Shown here in pieces: positions 1 to 64,000 of a DNA stretch of 64,000 bases (position 1 is the stretch's first letter; each line of letters begins with the position of its first letter). Under the pieces are notes generated by a model that was not told the DNA's origin, ran no database searches, and saw only the letters and a list, made by a program, of their open reading frames with translations. Source of the DNA: Amycolatopsis sp. DSM 110486 (GTDB lineage Bacteria > Actinomycetota > Actinomycetes > Mycobacteriales > Pseudonocardiaceae); assembly GCF_019468465.1 (NCBI RefSeq), contig NZ_CP080519.1:6255001-6319000 (forward strand). The letters are read 5' to 3'. A program made the translations under genes and the position numbers.

Positions 1-1
1 C

Positions 2-700
2 GATGACTATGCCGAACTCGTCCGGCAGCACCCCGATCGGTTCAAAGCGTTCGCCTCCCTGCCGCTTCCGCACACCGGCGCGGCGCTCGGCGAGCTCACC
101 CGCGCGCTCGACGAGCTGGGTTTCCTGGGCGCCGCCGTCACCACGTCGGTGCTGGGCCGCACGCTCGGCGACCCGGCGTTCCTGCCCGTCTACGAAGAGC
201 TCGACCGGCGCGGCAGCGTCCTGTTCGTGCACCCCGCCGGCGTCGGCGCCGAGTCGCCGCTGATCGGGCCGGAACTCACGTGGCAGATCGGCGCGCCGAT
301 CGAGGACACCGTCGCCGTGCTGCACCTGATCGTCGCCGGGATCCCGAGCCGTTTCCCGCGTATGAAGATCATCCTGCCCCACCTCGGCGGCGCGCTGCCG
401 ATGCTGCTGCCCCGCATCGACCGCCAGAACCCTTGGGAGGCGCCGGAAACCCCGGAAAAGCCGAGCCTCGCCGCGCGCCGGATCTTCTACGACACCGTCG
501 GGCACAACCACGTGCCGGCGCTGCGCCTCGCGGCCGAAACGCTCGGCGCCGACCGCCTGGTGCTCGGCACCGACTTCCCGTACCAGAAGGGCGACGGGTT
601 CACCGAGGCCGTCACCTACGTCGAACGCTCCGGCCTGCCCTCAGCTGACATCGCCGCGATCCTCGACCGCACGGCCGTGGAGCTCCTCGGCCTCGGCTGA
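2..700 (+). CDS. Amidohydrolase (amidohydrolase-2/ACMSD-like), 5'-truncated
   Basis: The frame is open from base 2, so the N-terminus, which would carry the first metal-binding HxH of this superfamily, lies outside the window. The 232 residues present show the TIM-barrel strand ends expected of amidohydrolase-2 proteins: VHPAG, then PHLGG, then GTDFPY near the C-terminus, where the family places metal-binding histidines and the catalytic Asp. Members hydrolyse or decarboxylate small carboxylated substrates; the substrate here cannot be told. The stop codon is followed, without a spare base, by the stop of the convergent aldehyde dehydrogenase. Confidence 0.85.
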   Translation, partial: DDYAELVRQHPDRFKAFASLPLPHTGAALGELTRALDELGFLGAAVTTSVLGRTLGDPAFLPVYEELDRRGSVLFVHPAGVGAESPLIGPELTWQIGAPIEDTVAVLHLIVAGIPSRFPRMKIILPHLGGALPMLLPRIDRQNPWEAPETPEKPSLAARRIFYDTVGHNHVPALRLAAETLGADRLVLGTDFPYQKGDGFTEAVTYVERSGLPSADIAAILDRTAVELLGLG

Positions 701-2314
701 TCACCGCCAGGGCAGGTGCCGCAGCAGCTTCATGCTCGACGTCATCAGCCGCGCCCACACCGCGCCCGGCACCCGGCGCGGCGGCCGCAATGCCAGCCCG
801 CGCTGCACGGCGATCGACTGCGCCTCGGTGTACTTCAGTAGCCCGTCGGCGCCGTTGCGGCGGCCGACGCCGGAGTCCTTCATCCCGCCCATCGGCACGC
901 CGACGCTGCCGAACGTCGCCGCGTAGCCCTCGTTGACGTTCACCGTCCCGGCCTTCAGCCGGGCCGCGACCTCCCAGCCGGCGCGGCCGTTGCGCGACCA
1001 GACGCTGGCGTTGAGGCCGAAGGCGGTGTCGTTGGCGCGCTCGATGGCGTCGGTGACGTCGGTGTAGCCGTAGATCGACACCACGGGCCCGAAGGTTTCC
1101 TGGGCAAACGGCACCATGTCCGGCGTGACGTCGGTGAGCACGGTCGGCTCGTAGAACAGCGGACCGAGGTCCGGCCGCGCCCGCCCGCCGGTGAGCACGC
1201 GCGCGCCCTTGGCCCGCGCGTCCTCGACGTGTGCCGACACGGTTTCGAGCTGGCTCGGCGACGTCAACGACCCCATCTGCGGGCCGAAGCCCAGCTCACC
1301 GCCCAGCTTCAGCGCGGCCGTGCGCGCCACGAAGGCGCGGGTGAACTCGTCGCGGACGCTTTCGTGCACGTAGATCCGCTCCACAGAGACGCACAGCTGC
1401 CCGGCGGAGGAGAAGCACGCGGTGACCGCGCCCGTCGCGGCCTTGGCGACGTCGGCGTCCGGCAGCACGATCATCGGGTTCTTGCCGCCGAGCTCGAGCG
1501 AGTAGCTGGTGAGCCGGGCCGCGATCTGCGTCGCCAGGTCCTTGCCGGTCGGCGTGGAACCGGTGAAACAGAGGTAGTCGCACTCTTCGAGCAGCGCCAG
1601 GCCGACCTGCGAGCCGCGGCCGAGCACCACCTGCCACAGCCCGTCCGGCAGCCCCGCTTCGGACGCGAGCTCCTGCAGCCACAACGCGGAAAGCGCCGTC
1701 TGGTTGTCCGGCTTCTGCACCACGGCGTTGCCCGCCGCGAGCGCCGGGAACACGTCCATCGCGGTGAGCGCCACCGGGTAGTTCCAGGGCGAGATGATGG
1801 CGACGACACCCTTGGGGTGGCGCAGCTCGCCCGCCTTCGTCAGCACGGGGATCACCCCGGCCGCGCGCTTCGGCGCCAGGATCTTCGCGCTGTGCTTGCC
1901 GTAGTAGGCCGCCACCAGCGCGGCCGCGCTCACCTCGTCGAACGCGTCGAGCCGCGCCTTGCCGGCCTCCACCTGGACGAGGTCGAGCGCTTCGGCCTGG
2001 CGGGCGAGGATCAGGTCGTGCAGGCGCACGAGGAACCGCTGGCGCTGCGCGACCGGCCGGGCCGCCCACTCGTGCTGGGCCGTGCGCGCGGTCGCGAACG
2101 CCGCGCGCACGTCGGCGTCGGTGGCCTGGGGGATCGTGGTGATCGGCAGCCCGGTGAACGGCGCCGTCATGCGGATCGGCGCGGAGTCCGCACCGCCGGT
2201 CACGCGGGCGACGAGCCGGGCCGCGCGCGCCGCCGTCGGCGCTCCCGCGACACCCCCGATCGTCGCGGGCAGGGCCGTCTCGCCGCTGAGGTTCGCCGGT
2301 GTCGTGCTGGTCAT
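701..2314 (-). CDS. NAD(P)-dependent aldehyde dehydrogenase, succinate-semialdehyde type
   Basis: A 537-residue aldehyde dehydrogenase. The catalytic pair is visible: Glu274 in LELGGKNP and the nucleophile Cys308 in GQLCVSVERIYV. The NAD-binding SPWNYP and FTGSTPTGK segments are also present. Length and the LELGGKNPMIV context resemble GabD2-type succinate-semialdehyde dehydrogenases of mycobacteria, which oxidise succinate semialdehyde to succinate in the GABA shunt; another aliphatic aldehyde is possible. The start (ATG at 2314) is followed upstream by a region with a short TACCG-A-CGGTA dyad that might be an operator. The C-terminus carries a short basic tail (MKLLRHLPWR) beyond the core fold. 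Confidence 0.85.
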   Translation of the reverse strand: MTSTTPANLSGETALPATIGGVAGAPTAARAARLVARVTGGADSAPIRMTAPFTGLPITTIPQATDADVRAAFATARTAQHEWAARPVAQRQRFLVRLHDLILARQAEALDLVQVEAGKARLDAFDEVSAAALVAAYYGKHSAKILAPKRAAGVIPVLTKAGELRHPKGVVAIISPWNYPVALTAMDVFPALAAGNAVVQKPDNQTALSALWLQELASEAGLPDGLWQVVLGRGSQVGLALLEECDYLCFTGSTPTGKDLATQIAARLTSYSLELGGKNPMIVLPDADVAKAATGAVTACFSSAGQLCVSVERIYVHESVRDEFTRAFVARTAALKLGGELGFGPQMGSLTSPSQLETVSAHVEDARAKGARVLTGGRARPDLGPLFYEPTVLTDVTPDMVPFAQETFGPVVSIYGYTDVTDAIERANDTAFGLNASVWSRNGRAGWEVAARLKAGTVNVNEGYAATFGSVGVPMGGMKDSGVGRRNGADGLLKYTEAQSIAVQRGLALRPPRRVPGAVWARLMTSSMKLLRHLPWR

Positions 2315-2354
2315 GCCGTCTCCGTTCAGACCGGTGTTACCGACGAGTACAGCA

Positions 2355-2365
2355 TACCGACGGTA
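2355..2365. promoter_or_regulatory. Short dyad upstream of the aldehyde dehydrogenase
   Basis: TACCG and CGGTA flank a single A about 40 bp upstream of the start at 2314. A related TACCGACGA copy lies about 17 bp further along. It could be an operator, but a 5-bp dyad arises easily by chance. Confidence 0.2.
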
Positions 2366-2395
2366 CGGCGGTCGAGCGGGAAATCTGAATAAGAT

Positions 2396-3175
2396 TCACA
2401 TATCGTAGTCGTCGCGGTGCTTGCCCGGCGGCTCGACGCCCGGCGCGGGCTGAACGTCCTGCGGCGGGAACGGCGGGGAAGTCGGCTCCGCGCCGGGCTC
2501 GGATTCCGGTGGAAGCTCGCCCTGCGCGGGCGGATCGGCCCAGGACTGCGCGGGTGCCGGGTCGGTGAGCGAGTAGATCACCGGTTGGTCGTTCACCGGC
2601 GGGTAGTAGTACGGCTGCGGTGTCCACGGCGCGGTCCAGCGGCCGCCGCCGAACGCGGCGAGCGCCAGCACCAGCACGGCGATCACGGCACCGCCGAGCA
2701 TCACCCAGAACCCGGTGCCGGTGGTGTAGTGGGCGACGACGACGGAGGTTCGCTGCTCGAAGCTGAGGCTGGCCGACACGTCCATGCCCGTGGTCCACAC
2801 CGCCGCGACCAGGCCCGCGCTGCCGGCGATCAGCAGGATTCGCGCGGCGGCGCGGGCGCGCGTGAACACGAGCACGGCGCCGATGAGCAGCACCACGGCC
2901 GCCACCGTGATCGGGATGCCGAACCTCGCGACGTGGCTGACCCCGAACAGGTCCTGCTCCGACTGCGGAGCCGTTTCGACGTCCCGGGCCCACGCGCTGA
3001 CGGAGAATGAGCTCTGCAACCGGCCGTTCACCGTCACGCTGGACGCCGCCGCCGGCAGGAACGTGCCCGCCACCGTGAGAGCGGCCGAGAACACCCCGAG
3101 GATCCCGGCGAGCAGCCGCGAGACCGCGCCCGGCTCGGCGACGGGTGGCGGCGGGTACTGCGGCACGCTGGTCAT
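2396..3175 (-). CDS. Four-helix membrane protein with proline-rich tail
   Basis: I do not recognise a named family. The ATG at 3175 is preferred over an ATG-like extension upstream because GAAGGAGC lies just before it, giving 259 residues. Four hydrophobic helices are visible at roughly residues 20-42, 83-103, 108-126 and 150-172. They are followed by a hydrophilic C-terminal tail of about 90 residues rich in Pro, Glu and Gln. The first loop, between helices 1 and 2, is Ser/Thr-rich and probably extracytoplasmic. It lies alone, back to back with nothing obviously related; function unknown. Confidence 0.7.
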   Translation of the reverse strand: MTSVPQYPPPPVAEPGAVSRLLAGILGVFSAALTVAGTFLPAAASSVTVNGRLQSSFSVSAWARDVETAPQSEQDLFGVSHVARFGIPITVAAVVLLIGAVLVFTRARAAARILLIAGSAGLVAAVWTTGMDVSASLSFEQRTSVVVAHYTTGTGFWVMLGGAVIAVLVLALAAFGGGRWTAPWTPQPYYYPPVNDQPVIYSLTDPAPAQSWADPPAQGELPPESEPGAEPTSPPFPPQDVQPAPGVEPPGKHRDDYDM

Positions 3176-3278
3176 CGGGGGCTCCTTCGCCTGCTCAAAG
3201 GGCATCTGCGATTCCACCACGAAGAACCCCGTCGCGCTAAGGGGCGGCGTGATCCTGCCACCGGTCGGCCCCGGGATC

Positions 3279-3890
3279 TCAGGGCTGCGAGTACATCAGC
3301 ACCGCGATCCGCTTCCACTCCTGCAGCAGCTTGCGGCGCCGGTTCGGGTCGCCGCCCAGCTCGGCGTCGAGGGCGAGACCGCGGGTGAGGTTCACGGTGA
3401 GCCAGAACAGCGTCTCCGCGCGTTCTTTCGGGAGGTCACCCGCCACTTGGCTCACGTGCGCCAGCGTCGCGCGGCCCAGCGCCCGGTCCACGGGCCGGAT
3501 CGCCGCCCGCAGCTCCGGGTCGGTGCGCGCGGCCACCCACAGCTCGGTAACGGCCGTGGAGAGCGTGCCCGAGTAGCCCGCCCACAGCAGGTCGATCGCG
3601 GCTTCGACGCCCGACGCGCCACCCGGCAGGTCTTGCAGCGACACGGCCAGCTGGGTGCGCAGCTTCGTGGTGAGGTGCTCGACGGCGGCCGCCATCAGCT
3701 CGGCCTTCGTGGCGAAGTGGTGCTGCACCGCGCCCTTCGACACGCCCGCCCGGGCGCAGATCTCCTGCATCGACGCGCGGGCGTACCCGATGTCCACCAG
3801 GCACTCGACGGTCGCGTCGAGGAGGGCCGTGCGCGTCTGCTCCCGGCGCTGCGCCTGGGTGCGGTGCGCCTTGGCCGTGGCCTCGGTCAT
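3279..3890 (-). CDS. TetR-family transcriptional regulator
   Basis: A 203-residue TetR protein from the ATG at 3890, which has GGAGAGG in front of it. The N-terminal helix-turn-helix is clear (QTRTALLDATVECL, then MQEICARAGVSKGAVQHHF, about residues 15-60). It is divergently transcribed, 100 bp from the acyl-CoA dehydrogenase and CoA-transferase pair, the usual arrangement for a repressor that senses an acyl-CoA or related ligand of the adjacent enzymes. A loose TTC-CGAACA-GAA dyad lies in the shared gap near 3932-3943. Ligand not predictable. Confidence 0.85.
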   Translation of the reverse strand: MTEATAKAHRTQAQRREQTRTALLDATVECLVDIGYARASMQEICARAGVSKGAVQHHFATKAELMAAAVEHLTTKLRTQLAVSLQDLPGGASGVEAAIDLLWAGYSGTLSTAVTELWVAARTDPELRAAIRPVDRALGRATLAHVSQVAGDLPKERAETLFWLTVNLTRGLALDAELGGDPNRRRKLLQEWKRIAVLMYSQP

Positions 3891-3990
3891 TCGCCTCTCC
3901 CGCTTTACGTGCCGGACTGCGCGGATGTACATTCCGAACAGAACTTACCTTCCACGCGTAATGTTTTCCAGCTTCGCAGGAGGCGTCGCC

Positions 3991-5142
<1,152 letters not shown>

Positions 5143-5174
5143 GATTTTTCGCCTCGACGAAAGGACTTTCCGCC

Positions 5175-6311
5175 GTGAAAGCCGGACCACTGGGCGGGCT
5201 GAAGGTGGTGGAGCTGGCCGGGCTCGCGCCCGCGCCGTTCGCCTGCATGATCCTCGCCGACCTCGGCGCCGACGTCGTGCGTGTGGACCGCGCGACGCCG
5301 GGCGCCGACGTGCTCGGCATCCCGAACGACCCGCTGGCGCGCGGCCGGCGCTCGATCGGCGTGAACACCAAGACGCCCGAGGGCATCGAGGTGGTGCTCA
5401 AGCTTGCCGAGCAGGCCGACGTGCTGATCGAGGGCTTCCGCCCCGGCGTCGCGGAACGCATGGGGCTCGGGCCTTCGGTGGTCCACGCGCGCAACCCGCG
5501 GCTCGTCTACGGGCGCATGACGGGCTGGGGCCAGGACGGCCCGCTCGCGCAGGCGGCCGGGCACGACATCAACTACGTCGGCATCGCCGGCGCGCTCGAC
5601 CCCATCGGGCGCGCCGGCGAACGGCCGGTGCCGCCGCTCAACCTCGTCGGCGACTTCGGCGGCGGTGGGCTGATGCTCGCGATGGGCGTGCTCGCGGCGC
5701 TGCACGAGCGGACGTCCTCGGGACGCGGCCAGGTCGTCGACGCGTCCATGGTCGAGGGCGCGGCCCTGCTCACCACGAGCTTGCACGGCCTGCGCGCCGC
5801 CGGCGCGTGGTCCGGCGACCGCGGCGAGAACCTCCTCGACGGCGGCGCCCCGTTCTACGACACCTACGAGACCGCCGACGGCAAGTACGTCGCCATCGGC
5901 GCCATCGAGATGCGCTTCTGGGGCGACCTCGTGCAGGTGCTCGGCCTGGCGGACCCGCCGCCGCACCTGGACAAGACGCAGTGGCCGAAGCTGCGGGAGC
6001 TCATCGCCGACGCCGTCGGCAAGCACACGCGCGACGACCTCGTCGCCCGCGCCGAAGGCACCGACGCCTGCCTGACGCCGGTGCTCTCGCCGTGGGAAGC
6101 GTGGGCCCACCCGCAGAACGCGGCGCGCGGCACCTTCGTCGACATCGGCGGCACCGTCCAGCCCGCCCCGGCGCCGCGCTTCGACCGCACGCCGCCTTCG
6201 ACGCCCCACGCGCCCCGCCAAGCGGGCACGGACACGGCGGACGTGCTGGCGGACCTCGGCCTCGCCGCCGCCGACTTGGCCGCCCTCCGCACGGCGGGCG
6301 CCATCGCCTGA
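5175..6311 (+). CDS. Family III CoA-transferase / alpha-methylacyl-CoA racemase-like
   Basis: 378 residues from the GTG at 5175, preceded by AAAGGA. The product matches the alpha-methylacyl-CoA racemase branch of family III CoA-transferases. The racemase catalytic residues can be placed: His130 in GHDINY, Asp in VVDASMVEG (about residue 160) and Glu in GAIEMRFW (about residue 241). Racemases of this type epimerise 2-methyl-branched acyl-CoAs before beta-oxidation, which fits the adjacent acyl-CoA dehydrogenase. A CoA-transferase role cannot be excluded because the families share fold and the Asp. The pair is divergent from a TetR gene. Confidence 0.85.
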   Translation: MKAGPLGGLKVVELAGLAPAPFACMILADLGADVVRVDRATPGADVLGIPNDPLARGRRSIGVNTKTPEGIEVVLKLAEQADVLIEGFRPGVAERMGLGPSVVHARNPRLVYGRMTGWGQDGPLAQAAGHDINYVGIAGALDPIGRAGERPVPPLNLVGDFGGGGLMLAMGVLAALHERTSSGRGQVVDASMVEGAALLTTSLHGLRAAGAWSGDRGENLLDGGAPFYDTYETADGKYVAIGAIEMRFWGDLVQVLGLADPPPHLDKTQWPKLRELIADAVGKHTRDDLVARAEGTDACLTPVLSPWEAWAHPQNAARGTFVDIGGTVQPAPAPRFDRTPPSTPHAPRQAGTDTADVLADLGLAAADLAALRTAGAIA

Positions 6312-6356
6312 CGGACTACTCGGCGCAGGGTGAACCACGGGGGAGCGGGCCGCGTT

Positions 6357-6875
6357 TCAGCGCGGTTCGAGGTCCGAGCGGATCACCGAGTAGACGACGC
6401 TGTCGCGCCAGGCTCCGTCGCGGAAGCCGTAGCCGCGCAGGACGCCCTCGCGGGTGAAGCCGGCCTTCTCCAGCGAGCGTTGCTCGGCGCGGTTGTCCAC
6501 GTCGGTGCTGGCCTCGACGCGGTTGAACTGCGTGTGCGCGAACAGGTAGCGCACCAGCAGGCGCTGCGCCTCGGTGCCGTGGCCGTGGCCGCGGGCTTCC
6601 GGGCGCAGCACGAGGCCCATGTTCCAGCAGTACGAACTGGGCCCCGAGCGGGAGCGGTGCCACGACAGGAGCCCGAGCACGGCGCCGCCGAGTGTCGGGA
6701 CGAGGAGGCCGCCCTCGGTGGTGAGGACGGCGTTGTCGCGCCAGCGGCGGTGGAGGTAGCCGGCGTCGTGCCAGCCGAACCACTGGAACTCGCCCGCGGC
6801 GGCCGGGTCGTTGATCAGCGCCTCCAGGAGGTCGAGATCGGATTCGCGCACCGGGCGGAGCACCACGTCGTCCAT
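6357..6875 (-). CDS. GNAT-family N-acetyltransferase (RimJ/RimL-like)
   Basis: 172 residues from an ATG at 6875. The acetyl-CoA-binding motif appears as LVLRPEARGHGHGTEAQRLL (Q/R-x-x-G-x-G/A type), followed by the RVEASTDVDNRAEQRSLEKAGF segment typical of RimJ/RimL ribosomal-protein or small-molecule acetyltransferases. N-terminal VLRPVRESDLDLLEALINDP is also typical. It stands alone; its stop codon lies inside a small CCGCG/CGCGG hairpin (6350-6365) facing the convergent CoA-transferase gene. Substrate unknown. Confidence 0.85.
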   Translation of the reverse strand: MDDVVLRPVRESDLDLLEALINDPAAAGEFQWFGWHDAGYLHRRWRDNAVLTTEGGLLVPTLGGAVLGLLSWHRSRSGPSSYCWNMGLVLRPEARGHGHGTEAQRLLVRYLFAHTQFNRVEASTDVDNRAEQRSLEKAGFTREGVLRGYGFRDGAWRDSVVYSVIRSDLEPR

Positions 6876-7048
6876 CGCGGCAGCCTAGCGGGCGGCGCCG
6901 CGGCGCCGGCTCACTCGATCGGGCCGGGGTCACCCGGTCGTGACACGCGTCCCGCTGAGCGATTGCCGAGCGGGCCTCGCGGGCCCTTCGTCACTAGAGT
7001 GAGCGAGCACGAGCTGTCGTGAAGCCGGGGAGCGGATTGGATGGTGCC

Positions 7049-7216
7049 ATGTCAGGCGGCGTGAAGAAGATCGTGGTCATCGGGGTTGTCGTCCTCGTGC
7101 TGTTCTTCCTGATCACCCAGCCCACCCAGTCGGCCAACCTCGTGCACCAGGTGCTCGGCTGGCTGCGCGACGGCGCCGAGGCCATCATCACGTTCTTCCA
7201 GACCCTGTTCGCATGA
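7049..7216 (+). CDS. Small single-span membrane protein
   Basis: The likely start is the ATG at 7049, giving 55 residues; a GTG at 7019 would add ten residues without a better ribosome-binding site. A basic N-terminus (GVKKI) leads into one hydrophobic helix (IVVIGVVVLVLFFLI, about residues 7-22) and then an amphipathic segment ending in ITFFQTLFA. I know of similar small conserved actinobacterial proteins but no function. It is followed by a 317-bp gap. Confidence 0.55.
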   Translation: MSGGVKKIVVIGVVVLVLFFLITQPTQSANLVHQVLGWLRDGAEAIITFFQTLFA

Positions 7217-7533
7217 TCACCGCAGGTCTCGTTACCCGCCGGTAATTACCCAGAGTAACGCGATTCTGGGATCCGGGCTGATCGCTCGACCATCCGGGTG
7301 GATTGCCCCCTAAAAGGGCCTGGTCAAGGAATTTGTGGCCCCTGGGGTATGGCGCAGAAAGCGGGCCCGGCCCTACGGTGCTCACATTGCGTGATCAGCC
7401 GGTTCTCCGGTCCCCCGGGAGCCGGGTCACAGCGGGTTTTTTCCGCTCGGTCACGCGCATTGGGTGCAAGTCGTGGACGCGCAACGGGGCAGGCGTCAGG
7501 GCCGGCCCGTCGGGGACCAATGAGGAGGCAGGG
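7217..7533. other. 317-bp intergenic region with a nested dyad
   Basis: No gene is visible. The left end holds the perfect palindrome GGTAATTACC (7241-7250) flanked by GTTAC (7231-7235) and GTAAC (7255-7259), so two dyads are nested. The remainder is G+C-rich with a run of six T at 7438-7443 after GGG, and GAGGAGG before the next start. The dyad may be an operator or part of a transcript 3' end of the small membrane protein gene. Confidence 0.4.
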
Positions 7534-8016
7534 ATGACCGGAGATCCCGGAGTGGACGCGTTGATCCGGCAGTGGGCCGCGGAGCGCGAGCAGACCGCCG
7601 AGGAGCAGGAGGTCAACCGCATCACGTCCGCCTGGCTGGCCGACGCGCCTCAGGCTCCGCCCGGCATCCCCGGTCAGCGCGCGCGGTCCGGTCCCTCGCG
7701 CTGGGCGCAGGTCGACGCCGCGGACCCCGGTTACCTCGACGCCATGCGGGTCCGGCTGCCGGAGGTCCCGGATGAGTTGCTCGTGGCCGCCGCCGGCTGG
7801 TGGCAGATGGTCGGCGACGTCGCCGAGGCCGAATTGTGGTGGGACGCCGGCATCAGCCCGCTCGACCAGCGGGCCCTCGACTACCGCGCGGCTGGCCTGC
7901 GGCCCTCGGACCTCAGCCGCCGGCTGGGCCCGATGACCGTGCTCCAGCACCTGCGTCGCGGCAGCGCCCCGGCCTGGTGCGTCGCGCGTCTCGCGCGGCA
8001 GCAGAAGTCCGCCTGA
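7534..8016 (+). CDS. Hypothetical soluble protein
   Basis: 160 residues from the ATG at 7534, which has GAGGAGG nine bases upstream. I do not recognise a family. The N-terminus is helical and charged (LIRQWAAEREQTAEEQEVNRI). The middle is tryptophan-rich (AAAGWWQMVGDVAEAELWW), and the C-terminus has a helix-turn-helix-like stretch (LRPSDLSRRLGPMTVLQHLRR) that might bind DNA or a partner. No signal peptide or membrane span. It precedes the lytic transglycosylase by 123 bp. Confidence 0.6.
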   Translation: MTGDPGVDALIRQWAAEREQTAEEQEVNRITSAWLADAPQAPPGIPGQRARSGPSRWAQVDAADPGYLDAMRVRLPEVPDELLVAAAGWWQMVGDVAEAELWWDAGISPLDQRALDYRAAGLRPSDLSRRLGPMTVLQHLRRGSAPAWCVARLARQQKSA

Positions 8017-8139
8017 ACCACCCTTTCGACACGGCCGGGTGAACCGGCGTGGCGGCAGCGATCCGAACTTGTCCGTAACGCTAACCTGCGCGGGCTCGTT
8101 GTGTGATCGACCGACCGCCACGCTGGAGGACCGGAGTTC

Positions 8140-9036
8140 GTGCCCCTCACCGGAAACGTCGACGGCGAGACCGCTGCCGAGACCACAGTCGAAGCCGCAC
8201 CTGCCCGACGCCGTGCCCGAGGGGGCGCGGCCGTGGCGGTGCGGCTCGCGGTGGTTCTGGTGGTCCTCGCGGTGGCGGGTGGCGGCACGTGGCTCATCAC
8301 GCGGGCGTCGGCACCGGTCGCGAGCCCGACCACGACGGACATCCCCGCGTTGAGCGTGAAGGCGGCCGACGTGCGGCCGGGCTCGATCGCTCCCGTCAGC
8401 GCCGTGGTCGCGGGTGGTGCCGACCAGCAGACCACCCCGCAGTCGGTGCACTCCACGGCCGACCCGCTCGACGACTGGGCCAAGAAAGTCGCCGCCGTCA
8501 CCGGGGTGCCCGCGCGGGCGCTGCGTGCGTACGGCAACGCGGAGCTCGCGATGCGCTCGGCCGACCCGGGCTGCCGCATCTCGTGGGCCACGCTCGCCGG
8601 CATCGGCCGCATCGAGTCGAACCACGGCCAGTACGGCGGCGCTGTGCTCGGCGCCGACGGCCGCCCGTCCAAGCCGATCATCGGCGTCCCGCTCGACGGT
8701 TCGTCGGGCGTGCGCGCCATCAGTGACACCGACGGCGGCCGCTTCGACGGCGACGCCGTGGCCGACCGGGCCGTCGGCCCGATGCAGTTCATCCCCAGCA
8801 CCTGGCGCAAGTGGGCGGCCGACGGCAACGGCGACGGTCTCGGCGACCCACAGCAGATCGACGACGCCGCGCTGGCCGCGGGGCGCTACCTCTGCGCGGG
8901 CGGGCGCGACATGGCCACGCCGTCGGGCTGGTGGTCGGGGATCCTGTCGTACAACAACTCCACGGAATACGCGCAGAAGGTCTTCGGCCTCGCCGACGGG
9001 TACGCGCAGTCGGCGAAGGCCGTGCGGGCCGGCTGA
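8140..9036 (+). CDS. Membrane-anchored lytic murein transglycosylase
   Basis: 298 residues from a GTG at 8140, preceded by GGAGGACCGGAG. A single N-terminal membrane span (about residues 32-50, VRLAVVLVVLAVAGGG) follows a short cytoplasmic tail. The outside part carries a lysozyme-like lytic transglycosylase domain from about residue 115: Glu159 in GRIESNHGQYGG is the likely catalytic acid, followed by VGPMQFIPSTWRKWAADGNGDG and the SYNNSTEYAQKV end typical of MltB-type SLT enzymes. It would cleave peptidoglycan glycan strands with 1,6-anhydro ends during cell-wall remodelling. Substrate preference is not visible. Confidence 0.85.
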   Translation: MPLTGNVDGETAAETTVEAAPARRRARGGAAVAVRLAVVLVVLAVAGGGTWLITRASAPVASPTTTDIPALSVKAADVRPGSIAPVSAVVAGGADQQTTPQSVHSTADPLDDWAKKVAAVTGVPARALRAYGNAELAMRSADPGCRISWATLAGIGRIESNHGQYGGAVLGADGRPSKPIIGVPLDGSSGVRAISDTDGGRFDGDAVADRAVGPMQFIPSTWRKWAADGNGDGLGDPQQIDDAALAAGRYLCAGGRDMATPSGWWSGILSYNNSTEYAQKVFGLADGYAQSAKAVRAG

Positions 9037-9181
9037 GACCCGTTCGTCCGAAATCCGGGCCGGCCCGCATTCCCGCTGGTGTGAAATCCGTGCGAACCGC
9101 GAGGTCACCGGCTGAGAGGCGGACCACGTGCGGGCCCGCCTCTCAGCTTCGGCCCCGGTTCCCAGTGCTAGCGTCAGGGCC

Positions 9182-9592
9182 GTGGCAGTGAACTCCGGCC
9201 CGGCCGTGTCCCCGCTCGGGCGCAGGCTCCTGATCGCCGCGACGTGCGTCGTGAGCCTGCTGCTGTGCTGCGGGCTGGCGTGGTGGCAGTGGGACCGGTT
9301 CACCTCCGCGAACGGCACGTTCCAGAACCTCGGCTACGTGCTGCAGTGGCCGCTGTTCGGGCTGTTCCCCGCGTTCATGTTCTGGCGGATCAAGAAGCTG
9401 CGCGAACGGGAAGAGACTCAAGGTGAGAGCGCCGAGGCCCAGGCCGAGCAGGCCCGGGTGACCGTGCCCGCGCCAAGAGTCTCGACGCCCGCGCGTACCC
9501 CGGCGCCCCGGCCCGTGGCCGAAGAGGACGACGAGCTCGCCGCGTACAACCGCTACCTGCGCGAGCTCAACGCCCGCGACCAGCAGGCCTGA
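9182..9592 (+). CDS. LprD-like membrane protein
   Basis: Start is a GTG at 9182 (or 9188), giving about 136 residues. Two hydrophobic spans flank a conserved WWQWDRF...GTFQNLGYVLQWPLFG block, which I recall from mycobacterial LprD-type proteins. The first span contains LLLCCG, a weak lipobox, so lipidation is uncertain. The tail is charged and Pro-rich. It is 29 bp upstream of a DUF3817 gene; the same pair is adjacent in mycobacteria, supporting a shared but unknown envelope role. Confidence 0.65.
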   Translation: MAVNSGPAVSPLGRRLLIAATCVVSLLLCCGLAWWQWDRFTSANGTFQNLGYVLQWPLFGLFPAFMFWRIKKLREREETQGESAEAQAEQARVTVPAPRVSTPARTPAPRPVAEEDDELAAYNRYLRELNARDQQA

Positions 9593-9621
9593 ACCATCAC
9601 CTCGGAAGTGAGGACGAACCC

Positions 9622-9972
9622 ATGACCACGAGCACCGACGGTGCGGCCCAGACCCGCCCGGCGCGACTGAACGGAGCCCTGGTGCGGTTCCGCACCACCG
9701 CGTGGATCACCGGTGTCGGCCTGCTCGTGCTGTGCGCGACGATGGTGATCGAGTACGGCTTCGGCAACGCCACGCCCGCCGCGGTGTACTCGCCGATCCA
9801 CGGCGTCCTCTACATGATCTACCTGGCCTGCAGCATCGACCTCGCGATCAAGGCCCGCTGGTCGATCAAGAGCACGATCCTCGTACTGCTCGCGGGCTGT
9901 GTCCCGTTCGTCTCGTTCATCGTCGAACGCCGCGTGACGCACCGGGTGCATGCGGGCAAGGACATCTTCTAG
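9622..9972 (+). CDS. DUF3817 membrane protein
   Basis: 116 residues with three hydrophobic segments (about 29-48, 58-76 and 84-102). The block SPIHGVLYMIYLACSIDLAIKA is characteristic of DUF3817 integral membrane proteins. An ATG start at 9622 lies 12 bp after GGAAGTGAGG. It follows the LprD-like gene by 29 bp and probably shares its transcript. Function is not known. It converges on the MFS exporter gene, from which it is separated by a small hairpin. Confidence 0.8.
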   Translation: MTTSTDGAAQTRPARLNGALVRFRTTAWITGVGLLVLCATMVIEYGFGNATPAAVYSPIHGVLYMIYLACSIDLAIKARWSIKSTILVLLAGCVPFVSFIVERRVTHRVHAGKDIF

Positions 9973-9974
9973 GC

Positions 9975-9991
9975 CGGCATCTTCTATGCCG
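9975..9991. terminator. Hairpin between convergent genes
   Basis: CGGCAT and ATGCCG pair around CTTCT, with GGCC on each side able to extend the stem after a bulge. It includes the stop codon of the exporter gene. No T-tract follows, so termination is a guess. Confidence 0.35.
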
Positions 9992-11426
9992 TCACGGCCT
10001 TCCCTCGTCGGAAGGTCAAGGCGACCCCGACGGTGAGGGCGGCCAGCCCGCTCGCCGCGAGGAACGCGGCCGTCATCCCGTCGACCAGCAACGGCGTGCC
10101 GGTTGCTCCGGAAGCCGCGGCCGAACGCGTCGCCGCGCCGAACACCGTCACCAGGATCCCGAGGCCGAGCGTGCTGCCGACCTGCTGCATGGTCTGCAGC
10201 ACGCCACCCGCGGCCCCCGCGTCCTCGGCGGGCACGGTGGACATGATGATCACGTTGAGCGGCGAGAACGCCAGCCCGCCGCCGACGCCCATCAGCAGCA
10301 GTGGCCCGAGCAGTGATGCGACGTACCCGCTGTCCGGCGTCAGCACCGAGAGCCACGCAACGCCGGAGACCATCAGTACTGTGCCCGTCACGGCCAGCGG
10401 TTTCGGCCCGAAGCGCGCGAGCAGGCGCGGTATGAGCCGGCTGATCGTGAAGATCGACGCGGCCATCGGCAGGAACGCGAACCCGGTGGCCAGCGCGGCG
10501 AAGTGGCGCACGTCCTGCAGGAACTGCGTCAGGAAGAAGAACATCGACATCATCGCCATCGGCCCGAGGAAGAAGCTGGCGTAGGCGGCTGCGCGGTTGC
10601 GTTCGGCGAACAGCCACAGCGGGACCAGCGGATGGGCCACGCGCTGCTCCAGCAGCACGAAGGCGATCAGCAGCACCACCCCGGCCGTCAGCGTGGCCAG
10701 CGTGAGCGGCGCGCCCCAGCCGTCGGACGCGGCGTGGGTGAACGCCAGCACGAGCGACGCGACGCCGAACGTGCCCAGCACGGCCCCGGGCACGTCGAGG
10801 TGCGCGGTCCGGCGCGGCGGCGCGGGCACGAACCGCGGCGCGAGCACGGCGATGGCCAGCCCGAACGGCACGTTGATGAACAGCGCGGCCCGCCACGAGA
10901 TCCACTCGGTCAGCAGACCGCCCACGATCAGGCCGATCGCGAACCCGCCGCTGGCGACGGCGGAGAACAGCGAAAGCGCGCGCACGCGGGCCTTGGCCTC
11001 GGTGAACGTGGTGGTGATCAGCGCGATCGTGCTCGGCCCGGCCATCGCGGCGCCGACGCCTTGGGCCACGCGCGCGGCGATCAGGAACCCGGCCGACGTG
11101 CTCAGCCCGCCGGCCAGCGACGCGAGCGTGAACACGGCCGTGCCCAGCACGAACATCCGGCGGCGGCCGAACAGGTCGCCGGCGCGTCCGCCGAGCAGCA
11201 GCAGGCCGCCGAACACGAGGCTGTAGGAGGTCATCACCCACGACAGGCCGGTGGCGGAAAAGCCCAGGTCGGACTGGATGCGGGGCAGCGCCACGTTCAT
11301 CACGGTGGCGTCGAGCATCAGCATGAGCTGGCAGGTCAGCACGATGGCGAGGACGAGCCCGGACGCGGCGGTCCGGTGTCTCGGCCTAGGCTCGGTCGAC
11401 GAGGTTCGCTCGGTCAACTCGGTCAA
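9984..11426 (-). CDS. MFS drug exporter, DHA2 (14-TM) type
   Basis: 480 residues with the spacing of 14 hydrophobic helices of the EmrB/QacA subfamily. The N-terminal motif LMLDATVMNVALPRIQSDLGFS and the loop GGRAGDLFGRRRMF (motif A) are clear, as is the GxxxGPxxGG-like motif C region (GGFAIGLIVGGLLTEWISWRAAL). It exports hydrophobic compounds with proton antiport. It is divergent from a TetR gene, and three GGAGA/TCTCC dyads lie in the gap, so it is very likely repressed by that regulator and induced by a substrate drug or metabolite. Confidence 0.88.
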   Translation of the reverse strand: MTELTERTSSTEPRPRHRTAASGLVLAIVLTCQLMLMLDATVMNVALPRIQSDLGFSATGLSWVMTSYSLVFGGLLLLGGRAGDLFGRRRMFVLGTAVFTLASLAGGLSTSAGFLIAARVAQGVGAAMAGPSTIALITTTFTEAKARVRALSLFSAVASGGFAIGLIVGGLLTEWISWRAALFINVPFGLAIAVLAPRFVPAPPRRTAHLDVPGAVLGTFGVASLVLAFTHAASDGWGAPLTLATLTAGVVLLIAFVLLEQRVAHPLVPLWLFAERNRAAAYASFFLGPMAMMSMFFFLTQFLQDVRHFAALATGFAFLPMAASIFTISRLIPRLLARFGPKPLAVTGTVLMVSGVAWLSVLTPDSGYVASLLGPLLLMGVGGGLAFSPLNVIIMSTVPAEDAGAAGGVLQTMQQVGSTLGLGILVTVFGAATRSAAASGATGTPLLVDGMTAAFLAASGLAALTVGVALTFRRGKAVTA

Positions 11427-11454
11427 AGGAGGACTCCCCAGAGAGGGACGAAGT

Positions 11455-11475
11455 AAGTGGAGAAACTCTCCACTT
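11455..11475. promoter_or_regulatory. TetR operator, site 1
   Basis: Perfect inverted repeat: arms AAGTGGAGA and TCTCCACTT around AAC. It lies 29 bp upstream of the exporter start, probably over that promoter. Part of an array with sites centred at 11502 and 11533. Confidence 0.75.
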
Positions 11476-11495
11476 GGTTGCGTCCGCGATAATAT

Positions 11496-11508
11496 GGAGA
11501 GCGTCTCC
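11496..11508. promoter_or_regulatory. TetR operator, site 2
   Basis: GGAGA and TCTCC around GCG, the same core as sites 1 and 3. It lies between the two divergent genes. Confidence 0.6.
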
Positions 11509-11525
11509 GGTTCCGCAAGGGAATT

Positions 11526-11540
11526 CGGAGAATCTCTCCG
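11526..11540. promoter_or_regulatory. TetR operator, site 3
   Basis: CGGAGA and TCTCCG around ATC, 34 bp upstream of the regulator start, suggesting autoregulation. Confidence 0.65.
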
Positions 11541-11574
11541 TTTTCTGGGGAGCCGGGTGCGAGGAGGTGCGTGG

Positions 11575-12138
11575 ATGACGGCGGAGGCAGCGCGGCCGAT
11601 GCGGGCGGACGCGAAGCGGAACTACGACCGCATCGTCGCGACCGCGAAGGACGCCTTCGCGGAACACGGCGTCGACGTCCCGCTCGACGACATCGCCAAG
11701 CGTGCCGGCGTCGGCGCCGGCACGCTCTACCGCCACTTCCCGACGCGCGAGAAGCTGATGGAAGCCGTCTACCGCGACGAGATCGACCAGCTCGCCTCGC
11801 GCGCCGCCGTGCTCACCGCCGAGCTGCCGCCGTGGGAGGCGCTCCAGGCGTGGCTGGGGGAGCAGGTCGCGTACGTCATCGAGCGCCACGGCCTGGCCGC
11901 CCTGCTCAAGGCGTCGATCGACTCGGGCTCCGAGACGTTCCTCTGGTGCCAGACCCGCCTGCGCACCGCGTGCGGCGACCTGGTCGCCGCGGCCCAGGCC
12001 ACCGGTGACGTCCGAGCCGACGTCTCGGGCATCGACGTCCTGCGCCTCGGCCACGGCATCGGCACGGCCGCGAAGAACGCCTCGGAGGAGGACGCGGCCC
12101 GCTTGATGAAGGTGATGATGGACGGCCTGCGCGGGTGA
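11575..12138 (+). CDS. TetR-family regulator of the adjacent MFS exporter
   Basis: 187 residues from the ATG at 11575, eight bases after GAGGAGG. The helix-turn-helix reads VDVPLDDIAKRAGVGAGTLYRHF (about residues 33-55), preceded by NYDRIVATAKDAFAEHG. The ligand domain has the SDRGLAALLKASIDSG-like pattern of YjdC/AcrR-type repressors. The divergent exporter and the three shared dyads make it the probable repressor of both genes. Effector unknown. Confidence 0.88.
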   Translation: MTAEAARPMRADAKRNYDRIVATAKDAFAEHGVDVPLDDIAKRAGVGAGTLYRHFPTREKLMEAVYRDEIDQLASRAAVLTAELPPWEALQAWLGEQVAYVIERHGLAALLKASIDSGSETFLWCQTRLRTACGDLVAAAQATGDVRADVSGIDVLRLGHGIGTAAKNASEEDAARLMKVMMDGLRG

Positions 12139-12330
12139 ACTTCGCGCCCCGTAGTCGCATGGTTCGCGTTATCACCCATTCGATTCGTTGCCCTAATTCT
12201 TCCTTTCGATAGACTGGTTCCGAGGGCTCGGTGAGGGGCTTGACTTAATTCCATGACAGTCGTGCACTGTTCTCGGCTGTTTTACTTCTTGGCGCCCTGA
12301 TTGGGTTGTTAATACCTGAGGTGGGGAGTC

Positions 12331-12804
12331 ATGGTGTCTATCAAGCGAATCAGTTTGTTGTTGGCGGGTGCGCTGGTTGTTCTTTCCGTCAGTGTCGCGC
12401 CGGCCGGCGCCTCGGTCAAAGCCGCTCGAACTTCGATCTCGAAGGCGAGCCTGAAGCAGGTTGGATTCCGGGCCGACGTGGCCAAGGCTCACGGATTCGA
12501 GGTGGCAACCGACGTCAATGGCGTGCAATGTGTCGCGAGGGCTGACCGGAAGTCGGTGCAAACCTGTGTCGAGATGCCGGGTGACTGCGGCATGTCCTAC
12601 ATCGGAATCGAGAACCACGGCTTTCCGAGATCACTCAATGCGGTGACCGGCTTCGCGCTCAACGGGACTGTCGTGGGCGGCAACTGGGGGTCGACACTGG
12701 TGGATCAAGGCGGCGCCAGTGAGGTGAACTTCGACATCGGAACAGGTCAGAACCACTGGGACGGGCAGCGTGAAGTGCGAGGCCTGGCGCCTGGTCCCGC
12801 GTAA
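12331..12804 (+). CDS. Secreted cysteine-containing protein, possibly cut short by an in-frame TAA
   Basis: 157 residues from the ATG at 12331 after GAGGTGGGGAG. A signal peptide is clear (basic MVSIKR, hydrophobic ISLLLAGALVVLSVSV, cleavage near APAGAS). The mature part has three Cys (VQCVAR, QTCVEMPGDCGM). No family recognised. The TAA at 12802 is followed in the same frame by 31 sense codons that continue in a beta-strand-like style (TLDTPYSSVLLSDGRVCFSG) up to a TGA at 12898, so the gene may once have been longer by about 32 residues. Codon use looks less G+C-biased than the neighbours, suggesting acquired DNA. Confidence 0.6.
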   Translation: MVSIKRISLLLAGALVVLSVSVAPAGASVKAARTSISKASLKQVGFRADVAKAHGFEVATDVNGVQCVARADRKSVQTCVEMPGDCGMSYIGIENHGFPRSLNAVTGFALNGTVVGGNWGSTLVDQGGASEVNFDIGTGQNHWDGQREVRGLAPGPA

Positions 12805-12900
12805 TTCACGCTCGACACTCCCTACAGCAGTGTGCTGCTCAGCGACGGGCGTGTCTGCTTCTCCGGGGGCCCGCAGGCGGATGCCGTTGTCCTGTCATGA
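12805..12900 (+). pseudogene. In-frame continuation of the secreted protein after a stop codon
   Basis: Thirty-one sense codons follow the TAA in the same frame and end in TGA at 12898-12900. The residues include a further Cys and a plausible beta-hairpin. This looks like the lost C-terminus of the upstream protein (nonsense mutation, assembly error or read-through). It has no start of its own. Confidence 0.35.
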
Positions 12901-12934
12901 TCCGCGTCTGCTGATAGCATGAATTTTATGTTCA

Positions 12935-13483
12935 GTGAAAACGGTGGGGGTCGACCGAGTGGGTCGACCCCCCACCCCACAGGAAAAGTTGACCGAATTC
13001 GGTGCGCCCGTCGTGGTCGCCGAACGCGTTGAGAATGCTGTGGATTCTTGGATCGGGCTGGACCGGATCGACGGTTTCCCGGTGTTTCTCGACGTGATCT
13101 ATCGAGATCAAGCGCTTGCGCGAGTTCTTCAGGTTCGAAATGTGCGAGACCACGGTGCGGATGGTCCGCGCATAACATTCGGCAATGTCGCGCGGACGAC
13201 GCTTTCGGAGTTTCTCCTGAACAATGATTACTTCGCTCGTCCGGGCGACGAGGATCGCATGCCGCAGCAGGCGCGCTCGCAGGAGTTCCTCCGAAATCTG
13301 CACGACGTTCAGCCCGAGTCGATGCAGGTGAATGTGGACGGTGTCGCAATAACGGGAAGTGCCGTCAGCGACAGGGGGTTCACGACGGTGGAATGGGCGG
13401 TGCCCACCGGACGGGTCATTGTCACCGGCGCGACAGACAGCATCCGAGGCTGCCGGTTTCTCACGATGCGAACGCCGGCCTGA
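12935..13483 (+). CDS. Hypothetical protein
   Basis: Up to 182 residues if it starts at the GTG at 12935; a TTG at 12989 or a GTG at 13013 would place the start beyond the stem-loop and may be more likely. No family recognised. The body is mixed alpha/beta without signal peptide or membrane span, with segments such as FPVFLDVIYRDQALARVLQVRN and ESMQVNVDGVAITGSAVSDRGF. Base composition is lower in G+C than the window average by eye, as for the secreted gene before it. The frame has no stop and ends eight bases before the probable start of the DUF2079 gene. Confidence 0.5.
   Translation: MKTVGVDRVGRPPTPQEKLTEFGAPVVVAERVENAVDSWIGLDRIDGFPVFLDVIYRDQALARVLQVRNVRDHGADGPRITFGNVARTTLSEFLLNNDYFARPGDEDRMPQQARSQEFLRNLHDVQPESMQVNVDGVAITGSAVSDRGFTTVEWAVPTGRVIVTGATDSIRGCRFLTMRTPA
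12946..12972. other. Strong 10-bp stem-loop
   Basis: GGGGGTCGAC and GTCGACCCCC pair perfectly around CGAGTGG. No T-tract follows, so it is not a standard intrinsic terminator. It overlaps the first codons of the next ORF if that starts at the GTG at 12935, and may regulate or terminate transcription between the two. Confidence 0.5.
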
Positions 13484-13491
13484 GCCGGGAG

Positions 13492-14901
13492 GTGGAGTCC
13501 GAGGGGCTGGCTGCTGCGACGACGGGTTCGGCTTTGTCCTCCGCTTTCGCGACTGAAGGCTCAGCGACCCGGCCTCGTCTTGCCCGGCTGACACCGGTGC
13601 TCGTCGCTGCGGTGGGGTTCGCGGGGTATGCCGGCTGGGCCTTGCTCCGGCACGCCGAGTTCCAGACCGGAGGTTACGACCTCGGTATCTTCGAACAAGC
13701 CGTTCGGAGCTACACAGAGGGCAGATCGCCGGTCTCGGACTTGATCGCGCCGGGATATCTGTTGCCGGGCGACCACTTCCACCCCATCCTGGTCGTCTTG
13801 GTCCCGTTCTACGCACTATGGCGTGGGCCGGAAACCCTGCTGGTTGTTCAGTCCTTGCTGCTCGCCACGTCGGCAATCCCGGTCACCCGATGTGCGATCC
13901 GCCAATTGGGTCAGAGATGTGGGACGGTCACCGGGGTGGGGTACGTCCTCTCCTACGGGCTGCTGACGGCTGCGAGCTTCGACTTCCACGAGATCTGCTT
14001 CGCGGTGCCGCTCGTCGCCCTCTGTGGAGAACACCTGCTCTCGGGGCGGTGGAACGCGGCGGTGCTGTGCGCGCTGCCCCTGATTCTCGTCAAGGAAGAT
14101 CTTCCGGTCACCGTCGCGGCCGTCGGCGTCTATCTCGTCCTGAAGCGTCGCTTGGTGCTCGGGAGTATGACCGTCCTCGTCGGCATCGGGACCAGCGCGT
14201 TGGTGGTGCTCGTCGTGCTGCCGGCGCTCAGCGCGTCCGGTCACTACGCGTTCGGCGACAAGTTCGACGCGGCTGCGCTCGGTGCCGGACTTCTCACGAA
14301 GGCAGTGACACTCCTGGTGCTGCTCGCACCGACAGCGTTGCTGGCTGTCTGCTCGCCGCTTGCGATCCTGGCTTTGCCGACACTCGCGTGGAGGTTCGCG
14401 TCCTCTGACACCCTCTACTGGCAAACCGGGTTCCACTACGACGCGGTCCTGGTGCCGATCATTTTCCTCGCCGCACTCGACGGTCTCGGCCGGCTACGCG
14501 CCCGGGCCCGGCTGCCGGTGATCACGTCCGGCCTCGTGCCGGTGTGTGCAAGCGCCATGGCAGCCTGGTCAGTGCTGCACCTCGTGCCGAAAGTACCTCA
14601 GCCGTTGTGGACCAGCGCTCAGATCCGGTTGGTGAACGACGCTCTCGCCCGGGTTCCGGACGGCGTCCTCGTCGCGGCGAGCAACCGTCTGGCGCCCCAC
14701 TTGACGAACCGCGACACCGTCATGTTGTTTCCCCTGTCCGACCGCACTCGGCTACCGGAGTGGATCGTCGCGGCCAAGCCGTTCGTACCGTGGCCCGCGC
14801 CGGCAGCGCAGCAGCAACAACAGCTCACTCACTTGGCCGATGACGGCTACCGCGTTGTTGTCGACGACGGCGTGGTCGAGGTGCTGCGTCGCGCCGGGTG
14901 A
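13492..14901 (+). CDS. DUF2079 integral membrane protein
   Basis: About 469 residues from a GTG at 13492; the ribosome-binding site is poorly placed, so the start is uncertain. Around nine hydrophobic helices are visible. The conserved block GGYDLGIFEQAVRSYTEG and GDHFHPILVVLVPFYAL near residues 65-105 is the signature of DUF2079 proteins, a GT-C-like membrane family resembling glycosyltransferases; FDFHEICFAVPL is also typical. The C-terminal 130 residues form a soluble extracytoplasmic domain. It probably modifies a cell-surface polymer or lipid, but no substrate is known. It lies in the region with lower G+C. Confidence 0.8.
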   Translation: MESEGLAAATTGSALSSAFATEGSATRPRLARLTPVLVAAVGFAGYAGWALLRHAEFQTGGYDLGIFEQAVRSYTEGRSPVSDLIAPGYLLPGDHFHPILVVLVPFYALWRGPETLLVVQSLLLATSAIPVTRCAIRQLGQRCGTVTGVGYVLSYGLLTAASFDFHEICFAVPLVALCGEHLLSGRWNAAVLCALPLILVKEDLPVTVAAVGVYLVLKRRLVLGSMTVLVGIGTSALVVLVVLPALSASGHYAFGDKFDAAALGAGLLTKAVTLLVLLAPTALLAVCSPLAILALPTLAWRFASSDTLYWQTGFHYDAVLVPIIFLAALDGLGRLRARARLPVITSGLVPVCASAMAAWSVLHLVPKVPQPLWTSAQIRLVNDALARVPDGVLVAASNRLAPHLTNRDTVMLFPLSDRTRLPEWIVAAKPFVPWPAPAAQQQQQLTHLADDGYRVVVDDGVVEVLRRAG

Positions 14902-14920
14902 TCGCTGTCGTCCCAACAAG

Positions 14921-14953
14921 AAAAAGGGGCGAGCCCCATCCGGGACGCGCCCC
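14921..14953 (-). terminator. Intrinsic terminator of the symporter operon
   Basis: Read leftwards, GGGGCG (complement of 14948-14953) pairs with CGCCCC (complement of 14926-14931) and is followed by five T (complement of A 14921-14925). It lies 21 bp past the symporter stop and just past the DUF2079 stop on the other strand. Confidence 0.6.
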
Positions 14954-14973
14954 CTCTCACCGCTGCAAGTCCG

Positions 14974-16572
14974 TCAAGACCCGATGCCGGTCAAGGACCG
15001 GACCTCCATCTCGGCGTGCTTGGCCTCGTCCGCCTTCGAGCGGCCGACCATCGTGCCGATGAAGCCGCACAGGAACGAGAACGGGATCGAGACCAGGCCC
15101 GGGTTCTTGAGCGGGAACCAGTGGAAGTCCACGCTCTTGAAGATCGAGTCGGCGGCGCCGGACACGACCGGGGAGAACAGCACCAGGATCAGGCACGCGG
15201 CGAGGCCGCCGTAGATGCTCCAGAGCGTGCCCGTGGTGTTGAACCGCTTCCAGAACAGCGAGTACAGCAGCGTCGACAGGTTGGCCGACGCGGCGACCGC
15301 CAGGGCGAGCGCCACGAGGAACGCGATGTTCTGGCCGTTGGCGAGGATGCCGCCGAGGATTGCCATCACGCCGACGACCAGGGCGGTCAGGCGCGCGACG
15401 CGGACCTCGTCGGCCGGTTCGGCCTCGCCGCGCTTGAAGATGTTCGCGTAGACGTCGTGGGCGAACGAGGCGGACGCGGTGATCGTCAGGCCCGCCACCA
15501 CGGCGAGGATTGTGGCGAACGCGACGGCCGAGACGATGCCCAGCAGCAGCGTGCCGCCGATGTGCAGGGCCAGCAGTGGGGCCGCGGAGTTCTCGCCACC
15601 GGGTGCGGCCTTGATTTCGTCGGTGCCCACGAGCGCCGCGGCGCCGAAGCCGATCACCAGCGTGCACAGGTAGAACACGAACATGCAGACGGTGGCCCAG
15701 ACCACCGAGCGGCGCGCTTCCCGCGAGTTGGGCACGGTGTAGAAGCGCATCAGCACGTGGGGCAGCGACGCGACGCCGAGCACGAGCGCGAGCGACAGCG
15801 ACACGAAGTCCAGGCGCGTGGTGCCGCTGCCGCCGTATGAGCCGCCCGGCTCGAGCAGGCTGGTGCCCATCGGGCTGTTGTCCGTGGCCGCGGTGAGCAG
15901 GTTGGAGAAGTTGAAGCCGTACTTGCCCAGCAGGAACACGGTGATCAGCGTGGCGGCCACGAGCAGGATGCTCGCCTTGATGATCTGCACCCACGTGGTG
16001 CCCTTCATGCCGCCGACGAGCACGTAGACGACCATCACGAGGCCGACCACCCCGATGACCAGCGACTGGCCCAGCCGCGAGTGCACGTTGAGCAACAGCG
16101 CGACGAGACCGCCGGCGCCCGCCATCTGCGCGAGCATGTAGAAGAACGAGATCACGAGCGTCGAGGTGGCCGACGCCGCGCGTACCGGGCGCTGCTTCAT
16201 CCGGAAGCTCAGCACGTCGCCCATCGTGAAGCGGCCGGTGTTGCGCAGCAGTTCGGCGATCAGCAGCAGGTCGACCAGCCACGCGACCAAGAAGCCGATG
16301 GAGTACAGGAAGCCGTCGTAGCCGTGGATCGCGATGGCGCCCGCGATGCCCAGGAACGATGCGGCGGACAGGAAGTCGCCCGAGAGCGCGATGCCGTTCT
16401 GCCGCCCGGTGAAGGCGCTGTCGGCCGCGTAGTAGTCGGCGGTGGTCTTCTTGCCGCGGTGGCCCGCGCGGTACACGACGAACAGGGTGATCGCGACGAA
16501 CAGCGCGAACACCCCGGTGTTCACGAGCGGGTTGCTCGCCGGCACGCTCTCGGCGAGCTCGGTGGTGGTCAC
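14974..16572 (-). CDS. actP: Sodium/solute symporter, acetate/monocarboxylate type
   Basis: 532 residues from a GTG at 16572 that overlaps the stop of the DUF485 gene (GTGA). About 13 hydrophobic helices; ALSGDFLSAASFLGIAGAIAIHGYDGFLYSIGFLVAW matches the sodium/substrate core of SSS-family ActP/MctC permeases, and a long DFLSAASF signature sits near residue 75. ActP imports acetate and other short monocarboxylates. The coupled DUF485 gene upstream is the usual partner. An intrinsic terminator follows. Regulated possibly through the long upstream gap, which contains a TCACT-N6-AGTGA dyad. Confidence 0.88.
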   Translation of the reverse strand: MTTTELAESVPASNPLVNTGVFALFVAITLFVVYRAGHRGKKTTADYYAADSAFTGRQNGIALSGDFLSAASFLGIAGAIAIHGYDGFLYSIGFLVAWLVDLLLIAELLRNTGRFTMGDVLSFRMKQRPVRAASATSTLVISFFYMLAQMAGAGGLVALLLNVHSRLGQSLVIGVVGLVMVVYVLVGGMKGTTWVQIIKASILLVAATLITVFLLGKYGFNFSNLLTAATDNSPMGTSLLEPGGSYGGSGTTRLDFVSLSLALVLGVASLPHVLMRFYTVPNSREARRSVVWATVCMFVFYLCTLVIGFGAAALVGTDEIKAAPGGENSAAPLLALHIGGTLLLGIVSAVAFATILAVVAGLTITASASFAHDVYANIFKRGEAEPADEVRVARLTALVVGVMAILGGILANGQNIAFLVALALAVAASANLSTLLYSLFWKRFNTTGTLWSIYGGLAACLILVLFSPVVSGAADSIFKSVDFHWFPLKNPGLVSIPFSFLCGFIGTMVGRSKADEAKHAEMEVRSLTGIGS

Positions 16573-16997
16573 TGGCGGGTTCCTTCCGTCACGGCGGCCC
16601 GTTCCCTCAGCTCGGCGACCCGCGGGTCCACCTCCCGGTTCGCGAACCGGACGTAGACGAGCGTGATCAGCGCCGTGGTCACGAACTGCGCGAGGCCGAG
16701 CAGCATGCCCACGTTGACGAGCCCGAACACGCGGGTGCTCATGAAGCCGTTCGCGTACGCGGCCAGCACCACGTAGGTCAGGTACCAGACGAAGAAGCCG
16801 GCGCTCATCGGGAACACAAATCTGCGGAACCGCCGGCGCAGCGCGGTGAACTCGGGGCTGCGCTGGATGAGGTCGTAGTCGGGACCGCGCCGGGTCGACG
16901 GCGGCGGCTCCACGCCCTCGCGGGCGAACATGGCCGGCAGCTGTCCGGTCTCCTCGAGCGGGGTGCTCGCCGCGGGGGTGTTCGCGACGTTGTGCAT
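16569..16997 (-). CDS. DUF485 membrane protein, symporter partner
   Basis: 142 residues from the ATG at 16997, with GGAGG six bases upstream. The C-terminal half contains two helices with the DUF485 pattern (FPMSAGFFVWYLTYVVLAAYANGFMST and VGMLLGLAQFVTTALITLVYVRFANREVDP). The first 65 residues are hydrophilic and Pro-rich, longer than in YjcH of enterobacteria. Its stop overlaps the symporter start, so the two are translated together; it is thought to assist the acetate permease. Confidence 0.85.
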   Translation of the reverse strand: MHNVANTPAASTPLEETGQLPAMFAREGVEPPPSTRRGPDYDLIQRSPEFTALRRRFRRFVFPMSAGFFVWYLTYVVLAAYANGFMSTRVFGLVNVGMLLGLAQFVTTALITLVYVRFANREVDPRVAELRERAAVTEGTRQ

Positions 16998-17952
16998 GGC
17001 TGCCTCCGGCAACTTGCGTCCGTGGCGGTGGCCGGGTCGGGGCCTCTCGTTCGAGCGGCACCCGGTCTGCCCTTGCGGACTGGGAGGCGGCCATAGTAAC
17101 GACGGCGTCTCGCCCGAGAAAAAGCCGGTTCTCCGGAAGGGTCTCCGGAATTCGTTTTCCGGCTGGAAATGTGCGAAAACGACACCTTCAATGAAGATCA
17201 CGAACAGATCACTCGTAATAGTGAGAGCTTATGTCACGCCACGTTGTCGCAGCTGAGGAACGCTGCGGCAAATGGTTGAGTTGCGGACAATGATCGGACG
17301 AATACCGTGACACGGGGTAGTCAAAATGCGGGGCCGGCGCCCCGGTCCGGCGTCCCTCTGGTGGGGTCGGGGCGAGGATTCGCAGGCCGGTGACGGATCG
17401 CGAAAGAAATCACCGGGTCGGGCGGCGAGTTGCTGCCAGACCACAACATCGGGTTCATCTTTGGGGGTGGCCCACCCGATGGGGGCACGGAGCGTAGATC
17501 CTCTGAGAGATCCGACTACCCTGCGTGGGCTAATCGGGTGACCGCCGGACGCCGTGACCCGGAGCAACCGGTAACCGGAATTCCCTCTTCGGCCCCGCCC
17601 GGGGTCCAATCCCCGGCCCGCGGCCTGGGCCGAATCGACTTTTCCCAGGTCAGCCGTGCGAAGCGGAAGACAATATCCCCGGCCGGGATTGGTGTACGAT
17701 TCTTTGGCCCAGCTGACCGCAGCGATCGATAGGCACAGACAAGTTGACCTCGACCACCGCCGTGCAGTACGCAACTTGCGCCGTGCACGTGCAAAGTCCC
17801 GGGAAGCAGCACGCCGGTGATCACGGTGCGAGGTCTGCACGGTCGTGTCCTCACGGGGTCGATCGCGCGGGTCGGCGGAATGCCGTGGACCATTCCGGGA
17901 GCACCGGAAGCCACCCACGAGCAGCCACGACGCGGGACAGGGAGTCACTTTC
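16998..17952. other. 955-bp intergenic region before the conservon
   Basis: I see no convincing gene on either strand; reading frames here lack start signals and typical codon bias. It contains the divergent promoters for the DUF485/symporter genes and for cvnA. Visible elements: direct GATCAC repeats near 17197-17212, the dyad TCACT-N6-AGTGA (17209-17224), and a GGGGC/GCCCC hairpin at 17330-17343. Its length allows several promoters, a long leader or a small RNA. Confidence 0.5.
17209..17224. promoter_or_regulatory. Dyad in the symporter/conservon gap
   Basis: TCACT and AGTGA around CGTAAT, about 210 bp upstream of the DUF485 start and 730 bp from cvnA. It is the size of a dimeric regulator site; which regulator is unknown. 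Confidence 0.35.
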
Positions 17953-20900
17953 GTGACCGTTGCAGGAGATGGCCAGGTGCCCGTTGAGAAGCTGCTCGGC
18001 CGCCCGCCCCGGCGACCGAGCCGGTCCTCGGGCTGGCGAGCGGCGCTGCGCTGGCGTGACTGGAGCATTCCGGTCAAGCTCTCGGCGGTGACGCTGGTCC
18101 CCATCGTCCTCGCGCTGGTGCTGGGCATTACCGCGATCGTGGGACAGGTCAGCCGTTCGGATGACTACGAGCGGATCGACAAGCTGGTCGGCCTGAGCAC
18201 CCAGCTGCGCAACCTCACCGACGGCCTGCAGAAGGAGCGCACGCTCACCGCGGCGCAGCTCACCGCGGGCACCGCAGGCGTCACGCCCGAGCTGAAAGCC
18301 GCCCGCGCGGCCACCGACGCCGCGGTCGAACCATTCATCACGGCGGCGAACCGCGTCGGCGGATCCGAGTCCAGTGTGTCCGGTGCCGTGAACTCGGCGA
18401 CCGCGCAGGTCAACGAGATCGCTGTGATCCGCCAGCAGGTCGGCGCCGGTTTGCTCGACGCCGCCGAGGCGGTGGGCGACTACAACGCCGTGACCGGTGC
18501 CCTCATCGGCGCTGACACCGCGGTGGCCGCCGGTGCCAGCGCCGACGCGCTCGGTGGCACGGCGAACGCCCTGCACGACCTCGAGGCCGCCAAGGAACAG
18601 GTCTCGGTCAGCCAGGCGCTGGTGTCCTACGGCATCGACCAGCACACGCTGGAAGCGCAGCAGCTCAGCGACGTCCGCGACGCCGAACTGCGTTACGACG
18701 ACCGCATCGACGACTTCAACGCGGCCTCCACCGCGCCGCAGCGCCAGGACCTCGAGAGCACGCTCAAGCCCGACACCGCCTACGACCGCAAGCGCATGGT
18801 CGGCATCGTCCTCGGGGAGCAGGGCCCCACGAGCGACCAGGGGCTGTCGCAGGTCCAGTCGCAGGAGTGGAACAACGCGTCCAACGCGGTGGTCGGCCAG
18901 CTCTCCGAGGTCGGCAACCGCATGAGCGCCGACGCCACGGCCGCGTCCGCCGCGCTGGTCGAGGACGCCAGCAGCAGCGCAGGTCTGCTCGCGGTGCTGC
19001 TGTTCGCCGCGATGGTCGCCGCCGCGGCCGTCGTCTTCCTCATCACGCGCCAGATCCTGCGGTCGCTGAGGACGCTGCGCCGCAGCGCGCTCGACGTCGC
19101 GGAGAAGGACCTGCCCGCCGCGGTCCGCAACATCCAGGAGGGCCGCGCGCAGAGCGTCGAGGTCGAGCCGGTGCCCGTGCGGGCGGCCGACGAGATCGGC
19201 GAGGTGGCGCGCGCGTTCGAGAAGGTGCACAGCCAGGCGCTGCGGCTCGCGACCGAGCAGGCCGCGATGCGCGCGGGCTACAGCAGTGTGTTCGTCAACC
19301 TCTCGCGCCGCAGCCAGAGTCTCGTGCAGCGCCAGCTGCAGTTGATCGAGCGGCTGGAGCGCGACGAGGAGGACGCCGACCAGCTCGCCACGCTCTTCCA
19401 GCTCGACCACCTCGCCACCCGGATGCGGCGCAACAACGAGAACCTGATGGTCCTCTCCGGCGCCGAGCCGGGCCGCCGCTCGGGTCAGCCCGTGGCCGCG
19501 CACGACGTGCTGCGCGCCGCCGTGTCGGAGATCGAGCAGTACCAACGGGTCTCGGTGCAGCAACCGCCGGCGGTGAAGATCGTCGGGTTCGCCGCGAGCG
19601 ACGTCCAGCGCCTCGTCGCGGAGCTGCTCGACAACGCCACCGCGTTCTCCGCGCCGGAGACGCAGGTGACCGTGGCGACGCGCCTGGCCGACGACGGCTC
19701 GCTCAACGTCGACATCCTCGACAAGGGCATCGGCATGAACGAGTACGAGGTGGTCGAGGCCAACGGCCGCCTCACCGAGGCCGGCTCGGTCGACCTCGCG
19801 ACCTCGCGCCGCATGGGCCTGTTCGTGGTCGGCCGCCTCGCCGGGCGCCACCGCATCGGCGTCTCGCTGCACGGTGGCAAGGACATCGTCGGCGTGCGGG
19901 CCACCGTGGTGGTCCCGCCTGAGCTGGTCATGACCGGTGCCGCGCTGGAGAACCCGCCGCAGCAGGCCGGTCCGTTCGGTAGCGTCGCCGCGCCGCCCGC
20001 GAGCCCCGGCGGCCTGCCGCGCCGCCAGCGCCCGGTCAACGGCTCGGCGCGCCCGGCCGTGGACCGCCCGCTCGTGCCGCAGCAGCCGAACCAGGGGGCC
20101 GACGAGCAGCAGCTGTGGCCCTCGGCGAGCGACCTCGCGGGGTTCGCCAACGGTCACACCGTCGACCCGGGCGTGCGCCCGCCGTCGAACCTCGAGATCT
20201 CCGGGACCGCGCTGTTCAGCCCGATTCCGCGCGACGACGCGCCGCCGGCCAAGCCGCCGCTGCCGCAGCTGCCGCAGATCGTCGACGTGCCGCCGCCGCG
20301 TCCGGAGCCCGAGCCCGAAGCGCGCCCGGAGCCCGCCGACGAGCGCGCACGCGAGCTCCCCTCCGGCAAGGACCTGTTCTCCGCCAACGGAACCACCCTG
20401 AGCGAGTGGTGGAACGAGGCGGCGCAGAAGGTGTCGGAGGTGCCGCCGCCCACGGCCGCCGAGACGACGATCGAGAACACGCCGATCTTCGACGAGATGC
20501 TCTCGGTCTGGTTCCGCTCGCCCGCGCCGCCCGCGGACGAGCCGCCGGCCAAGACCGGTACAGACCAGCCCGCGGCCGAGCCGGTCGCGAAGCCCGGCGA
20601 GTCCGGCGAGTCCAGTGCGGACACCGACGACAAGGCCGGCGCGAAGACCGAGCCGAAGCCGGGGGAGCAGCCGCCGGCCGACGTGGCGAAGCCGGAGCCC
20701 GGCGTCGCCCCGGTGACCACGCCGGAGCAGGACGAGCGCAACTGGGACTTCGCGAGCGACGAGAACTGGCGCACCGTCCAGGCCGCCTCGCAGGTCGAGC
20801 CCACCGCGTTCACGAAGGCGGGCCTGCCGCGCCGCCGTCGGGGCGAGCAGCTCATGCCGGGCAGTGCGACGCCGGACCAGCTGCCCGCCGCGGAGTCGGC

Positions 20901-22053
20901 CACGCCGGGCCTGCCGGTGCGCGACCCGGCCGACGTCCGTGGTCGCCTCACCAGCTTCCAGCGCGGGGTGAACCGTGGCCGGCAGCAGGTCCGCGACGGG
21001 GTCGTCGATCCGGTCGCCGAACAGCAGGGTCTGGGCGCCACGGCGCTCAACCGCCTCGAGGGCGAGCCCGGCACCGGGTTCGCGGCCCCCGGTTTCGGCC
21101 CGGCCGCCGAGCAGGCCGGCGAGACCCCGGCGGACCGCCCGGGCGTCGCGTACGCGTTCGGCATCGGTGGTCCGGACCAGCAGGGTCCGGTGGGAGACAA
21201 CGAGATCACGGCCGAGTACCCCGGTTTCGTCGGTGCCCTCGACGCGGCGGTGGCCGCGGCGGACGCCGCCGAGCAGGCCGAGCAGACCGGGCAGACCGGG
21301 CAGACTGGGCAATCCACTGAGGCCGTGACCGACCGCCCGGCCGTCGCGAACGTTTTCGGTGCGGCCCAGGCGGAAACGCCCGCGGCCGAGCGCGAGCAGG
21401 ACGACGAGACCCGGCCGGACCGTCACGGCGTCGCGAGCGCGTTCGGCGCGGCCCGCACCGCTCAGCCCGAGCCCGCGGTGGACCAGCCGGTGCCGCCCGC
21501 GTTCGACCCGCAGGGCGGGTGGCCGACCCCGAGCGAGACCAACGGCAATGGCAGCAACGGCAATGGCACGGCCACCCGCCCGTCGCCCACCCCGCGCCCG
21601 ACGCGTCGCCCCGAAGGCGAGGTGCCCGGCCGCCCCGCGGCGCCCGAGGCCCTGCCCACCCGGCGGCCCGCCGCCAGCAACCTGCCGCCCGGACCGCCGG
21701 CCGTCGACCCGGGCCAGGTGCCCGCCGCGGTGGCGAACCTGGAGGCCGCCGCGGCCGGGACACCCGCCACGGAGTGGGCTTTCGGGTCCGACGAGGGCTG
21801 GCGGACGGTCCAATCGGTGTCCCAGTCGACGCCCTCTTCGTTCACTTCGGCAGGATTGCCCCGGCGTCGCCGCGGGGAGCAGTTGCTCCCCGGGAGCGCT
21901 CCGCCGCCCGCCGGAGCGGCGAACCCTCGTCCGACCCGCGACGCGCACGACGTGCGTGGCCGCCTGAGCAGTTTCCAACAGGGCATCCAGCGCGGCCGGC
22001 ACCGCACTGGGCAGGCCACTGAGACCAACCACGAAACACTGGAGGGTGAATGA
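17953..22053 (+). CDS. cvnA: Conservon sensor histidine kinase CvnA
   Basis: 1366 residues from a GTG at 17953 (GGGAG eight bases upstream). Membrane helices lie at about residues 42-64 and 342-366 with an extracellular helical sensor between them (nitrate-sensor-like). A HAMP-like stretch follows, then the dimerisation helix with His486 in QLDHLATRMRRNNEN, Asn561 in LLDNATAFSAP and Asp590 in DKGIGMNEYE of the ATPase domain. The last 650 residues are disordered, Pro/Glu-rich, with two copies of a W-x-F-x-SDExWRTVQ...GLPRRRRGEQL module (from Trp931 and Trp1275). Conservon kinases signal with the CvnB-C-D proteins, here all downstream and overlapping. Confidence 0.9.
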   Translation: MTVAGDGQVPVEKLLGRPPRRPSRSSGWRAALRWRDWSIPVKLSAVTLVPIVLALVLGITAIVGQVSRSDDYERIDKLVGLSTQLRNLTDGLQKERTLTAAQLTAGTAGVTPELKAARAATDAAVEPFITAANRVGGSESSVSGAVNSATAQVNEIAVIRQQVGAGLLDAAEAVGDYNAVTGALIGADTAVAAGASADALGGTANALHDLEAAKEQVSVSQALVSYGIDQHTLEAQQLSDVRDAELRYDDRIDDFNAASTAPQRQDLESTLKPDTAYDRKRMVGIVLGEQGPTSDQGLSQVQSQEWNNASNAVVGQLSEVGNRMSADATAASAALVEDASSSAGLLAVLLFAAMVAAAAVVFLITRQILRSLRTLRRSALDVAEKDLPAAVRNIQEGRAQSVEVEPVPVRAADEIGEVARAFEKVHSQALRLATEQAAMRAGYSSVFVNLSRRSQSLVQRQLQLIERLERDEEDADQLATLFQLDHLATRMRRNNENLMVLSGAEPGRRSGQPVAAHDVLRAAVSEIEQYQRVSVQQPPAVKIVGFAASDVQRLVAELLDNATAFSAPETQVTVATRLADDGSLNVDILDKGIGMNEYEVVEANGRLTEAGSVDLATSRRMGLFVVGRLAGRHRIGVSLHGGKDIVGVRATVVVPPELVMTGAALENPPQQAGPFGSVAAPPASPGGLPRRQRPVNGSARPAVDRPLVPQQPNQGADEQQLWPSASDLAGFANGHTVDPGVRPPSNLEISGTALFSPIPRDDAPPAKPPLPQLPQIVDVPPPRPEPEPEARPEPADERARELPSGKDLFSANGTTLSEWWNEAAQKVSEVPPPTAAETTIENTPIFDEMLSVWFRSPAPPADEPPAKTGTDQPAAEPVAKPGESGESSADTDDKAGAKTEPKPGEQPPADVAKPEPGVAPVTTPEQDERNWDFASDENWRTVQAASQVEPTAFTKAGLPRRRRGEQLMPGSATPDQLPAAESATPGLPVRDPADVRGRLTSFQRGVNRGRQQVRDGVVDPVAEQQGLGATALNRLEGEPGTGFAAPGFGPAAEQAGETPADRPGVAYAFGIGGPDQQGPVGDNEITAEYPGFVGALDAAVAAADAAEQAEQTGQTGQTGQSTEAVTDRPAVANVFGAAQAETPAAEREQDDETRPDRHGVASAFGAARTAQPEPAVDQPVPPAFDPQGGWPTPSETNGNGSNGNGTATRPSPTPRPTRRPEGEVPGRPAAPEALPTRRPAASNLPPGPPAVDPGQVPAAVANLEAAAAGTPATEWAFGSDEGWRTVQSVSQSTPSSFTSAGLPRRRRGEQLLPGSAPPPAGAANPRPTRDAHDVRGRLSSFQQGIQRGRHRTGQATETNHETLEGE
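20743..22010 (+). repeat. Duplicated module in the CvnA tail
   Basis: Residues from about 931 to 1015 and from 1275 to 1356 share the order SDExWRTVQ, GLPRRRRGEQL, PGSA, DVRGRL(T/S)SFQ, RGR. Between them three shorter motifs DR(P/H)xVAxxFG recur. A 9-bp tandem (CAGACCGGG, three copies with one change, 21283-21309) encodes QTGQTGQTG. Confidence 0.75.
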
Positions 22054-22502
22054 CCTCGCCGAGTACGGCTCAGCCGCAGCAGAACCAGTTCGGCTGGCTG
22101 GTCAACGACTTCGCCGAACGGGTCCCGGGTGTGGCGCACGCCGTGGTGGTGTCGGCCGACGGGCTCCTCCTCACGGCCTCCAACCGCCTGCCGCTCGACC
22201 GCGCCGACCAGCTCGCCGCCGTCGCCTCCGGGCTCGTGAGCCTCACCCAGGGCGCGGCCCGCTGCTTCGAGGCGGGCGCGGTGAACGAGACCGTGGTCGA
22301 GATGGAGCTCGGCATCATGGTGCTGATGTCCATCAGCGACGGATCTTGCCTCGCGATCCTCGCGGCGCCAAACTGCGACATCGGCCAGGTGGCCTACGAG
22401 ATGACGATGCTCGTGGACCGCGTCGGGCAGATCCTGACCCCCGAACTCCGTGCGCAGCTGCAGGGCGCGGGTGGGTCGCTGATCGGTGAACCGGTGGGAT
22501 GA
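22050..22502 (+). CDS. cvnB: Conservon roadblock/LC7 protein CvnB
   Basis: 150 residues; its ATG overlaps the cvnA stop (ATGA). The sequence is a Roadblock/LC7 domain: FGWLVNDFAERVPGVAHAVVVSADGLLL, then ASGLVSLTQGAARCFEAGAV and CDIGQVAYEMTMLVDRVG. Such proteins dimerise and act as platforms or regulators for small Ras-like GTPases, here CvnD. Cytoplasmic, possibly recruited to the CvnA kinase at the membrane. Confidence 0.92.
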   Translation: MTSPSTAQPQQNQFGWLVNDFAERVPGVAHAVVVSADGLLLTASNRLPLDRADQLAAVASGLVSLTQGAARCFEAGAVNETVVEMELGIMVLMSISDGSCLAILAAPNCDIGQVAYEMTMLVDRVGQILTPELRAQLQGAGGSLIGEPVG

Positions 22503-22509
22503 TTACGCG

Positions 22510-23280
22510 ATGAGCACGGGGCCCGGATTATTCGGCGGAGAGCCCGGAGACAGCGAGGAACCCCCGCGCGCGGGGGCTCCCGGTGCTGCCCGCGGTGAGG
22601 ACGACGGCACCTTCGCCGACCTCCTCAACGGCTTCAGCCTCGATTCGGGCCGCTCGCGCAAGAAGCGGAAGAAGACCGGTAAGGAGTCCCAGTCCCCCGA
22701 ACCCCCGCCCGCGGGAGCACACGCGGCGGAGGAACCGCCGGCGGTGCCAGTGCCGCCGGCCGAGTTAGGAGATCGAGTGACCTCTCTAGTCTCTCCACCG
22801 GGGAGTACCGATGCGGATGGGCCTAGACCAGGCGGGCTCTTCGACCCCGGACCGCCCAGCGGCGAGTTCGTGATGCCCGCCGCGTTCACCCGGCCGGACC
22901 GACCCGATCGGGTGGACCCGGCCGAGGAGACGTCGATCGTGCGGCCGTACGCTCTCACCGGCGGCCGGACCCGGGCGAACTACGCGCTCGAGCTGGAGAC
23001 GCTGATCTCCACCAATGACCACGTCGTCGCGGGGGGCTTCCCCGAGGCGGCGGCCGAACAGATCGAGAGCATCTCGATCATGGAAGAGTGCCGGACCCCG
23101 CGCTCGGTCGCCGAGATCGCGGCGATCCTGCGGGTGCCACTGGGTGTCGCCAGGGTGCTGATCAGTGACGCGGCCGACGCGGGCCTCGTCACCGTGCACC
23201 GGACGATTTCGGGCAATGACGGCGCCGAAGCACACTTGATGTTGATGGAAAGGGTTTTGAGTGGACTCCGTCGGCTTTAA
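22510..23280 (+). CDS. cvnC: Conservon DUF742 protein CvnC, N-terminally extended
   Basis: 256 residues if started at the ATG at 22510; a GTG at 22486 overlapping cvnB is the alternative. The last 120 residues (SIVRPYALTGGRTRANYALELETLIS through LLMERVLSGLRRL) are the DUF742 winged-helix-like domain, with SVAEIAAILRVPLGVARVLISDAADAGLV as recognition region. The first 130 residues are charged, Pro-rich and low-complexity (RKKRKKTGKE), longer than the roughly 130-residue CvnC proteins I know. The 3' end overlaps cvnD by 20 bp. Confidence 0.88.
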   Translation: MSTGPGLFGGEPGDSEEPPRAGAPGAARGEDDGTFADLLNGFSLDSGRSRKKRKKTGKESQSPEPPPAGAHAAEEPPAVPVPPAELGDRVTSLVSPPGSTDADGPRPGGLFDPGPPSGEFVMPAAFTRPDRPDRVDPAEETSIVRPYALTGGRTRANYALELETLISTNDHVVAGGFPEAAAEQIESISIMEECRTPRSVAEIAAILRVPLGVARVLISDAADAGLVTVHRTISGNDGAEAHLMLMERVLSGLRRL

Positions 23281-23872
23281 GGCACCGCGGGAAACCGCGC
23301 CCCCGACCATGACATCGGCGAAGATCGTGGTGGCGGGCGGCTTCGGAGCGGGCAAGACGACTTTTGTGGGCTCGGTGTCGGAGATCGTTCCGCTCACCAC
23401 CGAGGCGATGATGACCGACGCGAGCCGCGGCATCGACAACCTCGACCAGACCCCGAACAAGACGACCACCACGGTCGCCATGGACTTCGGCCGCGTGTCG
23501 CTCGACGCCGACCTGATCCTGTACCTGTTCGGCACCCCGGGCCAGCAGCGCTTCTGGTTCATGTGGGACGACCTGGTGCGCGGCGCCATCGGTGCGATCG
23601 TGCTGGCCGATACCCGCCGCCTGGCGGACTCGTTCGCGCCGATCGACTTCTTCGAGGACCGCGGCCTGCCGTACATCGTCGGCGTCAACACCTTCGACGG
23701 GGTGCTGGAGCACGACATCAACGATGTGCGCGAGGCGCTGTCGATCGACCCCAGCATCCCCATCGTCCGCTGTGACGCACGGGACCGGGAGTCGACGAAG
23801 CAGACGCTGATCACGCTCGTCGAGTACGCCATGCGGCAGTGGATCGCCTTGCGGGCGGCCAAAGCCCAGTGA
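23261..23872 (+). CDS. cvnD: Conservon Ras-like GTPase CvnD
   Basis: 203 residues from a GTG at 23261 inside the cvnC 3' end. G1 is GGFGAGKTT (residues 26-34, Lys32), the G3 region is LFGTPGQQRFWF, and G4 is VNTFDG. This is the conservon ATP/GTP-binding protein, a MglA/Ras-like switch. Together CvnA-D are thought to work like a G-protein-coupled receptor system in actinomycetes, affecting development and secondary metabolism. No cytochrome P450 (cvnE) follows here. Confidence 0.92.
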   Translation: MDSVGFKAPRETAPPTMTSAKIVVAGGFGAGKTTFVGSVSEIVPLTTEAMMTDASRGIDNLDQTPNKTTTTVAMDFGRVSLDADLILYLFGTPGQQRFWFMWDDLVRGAIGAIVLADTRRLADSFAPIDFFEDRGLPYIVGVNTFDGVLEHDINDVREALSIDPSIPIVRCDARDRESTKQTLITLVEYAMRQWIALRAAKAQ

Positions 23873-23905
23873 CCCTGTCCTTCAGTGCTGCTGCGGCCGG
23901 GTCAC
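23869..23905. terminator. Possible bidirectional terminator
   Basis: GTGACCC and GGGTCAC flank a 23-base loop and include the stop codons of cvnD and of the convergent reductase gene. The loop is long and no T-tract follows. Confidence 0.3.
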
Positions 23906-24474
23906 CTCACTTCGGTGGCCCGGCGGTACCGCAGCAGCACCACGGCGTCGTCGATCACGCGCGACTCGACGAGCCGCAGGCCTAGCCGCTCGGCGTCGAC
24001 GGCGAACGGCCGCTTGTCGCCGCCCAGCACCACCGGGTGCACGAGCACGTGGTACTCGTCGATCAGCCCGAGCCGGCTCAGCTGCGCGGGCACGTCGGCG
24101 CCACCCATGAGCAGGATGTCCTTGGTGTGCCGTGCTTTCAGCGCCGTGACCTCCTCGGTCAAGTCGCCGCCGAGCACCTCGGTGTCCCACCCGGGGTCGG
24201 TGAGCGTGCGCGAGAAGACGACCTTCGGGGTCTTCCGCCACACCGGCGCGAACGCGACATCGTGCGGATCGTCCGAGATGGACTCCGCGCGCGGCCAGAA
24301 GCCCGCCATCATGTCCCACACCCGCCGCCCGTAGGCGAACACGGCGGCACGGTCGGAGAGCTCCTGCGAGTGGCGCGACAGCTCGGGCCCCATCCGCGGC
24401 CAGTCGAACTCGCCGTTCGGGCCCTCGACGCACCCGTCGACCGAAACGTGGACGTAGTACACCAGCTCACCCAT
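23902..24474 (-). CDS. Dihydrofolate-reductase-fold (RibD C-terminal) protein
   Basis: 190 residues of the RibD_C/dihydrofolate reductase-like family: VYYVHVSVDGCVEGPNGEFDW at the N-terminus, VFAYGRRVWDMMAGFW, then ILLMGGADVPAQLSRLGLIDEYHVLVHPVVLGGDKRPF. Such proteins are probable NADPH-dependent reductases of unknown substrate. It is 108 bp downstream of DUF899 and may be the last gene of the ArsR-led operon. Confidence 0.85.
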   Translation of the reverse strand: MGELVYYVHVSVDGCVEGPNGEFDWPRMGPELSRHSQELSDRAAVFAYGRRVWDMMAGFWPRAESISDDPHDVAFAPVWRKTPKVVFSRTLTDPGWDTEVLGGDLTEEVTALKARHTKDILLMGGADVPAQLSRLGLIDEYHVLVHPVVLGGDKRPFAVDAERLGLRLVESRVIDDAVVLLRYRRATEVR

Positions 24475-24581
24475 GACCAGGCTCCTTCACCGAGTGGCGT
24501 CCCTGCCGGACGCCGTTCAGCCTACGGTCGGAGCGGGCTGCCGCGACCGGACATCGGTGGCGAAAGAATCCAGTCGGCTCG

Positions 24582-25232
24582 TCAGTATTCGTCGTGGCGG
24601 CGCCACCAGCCGCCCGGCTCGTCGGAGCCACGCGACTCCTCCTCCCACGCCTCCTGCCGGCCGAACGGCGTGATGTCGAGGTAGCGGTGCGAAGCCAGGA
24701 ACGTCTCGGCGCCACGGCCGCTGGTGAAGTACGTGCGGTAGACGTCGTCGCCGTCGCGCAGGAACACGCTGATTCCGAAGAACCGGCCGACGCCGCAATC
24801 CTCGGTGAAGTCGCTGCCGTTCGCCGAGACCCACGGCAGGTCCCAGCCCATGCGGGCCTTGTAGCGCTCGATCTCGGGCAGCGTCGCGGGCGCGGTGACG
24901 ACGAACGTGACGTCGCGGGCGTTGAGGTGCGCCAGGTGCGGCACGTTGTCCACGACCATCGAGCAGCCGGGGCAGCCCGCTTCGTCGCCCGGGTGCAACA
25001 TGAAGTGGTAGACGATCAGCTGACGCCGGCCGTCGAACAGGTCCAGCAGGCTCTTCCTGCCCTCGGCCGAGGTGAACTCGTAGGCCTTGTCGAAGCGCAC
25101 CATCGGCAGCCGGCGCCGCTCGGCCGTCAGGTGGTCGGCCGCCTTCATCAGTTCCTTTTCCTTGACCAGCAAGGCATCGCGTTCGGCCTGCCAGTCCTGG
25201 GCGGACACGACACGGGGGAGTGCGGTGGTCAT
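24582..25232 (-). CDS. DUF899 thioredoxin-like protein
   Basis: 216 residues. The DUF899 pattern is clear: GRRQLIVYHFMLHPGDEAGCPGCSM (a CPGC pair near residue 87), VTAPATLPEIERYKARMGW and DDVYRTYFTSGRGAETF. The fold is thioredoxin-like, and a redox role is likely but not shown. Its start overlaps the SRPBCC gene stop (ATGA), so the two are coupled. Confidence 0.88.
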   Translation of the reverse strand: MTTALPRVVSAQDWQAERDALLVKEKELMKAADHLTAERRRLPMVRFDKAYEFTSAEGRKSLLDLFDGRRQLIVYHFMLHPGDEAGCPGCSMVVDNVPHLAHLNARDVTFVVTAPATLPEIERYKARMGWDLPWVSANGSDFTEDCGVGRFFGISVFLRDGDDVYRTYFTSGRGAETFLASHRYLDITPFGRQEAWEEESRGSDEPGGWWRRHDEY

Positions 25233-25672
25233 CGGGCCTCCTTGAGGTGGTGGGCGAGCTTTTCGAAGGTGGAGCTCCAGCCGTCCTGGTGGCCGGCGCG
25301 CTCTTCCTCGGTCGGGAACGGCGCCTGGTGGAACGTCATTTCGGTCTTGTCGCCGACCTCGGTGAACGTGATGGTCACGACCGTCTCGCCGACCACGTCA
25401 TCGGGCTGGTCCCACGAGAACGTGAACACGAGCCGCCCGGGTGGGCTGATCTCGCGGTAGGCGCCCTGCATCCAGCGCTCGACGTCGTACTCGTCGCTGT
25501 GGATCCGCGCGCGCCACGCGCCGCCGGGCCTCAGGTCGATCGTCACTCCCGAGGCAGCGAACTTCTCCGGGCCGAGCCAGCTCGCGAGGCGTTCCGGCTC
25601 GGTCCACGCGCGGAACACCAGCTCCCGTGGGGCGTCGAACACGCGCGTGATGGTCAGGTCCCGTTGCGTCAT
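25229..25672 (-). CDS. SRPBCC/AHSA1-type protein
   Basis: 147 residues from the ATG at 25672, overlapping the ArsR stop. The AHA1/CalC-type START-like fold is recognised by ITRVFDAPRELVFRAWTEPERLASWLGP near the start and the tryptophan-rich end (QDGWSSTFEKLAHHLKE). Members bind hydrophobic ligands; the ArsR-SRPBCC-DUF899 order is common in actinobacteria. Confidence 0.9.
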   Translation of the reverse strand: MTQRDLTITRVFDAPRELVFRAWTEPERLASWLGPEKFAASGVTIDLRPGGAWRARIHSDEYDVERWMQGAYREISPPGRLVFTFSWDQPDDVVGETVVTITFTEVGDKTEMTFHQAPFPTEEERAGHQDGWSSTFEKLAHHLKEAR

Positions 25673-26013
25673 GACTCGGTCTCCTTCCGGGGCTCCCGCA
25701 GGAGCCGCAGGTGCTCGTCCAAGCGGTCGAACCCCGCCTCCCAGAACTGCCGGTACTCGTTCACCCAGTCGGCCACGACCGCGAGCGGCTTCGTCTCGAG
25801 CCGGCACGGGCGCCACTGGCGCATCCGGCCGCGGGTGATGAGCCCGGCCGCTTCCAGCACCTTCAGGTGTTTCGACACCGCCTGCAGACTCACCTCGAAC
25901 GGCTCGGCCAGCTCGTTCACCGTCGCTTCGCCCAGGGCGAGCCGGGCGAGGATGGCCCGCCGGGTGGGATCCGCCAGCGCGGCGAAGGTGGTGCTGAGCT
26001 GATCAGTGGCCAT
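25669..26013 (-). CDS. ArsR-family transcriptional regulator
   Basis: 114 residues. The winged helix is typical: LADPTRRAILARLALGEATVNELAEPFEVSLQAVSKHLKVLEAAGLI. No metal-binding CxC of classical ArsR/SmtB is present, so it belongs to the SRPBCC-linked branch (SdpR-like). A TCAATC/GGTTGA imperfect dyad lies seven bases upstream and probably serves autoregulation. Confidence 0.9.
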   Translation of the reverse strand: MATDQLSTTFAALADPTRRAILARLALGEATVNELAEPFEVSLQAVSKHLKVLEAAGLITRGRMRQWRPCRLETKPLAVVADWVNEYRQFWEAGFDRLDEHLRLLREPRKETES

Positions 26014-26019
26014 CAGTAC

Positions 26020-26035
26020 TCAATCGCTTGGTTGA
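26020..26035. promoter_or_regulatory. Candidate ArsR autoregulatory operator
   Basis: TCAATC and GGTTGA around GCTT, one mismatch in the arms, directly upstream of the ArsR start at 26013. A second GGTTGA follows 16 bp further on. Confidence 0.45.
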
Positions 26036-26157
26036 TTAACTTGTAGGTTGAATATAGCTCCCAGCTGGCTCCTGTCAACCGCGCGACGAACCGGCTTGAG
26101 ACCTGCGTCACCGCCGCTCGGGTTTCCAATAGTAGGAAGTCCAAGTATTTTGGAGGG

Positions 26158-29100
26158 ATGAGCAGCGACCTCTACCGCCCCGAGAACCCGGTCCGGTTCG
26201 TCACCGCGTCGAGCCTGTTCGACGGTCACGACGCCTCGATCAACATCATGCGGCGGATCCTGCAGTCGCAGGGTGCCGAGGTCGTGCACCTCGGGCACAA
26301 CCGCTCGGTCGACGAGGTGGCCACCGCCGCCATCACCGAAGACGTGCAGGGTATCGCCATCTCCGCCTACCAGGGCGGCCACGTCGAGTACTTCTCCTAC
26401 CTGGTGGAGCTGCTGCGCGAACGCGGCGCGGGGCACATCAAGGTGTTCGGCGGCGGGGGCGGCGTGATCGTCCGCGAGGAGATCGACCTGCTGCACTCGC
26501 GTGGCGTGGCGCGGATCTTCTCGCCCGAGGACGGCTACGAGATGGGCCTGCCGGGCATGATCAACTTGATGATCAAGGCGTGCGACGTGGACCTCTCGGC
26601 TCAGCCGCCGGTGTCCGTCGACAAGCTGCTCTCCGGCGACGTGCCGGCGCTCGCGCGGGTGATCACCCAGCTGCAGCGTGAAAAACTGCCCGAAGACTGG
26701 CTCACCGCCATCACCGAGGCCGCCGAGAAGCGCCACGTACCGGTACTCGGCATCACCGGCACCGGCGGTTCCGGCAAGTCGTCGCTGACCGACGAGCTCA
26801 TCCGCCGCTTCCGCCTCGACCAGGAGGACAAGCTGCGGATCGCGGTGCTCGCCGTGGACCCGTCGCGGCGCAAGGGCGGCGGCGCGCTGCTCGGTGACCG
26901 CATCCGGATGAACTGCCTCGACGGCTCACCCGTGTACTTCCGCTCCATCGCCACCCGCACCACCAGCGGCGAGATCCCCGCCGGGATGCGCGAATCGATC
27001 CTCGCGTGCAAGGCCGCGGGTTACGACCTCGTGATCGTGGAGACGCCGGGCATCGGCCAGGGCGACGCGGGCATCGTCGACTACGTGGACGAGTCGCTGT
27101 ACGTGATGACGCCGGAGTTCGGCGCCGCGTCGCAGCTGGAGAAGATCGACATGCTCGACTTCGCCGACGTCGTGGCCATCAACAAGTTCGAGCGCCGCGG
27201 CGCCGAGGACGCCCGCCGCGACGTCGCACGCCAGCTGGTGCGCAACCGCGAGGCCTTCGACAAGGCTCCCGAGGACATGCCGGTGTTCGGCACGAGCGCC
27301 GCGAAGTTCAACGACGACGGCGTGACCGCGCTGTACCAGAACCTGCGCGACCAGCTCGCCGAGCGCGGGCTGTCGGTGTCGGCCGGCGTGCTGCCCGCCG
27401 TCGAGGGCAAGGTGTCCACCGACGCGAGCACGGTCATCCCGGGCAACCGGGCGCGCTACCTCTCGGAGATCTCCGAGACCGTGCGCGGCTACCACGAACA
27501 GACCGAGAAGCAGGTCGCTGCCGTGCGCAAGCGCGAGCACCTGGCTGCCGCGAAGGTCGCTTTGGACACAGTGGACGCCGCCACAGACGCGCTCGACGGA
27601 CTACTCGCCGCCGCCGAGTCCGATGTGGACGGCGAGACCACCAAGCTGCTGGAGCGGTTCCAGGCGTTGTCGGAGGAGTACCGCGAGGACGAGCTCGTGG
27701 TGAAGGTCCGCGACAAGGAGCTGCGCACGCAGCTGTGGCGCGACACGTTGTCGGGCAACCGGATCCCGCGCGTCGCCCTGCCGCGCTACACCGAATCCGG
27801 TGAGCTGCTCTCGTTCCTGCGCCGTGAACACCTGCCCGGATACTTCCCCTACACGGCGGGCGTGTTCCCGTTCAAACGCGACGGTGAGGACCCGGCGCGC
27901 ATGTTCGCCGGCGAGGGCGACGCCTTCCGCACCAACCGCCGGTTCAAGCTGCTCTCGGCCGACTCCGAGGCCAAGCGCCTGTCCACGGCCTTCGACTCCG
28001 TGACCCTCTACGGCCACGACCCCGACACCCGCCCGGACATCTACGGCAAGGTCGGCACCTCGGGCGTCTCGATCGCGACGATCGAGGACATGAAGGTGCT
28101 CTACGACGGCTTCGACCTCACCGCGCCGAACACGTCGGTGTCGATGACGATCAACGGCCCGGCGCCGACGATCCTCGCGTTTTTCCTCAACACCGCGATC
28201 GACCAGAAACTCGACGCCTTCCGCGCCGAGCACAGTCGCGAGCCGTCCGCGGAGGAGTCCGCCGAGCTGCGCGCGTGGGCGCTGAAGAACGTGCGCGGCA
28301 CCGTGCAGGCCGACATCCTCAAGGAAGACCAGGGGCAGAACACCTGCATCTTCTCCACGGAGTTCAGCCTGCGCATGATGGCGGACATCCAGGAGTGGTT
28401 CATCCAGCACGCGGTGCGCAACTTCTACTCCGTCTCGATTTCCGGCTACCACATCGCCGAAGCCGGGGCGAACCCCATCTCGCAGCTGGCTTTCACGCTG
28501 TCCAACGGGTTCACCTACGTCGAGTCCTACCTCGCGCGCGGCATGGACATCAACGACTTCGCGCCCAACCTGTCGTTCTTCTTCTCCAACGGCATGGACG
28601 CCGAGTACTCGGTGCTCGGCCGGGTGGCGCGGCGGATCTGGGCCGTGGCCATGCGCGAGCGCTACGGCGCCGACGAGCGGTCGCAGAAGCTCAAGTACCA
28701 CGTGCAGACCTCGGGCCGCTCGCTGCACGCGCAGGAGATGAGCTTCAACGACATCCGCACGACGCTGCAGGCGCTGTGCGCGCTGTACGACAACGCGAAC
28801 TCCTTGCACACCAACGCGTTCGACGAGGCCATCACCACGCCGTCGGAGTCGTCGGTGCGCCGCGCGATGGCGATCCAGATGATCATCAACAAGGAGTGGG
28901 GCCTGTCGAAGAACGAGAACCCGCTGCAGGGCTCGTTCATCATCGACGAGCTCACCGACCTGGTCGAGGAAGCCGTGCTGGTCGAGTTCGACCGGATCTC
29001 CGAGCGCGGCGGCGTGCTCGGCGCGATGGAGACGGGTTACCAGCGCGGCAAGATCCAGGACGAGTCGATCCTCTACGAGCGCAAGAAGCACGACGGCTCG

Positions 29101-29394
29101 CTGCCGATCATCGGCGTCAACACCTTCCGCAACCCGCACGCGGGTGAGGAGGACGTGGAGGTCGAGCTGGCCCGCGCCACGGAGGACGAGAAGAAGTCCC
29201 AGCTCGACCGGCTCGCCGACTTCCAGCACCGCCACGCCGAAGACGCTCAGCAGGCGCTGAAGGCCCTGCGTGAGTCGGCGACCCGCGGCGGCAACCTGTT
29301 CGGGGTGCTGATGGATGCCGCGCGGGTCTGCTCGCTCGGGCAGATCACCGACGCGTTCTTCGAGGTCGGCGGTCAGTACCGGCGCAACGTCTGA
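26158..29394 (+). CDS. icmF: Fused isobutyryl-CoA mutase IcmF (B12-dependent)
   Basis: 1078 residues in the order B12-binding domain, MeaI-like G-protein chaperone, mutase. The cobalamin ligand is His24 in FDGHDASINIMRR; the glycine-rich GGGGGVI follows. Walker A is GTGGSGKSSL (about residues 200-210), with ETPGIGQGD and NKFERRGAED as further GTPase motifs. The mutase TIM barrel runs from about residue 560 and includes NTCIFSTEFSLRMM and QTSGRSLHAQEM. It interconverts isobutyryl-CoA and butyryl-CoA (or isovaleryl/pivalyl-CoA). It stands alone, unlike copies in acyl-CoA operons. Confidence 0.95.
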   Translation: MSSDLYRPENPVRFVTASSLFDGHDASINIMRRILQSQGAEVVHLGHNRSVDEVATAAITEDVQGIAISAYQGGHVEYFSYLVELLRERGAGHIKVFGGGGGVIVREEIDLLHSRGVARIFSPEDGYEMGLPGMINLMIKACDVDLSAQPPVSVDKLLSGDVPALARVITQLQREKLPEDWLTAITEAAEKRHVPVLGITGTGGSGKSSLTDELIRRFRLDQEDKLRIAVLAVDPSRRKGGGALLGDRIRMNCLDGSPVYFRSIATRTTSGEIPAGMRESILACKAAGYDLVIVETPGIGQGDAGIVDYVDESLYVMTPEFGAASQLEKIDMLDFADVVAINKFERRGAEDARRDVARQLVRNREAFDKAPEDMPVFGTSAAKFNDDGVTALYQNLRDQLAERGLSVSAGVLPAVEGKVSTDASTVIPGNRARYLSEISETVRGYHEQTEKQVAAVRKREHLAAAKVALDTVDAATDALDGLLAAAESDVDGETTKLLERFQALSEEYREDELVVKVRDKELRTQLWRDTLSGNRIPRVALPRYTESGELLSFLRREHLPGYFPYTAGVFPFKRDGEDPARMFAGEGDAFRTNRRFKLLSADSEAKRLSTAFDSVTLYGHDPDTRPDIYGKVGTSGVSIATIEDMKVLYDGFDLTAPNTSVSMTINGPAPTILAFFLNTAIDQKLDAFRAEHSREPSAEESAELRAWALKNVRGTVQADILKEDQGQNTCIFSTEFSLRMMADIQEWFIQHAVRNFYSVSISGYHIAEAGANPISQLAFTLSNGFTYVESYLARGMDINDFAPNLSFFFSNGMDAEYSVLGRVARRIWAVAMRERYGADERSQKLKYHVQTSGRSLHAQEMSFNDIRTTLQALCALYDNANSLHTNAFDEAITTPSESSVRRAMAIQMIINKEWGLSKNENPLQGSFIIDELTDLVEEAVLVEFDRISERGGVLGAMETGYQRGKIQDESILYERKKHDGSLPIIGVNTFRNPHAGEEDVEVELARATEDEKKSQLDRLADFQHRHAEDAQQALKALRESATRGGNLFGVLMDAARVCSLGQITDAFFEVGGQYRRNV

Positions 29395-29419
29395 CGCGCC
29401 TTCGAACGAAAGGGCCGGG

Positions 29420-30124
29420 TCACGCGCGTTCGGCGGCCAGCTGCCAGGCCGGCGCGCGGATCCGGCCCTGTTCGTCCTGTTCCAGCTTGTCCAACGCGGT
29501 GAGGTCGCCGGCCTCGCCCGGCTGGATCGTGCGCGCTGCGTCGCGCAGCTCTTCCAGCGTGAGGGAAGTGGTGTAGAGCGCCGGGTCCAAACTGGTGATC
29601 CGCCAGCCGCGGCCGACGGTCTCCCGCAGGTTCCGTTCGCCGATCCGGAACGGCCCGGGGAAGCTCACGGGCACCGCTTCGGAAAAGCAGAGCAGGTGCA
29701 GCCGCGCCCCGGGGCGCGTGACCCGGACGAGCGCGGCGACGTAACTGCGCCGCTGCTCTTCGGTCAGGCAGTGGTAGAGCGCGCTGTCGAGGACGGTGTC
29801 GAATCGGCCCTCGAAGCCCTCCAGCCGGGTGGCGTCGGCGACCTCGAAGCTGATCTCCAGCCCTTTCGCCGCGGCCCGTGCCCGTGCTTCGCGAAGGGCC
29901 GTGGGGGCGCCGTCGACGCCGGTCACGTGGTGTCCGCGCGAGGCGAGGAACACGGCGTTCTCACCGAGCCCGCAGCCGACGTCGAGCACCTCACCGCGGA
30001 ACCCGCCGGCCCCCTCGAGAGCGACGAGCGCCGGCTGCGGGGCTTTGATGTCCCACGGCACGGTGCCGCCCAACGGGCTCCGTCCCTGGTACACCTGCTC
30101 GAAGTCGGTGTTCTCGGCGCTCAT
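29420..30124 (-). CDS. SAM-dependent methyltransferase
   Basis: 234 residues from the ATG at 30124, after AAAGGAGG. A class I methyltransferase: motif I VLDVGCGLGENAVFLASRG (about residues 46-64), acidic GVDGAP, then VADATRL and FDTVLDSALYHCL. The block FSEAVPVSFPGPFRI and ITSLDPALYTT near the end resembles thiopurine or small-molecule methyltransferases. Substrate unknown. It converges on icmF and is divergent from the luciferase-like genes by about 106 bp. Confidence 0.85.
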   Translation of the reverse strand: MSAENTDFEQVYQGRSPLGGTVPWDIKAPQPALVALEGAGGFRGEVLDVGCGLGENAVFLASRGHHVTGVDGAPTALREARARAAAKGLEISFEVADATRLEGFEGRFDTVLDSALYHCLTEEQRRSYVAALVRVTRPGARLHLLCFSEAVPVSFPGPFRIGERNLRETVGRGWRITSLDPALYTTSLTLEELRDAARTIQPGEAGDLTALDKLEQDEQGRIRAPAWQLAAERA

Positions 30125-30230
30125 GGCGGACCTCCTTTTCAACAAGTGCTGATTTTGATCGTGCCGACTGATCAGGTGAGGTGTCAACCGCGGTGGGAAT
30201 AGGGCGTCGCCGCATCGGGTAGAACGAGGC

Positions 30231-31061
30231 ATGGACTTCGGGATCTCCACATTCGTGACCGATGAAGGCATCCGCCCCGATGTGCTGGGTGAGGCGCTGG
30301 AGGAGCGGGGCTTCGACTCGCTCTTCCTCGCCGAGCACTCGCACATCCCCGTGAGCCGGGAGAGCCCTTACCCCGGTGGCGCTGACCTGCCCGAGAAGTA
30401 CAAGCGCACGCTGGACCCGTTCATCGCGCTGACCGCGGCCGCGGTGAACACGTCGAACCTCGTGCTGGGCACGGGCATCGCGCTGCTGATCCAGCGCGAT
30501 GTGATCCACACGGCCAAGGAGGTCGCCTCACTCGACCTGGTGTCGCGCGGCCGGGTGGCGTTCGGCGTCGGCGTGGGCTGGAACCGCGAGGAGATGGCCA
30601 ACCACGGCACGGACCCGACCACTCGTGGCGCGCTGATCGACGAGCAGATCGAGGCGCTCAAGGCGATCTGGACTCAGGAAAAGGCCGAATATCACGGCAA
30701 GCACGTGGACTTCGACCCGATCTTCGCCTGGCCGAAACCCGTGCAGACGCCGCACCCGCCGATCTACGTCGGCGGCGAGAGCCCCGCTGCGCTGCGTCGC
30801 CTGGCCCGCCACGGTGACGCCTGGCTGCCGCGCCAGCAGACGCCGTCCGACGAGATCAAGCGCGTGCGCGAATGGCTCGCCGAGCAGGGCCGCACCGACG
30901 TGCCGTTCACCGTTTTCGGGGGCGGGCCCGACGCCGACGCGGTGAAGCGCTTCGCCGAAGCCGGCGTGGAGCGCTACACGTTCATGCTGCCGACGCTGCC
31001 CGAAGCCGAGACGCTGGCCGCGCTCGACGACCTTGCCCGGCTCGCGGCGGACCACCGGTGA
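30231..31061 (+). CDS. LLM-class F420-dependent oxidoreductase, tandem copy 1
   Basis: 276 residues of the luciferase-like monooxygenase fold, F420-dependent branch: FDSLFLAEHSHIPVSRESPYPGG, LVLGTGIALLIQRDVIHTAKEVASLD, FGVGVGWNREEMANHGTDP and HPPIYVGGESPAALRR. This subfamily (TIGR03619-like) transfers hydride from reduced F420 to an unknown substrate. It is the first of three tandem paralogues in one transcription unit; copy 2 is about 85% identical by eye. Confidence 0.88.
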   Translation: MDFGISTFVTDEGIRPDVLGEALEERGFDSLFLAEHSHIPVSRESPYPGGADLPEKYKRTLDPFIALTAAAVNTSNLVLGTGIALLIQRDVIHTAKEVASLDLVSRGRVAFGVGVGWNREEMANHGTDPTTRGALIDEQIEALKAIWTQEKAEYHGKHVDFDPIFAWPKPVQTPHPPIYVGGESPAALRRLARHGDAWLPRQQTPSDEIKRVREWLAEQGRTDVPFTVFGGGPDADAVKRFAEAGVERYTFMLPTLPEAETLAALDDLARLAADHR

Positions 31062-31080
31062 ACCGTGGTTCGATGATCTC

Positions 31081-31920
31081 ATGAAGATCGGGATCTCCAC
31101 ATTCGTGACCGACGAAGGCATCCGCCCCGACGTGCTGGGTGAGGCGCTGGAGGAGCGGGGCTTCGACTCGCTGTTCCTGGCCGAGCACTCGCACATCCCC
31201 GTCAGCCGGGAGACCCCTTACCCCGGTGGCGGTGACCTGCCGCGGGAGTACTACCGCACGCTCGATCCGTTCCTCGCACTCACCGCCGCCGCGGTGAACA
31301 CGTCGGACCTCGTGCTGGGCACCGGAGTCGCGTTGCTGATCCAGCGCGATGTGATCCACACGGCCAAGGAGGTCGCCTCACTCGACCTGGTGTCGCGGGG
31401 ACGGCTGGCGCTGGGCGTCGGCGTGGGCTGGAACCGCGAGGAGATGGCCAACCACGGCACGGATCCGACCACGCGCGGTGAGCTGATCGACGAGCAGATC
31501 GAGGCGCTCAAGGCGATCTGGTCCCAGGACAAGGCCGAGTATCACGGCAAGCACGTGGACTTCGACCCGATCTTCGCCTGGCCCAAGCCGGTGCAGACGC
31601 CGCACCCGCCGATCTACGTCGGCGGGTCGAGCCCGGCGGCGCTGCGCCGGCTGGTCCGCCACGGCGACGCCTGGATGCCGATCGCGTTCACGGGCAGCGA
31701 GGAGATCCGCCGCGTGCGCGGGTGGCTCGCCGAGCAAGGCCGCCCCGACGTGCCCGTCACCGCTTTCGGCGGTGGCGCCGACGCCGAGCTCGTGAAGCGG
31801 TTCGCCGCGGCCGGTGTGGAGCGCTACACGGTGCAGCTGCCCACGCTGCCCGAAGCGGAGACCCTCGCGGCGCTCGACGAATTCGCGCGCGTCGCGGCGG
31901 ACTACGGAACGGCGTCATGA
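31081..31920 (+). CDS. LLM-class F420-dependent oxidoreductase, tandem copy 2
   Basis: 279 residues from the ATG at 31081, 19 bp after copy 1. It shares nearly every motif with copy 1, including identical stretches of DNA over much of the first 500 bases. Differences cluster at residues around 50-60 and 203-212 (WMPIAFTGSEE versus WLPRQQTPSDE), a loop near the substrate pocket in this fold, so the copies may differ in substrate. Confidence 0.88.
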   Translation: MKIGISTFVTDEGIRPDVLGEALEERGFDSLFLAEHSHIPVSRETPYPGGGDLPREYYRTLDPFLALTAAAVNTSDLVLGTGVALLIQRDVIHTAKEVASLDLVSRGRLALGVGVGWNREEMANHGTDPTTRGELIDEQIEALKAIWSQDKAEYHGKHVDFDPIFAWPKPVQTPHPPIYVGGSSPAALRRLVRHGDAWMPIAFTGSEEIRRVRGWLAEQGRPDVPVTAFGGGADAELVKRFAAAGVERYTVQLPTLPEAETLAALDEFARVAADYGTAS

Positions 31921-32747
31921 GGTTCGGGATCTTCAGCTTCGTCACCGACGAGGGCATCCGGCCCGACGCGCTCGCGCGCGGGGTCGAGGAACGCGGGTTC
32001 GACTCGCTGTTCGTCGGGGAGCACTCGCACATCCCCGCCGACCGGCAGTCGCCGTACCCGGCGGGCGGGGAGCTCCCGCGGATGTACTACCGGATGTACG
32101 ACCCGTTCGTGGCCCTCACAGCCGCCGCTTCGGTGACCTCGACGCTGCTGCTGGGCACCGGCGTCGCCCTGCTGGCGCAGCGCGACCCGATCCAGACGGC
32201 CAAGGAGGTCGCCTCGCTCGATCACCTCTCGGGCGGGCGCGTGGTGTTCGGCGTGGGCGCGGGCTGGAACCTCGAGGAGATGCGCGACCACGGCACCGAT
32301 CCCGACGCGCGCGGCCGGCTGCTCGACGAGCGGCTGGACGCGATGAAGCAGCTGTGGACGGCGGAGGAAGCGACCTTCCACGGCGAGTTCACGCATTTCG
32401 ACCGCGCCGTCGCGTACCCGAAGCCGGCGCAGAAGCCGCACCCGCCGATCTACGTCGGTGGAAACAGCCGGCACGCGGCGCGGCGGGCGGCCCGGCACGG
32501 CGGGGTGTGGATGCCGAACTCCGTGGTCGTGCCCGAGCGGGTCGGGAAACTCATGGCCCTGCGCGACGAGTTCGCCCCCGGTACGCCGGTGTCGATGTTC
32601 GCGGTGGGCAGCAAGAACGAGGCTCTGCTGGAGGCCTACGCCGAAGCCGGGGTGGAGCGCATCACGTTCCTGCTCGGCACGCGGCCCGAAGCGGAGACCC
32701 TGAGCAGGCTCGACGCCCTCGTCGAGGTCGTCGAAAAGTACCGGTGA
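31917..32747 (+). CDS. LLM-class F420-dependent oxidoreductase, tandem copy 3
   Basis: 276 residues; the ATG overlaps the copy 2 stop (ATGA). It is more diverged than copies 1 and 2 but keeps the same motifs (FDSLFVGEHSHIPADRQSPYP, GVGAGWNLEEMRDHGTDPDAR, HPPIYVGGNSRHAARR). The C-terminal loop is different and shorter. The older split of copy 3 and the recent split of copies 1 and 2 suggest two rounds of duplication. Confidence 0.88.
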   Translation: MRFGIFSFVTDEGIRPDALARGVEERGFDSLFVGEHSHIPADRQSPYPAGGELPRMYYRMYDPFVALTAAASVTSTLLLGTGVALLAQRDPIQTAKEVASLDHLSGGRVVFGVGAGWNLEEMRDHGTDPDARGRLLDERLDAMKQLWTAEEATFHGEFTHFDRAVAYPKPAQKPHPPIYVGGNSRHAARRAARHGGVWMPNSVVVPERVGKLMALRDEFAPGTPVSMFAVGSKNEALLEAYAEAGVERITFLLGTRPEAETLSRLDALVEVVEKYR

Positions 32748-32762
32748 AGGAGCGGAATTCGC

Positions 32763-33752
32763 GTGAGTGGTGTGCAGATCGGTCTTGCGGCTGCGTTGGA
32801 GCAGTTTTCGCCGCGGGAGTCGATTCGGTTGGCGAAGGCGGGCGAGGAGCGGGGCTTTTCGGGGCAGATGGCGGCGGATCACTTCCAGCCGTGGGTTCCG
32901 CAGCAGGGTGAGTCGTCGTTCGTGTGGAGCATGCTGGCGTCGCTGGCAGAGAACACCACCGGTGACCTGGGGCCCGGGGTGACGTGTCCGTCGTTCCGGT
33001 TGCACCCGGCGATGGTGGCGCAGGCCGCGGCGACGCTGGAGGCCACGTATCCGGGCCGCACGTGGCTGGGGATCGGTTCGGGTGAGGCGCTCAACGAGCA
33101 CATCATCGGCGGCTACTGGCCCGAGGCACCCGAACGCGTGCGGCGGATGTTCGAGGCGCTGGAGGTGATCCGGAAGCTGTTCACGGGCAAGGACGTCAAG
33201 CACAACGGCGAGTTCTTCAAGCTGCACACCACCCGCCTGTGGACGCTGCCGGACACGCCGCCGCCGGTCTACATCGCCTCCGCCGGTCCGTACACCTCGC
33301 GCAAGACCGGGGAGCTGGCCGACGGGCTGATCACGCCGGGCGCCTCGATCGAGAAGCTCGCGGGGATCCTGGAGAACTTCAACGCGGGCGCGAAGAAGGC
33401 CGGCAAGAACGGCGACGAGATGCCGAAGCTGCTGCAGGTGCACCTGTCCTGGGCCGAGGACGACGAAACCGCGTGGGCCAACGCCATCGACCAGTGGCCC
33501 AACGGTGGCATGAAGTTCCCGAAGGCCGACGTGCGTTCGCCGTTCGACTTCGCGCAGATGGCCAAGCTGGTGCGTCGCGAAGACTTCGAGGGCCGCATGG
33601 TCGTCTCGTCGGACCCGGACGTGCACCGGGCGGCGCTGCAGAAGTACGTCGACGCCGGCTTCAACCGCATCTACATCCACAACGTCGGCCGCAACCAAGA
33701 CCAGTTCCTCGACGTGTTCGGCAAGGAAGTCCTGCCGAAGCTGACTGCCTGA
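32763..33752 (+). CDS. F420-dependent glucose-6-phosphate dehydrogenase-like oxidoreductase
   Basis: 329 residues from a GTG at 32763, 15 bp after copy 3. It belongs to the FGD-like (TIGR03557) group of luciferase-fold enzymes: SGQMAADHFQPWVPQQGES, LGPGVTCPSFRLHPAMVAQAAATL, WLGIGSGEALNEHIIG and FNRIYIHNVGRNQDQFLDVF. Relatives oxidise sugar phosphates or hydroxymycolates with F420. The early codons are less G+C-biased at third positions (TTG, CGG, GCG run) than the rest. Probably co-transcribed with the three paralogues. Confidence 0.85.
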   Translation: MSGVQIGLAAALEQFSPRESIRLAKAGEERGFSGQMAADHFQPWVPQQGESSFVWSMLASLAENTTGDLGPGVTCPSFRLHPAMVAQAAATLEATYPGRTWLGIGSGEALNEHIIGGYWPEAPERVRRMFEALEVIRKLFTGKDVKHNGEFFKLHTTRLWTLPDTPPPVYIASAGPYTSRKTGELADGLITPGASIEKLAGILENFNAGAKKAGKNGDEMPKLLQVHLSWAEDDETAWANAIDQWPNGGMKFPKADVRSPFDFAQMAKLVRREDFEGRMVVSSDPDVHRAALQKYVDAGFNRIYIHNVGRNQDQFLDVFGKEVLPKLTA

Positions 33753-33765
33753 CTGCCTCAGCCGA

Positions 33766-33792
33766 GTAGGGCCCGCGGCCTGCGGGCCCTAC
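33766..33792. terminator. Strong bidirectional hairpin between the LLM operon and kstR
   Basis: Perfect 11-bp arms GTAGGGCCCGC and GCGGGCCCTAC around GGCCT, starting 14 bp after the F420 enzyme stop and covering the stop codon of kstR. It can act in either direction although only a short TTGT follows. Confidence 0.7.
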
Positions 33793-34418
33793 TTGTCCAG
33801 CAGCAGGTGGACCGACAGCTCGAGGCGGTGGGCGACGTCGGCGGCTGACGCCCGGCGCGTCACCCACGCCACGAGGTTGGCCATCCACACGTCGGCGACG
33901 ACGTGGAAGATGTCGCGATCGGACTCCGTGGGCTCGGCGATGCCCATGGCCTGCGCGAACATGTCCTCCATGAGCCGGCCGACGAGCTCGACCTCGGCCG
34001 CGGCGGACGTGTCGGCGAACATGAACGCGCGCACCATCGCCTCGGTCAGGTGCGGGTCGCGCTGCATGAGCCGCGTGTTGCGCCCCAGCACGAACATCAG
34101 TCGCTCCGCGGGCGTCTCGCCCGGGATGGCGGCGCGTTCGAGCTTCTCCTGCGCCCGCTCGAACTGCCGCGCGAGGCCGGACACGAGCAGGTGGATCTTC
34201 GACGGGAAGTACCGGTAGAGCGTGCCCAATGCGACGTCGGCCCTCTCGGCGACGGCCCGCATCTGCACGGCGTCGTAGCCGCCCTTGGAGGCCAGCGCGA
34301 GCGTGGCGTCGATGATGCGGCGGCGGCGGTCGCGCTGCGCCGCGGAGCCGAGCTCGTCGCCGATCGTGCCCAGTCCGGTGCGCGCCTTCGCCGCCGGAGC
34401 CTTCGCCTTGCCCGGCAT
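33789..34418 (-). CDS. kstR: TetR-family cholesterol regulator KstR
   Basis: 209 residues from the ATG at 34418 with AGGAGAAGG upstream. TetR helix-turn-helix: RRRRIIDATLALASKGGYDAVQMRAVAERADVALGTLYRYFPSK. The core resembles mycobacterial KstR, and the divergent neighbour is a fused FadE34-type dehydrogenase, exactly as kstR and fadE34 lie in M. tuberculosis. KstR represses cholesterol catabolism genes and is released by a steroid-CoA thioester. A near-consensus KstR site (34437-34450) lies upstream of its own start, indicating autoregulation. Confidence 0.9.
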   Translation of the reverse strand: MPGKAKAPAAKARTGLGTIGDELGSAAQRDRRRRIIDATLALASKGGYDAVQMRAVAERADVALGTLYRYFPSKIHLLVSGLARQFERAQEKLERAAIPGETPAERLMFVLGRNTRLMQRDPHLTEAMVRAFMFADTSAAAEVELVGRLMEDMFAQAMGIAEPTESDRDIFHVVADVWMANLVAWVTRRASAADVAHRLELSVHLLLDK

Positions 34419-34436
34419 CGGCCTTCTCCTGTCTTG

Positions 34437-34450
34437 CGGAACTCGTTCCA
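34437..34450. promoter_or_regulatory. KstR site upstream of kstR
   Basis: CGGAACTCGTTCCA matches TnnAACnnGTTnnA at every fixed base but the first, and is followed by GTTCT as in other KstR boxes. It lies 18 bp before the kstR start. Confidence 0.75.
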
Positions 34451-34513
34451 GTTCTGCGTTCAGCGTACCTTCCCTGGCGAAACGTTCAACTACCGACCCA
34501 CTGGCCGAAAAAC

Positions 34514-34527
34514 TGTAACACGTTCTA
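34514..34527. promoter_or_regulatory. KstR site upstream of fadE34
   Basis: TGTAACACGTTCTA fits TnnAACnnGTTnnA completely. It lies 36 bp before the dehydrogenase start. Confidence 0.88.
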
Positions 34528-34563
34528 CACTCGCGAGTAGTCCCGTACCGCGAGGAGGCCCCG

Positions 34564-36630
34564 ATGGCGGTCGCGCTCACCGGCGAACAGGCGGCGCTGG
34601 CCGCCGCGATCCACGACTGGGCCCGGGTACACGATCCGGTCGCGACCGTGCGCGCGGCCGAGGGGACCGGCGCCCAGCTGCCCGCGCGGTTCGCCGACCT
34701 GGGGTTGTTCGGGGTCGCGTTGCCGCCGTCGGTGGGTGGCGCCGGCGGCGCTGTCACGGATTTGGCGGCAGGGCTGGCTGCAGCGGCTTCGGCGCTGGTC
34801 CCGGGGCCGTTGCTGAGCACGGCGTTGGCCGGGCTGCTGCTCGGTGACGGGGACGTGGTTGAGGCGATCGCGGACGGTGGCGCTCGGGTGGCAGTGCTGC
34901 TCGAAGCGCCTTGTGTCGACGGGTTTCTGCAGGGTTCGTCGGGAGCGGTGCCGGGTGCGGATGCGGGCGCGTGGCTGCTGGTGCCGGTGCCGAGCGGTCA
35001 CGTGCTGCTGCCGCCCGGCGCCGCGGGGGTGTGCGTGGAACCGTTGGCGCCCTTCGACTTCTCGCGTCCGCTCGCGCGGGTGCACTTCGACCGGGTGCCC
35101 GTCGCGGACGTGCTGGAGCTGCCGGACGTCTCGGATTTCGCGGCGACGCTGGCCGTGGGGGAGGCGGCGGGGGTCGCGCGGTGGTGCCTGACGACGGCGG
35201 TCGAGTACGCGCGGGTGCGGGAGCAGTTCGGGCAGGTGATCGGGGCGTTCCAAGCGGTGAAGCACCTGTGCGCCGAGATGCTGTGCCGCGCCGAGGCGGC
35301 GGAGGCACTGGCGTGGGACGCCGCGACCGCGGCTTTCGGCTCGCAGCACGCGGTCGCGGTGGCGAGCGCGGCGGCGGTGGCGCTCGACGCGGCCGTGGAC
35401 AACGCCAAGGACTGCGTCCAGGTGCTGGGCGGCATCGGCTTCACGTGGGAGCACCCGGCGCACCTGTACTTGCGCCGCGCTCTTGCCTTGCGGCACTGGC
35501 TCGGCGGCTCGGCGCGGTGGCGGCAGCGCGCGGCCGACCTCGCGCTGGCGGGGCAGCGGCACACGCTCGACGTGGTCGTGGACGACTCACCGGAGCTCAC
35601 CCGGCTCGTGGCGGAGATCGCCGCCCTGCCGGAAGACGGCCGTCGTGTCGCGCTGGCCGCCGCGGGACTGCTGGCGCCGCACTGGCCTGCGCCTTTCGGC
35701 CGGGACGCCGGAGCCGCCGAGCAGCTGCGCATCGACGCGGCCTTGGCGGAGGCCGGCGTGCGCCGGCCGGACCTCGTGATCGGCGCGTGGGCCGTCCCGA
35801 CGATCCTCGAACACGGCACCGACGAGCAGCGCGCGCGGTTCACCGGCCCCACGCTGCGCGGCGAGCTGACGTGGTGCCAGCTGTTCAGCGAACCCGGCGC
35901 GGGCTCCGACCTGGCGTCGCTGCGCACCGCCGCCCGCCGCGTCGACGGCGGCTGGTGCCTCAACGGGCAGAAGGTGTGGACCTCGCTCGCGCACGAGGCC
36001 GACTGGGCCATCTGCCTGGCCCGCACCGACCCCGACGCGCCCAAGCACAAGGGCATCACGTACTTCCTCGTCGACATGCGCTCACCCGGCATCACCACGC
36101 GCCCGCTGCGCGAGATCACCGGCGCGAGCGTCTTCAACGAGGTCTTTCTCGACGACGTCTTCGTCCCGGACACCGACGTCGTCGCATCTCCGGGCGACGG
36201 CTGGCGCTTGGCCCGCACCACGCTGGCCGGCGAACGCGTGGCCCTCGGCAAGGGCTCCGCGGCGGGGGAGGGTGTGGAGGCTCTGGTGGGTGGCCTGATC
36301 GGCTTGGGCTCCGCGCTCGGCTCGTCCACCCGCGAACGGCTCGGGGCCCTCATCGGCTCCGGCAGCGCCTGCTCCGTCCTGGACCTGCGCGCCACCCTCC
36401 GCCGCCTCGACGGCCAAGGCCCCGGCGCGGAGTCCTCGGTCGCGAAGCTCCTGGGCGTCCGCCACCGGCAGTCCGTCGCGGAATTCGCCCTCGACCTCGC
36501 CCCGGACCTGCTCCCCGACTCCCCGCAGTCCCACGAGTTCCTCCTCACCCGCTGCCTCTCCATCGCCGGCGGCACCACCCAGGTGTTGCTCTCGGCGGTG
36601 GCCGAGCGGGTGCTGGGCCTCCCGCGCTGA
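34564..36630 (+). CDS. fadE34: Fused acyl-CoA dehydrogenase FadE34 (ChsE3)
   Basis: 688 residues: two acyl-CoA dehydrogenase units in one chain. The N-terminal half (to about 330) is degenerate in its active site; the C-terminal half has the FAD-binding LFSEPGAGSDLASL and a catalytic Glu557 in TLAGERVAL. FadE34 of mycobacteria, 711 residues, is a fused enzyme dehydrogenating the 5-carbon side-chain cholesterol CoA thioester. Divergent position to kstR and the perfect KstR box support the same role. GAGGAGG precedes the start. Followed by a helicase gene 35 bp on. Confidence 0.88.
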   Translation: MAVALTGEQAALAAAIHDWARVHDPVATVRAAEGTGAQLPARFADLGLFGVALPPSVGGAGGAVTDLAAGLAAAASALVPGPLLSTALAGLLLGDGDVVEAIADGGARVAVLLEAPCVDGFLQGSSGAVPGADAGAWLLVPVPSGHVLLPPGAAGVCVEPLAPFDFSRPLARVHFDRVPVADVLELPDVSDFAATLAVGEAAGVARWCLTTAVEYARVREQFGQVIGAFQAVKHLCAEMLCRAEAAEALAWDAATAAFGSQHAVAVASAAAVALDAAVDNAKDCVQVLGGIGFTWEHPAHLYLRRALALRHWLGGSARWRQRAADLALAGQRHTLDVVVDDSPELTRLVAEIAALPEDGRRVALAAAGLLAPHWPAPFGRDAGAAEQLRIDAALAEAGVRRPDLVIGAWAVPTILEHGTDEQRARFTGPTLRGELTWCQLFSEPGAGSDLASLRTAARRVDGGWCLNGQKVWTSLAHEADWAICLARTDPDAPKHKGITYFLVDMRSPGITTRPLREITGASVFNEVFLDDVFVPDTDVVASPGDGWRLARTTLAGERVALGKGSAAGEGVEALVGGLIGLGSALGSSTRERLGALIGSGSACSVLDLRATLRRLDGQGPGAESSVAKLLGVRHRQSVAEFALDLAPDLLPDSPQSHEFLLTRCLSIAGGTTQVLLSAVAERVLGLPR

Positions 36631-36665
36631 CCCGTTTGTCGTACCCCTGCCCTACGGTGCTGGGC

Positions 36666-39407
36666 GTGGAGTTCGGCGCACTGACCCAGGCCACCTACCT
36701 TCCCTCGGACCCGCCGCGGGAGGGTGTGCTGGCGTTGTGGGGCGACGAGGTCGCGGGGGACACCGCGATCGAGCTCGTGCTGCCCAACGACAAGAAGTTC
36801 GCACGCACCAAGGTGGACGCTCGCCTCGTTCCGCTGGCGCGCGCGATCCCGCGGCTGCTGGTGGTGCCCGACGACGTGAGCCCGGCGATCGCCGCGTGGT
36901 CGGCGGTGGTGAACGCCGGGGTCAACCTCGTGGCGCGCGGGCGGTTGCGGCCGGCGCTCACGGCCGGTGGTGTGGGGTCGTGGCGGGTGGGGCCGCTGGA
37001 CGCGGCCGACGAGGAGCTGGTGCGGGGGCTCGCATCGGCGTTGCCGCCGGAGGCGCACGCGTTGCCGTTGTCCGGGGTGAAGCGGATCCGGCTGCATTCG
37101 CCGGAGTCGCTGGTCCGGGCGTTGTGGGACGCGGCGGCCGACGTGCTGGTGCGCAGCCCTGCCGCGTCCGTCGGGGCGGGTGTGCCGGAGTTCGCGGAGG
37201 CCGAGCCGACGCTGGTCGGGCCGGACGGGGCTGCGTGGCTCACCGAGCTGGACGCCCGCGGGCCCCACGGCGCGCAGCTGATCCTGCGGGTCGAAGCGCG
37301 CGAAGACGAGCAGTTCGCGGGCGTGCTGGCCGTGCGGTCCGCGCTGGAGCCGAGCCTGGTCGTCGAAGCCGCGACGCTCTGGGACGCGCCCGACGCCGTG
37401 CTGCACCGCCTCGGCGACCAAGTGGAAACCCAGCTGCTGCTCGGCCTGCGCCGTGGCGCGCGAGCGTGGCCGCCGCTCGGTCGCGTGCTCGCCGAAGCCG
37501 CGCCGACGGAACTGGCCCTGTCCGATGACGACGTCGTGGACCTGCTCGGCTCAGGCGGCCGCGAGCTGGGTAGCGCCGGCATCGAAGTGTTGTGGCCCAA
37601 GGATCTCTTCGCCGGCGAAGTCCGCGCCAAGGCGAGCGCGACGCAGGCGCCGGCCAGCGAGGCGGGCCCCGCGTTCCCCCTCAACGGCCTGCTGGAGTTC
37701 CGCTGGCGCCTGTCCCTCGGCGGCGACGAGCTGACCGACGAGGAGGTCGCCACGCTGGCCGAGGCCAAGCGGCCGCTCGTCCGCCTGCGCGGCCAGTGGG
37801 TGAAGCTCGACCCGCGCCTGCTCGCCCGGATGCGCGCCAAGCGCAACCGCAAGCTCACCGGCGCCGAGGCGCTGGCCGCGGCGCTCACGGGCGAGCTGGA
37901 GCTGGACGGCGAAACCGTGGAGTTCGCCGCGCAGCCCGCGCTCGCCGGGCTGGTCGACCGGCTCAAGGAACGCGACTCCGCGCCGGTCGGCCCGCCCGAC
38001 GGACTCGCGGCGACCCTGCGGCCGTACCAGCTCGCGGGCGTCGGCTGGCTCGCGACGATGACGGGCCTCGGTCTCGGCGCGTGCCTCGCCGACGACATGG
38101 GCCTGGGCAAGACCATCCAGCTCATCGCGCTGCACCTGCACCGCCGCGCACTGAAAGCCGGGCCCACGCTGGTCGTCTGCCCGACGTCGCTGCTCGGCAA
38201 CTGGGAACGCGAGTTCGCCAGGTTCGCGCCGGACGTGCGGGTACGCCGCTTCCACGGCGGCGGCCGCCACCTCGACGACCTGCTGCCCGACGAGGTCGTG
38301 CTCGCCACCTACGGCGTGGTCCGCCGCGACCGCGCGACACTGTCCGAAGTGGACTGGGGGCTCGTCGCCGCCGACGAGGCCCAGCACGTGAAGAACCCGT
38401 TGTCCGCCACGGCGAAAGAGCTGCGGAAGGTCCCGGCCGCCGCGCGCGTGGCGCTCACCGGCACGCCCGTGGAGAACCGGCTCACCGAGCTGTGGTCCTT
38501 GATGGACTGGACGACACCGGGTCTGCTCGGCCCGCTCGACCGCTTCCGCCGCACCGTCGCGCGGCCCATCGAGCGCGACCGCGACCAGACCGCCACGGAG
38601 CGGCTGGCCACGACCGTGCGCCCCTTTCTGTTGCGGCGCAAGAAAACCGACCCGGACATCGCGCCGGAGCTGCCGCGCAAGACCGAGACGGACCGGTTCG
38701 TGCCGCTCACGGCCGAGCAGACCACGCTGTACGAGGCCGTCGTGCGCGAGAACCTGGCCGAGATCCGCGCGTCGCAGGGTGTGCAGCGGCGTGGGCAGGT
38801 GCTGAAGCTGCTCACCGAGCTCAAGCAGATCTGCAACCACCCCGCGCAGTTCCTCAAGGAGAGCGGGGGTGTCCTCACCGGACGCTCCGGCAAGCTCGCC
38901 GCGTTCGAGGAGCTGCTCGACGTGGTCCTCGACGAGGGCGACAGCGTGCTCGTGTTCAGCCAGTACGTGCAGCTGTGCCGCCTGCTCGAACGCCGGCTCG
39001 CCGACCGCGGGCTGCCCGTCGCGCTGCTGTCGGGCGAGGTCGGGCCGAAGCGGCGCGACGAGCTGGTGGCGTCGTTCCAGTCCGGCGAGGTGCCGGTGTT
39101 CCTGTTGTCGCTCAAGGCGGGCGGCGTCGGGCTCAACCTGACGCGCGCGACGCACGTGATCCACTACGACCGCTGGTGGAACCCGGCCGTGGAGGACCAG
39201 GCGACCGACCGCGCGTACCGGATCGGGCAGGACCGGCCGGTGCAGGTCCACCGGCTGATCGCCGAGGGCACGCTGGAGGAGCGCATCGCCACGGTGCTCG
39301 AGGCGAAGCGCGGGCTGGCCGAGGCCGTGGTCGGCGCGGGGGAGGACTGGATCACGGAGTTGTCCGACGACCAGCTCGCCGACCTCGTGCGGCTCGGAGG
39401 TGGGTGA
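36666..39407 (+). CDS. helZ: SNF2-family helicase (HelZ-like)
   Basis: 913 residues from a GTG at 36666. The C-terminal 450 residues are a SNF2 ATPase: Walker A DDMGLGKT (Lys482), DEAQ box at 570-573, LTGTPVENRL, LLRRKKTD, VFSQYVQL, LSLKAGGVGLNLT and the arginine-finger region DRAYRIGQ. The N-terminal 450 residues are the DUF3670-like region found in bacterial SNF2 helicases. It is followed by a SWIM protein overlapping its stop (ATGA), as in mycobacterial HelZ/Rv2102-type pairs. Function probably in DNA repair or chromosome handling; not steroid-related. Confidence 0.88.
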   Translation: MEFGALTQATYLPSDPPREGVLALWGDEVAGDTAIELVLPNDKKFARTKVDARLVPLARAIPRLLVVPDDVSPAIAAWSAVVNAGVNLVARGRLRPALTAGGVGSWRVGPLDAADEELVRGLASALPPEAHALPLSGVKRIRLHSPESLVRALWDAAADVLVRSPAASVGAGVPEFAEAEPTLVGPDGAAWLTELDARGPHGAQLILRVEAREDEQFAGVLAVRSALEPSLVVEAATLWDAPDAVLHRLGDQVETQLLLGLRRGARAWPPLGRVLAEAAPTELALSDDDVVDLLGSGGRELGSAGIEVLWPKDLFAGEVRAKASATQAPASEAGPAFPLNGLLEFRWRLSLGGDELTDEEVATLAEAKRPLVRLRGQWVKLDPRLLARMRAKRNRKLTGAEALAAALTGELELDGETVEFAAQPALAGLVDRLKERDSAPVGPPDGLAATLRPYQLAGVGWLATMTGLGLGACLADDMGLGKTIQLIALHLHRRALKAGPTLVVCPTSLLGNWEREFARFAPDVRVRRFHGGGRHLDDLLPDEVVLATYGVVRRDRATLSEVDWGLVAADEAQHVKNPLSATAKELRKVPAAARVALTGTPVENRLTELWSLMDWTTPGLLGPLDRFRRTVARPIERDRDQTATERLATTVRPFLLRRKKTDPDIAPELPRKTETDRFVPLTAEQTTLYEAVVRENLAEIRASQGVQRRGQVLKLLTELKQICNHPAQFLKESGGVLTGRSGKLAAFEELLDVVLDEGDSVLVFSQYVQLCRLLERRLADRGLPVALLSGEVGPKRRDELVASFQSGEVPVFLLSLKAGGVGLNLTRATHVIHYDRWWNPAVEDQATDRAYRIGQDRPVQVHRLIAEGTLEERIATVLEAKRGLAEAVVGAGEDWITELSDDQLADLVRLGGG

Positions 39408-40567
39408 TGCCGCCCCGAAGGACGTTCGGCAACACCTGGTGGGGCCGCGCCTGGGTGGAGGCGCTGGAGCAGCGCGCGAGCGTCGACCCGAACCGCCTGC
39501 CGCGCGGGCGCACGTACGCGCGCAAGGACACCGTGAGCGAGCTGCACGTCGGCGCCGGCGAGGTCACCGCGCGCGTGCGCGGGAGCCGGCCCGAGCCGTA
39601 CCGCGTGACGATCCGGATGCGCGAGTTCTCGCCGCAGCAGTGGGACACGCTGCTCGACGTCGTCGGCCGCCGCCTCGGCCACACCGCCGCATTGCTCGAC
39701 GGCGAGCTGCCCGAGGAGCTGGCCGCGCAAGCCCGTGAGGCGGGCGCCGACCTGCTCCCCGGACCGGGTGACCTTCGGCCGCGCTGCTCGTGCCCCGACT
39801 CGGCGAACCCGTGCAAACACGTCGCCGCCGTGTACTACGTCGTGGCCGACGAGGTCGACACCGACCCGTTCGTGCTCTTCAAACTCCGCGGCCGCCCCCG
39901 CGACGAGGTCCTCGCCCGGCTGCGCACGCTGCGCGCCCCCGACCGCCCGCAGCACAAGAAGGTCCACGACCCCGGCCTCACCCCGAAGCGCGCGTACGCC
40001 CGCCGCGTCACGTCAGTTCCCCGGTTGCCGCCGGTGCCCGACGTCGCCGGCCCGCCCGCCGTCCTCGACCTCGACCCGCCACCGAGCACGGGCTGGACCT
40101 CGGCCACTCTCGCCACCCTCGCCACTGACGCCGCCTCCCTCGCCCGCGACCTGCTCGTTTCGGGCGGCACCGCGGCCGAGCTGACGTTCGAGGAAGACCT
40201 GGCCCGCCGCGCCGCCGCCCGACCGCTCGACGAACTCCCCGCCCTGGCCCTGGCTGCCGGTGTCGCGCTGCCCGAACTCACCACCCGGGCGGGCGCCTGG
40301 CGCGAAGCCGGCCGCGGCGGCCTCGCCGCCCTGCGCGAAACGTGGTCACCGGGCCCGGGCCCGCTCGCGGACGCTCGCGCCTGCCTCTCGGACACCGGCC
40401 TCCCCGACCCCATCACGACCTGGCGCAACCGCGTGACCCAAGGCCCCCTGCAACTCCGCTACGGCCGCGACCACCGCTGGTACCGCTTCCTCCGCACCGG
40501 CCCGGCCTGGCAGCTTGACGGCCCGCCGTCCACGAGCGCCCTCGACGTCGCCTACCCGCCGGGCTGA
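39407..40567 (+). CDS. SWIM zinc-finger protein, SNF2 partner
   Basis: 386 residues; the ATG overlaps the helicase stop. The SWIM motif is complete: Cys127, Cys129, Cys136, His138 (CSCPDSANPCKHVAAVYYV). The N-terminus (RTFGNTWWGRAWVEALEQRASVDPNRLPRGRTYARK) is typical of actinobacterial SWIM proteins partnered with SNF2. The C-terminal part is Pro/Ala-rich. It would bind DNA or proteins to target the helicase. The 3' end overlaps the convergent regulator by 16 bp. Confidence 0.88.
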   Translation: MPPRRTFGNTWWGRAWVEALEQRASVDPNRLPRGRTYARKDTVSELHVGAGEVTARVRGSRPEPYRVTIRMREFSPQQWDTLLDVVGRRLGHTAALLDGELPEELAAQAREAGADLLPGPGDLRPRCSCPDSANPCKHVAAVYYVVADEVDTDPFVLFKLRGRPRDEVLARLRTLRAPDRPQHKKVHDPGLTPKRAYARRVTSVPRLPPVPDVAGPPAVLDLDPPPSTGWTSATLATLATDAASLARDLLVSGGTAAELTFEEDLARRAAARPLDELPALALAAGVALPELTTRAGAWREAGRGGLAALRETWSPGPGPLADARACLSDTGLPDPITTWRNRVTQGPLQLRYGRDHRWYRFLRTGPAWQLDGPPSTSALDVAYPPG

Positions 40568-41265
40568 TCCGTCCGCAGCTCCACACAGCACCCACCGGGC
40601 GCGGGATCGATCAGCACCGCGTCGACACCGGGCACCTCCAGCCCCGCGACGATGCCGCCCAGGAACGCCTGGTTGATCCCGCACACCAGGTCCGGCGCCT
40701 TGCCCGCCAGCGGGTGGAATGGGCAGTTGCGCAGCCGTACGCAAGTCGGCGTCTCGCGGCGCGGCTCGAATCCCTGCCGGGCGAGGACGGTTTCGGTGAG
40801 CGTCAGGCCGCGTTCGGCGCCGAGGCGGCCGGGGCGCAGGGAGGCGCGTTCGGTGGTGCCCAGTTCCTCGCCCCGCTCACCGGCCACGCGCAGGGCGGCG
40901 ACGCGGGCGGTTTCGCCCTCGGCTTCGGTGACGACGGCGTCGAGGAGGATGTCGGCGAGCACGCCGTGGCGGCGCGGCGGGATGGTGACGGCGAAGTCGG
41001 TGTCGGCGGGTTCGTAGACCTTCGGGGTGCGGCCGACCTTGCGGATGCCGCCGACGGCCTCGTAGCGCGAGCGAAGCAGGCCGGCGTCCACGAGCTTGTC
41101 GAGGTGGAACGCGGCGAGCTTGCGCGAGATCCCGACCGACGCGGCGGCCTCGTCGCGCGTGACGGGCCGCACCGAGCCGCGGATGAACGTGTACATCCCG
41201 CGGCGCAGGTCCTCCTCCAGCGCGGCCACGGCCTTGATCGCGGGAGCGGCGTGCTCAGTCGTCAC
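40552..41265 (-). CDS. ArsR-like regulator with C-terminal cysteines
   Basis: 237 residues. The N-terminal winged helix is clear (VTRDEAAASVGISRKLAAFHLDKLVDAGLL, then a wing with RKVGRTPKVYEP). The C-terminal third has conserved-looking Cys: CVRLRNCPFHPLA, DLVCGINQAF and GGCCVEL, in the manner of SufR-type regulators that bind an iron-sulfur cluster. It is divergent from folE and the reductase gene, with two dyads in the gap, so it probably regulates them in response to redox or iron. Its stop lies inside the convergent SWIM gene. Confidence 0.8.
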   Translation of the reverse strand: MTTEHAAPAIKAVAALEEDLRRGMYTFIRGSVRPVTRDEAAASVGISRKLAAFHLDKLVDAGLLRSRYEAVGGIRKVGRTPKVYEPADTDFAVTIPPRRHGVLADILLDAVVTEAEGETARVAALRVAGERGEELGTTERASLRPGRLGAERGLTLTETVLARQGFEPRRETPTCVRLRNCPFHPLAGKAPDLVCGINQAFLGGIVAGLEVPGVDAVLIDPAPGGCCVELRTDQPGG

Positions 41266-41303
41266 GGGTCCACGATAACGCCCATGGAGGTGTCCGCAAG
41301 TAT

Positions 41304-41323
41304 CAGTTCACCCTGTTGAACTG
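41304..41323. promoter_or_regulatory. Dyad 1 between the ArsR-like gene and folE
   Basis: CAGTTCA and TGAACTG around CCCTGT, a perfect 7-bp dyad, 38 bp upstream of the regulator start and 72 bp upstream of folE. Confidence 0.6.
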
Positions 41324-41335
41324 GTCACCTTGACC
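41323..41335. promoter_or_regulatory. Dyad 2 between the ArsR-like gene and folE
   Basis: GGTCA and TGACC around CCT, sharing one base with dyad 1. Confidence 0.45.
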
Positions 41336-41395
41336 GAGACTGGCAATAAGACCAATACTCATGGACGAAAACCCGCCGAACCCCGAGGGGTCCCC

Positions 41396-41995
41396 ATGCG
41401 CTCCGGCTCTGCTCTGCACGTCGTCCACGAACCCGACCCCGGCATCGACCTCGCCGCCGCCGCGCGCGCCGCCGGCGACTTCCTGCGGGCGCTCGGCGTC
41501 AGCCTGGACACGGAGAGCCTGCAGGGCACGCCCGAGCGCATGGCGCGCGCGTACGCGGAGTTGTTCACGCCACGCTCGTTCGACCTCACCACGTTCCCCA
41601 ACGACGAGGGCTACGACGAGCTGGTGCTGGCCCGCGACATCCCCGTACGGTCGGTGTGCGAGCACCACCTGCTGCCGTTCACGGGCGTCGCGCACGTCGG
41701 CTACCTGCCGGGCGACCGCATCCTCGGCCTGTCGAAGCTTGCGCGCGTGGTCGAGCACTTCGCGTGCCGGCCGCAGGTGCAGGAGCGGCTCACGAAGCAG
41801 GTCGCCGGCTGGCTGGGCGAGCAGCTGAGCCCGAAGGGAGTCGGCGTGGTCATCGAAGCCGAGCACACGTGCATGACGTTGCGCGGCGTGCAGGCCACCG
41901 GCTCCAGCACAGTCACCTCGACACTGCTGGGCACGTTGCGGGAGGATGCTCGCTCCCGCCAGGAGTTCTTCGCACTCACGGGCGTCAACGCATAA
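41396..41995 (+). CDS. folE: GTP cyclohydrolase I
   Basis: 199 residues from the ATG at 41396 after CCGAGGGG. All zinc ligands are present: Cys88 and His91 in SVCEHHLLPF and Cys159 in HTCMTLRG. The reaction makes 7,8-dihydroneopterin triphosphate from GTP, the first step to folate and other pterins. It sits outside any folate cluster and is followed by a ferredoxin reductase-type gene, with a Cys-containing regulator upstream, so it may be a specialised paralogue. Whether the main folate folE lies elsewhere cannot be seen. Confidence 0.92.
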   Translation: MRSGSALHVVHEPDPGIDLAAAARAAGDFLRALGVSLDTESLQGTPERMARAYAELFTPRSFDLTTFPNDEGYDELVLARDIPVRSVCEHHLLPFTGVAHVGYLPGDRILGLSKLARVVEHFACRPQVQERLTKQVAGWLGEQLSPKGVGVVIEAEHTCMTLRGVQATGSSTVTSTLLGTLREDARSRQEFFALTGVNA

Positions 41996-42009
41996 AGGAG
42001 TTGTTTCCT

Positions 42010-43230
42010 TTGCCAGAGCAGGGTTTTGTCATCGTCGGCGCGGGCCTGGCCGGCGCCAAGGCCGCTGAGGCACTGCGGACCCAGGGGTTCGCCGGACGGG
42101 TGACGCTCATCGGCGACGAACCCGACCGGCCCTACGAGCGCCCGCCGCTGTCCAAGGACTTCCTCGCCGGCAAGGCCGAGCGCGACAGCGTGTTCGTGCA
42201 CGAGGAGGGCTGGTACGCCGAGCACGACGTCGACCTGCGCCTGGGCGCCACGGCCACCGCCATCGACCGCGACAACCACGTGGTCCGCCTCGAGGGCGGC
42301 GAGACCGTGGGCTACGACAAACTCCTGCTGGCCACCGGCTCGAGTCCACGGCACCTGCCGATCCCGGGCGCCGACGCCGAGGGCGTGCACTACCTGCGCC
42401 GCCTCGCCGACTCCGCGAAGCTCAAGGAGACGCTCACCGCCGGCACGCGCCTGGCCGTGATCGGCGCGGGCTGGATCGGCCTTGAGGTCGCGGCCGCCGC
42501 GCGCGAGGCCGGGGCCGAGGTGACCGTGCTGGAGGTCGCGGAGCTGCCGCTGCTGGCCGTGCTGGGCCGCGAGGTCGCCACCGTCTTCGCCGACCTGCAC
42601 CGCGCCCGCGGCGTCGATCTGCGCCTCGGCGTGCAGGTCGAGGCCATCACCACCGACGGCGGCAAGGCCACGGGCGTCCGTCTCGACGACGGCACCGAGG
42701 TCGCCGCCGACGCCGTGCTCGTCGCGGTCGGCGCCGCGCCCAACGTCGAGCTCGCGCAGGCCGCGGGCCTGGCCGTGGACAACGGCGTGGTGGTCGACTC
42801 GTCCCTGCGCACCACCGACCCAGACGTCTTCGCCGCCGGCGACATCGCCTCCGCGCTGCACCCGCTGCTCGGCAAGCACGTGCGCGTGGAGCACTGGGCC
42901 AACGCCCTCAACCAGCCCGCCGTCGCCGCCGCCGCGATGGCCGGCCAGGACGCCACCTACGACGAGCTCCCGTACTTCTACACAGACCAATACGACCTGG
43001 GCATGGAGTACCACGGCCACGTCGACCCGGGTGCCTACGACCGCGTCGTCTTCCGCGGCGACGTCGAGGCGCGCGAGTTCATCGCCTTCTGGCTCCGCGA
43101 CGGCCACGTGCTGGCCGGCATGAACGTCAACGTCTGGGACGTCGGCGACCAGCTCAAGGCCCTCATCCGCGCCGAAGGCCCGATCGACGCCGACCGGCTC
43201 GCCGACCCGAACGCGCCGCTCGAACCCTGA
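42010..43230 (+). CDS. FAD-dependent ferredoxin-type reductase
   Basis: 406 residues from a TTG at 42010, nine bases after AAAGGAG. Pyridine nucleotide-disulfide fold of the BphA4/CamA class: FVIVGAGLAGAKAAEAL near the start, DRPYERPPLSKDFL, IGAGWIGLEVAAAAREAGAEVTVLE (NADH motif) and VFAAGDIAS. It moves electrons from NAD(P)H to ferredoxin for an oxygenase or P450. It is 14 bp after folE and probably in its operon. It could feed oxygenases elsewhere, but a link to KshA is not shown; KshB does that. Confidence 0.9.
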   Translation: MPEQGFVIVGAGLAGAKAAEALRTQGFAGRVTLIGDEPDRPYERPPLSKDFLAGKAERDSVFVHEEGWYAEHDVDLRLGATATAIDRDNHVVRLEGGETVGYDKLLLATGSSPRHLPIPGADAEGVHYLRRLADSAKLKETLTAGTRLAVIGAGWIGLEVAAAAREAGAEVTVLEVAELPLLAVLGREVATVFADLHRARGVDLRLGVQVEAITTDGGKATGVRLDDGTEVAADAVLVAVGAAPNVELAQAAGLAVDNGVVVDSSLRTTDPDVFAAGDIASALHPLLGKHVRVEHWANALNQPAVAAAAMAGQDATYDELPYFYTDQYDLGMEYHGHVDPGAYDRVVFRGDVEAREFIAFWLRDGHVLAGMNVNVWDVGDQLKALIRAEGPIDADRLADPNAPLEP

Positions 43231-43231
43231 T

Positions 43232-44476
43232 CTACCGGTCCGCCGCGGCCCACGCCCGGTAGGTGTGGTCGAGGAACCGCTCCACGCCCCGGACCACGTG
43301 GGCGCTGCGGATCGAGGGGAAGATGTCGAACGCGTGCTGCGCGCCCGCGAGTTCGGCGTAGGCGACGGGTTGCTTGGACGTCGCGCGCAACCGCGCGACG
43401 AACTCGCGGGCCTCCTCGACGGGCACGAGCGAGTCGTTGCGGCCGTGGATCACGAAGAACGGCGGCGCCGAGTCGGAGACGCGGTCGAGCGGGGAGGCGG
43501 CCACGTAGTCGTCGAGGTAGGTCACCGGGTCGCGGTCGGGGGAGAAGATGCGGCGGGCCAGCAGGCTTTCGAGCCGGTGCTGGCTCTCGGCCGCGCCGCT
43601 GGTGGCCGCGATGTCGTAGACGCCGTAGTGCGGCACGCACGCCTGCACGCTGGTGTCGGCGCCGGGGAAGTCCGGTTGCAGGGCCGGGTCGTTCTGGCTC
43701 AAGGCCAGCAGCGCGGCGAGGTGCCCGCCCGCCGAACCGCCCGTCACGGCCACGAAGCCCGGATCCCCGCCGTACGAAGCGATGTTCGACCGGATCCACA
43801 CCAGCGCGCGCTTCGCGGCCTCCACGTGCGCGGGCCAGCGGTGGGCGGGCGCGAGCGGGTAGTTGATCGCCACGCACACCCAGCCGCGGCGCGCGAGGTG
43901 GCGCATGAGGGGCTGGCCCTGCTCGTCCTTGGTGCCGATCGTCCAGGCGCCGCCGTGGATCTGCAGCAGCACGGGCGCGCCGGTCACCGGCTTCGCCGGC
44001 CGGAACACGTCGAGCAGGAACCGCTTGCCGCCCGGGGCGTACGGGATGTCCCGCTCGCGCACCACGTCCGGGTCATGGCCGCCGCGGAACGGCAGCGCGA
44101 GCTGCCCCCACGGCGTCGCCAGGTCGCGGGGGCTCGGCGGGTGCGCCAGCCGCTCGGAGTAGTCCGGGCCGAGGGCCTCGGTGAGCGCCGACTCGACCTC
44201 GCCGCGGGCTTTCTGCGCAGTGGCCACGAGCGCGCCCAGCCCGGCCGCCGACAGCGCGGCCAAGGCAACCCCGGCCTTCGACGACCGCCGCCCGTGCCGC
44301 GCGATGTGCTGCGCGGTGTCCAACGCGGTGAGCGCCAGCAGCTGCGGAGCCAGCTCGTCGGTGAGCCACGCGCTGAAGAACACCGGGATCGACGTGAGGC
44401 GGTGGCGCGGCGGGCGCAGGGCCACGGCGGTGAGGCCGAGCTGCGCGGCCCGGCGAGCGAGGAAGGCCGGTTTCAC
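43232..44476 (-). CDS. HSL-family alpha/beta-hydrolase (esterase)
   Basis: 414 residues. The hormone-sensitive-lipase motifs are visible: HGGAWTIG (oxyanion hole, about residue 170), nucleophile serine in GGSAGGHL (about residue 245), VIHGRNDSLVPVEEAREF with the acid Asp, and GAQHAFDIF with the His. The N-terminal 130 residues include two hydrophobic stretches and may anchor it in the membrane. Similar to mycobacterial LipQ/LipC-type esterases, which hydrolyse short to medium acyl esters. Its stop is one base past the convergent reductase stop. Confidence 0.88.
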   Translation of the reverse strand: MKPAFLARRAAQLGLTAVALRPPRHRLTSIPVFFSAWLTDELAPQLLALTALDTAQHIARHGRRSSKAGVALAALSAAGLGALVATAQKARGEVESALTEALGPDYSERLAHPPSPRDLATPWGQLALPFRGGHDPDVVRERDIPYAPGGKRFLLDVFRPAKPVTGAPVLLQIHGGAWTIGTKDEQGQPLMRHLARRGWVCVAINYPLAPAHRWPAHVEAAKRALVWIRSNIASYGGDPGFVAVTGGSAGGHLAALLALSQNDPALQPDFPGADTSVQACVPHYGVYDIAATSGAAESQHRLESLLARRIFSPDRDPVTYLDDYVAASPLDRVSDSAPPFFVIHGRNDSLVPVEEAREFVARLRATSKQPVAYAELAGAQHAFDIFPSIRSAHVVRGVERFLDHTYRAWAAADR

Positions 44477-44534
44477 CTTCCCGATGCTACCGCCGCGACC
44501 CGCCCCGTCCGCGGTTCTGAATTACCCTGACGAC

Positions 44535-45929
44535 ATGCAGCGACTGAGCGGCCTGGATGCGAGTTTCCTCTACCTGGAGACCCCCGCGCAGGTCCTGCAC
44601 GTCTGCGGGCTGCTCACGCTCGACGGGTCCACCATCCCCGGCGGCTACTCGTTCGCCGAGCTGCAGCGGCGGCTGGCCGAGCGCGTCGCGCTGATTCCGG
44701 AATTCCGCCGCAAACTGCACAATCCACTCTGGAACCTCAGCCACCCGGTTTGGGTCGAGGACGAGGACTTCGACCTCGACAACCACCTGCACCGCATCGG
44801 CGTGCCGGGCCCCGGCGACGACCGCGAGCTGGCCGAGCTGTGCGCCCACATCGCCGGCCAGCAGCTCGACCGCGCGCACCCGCTGTGGCAGTTCTACGTG
44901 ATCGAGGGCTTGTCCAACGGTGGCATCGCGGTGCTCATCAAGATGCACCACGCGAGCATCGACGGCGTCGGCGGCGCCAGCCTGATCACCTACCTCGCGG
45001 GCCTCGAGCCGGAGGCACCGCTGCCGGAGATCCCGCGGGACAAGCAGCACAACAGCGGCCTGCCCACGCGCGTCGAGATCCTGCGCGAAAGCGTGGAAGG
45101 ACTCGTGCATCGCCCGTTCGAGATGGCGAAGCTGCTGCCCGAGCTGGTGGAGCTCGTGCCCCGCTGGCTCGGCAAGACGTTGCGCGGCAAGGGGATGCCG
45201 GTCCCGTTCACCGCGCCCCGCACGTCGCTCAACGGCACGATCACCGGCCACCGCAGCGTCGCCTACGCCCAGGTCGACCTCGTCGACGTGAAGCGCGTGA
45301 AGAACGCCTTCGGCGTCACGGTCAACGACGTGGTGCTGGCACTCGTTTCCGGTGCGCTGCGGCAGTTCCTGCTCGGCCGCGGCGAGCTGCCGGAAGACCC
45401 GCTGGTGGCGACCGTGCCGGTGTCCGTGCACGAGCGCACCGAACGCGACCACGGCAGCAACAAGGTGTCCGCGTTCTTCGCCTCGCTGCCCACCCACCTG
45501 GGTGACCCGGCCGCGCGCGTGTTCTTCCTCGCCGAGGCCAACCGCCTGTCCAAGGACCACCACTACGACATCGACGCCGACATGCTCGCGGACTGGGCCC
45601 AGTTCTCCCCGGCCACGGCTTTCGGCCTCGGCGTGCGCGCCTACTCCTCGCTGCGGCTGGCCGAGCGCCACCCGGTGGTGCACAACCTGATCATCTCAAA
45701 CGTGCCCGGCCCGCCGACGCCGCTCTACCTGCTCGGCGCCCGCGTCACCGGCCTGTACCCGCTCGGCCCCGTCTTCCACGGCGCCGGGCTCAACATCACC
45801 GTCTTCTCCTACGAGGGCAAGGTCGGCGTCGGCCTGCTCGGCGCCAAGGAGCTGGTGAAGGACCTGTGGCCGCTGGCCGAGGCCCTGCCCGAGGCGATGA
45901 CGGAGCTGCTGAAGGCCTCGCCGGCTTAG
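44535..45929 (+). CDS. Wax ester synthase/diacylglycerol acyltransferase
   Basis: 464 residues from an ATG at 44535. The HHxxxDG active site is intact (His138, His139, Asp143 in MHHASIDGVGG), and the C-terminal NVPGPPTPLYLLGA motif of WS/DGAT enzymes is present. The N-terminus MQRLSGLDASFLYLETPAQ is typical. It makes triacylglycerol or wax esters for storage lipid, which could use fatty acids and propionyl units from steroid breakdown. It is divergent from the esterase by 58 bp. Confidence 0.92.
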   Translation: MQRLSGLDASFLYLETPAQVLHVCGLLTLDGSTIPGGYSFAELQRRLAERVALIPEFRRKLHNPLWNLSHPVWVEDEDFDLDNHLHRIGVPGPGDDRELAELCAHIAGQQLDRAHPLWQFYVIEGLSNGGIAVLIKMHHASIDGVGGASLITYLAGLEPEAPLPEIPRDKQHNSGLPTRVEILRESVEGLVHRPFEMAKLLPELVELVPRWLGKTLRGKGMPVPFTAPRTSLNGTITGHRSVAYAQVDLVDVKRVKNAFGVTVNDVVLALVSGALRQFLLGRGELPEDPLVATVPVSVHERTERDHGSNKVSAFFASLPTHLGDPAARVFFLAEANRLSKDHHYDIDADMLADWAQFSPATAFGLGVRAYSSLRLAERHPVVHNLIISNVPGPPTPLYLLGARVTGLYPLGPVFHGAGLNITVFSYEGKVGVGLLGAKELVKDLWPLAEALPEAMTELLKASPA

Positions 45930-45952
45930 TCGGGCATCCGTTCCGCCACCGC

Positions 45953-46043
45953 AGCAGATCGCGTGCTCGACGTCGATGTCCCCGCGCTCGGAAGCCCGCC
46001 AGCGCTCTTCGATCCGGGCACGGATCTCGGGATCAGGAGTCAC
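45953..46043 (-). pseudogene. Remnant of a SnoaL-like protein
   Basis: A GTG at 46043 starts a frame whose first 29 residues (DPEIRARIEERWRASERGD, then IDVEHAI) look like the N-terminus of SnoaL/NTF2-like proteins with the tail missing; after that the frame (CCGGGTDARLS) has no resemblance and runs over the wax ester synthase gene. I call it a truncated gene fragment. Confidence 0.4.
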
Positions 46044-46090
46044 AGCCGTACCGTCCTTGCCCTCGGGGTTCGGCGGTCAGCCTATCCGCC

Positions 46091-47764
46091 TCACGTCTTC
46101 CGGCGGCGTTTCGCGGGCTGCGCTGTGGTCTTCTTCTTGGCCACGTAAGGGATGTCGGCGAACTTGAGCGTGGCCTGCAGGCTGCGCACCGCCCGGTCGA
46201 GGCGCAGCAGCGCGACCTGTGACAGCGTGAACAGCTCGTCGACGTTCCACGCGCGGCCCGCGGCGGCGAGCACGACGGTGTCCGGCGCCTCGGTCAGCAC
46301 GCGTCCGTCGTCCGATGTGGACACCTTCTCGGCCAGCTGTGCCAACGCTTCCGGCTCGTCGTGCAGCGCCTCGGCGGACACGAGCGCCTGGGTGTAGAGG
46401 TGGCTGGCGGCCGTCGCCCGGCCGAGCCACTTCACGTGGATCAGCTCGTTGCCCGGGCCCAGCAGGTCGCACAGCTCGAAGCGCGGGTGCAGCGGCGTGG
46501 TCGCGGTGTCGCGGTCGAGGCAGACGTACCCGTCGATCGTGGCGACCTGGCGGCAGTAGCGGTTCTCGTCGTCGGGCTCCCCGGTGGGTTTCCACGTGAG
46601 GTCCGGCCACTCGTACTTGCGCGCCAGCAGTTGCGAGACCTGCTCGCGCATCTGCTCCACGTACGTCTCGCCGATGCGGTACCAGCGGCCCTGGTGGAAC
46701 ACGTAGCGCGTGTGCCCGATCGTCGTCTCGAACACGAGCCACTTCGCGACCTGCACGGGTGACCCGGTCTCCTCCTCGCCGGCCTCGTCGGCGCACGTGA
46801 CCACGCGCCCGGCGCGCAAGGCCTTCACCCGCTTGTCCTCGGGCAGCTGCGCGAGCCGGCCGGTGAGGTGGTCCAGCTCCAGCCGCGACTCGATGTGCAA
46901 GGGCCCACCCGAACCCAAGCCGGTGATGCGGAACGAGCCGGCGTTCTCGGCGTCGTTCACCGCGGTCGCGGGCCACGCCAGGCCGAGTGACGCGTCGGTG
47001 TCGCCGCCGAGCGCTTCGGCCAGGCGTGTCTCCAGCGTCGGGACGAGCCGGTGGTGGCGGTCGAGCGGCCGCGTCTGCGCCACGAACCGCAGCGCCGAGG
47101 ACGCGTCGGGCTCGTCCACCACCGCACCGACGGCGTCGAGATCCGCGAGAAAAGCCTGTGGTTCCTTCGCAAGCGGCACGTAGAGCGAGTTGCCGACGCG
47201 GATCCGGTAGCGCTTACCCGTCACGCGCCCGTAGGTGAGGTCGGTCAGGTCCGCGGAGCCGGCCAGCCGGTTCACGAGGTCGCCGTAGGGCTCCAGTCGG
47301 AACGCGGAAAGCTCGCCACCGCCCGGGATCGAGATCTGCGTGGCGCGTGCCGAGACGTCGAGCGCGGCGCTCGACACCAGCCCGAGGTCGAACGGGTCGA
47401 GGCGGCGGATCCCGAACAGCAGCCCGAAACCCTGCTCCACGTACTCGTCGTTGAGCACCAGGTGCCCGGCGCCCCAGGACACCGCGTATGTCCAAGGTGG
47501 ACGCGGCACGAGCAGCACGGCGAACGGCAGCGTGGAAGAGAGGTCGAGTTCGCTGCCGGTCAACGCGCTCGCGTGCGGAAGCCATTGCGGGATCTCGGTG
47601 TGGAACGCGCCGGCGACCAGCCGCGCGCGCGTGCCGGAGAGGTCCACCGTCGTGTCGGTGGTGACCTGCTCGGGCTTGAGTGACACCAACAGGTCGGACT
47701 CGGCGCCGGTGCCGTCGAGACGGAAGAGGGAGACGGGCCGGCTGGGTGCGGACGGGGCAGGCAT
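46091..47764 (-). CDS. DUF6119 / TIGR04141 sporadically distributed protein
   Basis: About 557 residues from an ATG at 47764 (GTG codons at 47770 and 47773 are also in frame). It matches the DUF6119/TIGR04141 family: DLLVSLKPEQVTTDTTVDLSG is not diagnostic, but WTYAVSWGAGHLVLN, EQGFGLLFGIRRLDP, FVFETTIGHTRYVFHQGRWYRI and ENRYCRQVATIDGYVCLDRDT are as I know them. The basic C-terminus (AKKKTTAQPAKRRRK) suggests nucleic acid contact. The family is patchy across bacteria and often close to defence or mobile loci; activity is unknown. Next to a Uma2 nuclease-fold gene. Confidence 0.75.
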   Translation of the reverse strand: MPAPSAPSRPVSLFRLDGTGAESDLLVSLKPEQVTTDTTVDLSGTRARLVAGAFHTEIPQWLPHASALTGSELDLSSTLPFAVLLVPRPPWTYAVSWGAGHLVLNDEYVEQGFGLLFGIRRLDPFDLGLVSSAALDVSARATQISIPGGGELSAFRLEPYGDLVNRLAGSADLTDLTYGRVTGKRYRIRVGNSLYVPLAKEPQAFLADLDAVGAVVDEPDASSALRFVAQTRPLDRHHRLVPTLETRLAEALGGDTDASLGLAWPATAVNDAENAGSFRITGLGSGGPLHIESRLELDHLTGRLAQLPEDKRVKALRAGRVVTCADEAGEEETGSPVQVAKWLVFETTIGHTRYVFHQGRWYRIGETYVEQMREQVSQLLARKYEWPDLTWKPTGEPDDENRYCRQVATIDGYVCLDRDTATTPLHPRFELCDLLGPGNELIHVKWLGRATAASHLYTQALVSAEALHDEPEALAQLAEKVSTSDDGRVLTEAPDTVVLAAAGRAWNVDELFTLSQVALLRLDRAVRSLQATLKFADIPYVAKKKTTAQPAKRRRKT

Positions 47765-47811
47765 GACCACCACCGAAGTGTGCTGACGCGTGCGAAGGTC
47801 GAGTCAGAATG

Positions 47812-47842
47812 CGTGATTTTCTTGTCCACCCGGTTAATCACG
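47812..47842. promoter_or_regulatory. Dyad A near the DUF6119 start
   Basis: CGTGATT and AATCACG, 17 bases apart, 48 bp upstream of the DUF6119 ATG. Confidence 0.4.
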
Positions 47843-47864
47843 GAGAGCGAACGTGATGCGGAAT

Positions 47865-47877
47865 GGTGAAGTTCACC
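47865..47877. promoter_or_regulatory. Dyad B (GGTGAA/TTCACC)
   Basis: GGTGAA and TTCACC around a single G; about 100 bp upstream of the DUF6119 ATG. Confidence 0.45.
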
Positions 47878-47992
47878 TTACTCGGGGTTTCCCGCACTGG
47901 CGGATCGCGCAATGATAACGTGATGTGGCGCGGAGCTGGGGACGTTTACGGCATCGCGAAAGATCGGTTTCGGCCCAGCTCAGACGTCCAAC

Positions 47993-48019
47993 GGGTAATC
48001 CATTGGTGTCGTATTACCC
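47993..48019. promoter_or_regulatory. Dyad C (GGGTAAT/ATTACCC)
   Basis: Perfect 7-bp arms 13 bases apart, about halfway between the two divergent starts. Confidence 0.4.
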
Positions 48020-48265
48020 TACCTGGAATGGCCATTTTGGGAATTCGCTCACATAACTCGAACGGCCCTGTCGAAGGGGGTTCTCCTGGGCTGTTCGAGT
48101 CTGTTTCTCCGCATTTTCGTGACCCTGCGTGACGGCGAACGCCGGACGGTGCGTGGACGAATAGGCCGCCCGGGTTTCCCGCCCGCCGGAGGACGGTTCG
48201 CGCTGCCGCGTGTGTCCGTCTACGCTGGCCTAGTCGTTTTCCGATCGGCCCGTCCTGGGGGCAGC

Positions 48266-48820
48266 ATGATGACAGTCCCGTCGTTCGCACACGGCGACCG
48301 TCTCACCCGTCGGGACCTGGAGGCGATCACGGATGAACGCCATCGATACGAACTGGTGGACGGGACGCTTCTGGTGAGCCCCTCCCCGCGTCCGCTGCAC
48401 CAAAGGGTCGTCGCGCGCCTGCTCGCGGCGCTCAGCCCGGTGTGCCCCGCGGATTGCGAGGTGCTCCCCGCACCGGTCGACGTCGTGCTCGACGAGTTCA
48501 CCGTGATGATCCCCGACGTGGTGGTCGGCCGGCGCGAGACCTTCACCGAGCGCGCGCTCGTGGGCGTGCCAGTGCTCGCGGTGGAGGTCGTTTCCCCGTC
48601 CAGCCGCTACATCGACCGCCACCTCAAGCCCGCCCGCCTCGCCGCGGCCGGCTGCCCGTTCTACTGGGTCATCGAGCCCAATGAGCCCACGCTCAGCTGT
48701 TTTCGCCTGGAGGGCACCGAATTCGTGCTCGACGCCGAGGCCACCGGCGACGAGACCGTGCACCTCGAGGTGCCCTACCGGATCTCCCTCAGCCCCGCGG
48801 ACTTGGTTTCCAGGTACTGA
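48266..48820 (+). CDS. Uma2-family PD-(D/E)XK protein
   Basis: 184 residues from the ATG at 48266. Uma2 (DUF820) restriction-endonuclease fold: YELVDGTLLVSPSPRPLHQRVV near the start, then Asp84 in MIPDVVV, Glu107 in LAVEVVSPSS and Lys121 in RYIDRHLKPARL as the PD-(D/E)XK set, and GCPFYWVIEP. These families are often expanded in cyanobacteria and actinomycetes; nuclease activity is presumed but rarely shown. It is convergent with the next hydrolase, three bases apart. Confidence 0.9.
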   Translation: MMTVPSFAHGDRLTRRDLEAITDERHRYELVDGTLLVSPSPRPLHQRVVARLLAALSPVCPADCEVLPAPVDVVLDEFTVMIPDVVVGRRETFTERALVGVPVLAVEVVSPSSRYIDRHLKPARLAAAGCPFYWVIEPNEPTLSCFRLEGTEFVLDAEATGDETVHLEVPYRISLSPADLVSRY

Positions 48821-48823
48821 TCT

Positions 48824-49774
48824 TCACGCCGAGTCGGGTTCTTCTTCGCGCACCCGGGCGGTTTCCTCGTCGGCGATCGCCGCGTGCACCGACGTGCACG
48901 CCGCCATCAGCGCGGGCACGAACTGGTTTGCCGCGAGCACGCACGCCGTGTGCCCGGCGGGGATCTCGTACGTCGCCGCGCCCGGGATGCGCCGGGCCAG
49001 TGACCGCTGGTGCGCCGGCGCGATGAAGCCGTCGCGGCTGGTCACGACCACCGACGTCGGCACGCGCAGCCTGTGCAGCCACGGCGCGGAGTCGAAGCGG
49101 CCGATCTCGTCGAGCGCGACGGCGATGGCCCAGGGGCTCGTGGACCGGAACTCGGCGAGCGCCCACCGGTGGTCTTCCAGGCGCGCGAGCCGTTCGCGGC
49201 GCGGGTCGCCGGGTACGAGGCCGATCTTGGCCTGGTCGCGCATGAGCTGCAGCGTGCGCCCGAACAGGTCGAGCGCCACGCGCTGGCGCACGCCGCGGCG
49301 GAAGTAGCTCGCCGTCGAGCACAGGACGAGCCCGCTCACGCGCTCGCGCTGCTGGTAGGCGACCATCTGCCCGACCATGCCGCCCATCGAGTAGCCGGCG
49401 ATCATGAACCGGTCGATGCCGAGCGCGTCGGCCACCGCCACGACGTCGTCGGCGCAGTCCTGCAGCGTGAACTGGTGGGAGCGAATGCCCTGCCCGTGCC
49501 AGCGCTGGTCGAACACGACCACGCGGTAGTGCGCGGAAAGCCGGTCCAGCACGGGGTACCAGGTCAGCAGGCCGGTGCAGGCCACGGAGTGCAGCAGGAT
49601 GATCGCGGGCGCCTGGCGCGGGCCGACGTCGACCACCACGGTCTGGCCGCGGCCCGGCAGCGAAAGCGGCTCCGGGTCCGGCACCCCGGCCGTGGGCGGG
49701 ATCGTGGCCAGCTTCCGGGTCGCCTGCCAGCCGACGTCGCCCAGCGCGCCTAGGAGAACCTGTTCCGCACCCAC
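48824..49774 (-). CDS. Alpha/beta-hydrolase
   Basis: 316 residues from a GTG at 49774. Typical alpha/beta-hydrolase: ILLHSVACTGLLTWYPVL, DQRWHGQGIRS, nucleophile serine in GYSMGGMVGQM (about residue 127) and a C-terminal PAGHTAC with the catalytic His. It is divergent from the igr operon, and the KstR box at 49878-49891 sits in the shared 149-bp gap, so it may be steroid-regulated. Substrate unknown. Confidence 0.85.
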   Translation of the reverse strand: MGAEQVLLGALGDVGWQATRKLATIPPTAGVPDPEPLSLPGRGQTVVVDVGPRQAPAIILLHSVACTGLLTWYPVLDRLSAHYRVVVFDQRWHGQGIRSHQFTLQDCADDVVAVADALGIDRFMIAGYSMGGMVGQMVAYQQRERVSGLVLCSTASYFRRGVRQRVALDLFGRTLQLMRDQAKIGLVPGDPRRERLARLEDHRWALAEFRSTSPWAIAVALDEIGRFDSAPWLHRLRVPTSVVVTSRDGFIAPAHQRSLARRIPGAATYEIPAGHTACVLAANQFVPALMAACTSVHAAIADEETARVREEEPDSA

Positions 49775-49877
49775 GTCGACTCGGCACCCCTCTTTGCTCG
49801 ACGGCCTGTTCCGCTTCTGGCGTACCCGGTTGCCGAGGCCACCGGGGGTTGCCGATCCCGCCCCTTCAGGTTAAGAC

Positions 49878-49891
49878 TAGAACGTGTTCCA
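49878..49891. promoter_or_regulatory. KstR site upstream of the igr operon
   Basis: TAGAACGTGTTCCA fits TnnAACnnGTTnnA completely, 32 bp before the chsE1 start and 103 bp from the hydrolase start. Confidence 0.88.
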
Positions 49892-49923
49892 CTTGTGGCG
49901 GCCATCCGGAGGGAGGGACCGGC

Positions 49924-50991
49924 GTGGACTTCACCCCAGACGATACGCAGGCCGAGATCGCCGCGCTGACCGCAAGGGTGCTCGGCAAATCCGCCGACCC
50001 CGCCGAGCAGTGGCGCGCGCTGGCCGGCGCCGGGCTGCTCGCGCTCGCCCTGCCCGCGGACCTCGGGGGCGACGGGCTCGGGGTCGCGGAGGTCGCCGCC
50101 GTGCTGACCGAAGTCGGCCGCGCGGCCGCCGCAGTGCCCGCGTATCCCGTGCTGGCGCTGGGCGTGCTGCCCGTCGAGACGCTCGGCACGCCGCGCCAGC
50201 GCGCCCGGCTGCTGCCGCCCGTCGCGGCCGGCGACGAGGTGCTCACGGCAGCGTTGCACGAGCCGTCCGCGCCGCTCACGACCGTTCCCGGCACCGTCGC
50301 GGAGGCCGCCGACGGAGTGTGGCAGCTCACCGGCGTGAAGACGGGCGTGCCGTACGCCGCGGACGCCACGCGGATCCTCACCCCGGTCGCGCTGCCGGGT
50401 GGCACCGCCGTCGCGCTGGTCGACCCGCGCGCCGACGGCGTCGAGCTCGTCCGCACGCCCAGCTCCAGTGGCTCACCCGAGTACACCGTGCGGCTGGCCG
50501 GCGTGCGGCTCGCCGACACGGAGTTCCTGCGCGACCGCTCGCCCGGCCACGCCGTCGCCACGCTGCACCGGTTCGCGCTCGCGGGCGCGCTGGCGCTCGG
50601 TGACGGGCTGCTGGCCGGCGCGCTCGCCCTGACTTCGCGCCACGTCGCCGAACGCACGCAGTTCGGCCGTCCGCTGGCCGCGTTCCAGGCCGTGGCCCAG
50701 CAGATCGCCGACGTCTACGTGGCCGCCCGGACCGTGCACCTGGCCGCGACGTCGGCCGGGTGGCGGCTGGCGGCGGGCCTCGACGCCGACACGGAGCTCG
50801 ACGTCGCCGCCTACTGGCTCACCGACCAGGCGCCCGCGGCGTTGGCGACGTGCCACCACCTGCACGGCGGCCTCGGCGTCGACCGCGAGTACCCGCTGCA
50901 CCGCTACTCCTCGGCGGTGAAGGACCTCGGCCGGGCGCTCGGCGGCGCCGCGCACCGGCTGGGCCGGCTGGGGGAGCGGGTGGCCGGGTGA
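49924..50991 (+). CDS. chsE1: Acyl-CoA dehydrogenase FadE28-type subunit (ChsE1)
   Basis: 355 residues from a GTG at 49924 after GGAGGGAGGG. A short acyl-CoA dehydrogenase: where the next gene has LNHERVML, this has LHRFALAGALA, so the catalytic Glu is missing. This is the behaviour of the non-catalytic FadE28/ChsE1 subunit, which forms an alpha2-beta2 enzyme with ChsE2 and contributes to FAD binding. The complex dehydrogenates the 3-carbon side chain of cholesterol CoA intermediates. First gene of the igr-type operon under the KstR box. Confidence 0.9.
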   Translation: MDFTPDDTQAEIAALTARVLGKSADPAEQWRALAGAGLLALALPADLGGDGLGVAEVAAVLTEVGRAAAAVPAYPVLALGVLPVETLGTPRQRARLLPPVAAGDEVLTAALHEPSAPLTTVPGTVAEAADGVWQLTGVKTGVPYAADATRILTPVALPGGTAVALVDPRADGVELVRTPSSSGSPEYTVRLAGVRLADTEFLRDRSPGHAVATLHRFALAGALALGDGLLAGALALTSRHVAERTQFGRPLAAFQAVAQQIADVYVAARTVHLAATSAGWRLAAGLDADTELDVAAYWLTDQAPAALATCHHLHGGLGVDREYPLHRYSSAVKDLGRALGGAAHRLGRLGERVAG

Positions 50992-52160
50992 GCACGCACA
51001 TCGAGCTGACCGCCGCGCAGCAGGCGTTGCGCACCGAGCTGCGGGAGTACTTCGCGGGCCTGCTGACGCCCGAGGAACGCCGGGCGCTGCTGCGGGAGCG
51101 CCACGGGCCGGTGTACCGCGAGGTCGTGCGGCGCCTGGGCCGCGACGGCAAGCTCGGCGTCGGCTGGCCGAAGCGCTACGGCGGCCAGGGGTTCGGCGAG
51201 ATCGAGCAACACCTGTTCGTGGACGAGGCCGCACGCGCCGACGTGCAGCTGCCGTCGGTGACGCTGCAGACGGTGGGCCCGACGCTGCAGGAGTTCGGCA
51301 CCGAGGAGCAGAAGACGCGGTTCCTGCCGCGGATCCTCGCGGGCGAGATCCACTTCGCCATCGGCTACACCGAACCCGAGGCGGGCACGGACCTGGCTTC
51401 GCTGCGGACCCGCGCGGTCCGTGAAGGCGACGAGTACGTGGTCAACGGCCAGAAGATCTTCACCACCGGCGGCCACGACGCGGACTACATCTGGCTCGCC
51501 GTGCGGACCTCGCCGGACGCACCCAAGCACAAGGGCATCTCGATCCTCGTCGTCGACACGCGCGACCCCGGCTACTCGTGGACGCCGATCATCACCTGCG
51601 ACGGCGCCCACCACGTGAACGCCACCTACTACGAGAACGTCCGCGTGCCGGCGGACCTGCTGGTGGGCCGCGAGAACGAGGGCTGGCGGCTGATCACCAC
51701 GCAGCTCAACCACGAGCGCGTGATGCTCGGCCCGGCCGGGCGGATCGGCGGGCTGCACGACCGGGTGTGGGCGTGGGCCGCCGCGCGCCGCACCCCGGAC
51801 GGCCTGCCGTTGCTCGACCTGCCGGACGTGCGCGCGGTGCTGGCCGAGACGTTCGCGGTGGCGCGGGTGAACGAGCTGCTCAACTGGCAGGTTTCTTCGG
51901 GGACGGGCCCGGTCGCGGTGGCCGACGCTTCGGCGACGAAGGTGTTCGCCTCCGAGCGCATCCAGCGGATCGGGCGGCTGCTGGAAGAGCTCGTGGGGCG
52001 CCACGGCGACCTCGCCGACCCGGAGACGGCCGAGCTCGCCGAGTGGCTCGACGTGCTGGCCAAACGCAACCTGGTGCTGACGTTCGGCGGAGGCGTCGGC
52101 GAGATCCAGCGCGAGCTGATCGCCTCCGCCGGGCTGGGACTGCCGAGGGTGCCGCGATGA
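50988..52160 (+). CDS. chsE2: Acyl-CoA dehydrogenase FadE29-type subunit (ChsE2)
   Basis: 390 residues; GTG overlaps the chsE1 stop. Catalytic Glu243 in LNHERVMLGPAG; FAD motif YTEPEAGTDLASL and VNGQKIFTTGG. Matches FadE29/ChsE2, the catalytic partner in the ChsE1-ChsE2 heterotetramer that forms the C17-side-chain alpha,beta-unsaturated propanoyl-CoA. The next three genes overlap in the order known from the mycobacterial igr locus. Confidence 0.92.
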   Translation: MSTHIELTAAQQALRTELREYFAGLLTPEERRALLRERHGPVYREVVRRLGRDGKLGVGWPKRYGGQGFGEIEQHLFVDEAARADVQLPSVTLQTVGPTLQEFGTEEQKTRFLPRILAGEIHFAIGYTEPEAGTDLASLRTRAVREGDEYVVNGQKIFTTGGHDADYIWLAVRTSPDAPKHKGISILVVDTRDPGYSWTPIITCDGAHHVNATYYENVRVPADLLVGRENEGWRLITTQLNHERVMLGPAGRIGGLHDRVWAWAAARRTPDGLPLLDLPDVRAVLAETFAVARVNELLNWQVSSGTGPVAVADASATKVFASERIQRIGRLLEELVGRHGDLADPETAELAEWLDVLAKRNLVLTFGGGVGEIQRELIASAGLGLPRVPR

Positions 52161-53065
52161 CGACGATCGAGGAAGCCGCCGCGAAGATCGCCGCCGCGGG
52201 GCCGTGCGCGCCGCGGCTCGCGCGCGACCCGGTGAACCAGGCCATGGTGAACAACTGGGTGGAGGCGATCGGGGACGCCAATCCCGTCTACGTCGATCCC
52301 GCCGTCGCGTCGGCTTCCGTCCACAAGGGACTGGTGGCACCGCCGGCGATGGCGCAGGTGTGGACGATGGCGGGGCTGCACGGCGGGCGCGCGGACGACG
52401 ACCCGATGGGCGCGATCATGGCGGTGCTCGACGAAGCCGGGTACACGTCCGTCGTCGCGACGAACTCCGACCAGACCTACCACCGCTATCTGCGGCCGGG
52501 GGAGCGCGTCGCGGCCACGACGGAGCTGCTGGACGTCGCCGGGCCGAAGCGCACGGCGTTGGGTGAGGGCTGGTTCGTGACCACGCGGACGTCGTGGACG
52601 GTGGACGGCGAGCCCGTGGCGGACATGGTGTTCCGGGTGCTGAAGTTCCGGCCGGTCCCGGCCGAACCGGCCGCGCCCGTGCTGCGGCCGGTGATCAGCC
52701 GGGACACGGAGTTCTTCTGGGCCGGTCTGTCCGACGGCGAGCTGCGCATCCAGCGGTGGGGCGACACGCTGCGGCACCCGCCGGGTCCGATGCCGCCCGA
52801 CGGTTCGCTGGAGGCGACACCGGACTACGTCGTCGCGAGCGGGCGCGGCACGGTCTACAGCTACGTCGTGCACCACCACCCGCCGGTGCCGGGCAAGCGG
52901 CTGCCGTTCGTGGTGGCCCTGGTGGAGCTGGAGGAAGGCGTGCGCGTGATGGCGGAGCTGCTCGACGTGGCGCCGGACGAGGTGCGGGTCGGGCTGCCGG
53001 TGGTCGCCGCGTTCGTGCGGGTGGACGACGAGCTGACCTTGCCGGCGTGGCGGGTGGCGCGATGA
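52157..53065 (+). CDS. chsH2: ChsH2: MaoC-like hydratase fused to a DUF35 domain
   Basis: 302 residues; ATG overlaps the chsE2 stop. Residues 1-165 form a MaoC-like hot-dog domain (VSNWVEAIGDANPVYVD-type pattern; ASVHKGLVAPPAMAQVW), residues 170-302 a DUF35 OB-fold (DTEFFWAGLSDGELRIQRW, YVVHHHPPVPGKRLPFVVALVEL). The rubredoxin-like Cys expected at the DUF35 N-terminus are absent: the stretch RIQRWGDTLRHPPGPMPPD has none. In the pathway ChsH1-ChsH2 hydrates the enoyl-CoA and the DUF35 part activates Ltp2. Confidence 0.9.
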   Translation: MTTIEEAAAKIAAAGPCAPRLARDPVNQAMVNNWVEAIGDANPVYVDPAVASASVHKGLVAPPAMAQVWTMAGLHGGRADDDPMGAIMAVLDEAGYTSVVATNSDQTYHRYLRPGERVAATTELLDVAGPKRTALGEGWFVTTRTSWTVDGEPVADMVFRVLKFRPVPAEPAAPVLRPVISRDTEFFWAGLSDGELRIQRWGDTLRHPPGPMPPDGSLEATPDYVVASGRGTVYSYVVHHHPPVPGKRLPFVVALVELEEGVRVMAELLDVAPDEVRVGLPVVAAFVRVDDELTLPAWRVAR

Positions 53066-53448
53066 GTGACGTGGTGCCGTCGTTGCGGATCGAGGCGACG
53101 ACGACGTTCGTGGTCAGCACCGCGCTCGCGACCCGCGACTTCCAGGACGTGCACCACGACCGCGACGCCGCCGTCGCCCGGGGTTCGAAGGACATTTTCC
53201 TCAACATCCTCACCGACACCGGTCTCGTGCAACGGTTCGTGAGCGAGTGGGCCGGGCCTGAGGCGCTGATCCGCTCGATCAAGATCCGCCTCGGCGTGCC
53301 GTGTTACGCGGGGGACACGCTCACCTTTACCGGTCACGTTGTTTCCCGCTCCGGCGACGACGTCGAGCTCGCCGTGTCCGCCATCGGCAGCCTGGGCGAA
53401 CACCTGACCGGCACGGTAACCCTCACTATGCCTGGTGGTGCGTCGTGA
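53062..53448 (+). CDS. chsH1: ChsH1: MaoC-like hydratase subunit
   Basis: 128 residues; ATG overlaps the chsH2 stop. A MaoC-type hot-dog protein (TRDFQDVHHDRDAAVARGSKDIFLNILTDTGLVQRF) that pairs with the MaoC domain of ChsH2. The ChsH1-ChsH2 hydratase adds water to the 3-carbon side-chain enoyl-CoA of cholesterol. Asp and His of the hydratase signature (FQDVHHD) are in place. Confidence 0.92.
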   Translation: MSDVVPSLRIEATTTFVVSTALATRDFQDVHHDRDAAVARGSKDIFLNILTDTGLVQRFVSEWAGPEALIRSIKIRLGVPCYAGDTLTFTGHVVSRSGDDVELAVSAIGSLGEHLTGTVTLTMPGGAS

Positions 53449-54614
53449 CGTTGGCGGGCTCGGCGGCGATCGCCGGAATCGGGGCCACGGAGTTCTCGAA
53501 GGATTCGGGCCGCAGCGAACTCCGGTTGGCAGCCGAATGCGTGACGCACGCGCTGGCAGACGCCGGCCTGACGGCGTCCGAAGTGGACGGACTGGTGTCG
53601 TTCACGATGGACGGCACCGCGGAGATCGCGCTGGCCCGCGAGCTCGGCATCCCGGAGCTCAAGTTCTTCAGCCGCATCCACTACGGCGGCGGCGCCGCGG
53701 CCGCGACCGTGCAGCAGGCCGCGATGGCCGTGGCCACCGGTGTCGCCGACGTGGTGGTGGCGTACCGGGCCTTCAACGAACGCTCCGAACAGCGCTTCGG
53801 CCGAGTGTCGGCCGCCGCGGCGACGCAGGTGAACTCGTCCGGTGTGGACAACGCGTTCCACTACCCGATGGGCATCGCGACGCCGGCCGCCACCGTCGCC
53901 ATGATCGCGCGCCGCTACCTGCACGACTACGGCGCCACGAGCGAGGACTTCGGCCGCGTCGCCGTGGTGGATCGCGCGCACGCCGCGACCAACCCGGCGG
54001 CGTGGTTCCACGGCCGGCCGATCACGCTCGCCGAGCACCAGGCGTCGCGCTGGGTCGCGGAACCGCTGCACCTGCTCGACTGCTGCCAGGAGAGCGACGG
54101 CGGGGTGGCGCTGGTCGTCACGAGCGTCGAGCGCGCGCTCGACCTACGCCACGCGCCGGCCGTGGTCGCGGCGGCGGCGCAGGGGAGCGGGCCGGACCAG
54201 TACGTGATGACCAGCTACTACCGCGACGACCTCGCTGCGCTGCCCGAGATGGGCGTGGTGGGCCGGCAGCTGTGGGCGCGGTCGGGACTCGGACCGTCCG
54301 ATGTGGACGTCGCGGTGCTCTACGACCACTTCACCCCGTACGTGCTGATGCAGCTCGAGGAGCTGGGCTTCTGCGGCCGCGGCGAGGCGAAGGACTTCAT
54401 CGCCGGCTACACCCTGACGCTGGACGGCGCGCTGCCGCTCAACCCGCACGGCGGGCAGCTCGGCGAGGCCTACATCCACGGCATGAACGGCATCGCCGAG
54501 GCCGTGCGCCAGATCCGCGGCACGGCCGTGAACCAGGTGCGCGACGCCGAGACTGTGCTGGTGACCGCGGGCACCGGCGTCCCGACCAGTGGACTGGTCT
54601 TGACTCGTCACTGA
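53445..54614 (+). CDS. ltp2: Ltp2: thiolase-like aldolase
   Basis: 389 residues; GTG overlaps the chsH1 stop. Thiolase fold of the SCP-x/Ltp group. Residues Tyr293 (VLYDHFTPY) and Tyr343 (GEAYIHGMNG) align with the tyrosines believed to act in characterised Ltp2 retroaldolases. Ltp2 cleaves the hydrated side chain to release propionyl-CoA and leave a 17-keto steroid, with ChsH2 as partner. Last gene of the operon; a 188-bp gap with no gene follows. Confidence 0.92.
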   Translation: MTLAGSAAIAGIGATEFSKDSGRSELRLAAECVTHALADAGLTASEVDGLVSFTMDGTAEIALARELGIPELKFFSRIHYGGGAAAATVQQAAMAVATGVADVVVAYRAFNERSEQRFGRVSAAAATQVNSSGVDNAFHYPMGIATPAATVAMIARRYLHDYGATSEDFGRVAVVDRAHAATNPAAWFHGRPITLAEHQASRWVAEPLHLLDCCQESDGGVALVVTSVERALDLRHAPAVVAAAAQGSGPDQYVMTSYYRDDLAALPEMGVVGRQLWARSGLGPSDVDVAVLYDHFTPYVLMQLEELGFCGRGEAKDFIAGYTLTLDGALPLNPHGGQLGEAYIHGMNGIAEAVRQIRGTAVNQVRDAETVLVTAGTGVPTSGLVLTRH

Positions 54615-54802
54615 GCGCGACAAATACCCTGGCCCCGTACGGGTAGCTCTACGAGGGCGGTAACTCTTGTGGGGCAACGGCTTTCACCTCTTTGCTGGCT
54701 GGTGCTCACCCGCCGTGGAATGTCACCGTGGAGCGGAGATCAGCGACGCAGCGTGAAAGCAGGCACGACGATGTCCGGATCCACCGTCCTCGCGGGCTCG
54801 CC

Positions 54803-55381
54803 ATGAGTGCACCGGTGCTCGTGGCGTGGTTGCTCACCGCGGTCTTCGCGGTGCTCGCGCTGCCGTGCGTGCTGCGGCTCGTGCGGCTCGACTACGCGCG
54901 CCTCGGCTCCGGCATGCGCAACGCCGACCTCGCCGAGCTGCTGCTCGTGGTGGCCATGGTGGCGATGATCTCGCCCGTCGGCGGCCCCATTCCCGCCGCG
55001 GGCTGGCAGGCGGTGTTCGTGCTCACGGCGGCCTGGTTCGGGTTCGCCTGGTGGCGCGGGCGCGGTCAGGCGCACGCGGCGCACGCTTCGGGCTGCGGCC
55101 ACCACGCGCTGTCGGCGGCCGCGATGCTGTACATGGTGAGCGCGATGCCCCACGACGGCATGGTCCACGGCCCGTGGCTCACGATGTCCTCAATGGACGC
55201 CCGGCTCGCGGTGCCGCTGCTCGCCGTGCTGGGCGCGGTGTACTTCGTGGCCGACGCCGCACGGTCGGGAGTGGTCGCGGTGCGTACGCGCGGCGCGGCC
55301 GCACCCGGGCTGACCTCACGCACGGTGTGCCGCGCGGTGATGGGTGCGGGTATGGGGTACCTGCTGCTGGCTGCGGTGTAA
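54803..55381 (+). CDS. DUF5134 membrane protein
   Basis: 192 residues from the ATG at 54803. Five or six hydrophobic helices with a histidine-rich connection (GCGHHALSAAAMLYMVSAMPHDGMVHGP), as in DUF5134 proteins, which are often near copper or other metal genes. Function unknown. It may be metal-binding because of the His/Met pattern. It is downstream of ltp2 but separated by 188 bp and not under a visible KstR box. Confidence 0.75.
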   Translation: MSAPVLVAWLLTAVFAVLALPCVLRLVRLDYARLGSGMRNADLAELLLVVAMVAMISPVGGPIPAAGWQAVFVLTAAWFGFAWWRGRGQAHAAHASGCGHHALSAAAMLYMVSAMPHDGMVHGPWLTMSSMDARLAVPLLAVLGAVYFVADAARSGVVAVRTRGAAAPGLTSRTVCRAVMGAGMGYLLLAAV

Positions 55382-55396
55382 CGGACTGTTGCCGGC

Positions 55397-55879
55397 TCAG
55401 CCGATCCGGCGGACCTCGCCGTCGGGCGGTGGCGTGCCGAGGTCCGGCAGCTCGCGCGCCGGGTTCTCCTCGATCCACTTGCGCGTGGAGGCGACGTCAC
55501 GGTCGAGGGCCTCGATCAGCTCTTCGCCGGAGTTGTACTTCTGCTGCTCACGCAGGTGCGCGCCGAGCCAGACGGTGAGCGTCTCGCCGTAGAGGTCGCC
55601 TTTGAAGTCGAGCAGGTGCGCTTCGACGAGCCGGTAGCCGTCGGCGCCGTAGTACGTGGGGCGGCGCCCGACCGACACGGCGGCGGCCACGTGCGTGCCG
55701 TCCGCGCGCTCGGCCCAGCCGGCCCAGACACCGTCGCCGACCTGCCCGCTCTGGTTGCGCAGCGCGATGTTCGCCGTGGGGAAGCCCAGCTCGCGGCCGC
55801 GCTGGTCACCCGGCTCCACCGGTCCGCGGACCACGAAGAAGGTGCCGCTGTGCTGACCGAGAGCGTGCTCGTCCGCCAT
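55397..55879 (-). CDS. Stand-alone riboflavin kinase
   Basis: 160 residues of the RibF C-terminal (flavokinase) domain only: GPVEPGDQRGRELGFPTANI (the GxxLGFPTAN motif) and EAHLLDFKGDLYGETLTVWLG. The FAD synthetase half of bifunctional RibF is absent, so it would make FMN from riboflavin and ATP. It is the last gene of the kstD-kshA-kshB-chsH3 operon, 57 bp after chsH3. The many FMN/FAD enzymes in that operon give it a reason. Confidence 0.85.
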   Translation of the reverse strand: MADEHALGQHSGTFFVVRGPVEPGDQRGRELGFPTANIALRNQSGQVGDGVWAGWAERADGTHVAAAVSVGRRPTYYGADGYRLVEAHLLDFKGDLYGETLTVWLGAHLREQQKYNSGEELIEALDRDVASTRKWIEENPARELPDLGTPPPDGEVRRIG

Positions 55880-55936
55880 CCGCCGTCCCGTCCCTGTTCC
55901 GGTGTCCTTTCCGACACCGTAATACTGGCGGTCGGC

Positions 55937-56797
55937 TCAGCGCGGCACGAGCACTGTGTCGGACAGCACAGGAGCGTCGTCACGCTCCGGAGCGGTCGTG
56001 GTCACCAGCAGCCGGTCGCTCTCGCGCCACACGCGCGTGCGCAGCGGTTCGCCCGGAAAGACCACGCCGGCGAACTTCGTCCCGAACGAGCGGATCCGCG
56101 TGGGATCGCCGTCGAGGAACGCGTCGGTGAGCGCCTTCGCGACCACGCCGTAGGTGCACAGGCCGTGCAGGATCGGGCGGTCGAACCCGGCGGCTTTCGC
56201 GAACGCGGGGTCGGCGTGCAGCGGGTTGCGGTCGCCGCACAGGCGGTACAAAAGCGCCTGCTGGGGCAGCGTCGGGGTGTCGAGCACGGCGTCGGGCTCG
56301 CGCTCGGGCCACGCGAGCTTGCGCGACGGCCCGCGCTCGCCACCGAACCCGCCTTCGCCGCGGGCGAAGATGCCGGAACGAGCCGTCCACAGTGGATCGC
56401 CCTGGGTGTCGGCCGCCGTGGTCTCCTGCACGAGAACCGCGGCCTTGCCCTTGTCGAACACGTCGGTGATGCGGGTGCGCGCCACCGCTTCGCCGTCGAC
56501 GGGGATGGGCCGGTGCAGCTCGATCTCCTGCGTGCCGTGCAGCACCTTCGCGAGGTCGATGTCCACGCCCGGGAACTTGAGCGCCGGCGGGGTGAACGTG
56601 CGCAGGTTCACCGCGACCGTGGCGAACGTCGGGATCACGCGCAGGTCCTGCTCGTAGGTGTAGCGCAGCTCGCGCTCGTCGACCGGATCGGCGCCGGCGC
56701 CCAGCGCGAGGTGGTAGAGCAGCACGTCGGACGGCGTCCAGGCGAACCGCACCTCGCCGAGGTCGGCACCGATCGCGAGCGCGGGGTCGATGGGCAC
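55937..56797 (-). CDS. chsH3: MaoC-type enoyl-CoA hydratase ChsH3
   Basis: 286 residues, the length of mycobacterial Rv3538/ChsH3. Double hot-dog hydratase: the second half has GDRNPLHADPAFAKAAGFDRP and ILHGLCTYGVVAKAL, the hydratase 2 signature with catalytic Asp and His. It would hydrate the 5-carbon side-chain enoyl-CoA of cholesterol after FadE34. It follows kshB by 21 bp in the kstD operon, as Rv3538 lies next to kstD in M. tuberculosis. Confidence 0.88.
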   Translation of the reverse strand: MPIDPALAIGADLGEVRFAWTPSDVLLYHLALGAGADPVDERELRYTYEQDLRVIPTFATVAVNLRTFTPPALKFPGVDIDLAKVLHGTQEIELHRPIPVDGEAVARTRITDVFDKGKAAVLVQETTAADTQGDPLWTARSGIFARGEGGFGGERGPSRKLAWPEREPDAVLDTPTLPQQALLYRLCGDRNPLHADPAFAKAAGFDRPILHGLCTYGVVAKALTDAFLDGDPTRIRSFGTKFAGVVFPGEPLRTRVWRESDRLLVTTTAPERDDAPVLSDTVLVPR

Positions 56798-56818
56798 GGG
56801 CTCTCCTTGGTTTTCGGC

Positions 56819-57841
56819 TTATTCGTAGCTGACCGACACCTCGTCCGTGACGGGTAGCGACTGGCAGGCCAGCACGATCCCGTCGGCGAGGTCTTCGGCG
56901 TCGAGCACCTCGTTGTTCAGCATCTTCACCTCACCCGACACCAGTCGGCACGCGCAAGCGCTGCACTGGCCTTCGCGGCACGAGTAGGGCGCGTCGAGGC
57001 CTTCGGCGAGCAGGTGGTCGAGCAGCTTCCGCTGTCGGGGCCAGGCGACGGTGCGGGTTTCGCCGTCGAGATCGACGGTGAGCCGGGCCGTCTCGCCGCC
57101 GTCTGCTTCGAGCTCGGGTTCGACGGAGTGCTCGAAGGGGTTCCCGGTGAGCGAGTGGAACTTCTCGACGTGGACGCGCTCACGCGGCACGCCGAGCTCG
57201 GTCAGCGCGGTCCTGGCCGCGGCCATGAACGGCGCCGGCCCGCACACGTACGCGTCGTGGCCGCGGTAGGGCGCGGCGAGGGTTTCGAGCGTGCGCGAGG
57301 ACGGCAGGCCCTGCAGGCATTCGAGCCAGTGCACGACGGTGAGCCGGTCCGGGTGCTGTGTCACTAGCTCGGCGAGCTGCCGGGCGAAGATGACGGACGC
57401 TTCGTCGCGGTTGGCATACACGAGCACGACCTGACCGGTGCCGTGCCGCAGCGCCGACTTGAGGATCGACATCACCGGCGTGATCCCGCTGCCTGCCGCG
57501 AACAGCAGGAAGTCGCCGTCCAGGGAGGACGGCACGAATACCCCGGCCGGCGGCAGCACGTCGATCTCCGCGCCGACCCGCAGCTCTTCGCACACCCAGC
57601 CGGAGCCAAAGCCCGTGCGCTTCACCGTGACCTGCACCCGGCCTTCGTGCGGCGCGCTCGACAGCGAGTAGCACCGCGCGACGGACCCCGTGCGGTCGCT
57701 GGGGATCCGCAGCGTGAGGAACTGGCCCGGCGCGTAGGCGAAGGTCGCTTGATGCTCTTCCGGGATGGCGAACACGATCGAGCGCGCGTCGGCGGTCTCA
57801 ACGATCACCTCCGCGACGGTCAGTGTCACGACGTCAGCCAC
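56819..57841 (-). CDS. kshB: KshB: reductase of 3-ketosteroid 9-alpha-hydroxylase
   Basis: 340 residues from a GTG at 57841 that overlaps the preceding stop. Order: FAD domain (RCYSLSSAP), NAD domain (LLFAAGSGITPVMSILK, YVCGPAPFM) and plant-type 2Fe-2S domain with Cys288, Cys293, Cys296 and Cys326. It passes electrons from NADH to the Rieske oxygenase KshA. Sits with kshA in the kstD operon with a small Cys-rich gene in between. The combination of FAD/NAD/2Fe-2S is diagnostic for KshB/Hmp-type reductases. Confidence 0.93.
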   Translation of the reverse strand: MADVVTLTVAEVIVETADARSIVFAIPEEHQATFAYAPGQFLTLRIPSDRTGSVARCYSLSSAPHEGRVQVTVKRTGFGSGWVCEELRVGAEIDVLPPAGVFVPSSLDGDFLLFAAGSGITPVMSILKSALRHGTGQVVLVYANRDEASVIFARQLAELVTQHPDRLTVVHWLECLQGLPSSRTLETLAAPYRGHDAYVCGPAPFMAAARTALTELGVPRERVHVEKFHSLTGNPFEHSVEPELEADGGETARLTVDLDGETRTVAWPRQRKLLDHLLAEGLDAPYSCREGQCSACACRLVSGEVKMLNNEVLDAEDLADGIVLACQSLPVTDEVSVSYE

Positions 57842-58136
57842 CGCGCACCACCTCGGCCGCGCTGCCGTCGCGGGACCGGTCGGCCACGGCGAGGCTCCCG
57901 TCACGCACGGCGTCGGTGATGCTGTCGGCCAGGTGCTCGCACGTGTCGAGCAACGCGGGATGCCGGCCGGCGGCCACGTGCGCGGCGAAAACGGGACAGC
58001 TGCGGGAAGCGTCGGTGGTCCACTGGATGCTCGTGTGCGTGAGGCTGTTCTTCTTCACCAGCACGCACGTTCCGCAGCTGCGGCACTCGTGCGGCCGCAG
58101 TCCGGCGGTGAGGAACTCCGTGACCTCGGCCGTCAC
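57834..58136 (-). CDS. Small Cys-rich protein between kshA and kshB
   Basis: 100 residues from a GTG at 58136, overlapping the kshA stop (GTGA); its stop overlaps the kshB start (GTGGCTGA). Double overlap argues for a translated gene. Five Cys (18, 21, 24, 47, 66) with C-x2-C-x2-C at the front and five His (17, 34, 53, 59, 68), enough for a metal or iron-sulfur site. I do not recognise the family. A role with KshA or KshB (cluster insertion, electron transfer) is an inference from position. No signal peptide or membrane span. Confidence 0.75.
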   Translation of the reverse strand: MTAEVTEFLTAGLRPHECRSCGTCVLVKKNSLTHTSIQWTTDASRSCPVFAAHVAAGRHPALLDTCEHLADSITDAVRDGSLAVADRSRDGSAAEVVRGG

Positions 58137-59287
58137 ACGCCTGCCTCTTCCGCCTCCGCGCGCTGCCGCGCCAGGTTCTCCGCCACCTCCGCGGTCCAAG
58201 CCTCGTTGGCCTTGCTGGTGTCGACCTCGAACTCGAAGCGGCGCGTCATGTCCTCGGTGACGTCGTCGGCGTTCACGTAGAACTGCTCGTACCAGCGGCG
58301 CAGCTGGTAGACGGGCCCGTCTTCCTCGCACAGCAACGGGTTGTCGATGCGGGTCTTGTTCTTCCAGATCTCCACGTCCTGCAGGAACCCGACGCCGATG
58401 CCCTTCGCCAGCCGCGCGGCGATCTTGTCGGCGTGCTCGTCGGAGATCCCGGGCAGCTTCTTGACCATGATCCCCCACTGCAGCACGAACGACGTCGGTG
58501 TGACGGGGTAGTGGCAGTTGATGAGCACGTTCTCGATCTCGAAGCCCTGGAACGAGTTCACCAGATGGTTGATCATGTATGACGGCCCGAAGTACGAGGC
58601 TTCCGAGTGCAGCAGGTTGTCCTCGCCGCCGTAGTTCGACGCCATGCCCATGTCGGGGCGGCCCTTGGTGTTGAGGAACTGCGTGGCGATGTGGCCTTCG
58701 AACACGTTCTTGAAGTACGTGGGGTAGGCGTAGTGGATGTAGAAGAAGTGCGCCATGTCCACGACGTTGTCGATGATCTCGCGGCAGTTGGCGTTCTCGA
58801 TGAGGATCGAGTCCCAGGTCCAGTTGCTCCACTCGTCGCTGAACGCGCCCTCGACGCGGGGGATCACCGCGTCGTCGGGCGGCGGGTTGCCTTCGGGGTC
58901 GTGCCACACGAGCAGCTGCTTGTTCTCCTCCAGCACGCGCCAAGACCGTGTCCGCGCGCGAAGCGGAACCCGCCTGGCGTAGGGGATCGAGACGCATTTG
59001 CCGGCGCCGTTCCAGCGCCAGTCGTGGAACGGGCACGCGACCTCGTCGCCCTTCACCGAGCCCTGGGTGAGGTCGCCGCCCATGTGGCGGCAGTAGCCGT
59101 CGAGCACGTTGAGCCGGCCCGACGAGTCGGCGAAGACCACGAGCTTCGTGCCGAACGCTTCGATGGCGTGGGGTTTCCCGTCGCGGAAGGTGTCGGCGAG
59201 GCCGAGGCAGTGCCAGCCGCGCGCGAAGCGCGTGGGCGGCGTGCCGACGTCGATCGTGCGGACGGTCTCTCGCGGTGGTGACGTCAC
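58133..59287 (-). CDS. kshA: KshA: Rieske oxygenase of 3-ketosteroid 9-alpha-hydroxylase
   Basis: 384 residues from a GTG at 59287 that overlaps the kstD stop. Rieske ligands Cys66, His68, Cys85 and His88 (YCRHMGGD, ACPFHDW) and the non-heme iron His180 and His185 (DMAHFFYIH) are one residue off the M. tuberculosis positions. KshA hydroxylates C9 of 3-ketosteroids; with KstD this opens ring B. Terminal Asp ligand is further downstream and probable. Second gene of the operon. Confidence 0.95.
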   Translation of the reverse strand: MTSPPRETVRTIDVGTPPTRFARGWHCLGLADTFRDGKPHAIEAFGTKLVVFADSSGRLNVLDGYCRHMGGDLTQGSVKGDEVACPFHDWRWNGAGKCVSIPYARRVPLRARTRSWRVLEENKQLLVWHDPEGNPPPDDAVIPRVEGAFSDEWSNWTWDSILIENANCREIIDNVVDMAHFFYIHYAYPTYFKNVFEGHIATQFLNTKGRPDMGMASNYGGEDNLLHSEASYFGPSYMINHLVNSFQGFEIENVLINCHYPVTPTSFVLQWGIMVKKLPGISDEHADKIAARLAKGIGVGFLQDVEIWKNKTRIDNPLLCEEDGPVYQLRRWYEQFYVNADDVTEDMTRRFEFEVDTSKANEAWTAEVAENLARQRAEAEEAGV

Positions 59288-60948
59288 TGGCTGCCTCCCG
59301 TGCCGGTCCGATCTTCGGTCGCGAGCCGCTCGGCCGCAAGGTAGCCGAACACCATCGCGGGCCCGATCGTCGCGCCGGGCCCGGCGTAGGTGCGGCCCAT
59401 CACGGCCGCGCTGGTGTTGCCCGCCGCGTAGAGCCCGGGGATGATCGAGCCGTCTTCGCGCAGCACGCGGGCGTGCTCGTCGGTGCGCAGCCCGCCCTTG
59501 GTGCCCAGGTCGCCGGGCACGATCTTCACAGCGTAGAACGGCGGTTTGGCCAGCGGGCCGAGGCTGGGGTTGGGGTGGTTGCGCGGGTCGCCGTAGTAGT
59601 GGTCGTAGGCGCTTCGCCCGCGGTGGAAGTCTTCGTCGACGCCGGTGCGGGCGAAGCCGTTGAAGCGTTCGACGGTGCTTCGCAGGTCTTCGGCAGGTAC
59701 GTCGATGCTGGCGGCCAGCTCTTCGATCGTCGGTGCCTTCGCGACGATGCCGGCTTTGTACCAACGGCCGGGCAGGGGCTGGCGCGGGCCGATGCCGGTG
59801 AACAGGTAGCGGTCCTTGTAGCGCTGGTCGAACACGAGCCACGTGGGGATGTGCTCGGCGGGGCCGTCGCCTTCGCCGTACATCGCGTGGACGGCTTCGA
59901 CGTAGGGCGCGGACTCGTTGACGAACCGGGCACCTCGCGCGTTGACCATGAGGGAGCCGGGCCGCGACCGCTCGGCGAGGGCGAACCACGGGCCGCCGGT
60001 GAGCGGGATCGACGGGCCCCACCACGCGTCGTTCATGAGGTCGGTGGCCGCGCCGAGCTTCAGGCCGGCCGTGATGCCGTCGCCGGTGTTGGCGGCGGCG
60101 CCCACGGTCCACTCGGTGCCGATCGGGGCGCGCTGGTACTTGGTGCGCATCTCCTCGTTGTGCTCGAAGCCGCCGCACGCGAGCAGCACGCCGAGGCGGG
60201 CGTGGAAGACGGTGCCGGTGGTTCGGACGCCGGTGACGCGGCCGTTTTCGGTGGTCAGCTCGACGAGCGGGGTGTCGAGAAGGACGTCGACGCCGGCACG
60301 CCTGAGCCCCAGGAAAAGCCCGGCCGCAAGCGCTTGCCCCATGGCGATCGGCTGCTGCCCGCGGAGCCTCCCCTCGAGCCAGCGCGCGCCGAGCTTGGCA
60401 ACGCGGGCGAGGCCGCGGGGGTGGCGGGCGAGCAGGCTCAGCCAGCGGTAGTCCGACTGGGTGATCGGGACGCCGAGCGGCGGCGCGCTGTACGGCGGCT
60501 CCAGGTGAGCCAGGTCGTCGCCCAGGAGCTTCGCGTCGAGCGGCTTCGGTTCGACGGAGCGGCCTGCGGCGCGTCCGCCGGGGGCTTCGGGGTGGTAGTC
60601 GCTGTAGTCCGGCACCCAGCGGAACTCGAGTGGGGTGTGCCGCGTGATGAGCTCCAGGACCTCGGGCCCGTGCGCCAGGAACGCCTCGCGGTTGGCCTCG
60701 GGCACGACGTCGCCGACGATCGCGGCCAGGTACTCGCGGGCTTTGTCCGGGGTGTCGTCGATGCCGGCTGCCTTGAGCGCATGGTTGCCGGGGAGCCAGA
60801 CGCCGCCGCCTGACCGGGCCGTCGACCCGCCGAAGCAGGCCGCCTTCTCCAGCACGACCACGCTGAGGCCCCGGCGGGCGGCGGCGAGCGCGGCGGTCAT
60901 CCCGGCGGCGCCGCTGCCGGCGACCACCACGTCGTACTCGTTCGCCAT
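59284..60948 (-). CDS. kstD: 3-ketosteroid delta-1-dehydrogenase KstD
   Basis: 554 residues from the ATG at 60948. FAD-binding GSGAAGMTAALAAARRG at the N-terminus and the KstD C-terminal signature GRTYAGPGATIGP (Tyr521). Length resembles mycobacterial KstD (563). It dehydrogenates C1-C2 of 3-ketosteroids, producing the substrate or product that KshA then opens. First gene of a six-gene operon running leftwards to the riboflavin kinase. A near-consensus KstR box (60960-60973) lies 11 bp before the start. Confidence 0.93.
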   Translation of the reverse strand: MANEYDVVVAGSGAAGMTAALAAARRGLSVVVLEKAACFGGSTARSGGGVWLPGNHALKAAGIDDTPDKAREYLAAIVGDVVPEANREAFLAHGPEVLELITRHTPLEFRWVPDYSDYHPEAPGGRAAGRSVEPKPLDAKLLGDDLAHLEPPYSAPPLGVPITQSDYRWLSLLARHPRGLARVAKLGARWLEGRLRGQQPIAMGQALAAGLFLGLRRAGVDVLLDTPLVELTTENGRVTGVRTTGTVFHARLGVLLACGGFEHNEEMRTKYQRAPIGTEWTVGAAANTGDGITAGLKLGAATDLMNDAWWGPSIPLTGGPWFALAERSRPGSLMVNARGARFVNESAPYVEAVHAMYGEGDGPAEHIPTWLVFDQRYKDRYLFTGIGPRQPLPGRWYKAGIVAKAPTIEELAASIDVPAEDLRSTVERFNGFARTGVDEDFHRGRSAYDHYYGDPRNHPNPSLGPLAKPPFYAVKIVPGDLGTKGGLRTDEHARVLREDGSIIPGLYAAGNTSAAVMGRTYAGPGATIGPAMVFGYLAAERLATEDRTGTGGSQ

Positions 60949-60959
60949 GCCACCTCACA

Positions 60960-60973
60960 TGTAACGTGTTATC
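60960..60973. promoter_or_regulatory. KstR site upstream of kstD
   Basis: On the kstD strand the site reads GATAACACGTTACA; it matches TnnAACnnGTTnnA at all but the first fixed base. It is 11 bp before the start. Confidence 0.75.
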
Positions 60974-61016
60974 GCGAGTTCCTGGCCTGTTCGGAGCAGC
61001 TTCTGTCACCATAGAC

Positions 61017-61030
61017 GAGAACGTGTTCCA
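61017..61030. promoter_or_regulatory. KstR site upstream of the FAD dehydrogenase
   Basis: GAGAACGTGTTCCA, one mismatch to TnnAACnnGTTnnA, followed by GTTCT. It is 8 or 17 bp before the possible starts and 43 bp from the kstD box. Confidence 0.78.
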
Positions 61031-61047
61031 GTTCTAGGGTGGCCGAC

Positions 61048-62628
61048 ATGGACGAGCTCGTGGCAGACGTCGTCGTGATCGGAGCCGGCGCGGCCGGCGC
61101 GTGCGCGGCCATCGAGGCCGCCGACGCGGGGGCCGAGGTGCTGCTCCTCGACCGGTTTTCGGGTGGTGGTGCGAGCCGGGTGAGCGGTGGCGTCGTCTAC
61201 GCCGGGGGCGGCACTTCGCAGCAGCTCGACGCCGGGATTTCCGACAGCGTCGACGCGATGTTCGAGTACCTCCGGCTGGAGACCGACGGGGTCGTGTCGT
61301 CGCGGACGTTGCGGCGGTTCTGCGAGACGAGCCCGGAGATGATCCGGTGGCTCGAGGGGCTGGGGGTGCCGTTCGAGGGGAGTTTGTGCCCGTACAAGAC
61401 GTCGTATCCCAGCAACGCGCATTATCTGTACTACTCCGGGAGTGAGGCGTCGGGCGGGTTCCGGGACGCGGCCGCGCCGGCACCGCGCGGGCATCGCGTG
61501 AAGGGGCCGGGGACGTCGGGGAAGCTACTGATGGCGCGGTTGCTCGCGGCGGCGCGGGAGCGTGGGGTGCGGGTGGTGCCGCAGACCCGGGCGCGGAGTC
61601 TCGTCGTGGACGCTTCTGGTGCGGTCACGGGGGTTGTCGCGGACAGCTTGGCTCCTTCTTGGGCGCGGCGGCGGCATGCGGTGCTGGCTTCGTACGCCGC
61701 GAAGCCGGGGATTTATGTGCCACCGTTTCGACGCTCGTTGCACCGGCGCGTGGAGCGGCTGGAAGAGCGGTGTTCGCGTGAGGTGCGGATCGTGGCGCGC
61801 CGGGGTGTGGTGCTCGCGGCGGGCGGGTTCATCGCGAATCGTGAGCTGGTGCGGCAGCATGCACCGGCGTATCGCGGCGGGCTCGTGCTGGGAACTTCGG
61901 CCGACGACGGTTCGGGTATCGAGCTGGGCTTGTCGGTGGGCGGCCGGGTCGCGGAGATGGGCCGGATCTCGGCGTGGCGGTTCCTCACGCCGCCGGCCGC
62001 GTTCCTCGGTGGCCTGCTCGTGGACGTCGACGGGCGGCGGATCATCGACGAATCCCGTTACGGCGCGGCGATCGGCGAGCGGATGATCTCCGCGCACGGC
62101 GGACGGGGCTGGCTGCTCGTCGACGAGCCGGTGGTTGCCGAGGCTCGGCGGGACGGGCGCAAGCAGGGGCAGTGGTTCGCGTGGCTGCAGCTGCGGTACC
62201 TGCTCGGCCGCGGGCGCGTCACGGGTGCTTCCTTGGAGGAAGTCGCGCGGCGGGCCGGTGTCGACCCGGAGGGTTTGCGGGAGACGCATGCCGCGTATCG
62301 GCGAGGTCCGGATCCGCTGGGGAAGCCCGCGGAGTTCGCACGGCCGTTGGACACTCCGCCGTTTTCGCTGATCGACGTGTCGGTGAAGCCGAGCCTCGGC
62401 TACCCGTGCCCGATGCTGACGCTGGGCGGGCTCGTGGTCGACGAGGACACGGGCGAGGTGGCCGGCGTTCGCGGTCTGTACGCGGCAGGGCGGACGGCCG
62501 TGGGAATCTGTTCCAGGTCCTACGTGAGCGGTCTGTCGCTGGCCGACTGCGTGTTTTCCGGTCGCCGGGCGGGGAAGAGTAGCGCCTTGGAATCCGATCG
62601 CGTCGACAAAAACGAGAACGTGTTCTAG
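61048..62628 (+). CDS. FAD-binding dehydrogenase (KstD/fumarate reductase family)
   Basis: 526 residues from the ATG at 61048 (a GTG at 61039 adds three). N-terminal dinucleotide fold VVVIGAGAAGACAAIEAADAGAEVLLLD, then GGASRVSGGVVYAGGG, and the C-terminal RGLYAAGRTAVGICSRSYVSGLSLADCV. It is like KstD in fold but only distantly related to the KstD gene next door. KstR-type promoter and position suggest a steroid-ring dehydrogenase such as a delta-4-dehydrogenase, but this is not proven. Its last codons overlap the hsaA promoter box. Confidence 0.82.
   Translation: MDELVADVVVIGAGAAGACAAIEAADAGAEVLLLDRFSGGGASRVSGGVVYAGGGTSQQLDAGISDSVDAMFEYLRLETDGVVSSRTLRRFCETSPEMIRWLEGLGVPFEGSLCPYKTSYPSNAHYLYYSGSEASGGFRDAAAPAPRGHRVKGPGTSGKLLMARLLAAARERGVRVVPQTRARSLVVDASGAVTGVVADSLAPSWARRRHAVLASYAAKPGIYVPPFRRSLHRRVERLEERCSREVRIVARRGVVLAAGGFIANRELVRQHAPAYRGGLVLGTSADDGSGIELGLSVGGRVAEMGRISAWRFLTPPAAFLGGLLVDVDGRRIIDESRYGAAIGERMISAHGGRGWLLVDEPVVAEARRDGRKQGQWFAWLQLRYLLGRGRVTGASLEEVARRAGVDPEGLRETHAAYRRGPDPLGKPAEFARPLDTPPFSLIDVSVKPSLGYPCPMLTLGGLVVDEDTGEVAGVRGLYAAGRTAVGICSRSYVSGLSLADCVFSGRRAGKSSALESDRVDKNENVF
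62614..62627. promoter_or_regulatory. KstR site upstream of hsaA, inside the previous gene's end
   Basis: GAGAACGTGTTCTA, one mismatch to TnnAACnnGTTnnA, 31 bp before hsaA. It encodes the last residues (ENVF and most of the stop codon) of the upstream dehydrogenase. Confidence 0.78.
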
Positions 62629-62658
62629 TCTTGGTCTCGTCGAACGAGAGGACGGCCG

Positions 62659-63828
62659 ATGAGCGAGCTGGCTGCCGTGATCGCCGGAGTGCGTGACCTG
62701 CTTCCGGTGCTGCGGGAACGCGCGCAGGAGACCGAGGACGCGCGGCGCGTGCCGGTCGAGTCCGTCAAGGCGTTGCAGGAGACCGGGTTATTTCGCCTGC
62801 TGCAGCCGAAGCCGTACGGTGGGCTGGAAGCCGACCCGGTCACGTTCTACACCGCGGTGAAGCTCGTGGCGAGCGCGTGCGGGTCCACGGGCTGGGTCGC
62901 GTCCATCCTCGGCGTCCACCCGTGGCACCTGGCGCTGTTCGACGCACGGGCGCAGGAAGACGTGTGGGGCGAGGACCACGACGTGCGGATCTCGTCGTCG
63001 TACGCGCCGATGGGCAAGGCGACGGTGGTCGACGGCGGCTACCGGCTGTCGGGCCGCTGGAGCTTCTCGTCCGGCTGCGACCATTGCACGTGGGTGCTGC
63101 TGGGCGCGCCGGCATTCGCGGACGGCGCGTCGGTGGACTTCTGCACGTACCTGCTGCCTCTGTCCGACTATTCCCTTGTGGACGTGTGGGACACGGTGGG
63201 CCTGCGGGGGACGGGGTCCAATGATGTTGTGGTGGAGGACGTCTTCGTACCAGCGCACCGCGCACTGTCCTTTGTAGCCACGTCGAAGTGCCGCACGCCA
63301 GGCCAGGAGGTGAACCCGGGGCCGTTGTACAAGCTGCCCTACGGTTCGGTGCACCCGAGCACGATCACCGCACCGATCATCGGCATGGCGCAGGGCGCGT
63401 ACGACGCGCACGTGGAGCACCAGGGACGTCGCGTGCGGGCGGCGTACGCGGGGGAGAAGGCGCAGGACGATCCGTTCGCCAAGATCCGCATCGCCGAGGC
63501 CGCCAGCGAGATCGACGCCGCGTGGCTGCAGCTCACGCACAACATCGACGAGCTGTACCAGCTGGCGCGTCGCGGCGAGAAGCTGCCGTTCTCCACGCGG
63601 CTGCGCGTGCGGCGCGACCAGGTCCGCGGCACCGAACGCGCGATCTCCGCGATCGACCGCCTTTTCGAGAACTCCGGCGGCCGCGCGCTGCAACGTGGCA
63701 CCCCGATCCAGCGTTTCTGGCGCGACGCACACGCCGGCCGCGTCCACGCCGCCAACGACGCCGAGCGCGCGTACGTCATGTTCGGCACCGGCGCCTTCGG
63801 GCTGCCCGTCGAGAATGCGATGGTGTGA
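62659..63828 (+). CDS. hsaA: HsaA: 3-HSA hydroxylase, oxygenase component
   Basis: 389 residues from an ATG at 62659 after GAGAGGACGG. A flavin-dependent hydroxylase with the acyl-CoA dehydrogenase fold: VSACGSTGWVASILGVHPWHLALFD-like block, SGRWSFSSGCDHCTWVLLGA, WDTVGLRGTGSNDVVVEDVFVP and FENSGGRALQRGTPIQRFWRDAHAG. HsaA with HsaB hydroxylates 3-HSA to the catechol in ring A/B breakdown of cholesterol. Its stop overlaps the hsaD start. hsaB was not seen here. Confidence 0.93.
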   Translation: MSELAAVIAGVRDLLPVLRERAQETEDARRVPVESVKALQETGLFRLLQPKPYGGLEADPVTFYTAVKLVASACGSTGWVASILGVHPWHLALFDARAQEDVWGEDHDVRISSSYAPMGKATVVDGGYRLSGRWSFSSGCDHCTWVLLGAPAFADGASVDFCTYLLPLSDYSLVDVWDTVGLRGTGSNDVVVEDVFVPAHRALSFVATSKCRTPGQEVNPGPLYKLPYGSVHPSTITAPIIGMAQGAYDAHVEHQGRRVRAAYAGEKAQDDPFAKIRIAEAASEIDAAWLQLTHNIDELYQLARRGEKLPFSTRLRVRRDQVRGTERAISAIDRLFENSGGRALQRGTPIQRFWRDAHAGRVHAANDAERAYVMFGTGAFGLPVENAMV

Positions 63829-64000
63829 TGGGCTCTGTTGTAACCGTCCCGAGTGGACTGTCGCTGCACTACCACGAAGCCGGCTCCGAGCACTCCGAAG
63901 CCGTGATCCTCCTCCACGGCGGCGGCCCGGGCGCCTCGGCGTGGTCCAACTTCGGACGCACCCTGCCTGAGTTCGGCAAGGTGTATCGCACGCTGGCCGT
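63828..64000 (+). CDS. hsaD: HsaD: meta-cleavage product hydrolase, truncated by the window end
   Basis: The first 57 residues only, from an ATG overlapping the hsaA stop. The oxyanion-hole motif LLHGGGPGASAWSNF of meta-cleavage product hydrolases is visible. HsaD hydrolyses the ring-opened 4,9-DSHA. Following HsaA directly is the same order as in mycobacteria (hsaA, hsaD, then hsaC and hsaB). Confidence 0.9.
   Translation, partial: MGSVVTVPSGLSLHYHEAGSEHSEAVILLHGGGPGASAWSNFGRTLPEFGKVYRTLA

What the first reader, a model, noticed from the sequence alone, without database searches (positions are those of the whole stretch)
57834..58136. Undescribed 100-residue Cys-rich protein wedged between kshA and kshB
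It is coupled on both sides: its GTG overlaps the kshA stop and its TGA overlaps the kshB start. It has C-x2-C-x2-C plus two more Cys and five His, but I recognise no family. In a system where KshB already supplies a 2Fe-2S reductase, a further metal or cluster protein is unexpected. It might insert or protect the Rieske cluster or carry electrons.
Basis: partly seen in the sequence, partly recalled or inferred. Interest (0 to 1): 0.75.

Follow-up and report, generated by a model that had tools for sequence, protein, structure and literature searches.

The report
Conserved third gene beside kshA
A small, unnamed protein with four invariant cysteines is encoded beside the steroid-ring-opening enzyme KshA in the steroid-degrading actinobacteria examined, so this well-studied two-part enzyme may have a neglected third partner.

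Summary
A 100-codon gene (57834-58136, minus strand) overlaps the kshA stop by 4 nt and abuts or overlaps the kshB start. Its family is under purifying selection and matches no Pfam or NCBIfam model. The family feature is not C-x2-C-x2-C (third Cys kept in 34 of 143 members) but C18, C21, C47 and C66 (each 143 of 143) plus a KK-x4-HTS[IV]QW strand.

Most likely it is a KshA-dedicated metal-binding accessory protein helping to build or protect KshA's iron centres. Main rival: a third redox component; a review describes the first 9alpha-hydroxylase studied (Nocardia, 1982) as three-protein and names genes for only two. Metal binding and KshA contact are inferred. Purified KshA+KshB work without it, so it is not obligatory in vitro.

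The parts
57834..58136 (-). The ORF: 100-aa four-cysteine protein, GTG start, TGA stop
   Evidence: homologues; one match in its own genome
58074..58085 (-). CxxC knuckle, Cys18 and Cys21, each invariant in 143 of 143 aligned members
58020..58055 (-). Signature K28-K29-x4-H34-T35-S36-I37-Q38-W39 (T35 and Q38 143/143; H34 141/143; W39 142/143)
   Evidence: modelled strand 35-39
57996..57998 (-). Cys47, invariant (143/143), just before modelled helix 48-55
57939..57941 (-). Cys66, invariant (143/143), just before modelled helix 67-79
58133..59287 (-). kshA, Rieske 3-ketosteroid 9alpha-hydroxylase oxygenase
   Evidence: PF19298 1.5e-93, PF00355 4.3e-21
56819..57841 (-). kshB, FAD/NAD/[2Fe-2S] reductase (alternative start at 57829)
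   Evidence: PF00111, PF00175, PF00970; PaaE-like but below that model's cut-off
59284..60948 (-). kstD, 3-oxosteroid 1-dehydrogenase, first gene of the run
   Evidence: NF005882, 947.8 bits against a cut-off of 788
55937..56797 (-). MaoC-like hydratase, last gene of the run looked at
   Evidence: PF01575, PF22622
60960..60973 (+). KstR-like palindrome upstream of kstD (one mismatch to a recalled consensus)
61017..61030 (+). Second KstR-like palindrome in the same intergenic region (one mismatch)

Best explanation
The gene encodes a small accessory protein dedicated to the oxygenase KshA. It is probably made from the same mRNA straight after KshA and folds round one metal site formed by Cys18, Cys21, Cys47 and Cys66, most likely zinc, possibly iron. 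It docks on KshA (nascent chain, trimer or Rieske domain) and helps it gain or keep its labile Rieske [2Fe-2S] cluster and mononuclear iron under cellular conditions; it is helpful, not part of the catalytic electron path. Shown here: gene, family, four invariant Cys, overlap with kshA, co-occurrence with and position beside KshA rather than KshB. Inferred: shared mRNA, metal binding, contact with KshA, help in assembly or protection.
For: Exact genome-level concordance with KshA: 31 of 60, 49 of 150, 37 of 296 and 5 of 149 genomes have both and the rest neither (16, 19, 20; 40, 41; 43, 85; pairing; the samples overlap). Immediately downstream of kshA on the same strand in 31 of 31 (family), 60 of 63 (order) and 54 of 57 (class) ORF matches. 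In 80 genome-contig loci no KshB is seen, yet the ORF directly follows kshA in 79, so it tracks the oxygenase. Four Cys invariant in 143 of 143; one knuckle weakly like a zinc ribbon (PF03604, 10 of 143 members, best 0.00069). Secondary structure puts the CxxC in a beta turn and C47 and C66 just before helices, which suits a four-Cys metal site but does not prove it. Five mycobacterial-type members (L040, L041, L043-L045) carry a His/Asp-rich stretch in their N-terminal part. KshA is reported as fragile: activity greatly reduced on purification for one species, active only when purified with KshB for another, anaerobic purification for a third (PMC4064121, passages); KSH 'very unstable' in PMC4967059 (passages).
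Against: KshA+KshB are active in B. subtilis and as purified proteins without this gene (PMC4967059; PMC4064121), so any help is conditional. KshA copies without an adjacent ORF exist: 13 of 73 matches in the order sample (one a contig-end fragment) and 13 of 67 in the class sample. No KshA residue met my test for separating paired from unpaired copies. Five proteobacterial and two actinobacterial KshA plasmid records searched have no such gene. In Rhodococcus-type clusters it sits about 4-10 kb from kshA, near kstD, an HsaB-like reductase or other flavoenzymes. Zn2+ inhibits the purified KSH of M. neoaurum. No metal content and no complex was measured; the model gave no coordinates to measure Cys-Cys distances.
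Confidence: 0.45

Rival explanations
1. Third redox component: a small iron or iron-sulphur protein that carries electrons from KshB (or another reductase) to KshA, i.e. the third protein of the three-component Nocardia 9alpha-hydroxylase of 1982.
For: PMC4064121 says the first system (Nocardia sp. [quoted passage not shown] Four invariant Cys. UniRef names several members 'Ferredoxin' (a source's own name, not evidence). Adding a free, non-native ferredoxin raised KshA turnover with a non-native reductase (PMC10992505, passages).
Against: KshB already holds a [2Fe-2S] ferredoxin domain and purified KshA+KshB suffice. No ferredoxin, Rieske or rubredoxin Pfam model reaches 0.01 in any of 143 members. 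The CxxCxxC and CP features that look like ferredoxin are not conserved.
Confidence: 0.25
2. Steroid-pathway scaffold or small regulatory subunit: it links KstD, KshA and neighbouring enzymes or tunes uncoupling, and its tie to KshA is mainly positional.
For: Where it is not beside kshA it lies next to kstD (L210), one small gene from kstD (L208), next to an HsaB-like flavin reductase (L202), or near other flavoenzymes (L203, L209) of the same cluster. KstD and KshA act in sequence on the same ring system (established pathway).
Against: Only 3 of 63 (order) and 3 of 57 (class) ORF matches, the same three, are away from kshA.
Confidence: 0.15
3. Metal- or redox-sensing regulator of steroid genes (zinc-finger-like DNA- or RNA-binding protein).
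For: Four-Cys knuckle; weak PDB sequence similarity is to eukaryotic zinc fingers.
Against: Overlap with the structural genes of the run; single-sequence matches are weak (best 0.00044) and fade with the profile (best 0.018).
Confidence: 0.08

Closest known systems
KshAB, two-component 3-ketosteroid 9alpha-hydroxylase
   Same: Same gene run (kstD-kshA-ORF-kshB-MaoC in the window and on a Tsukamurella plasmid record); exact co-occurrence with KshA in the samples.
   Different: The described system has no third protein; the passages read of two reviews (PMC4064121, PMC6153880) name only KshA and KshB as gene products.
Three-component 9alpha-hydroxylase of Nocardia sp. M117, Strijewski 1982 (known here only through PMC4064121)
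   Same: A third small protein alongside reductase and oxygenase would fit this gene.
   Different: The 1982 paper was not read; no sequence was compared; an iron-sulphur cluster is not shown here.
Rv3527, 'hypothetical protein' numbered after kshA (Rv3526) in M. tuberculosis
   Same: Next locus number to kshA; mycobacterial-type members sit directly after kshA. PMC6429209 marks Rv3527 with note a (genes proven essential for survival in macrophages and mice) and lists Rv3526 and Rv3527 among genes not found in M. leprae.
   Different: Its sequence was not fetched here, so membership is inferred from gene order; no function was found in the library searched.
Zinc-ribbon proteins (PF03604, RPAB4 type)
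   Same: CxxC knuckle in a beta hairpin; 10 of 143 members match at E<=0.01.
   Different: The other two Cys are single, before two modelled helices, not a second CxxC; matches are weak.
Ferredoxin components of class II/III Rieske oxygenases
   Same: Small Cys-rich protein encoded with a Rieske oxygenase.
   Different: No Fer2, Fer4 or Rieske match at 0.01; different Cys spacing.

Membership tests
Bacterial-type [4Fe-4S]/[3Fe-4S] ferredoxin | CxxCxxC (or variant) plus CP, matching Fer4 models (motif recalled) | tested here: not met
   C24 in only 34 of 143; several members of the diverse alignment lack the CP; best Fer4-type hit 12.2 bits against a cut-off of 24; none of 143 at 0.01
Plant-type or Rieske-type [2Fe-2S] ferredoxin | Match to Fer2 or Rieske model | tested here: not met
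   No such match in any of 143 members at E<=0.01
Rubredoxin | Two CxxC knuckles (recalled); rubredoxin model match | tested here: not met
   Only one CxxC is conserved; one of 143 members matches a rubrerythrin-like NCBIfam model, at 0.008
Zinc ribbon / zinc finger | Four-Cys zinc site with ribbon fold | tested here: inconclusive
Zinc ribbon / zinc finger | Bound Zn(II) | not testable with these tools
   needs metal analysis of the purified protein
Component of the KSH system | Present in every KshA-bearing actinobacterial genome of the samples | tested here: met
   two actinobacterial plasmids with KshA lack it on the plasmid itself (chromosomes not searched)
Component of the KSH system | Physical contact with, or effect on, KshA | not testable with these tools
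   no complex prediction or experiment available
Component of the KSH system | Required for 9alpha-hydroxylation | not tested
   literature passages show KshA+KshB active without it

The most novel reading that the evidence does not exclude
KSH is natively a three-protein enzyme: this protein binds iron or an iron-sulphur centre through four Cys in a fold not yet seen, is the third component of the Nocardia system described in 1982, and was lost from view because KshA+KshB keep activity without it.
Probability: 0.2. Interest if true: 0.82.

Novelty: new variant of a known kind. Interest (0 to 1): 0.66.

Why it matters
KshA is a key enzyme of bacterial steroid degradation, used in steroid manufacture and studied as a drug target, yet the recombinant work read here in passages uses two genes and reports fragile enzyme. 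A third gene bound to kshA across actinobacteria might explain part of that fragility, could settle an old discrepancy on the number of components, and gives a function to test for a hypothetical gene that a published table marks as needed for survival of the tuberculosis bacterium in macrophages.

Tried and rejected

A KshA tree (106 rows, 84 paired and 22 unpaired, after removing near-copies from 230) needs 7 changes of the paired/unpaired label against 20.3 in shuffles; several long branches make deep forks unsure.

Full report
WHAT IS THERE. The ORF is on the minus strand, 58136-57834, 100 residues from a GTG. Gene order on that strand is kstD, kshA, ORF, kshB, MaoC-like. kstD/kshA and kshA/ORF overlap by 4 nt, and the ORF's TGA lies inside or 4 nt before the kshB start, depending on which GTG kshB uses. 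Identities: KstD by NF005882, KshA by PF19298 and PF00355, the reductase by PF00111/PF00175/PF00970, MaoC by PF01575. The genome has one match to the ORF and one to KshA at E<=1e-20. Two KstR-like palindromes (consensus recalled, each with one mismatch) lie in the 90-nt gap upstream of kstD; the window holds 17 matches at up to one mismatch against 3.8 expected, none of 100 shuffles reaching 17. The window looks like Amycolatopsis, from its nearest named protein relatives.

THE FAMILY. A single-sequence search gave 151 proteins at E<=1e-3; a profile of 28 gave 883 among 7994 scored candidates and a profile of 13 diverse members 2698 among 7997 (120 listed each time). No NCBIfam or Pfam match reached its cut-off for the window protein. 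Of 143 aligned members (the window plus 142 of the 159 that a 90% redundancy filter left from 253 listed proteins), C18, C21, C47, C66, G12, V25, T35 and Q38 are in 143 of 143, W39 in 142, H34 in 141, while C24 is Cys in 34 and the other His vary. These members came from searches seeded with sequences that have the four Cys, so some bias is possible. Against 11 relatives, over a 75-78-codon core, dN is 0.17-0.33 and dS 0.51-0.89: purifying selection. Mycobacterial-type members are longer; five of the six loci L040-L045 (not L042) show a His/Asp-rich stretch in the N-terminal part (true starts not settled).

LINKAGE TO KshA. Family sample: 31 of 60 genomes have the ORF (E<=1e-3); the same 31 have KshA (E<=1e-20); 29 have neither; 31 of 31 ORF matches are directly downstream of kshA, gap -6 to 166 nt. 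One further weak match (G007, 29% identity) I take for another Rieske oxygenase. Order sample: 49 of 150 have the ORF, the same 49 have KshA at 1e-60 (24 of 75 and 25 of 75); 60 of 63 ORF matches are directly downstream, gap -3 to 222. Class sample: 37 of 296 and the same 37; 54 of 57 directly downstream. Phylum sample: 5 of 149 and the same 5. There is no discordant genome in any sample; genera with a match are 22 of 46, 18 of 55, 12 of 115, 3 of 119. Limits: the samples overlap and genomes are related, so the Fisher values are only indicative; non-matching genomes are mostly unlisted, and I take both searches of a level to have drawn the same genomes (listed handles and totals agree); only the best first-look candidates were scored in the larger samples, so weak matches may be missed. 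In a separate named collection (423 confirmed relatives, the best 80 kept, nearly all Mycobacterium or Mycolicibacterium) 79 of 80 have KshA directly upstream; the other (L114) begins 151 bases from a contig end. None of those 80 loci shows a KshB in the DNA held (up to 5 kb each side), whereas 36 of the 45 loci L001-L045 do (1.5 kb each side, some genomes twice). The gene therefore follows the oxygenase.

EXCEPTIONS. The order sample has 73 KshA matches of which 13 lack an adjacent ORF (one a contig-end fragment); the class sample has 67 of which 13 lack one. All lie in genomes that also have a paired copy. A pattern scan of 1.5 kb downstream at 18 unpaired loci found no partner with the family signature. 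The three ORF matches away from kshA (two genomes, G079 and G116) and those of pRHL1 and a R. erythropolis plasmid sit in steroid-type clusters about 4-10 kb from a KshA: next to kstD (L210), one small SnoaL-like gene from kstD (L208), between an HsaB-like flavin reductase and a hydrolase (L202), or near other flavoenzymes (L203, L209) (names other than KstD and KshA are my reading of the translations or the record's own annotation). On plasmid records, 29 hold a KshA-like match at 1e-40 and 5 hold the ORF at 0.01, all five among the 29. Of ten such records searched with the profile at E<=0.1, the five proteobacterial ones (four strains) have none; of the five actinobacterial ones three have it and two (R. 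qingshengii, Prescottella plasmids) do not; one of the three (R. erythropolis) has a second, weak match with a stop inside (1.6e-4). Only those replicons, not the whole genomes, were searched. At the three proteobacterial loci read, kshA is followed by a SnoaL-like protein, a cold-shock protein or an SDR (my reading). So the partner looks like an actinobacterial addition, not a need of KshA chemistry as such; proteobacterial chromosomes were not sampled.

LITERATURE. [quoted passage not shown] genes for a two-component system were found later; [quoted passage not shown] purified KshA and KshB are active, with fragile KshA in several reports. PMC4967059 (passages): KshA+KshB of M. neoaurum gave 0.57 U/mg in B. 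subtilis extract and 2.41 U/mg co-purified; in E. coli mainly inclusion bodies and no activity; the enzyme was unstable and inhibited by most metal ions, Zn2+ above all. PMC6153880 (passages): both components are required and reconstitute the enzyme. PMC6429209 (passages) lists Rv3527 as a hypothetical protein with note a (proven essential for survival in macrophages and mice). Rv3527 also appears in a list of hypoxia-repressed, reaeration-induced genes (PMC2905415, passage) and in a 3' UTR table (PMC3207917, passage). In PMC7807495 (passages) Nocardioides simplex kshA and kshB are KR76_14170/14160 and KR76_27070/27080, which leaves room for one gene between each pair if tags run in fives; neither such tag is in the library. 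Searches for a described function (Rv3527 alone and with kshA or cholesterol; kshA, kshB and maturation; neighbouring locus tags; 9alpha-hydroxylase with small protein, zinc, chaperone; Rieske oxygenase with accessory protein, zinc, steroid) showed me none in this open-access library, which lacks most subscription papers; of the 37 papers that hold kshA, kshB and Rieske I saw 30 listed and queried nine by passages.

INTERPRETATION. The data show a conserved, selected, KshA-linked four-Cys protein. That it binds a metal and acts on KshA is inference. I favour an assembly or protection factor because it follows the oxygenase and not the reductase, because KshA is fragile, and because KshA+KshB work without it. 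The third-redox-component reading is weaker but would resolve the 1982 discrepancy and is directly testable. First-reader verdict: observation right, motif emphasis wrong, function plausible but open.

Noticed in passing
window 49878-49891, 34514-34527 (no mismatch); 60960-60973, 61017-61030, 62614-62627 (one mismatch): KstR-like palindromes occur well above chance in the window (17 at up to one mismatch against 3.8 expected), suggesting a KstR-type steroid regulon here; the consensus is recalled.
   Followed up: partly
L182, L188, L197, L216, L217, L218, L221: A clade of second KshA copies (7 tree rows, support 91/95, six of them from family f8) lacks the adjacent ORF; at L216, L220 (same place as L188) and L221 a KstD-like gene lies just upstream.
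   Followed up: partly
L230 (NZ_LR134448.1, 18.7 kb plasmid record of Tsukamurella tyrosinosolvens): A small circular record carries kstD-kshA-ORF-kshB-MaoC in the window's order plus hsaA; a mobile steroid module or a mis-assembled piece.
   Followed up: no
G109:C1 near 9 kb and near 5.086 Mb: KshA+ORF copies with equal scores lie at both ends of a 5.09-Mb contig, probably a terminal overlap of an unclosed circle.
   Followed up: no
L205:7261-7686: In Sphingobium KshA is followed by a 141-aa SnoaL-like hypothetical protein, perhaps another KshA neighbour worth a look.
   Followed up: no
L231 (Prescottella sp. R16 plasmid): Two copies (same protein accessions) of a KshA-like gene with a divergent TetR gene stand in opposite orientation on one small plasmid.
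   Followed up: no
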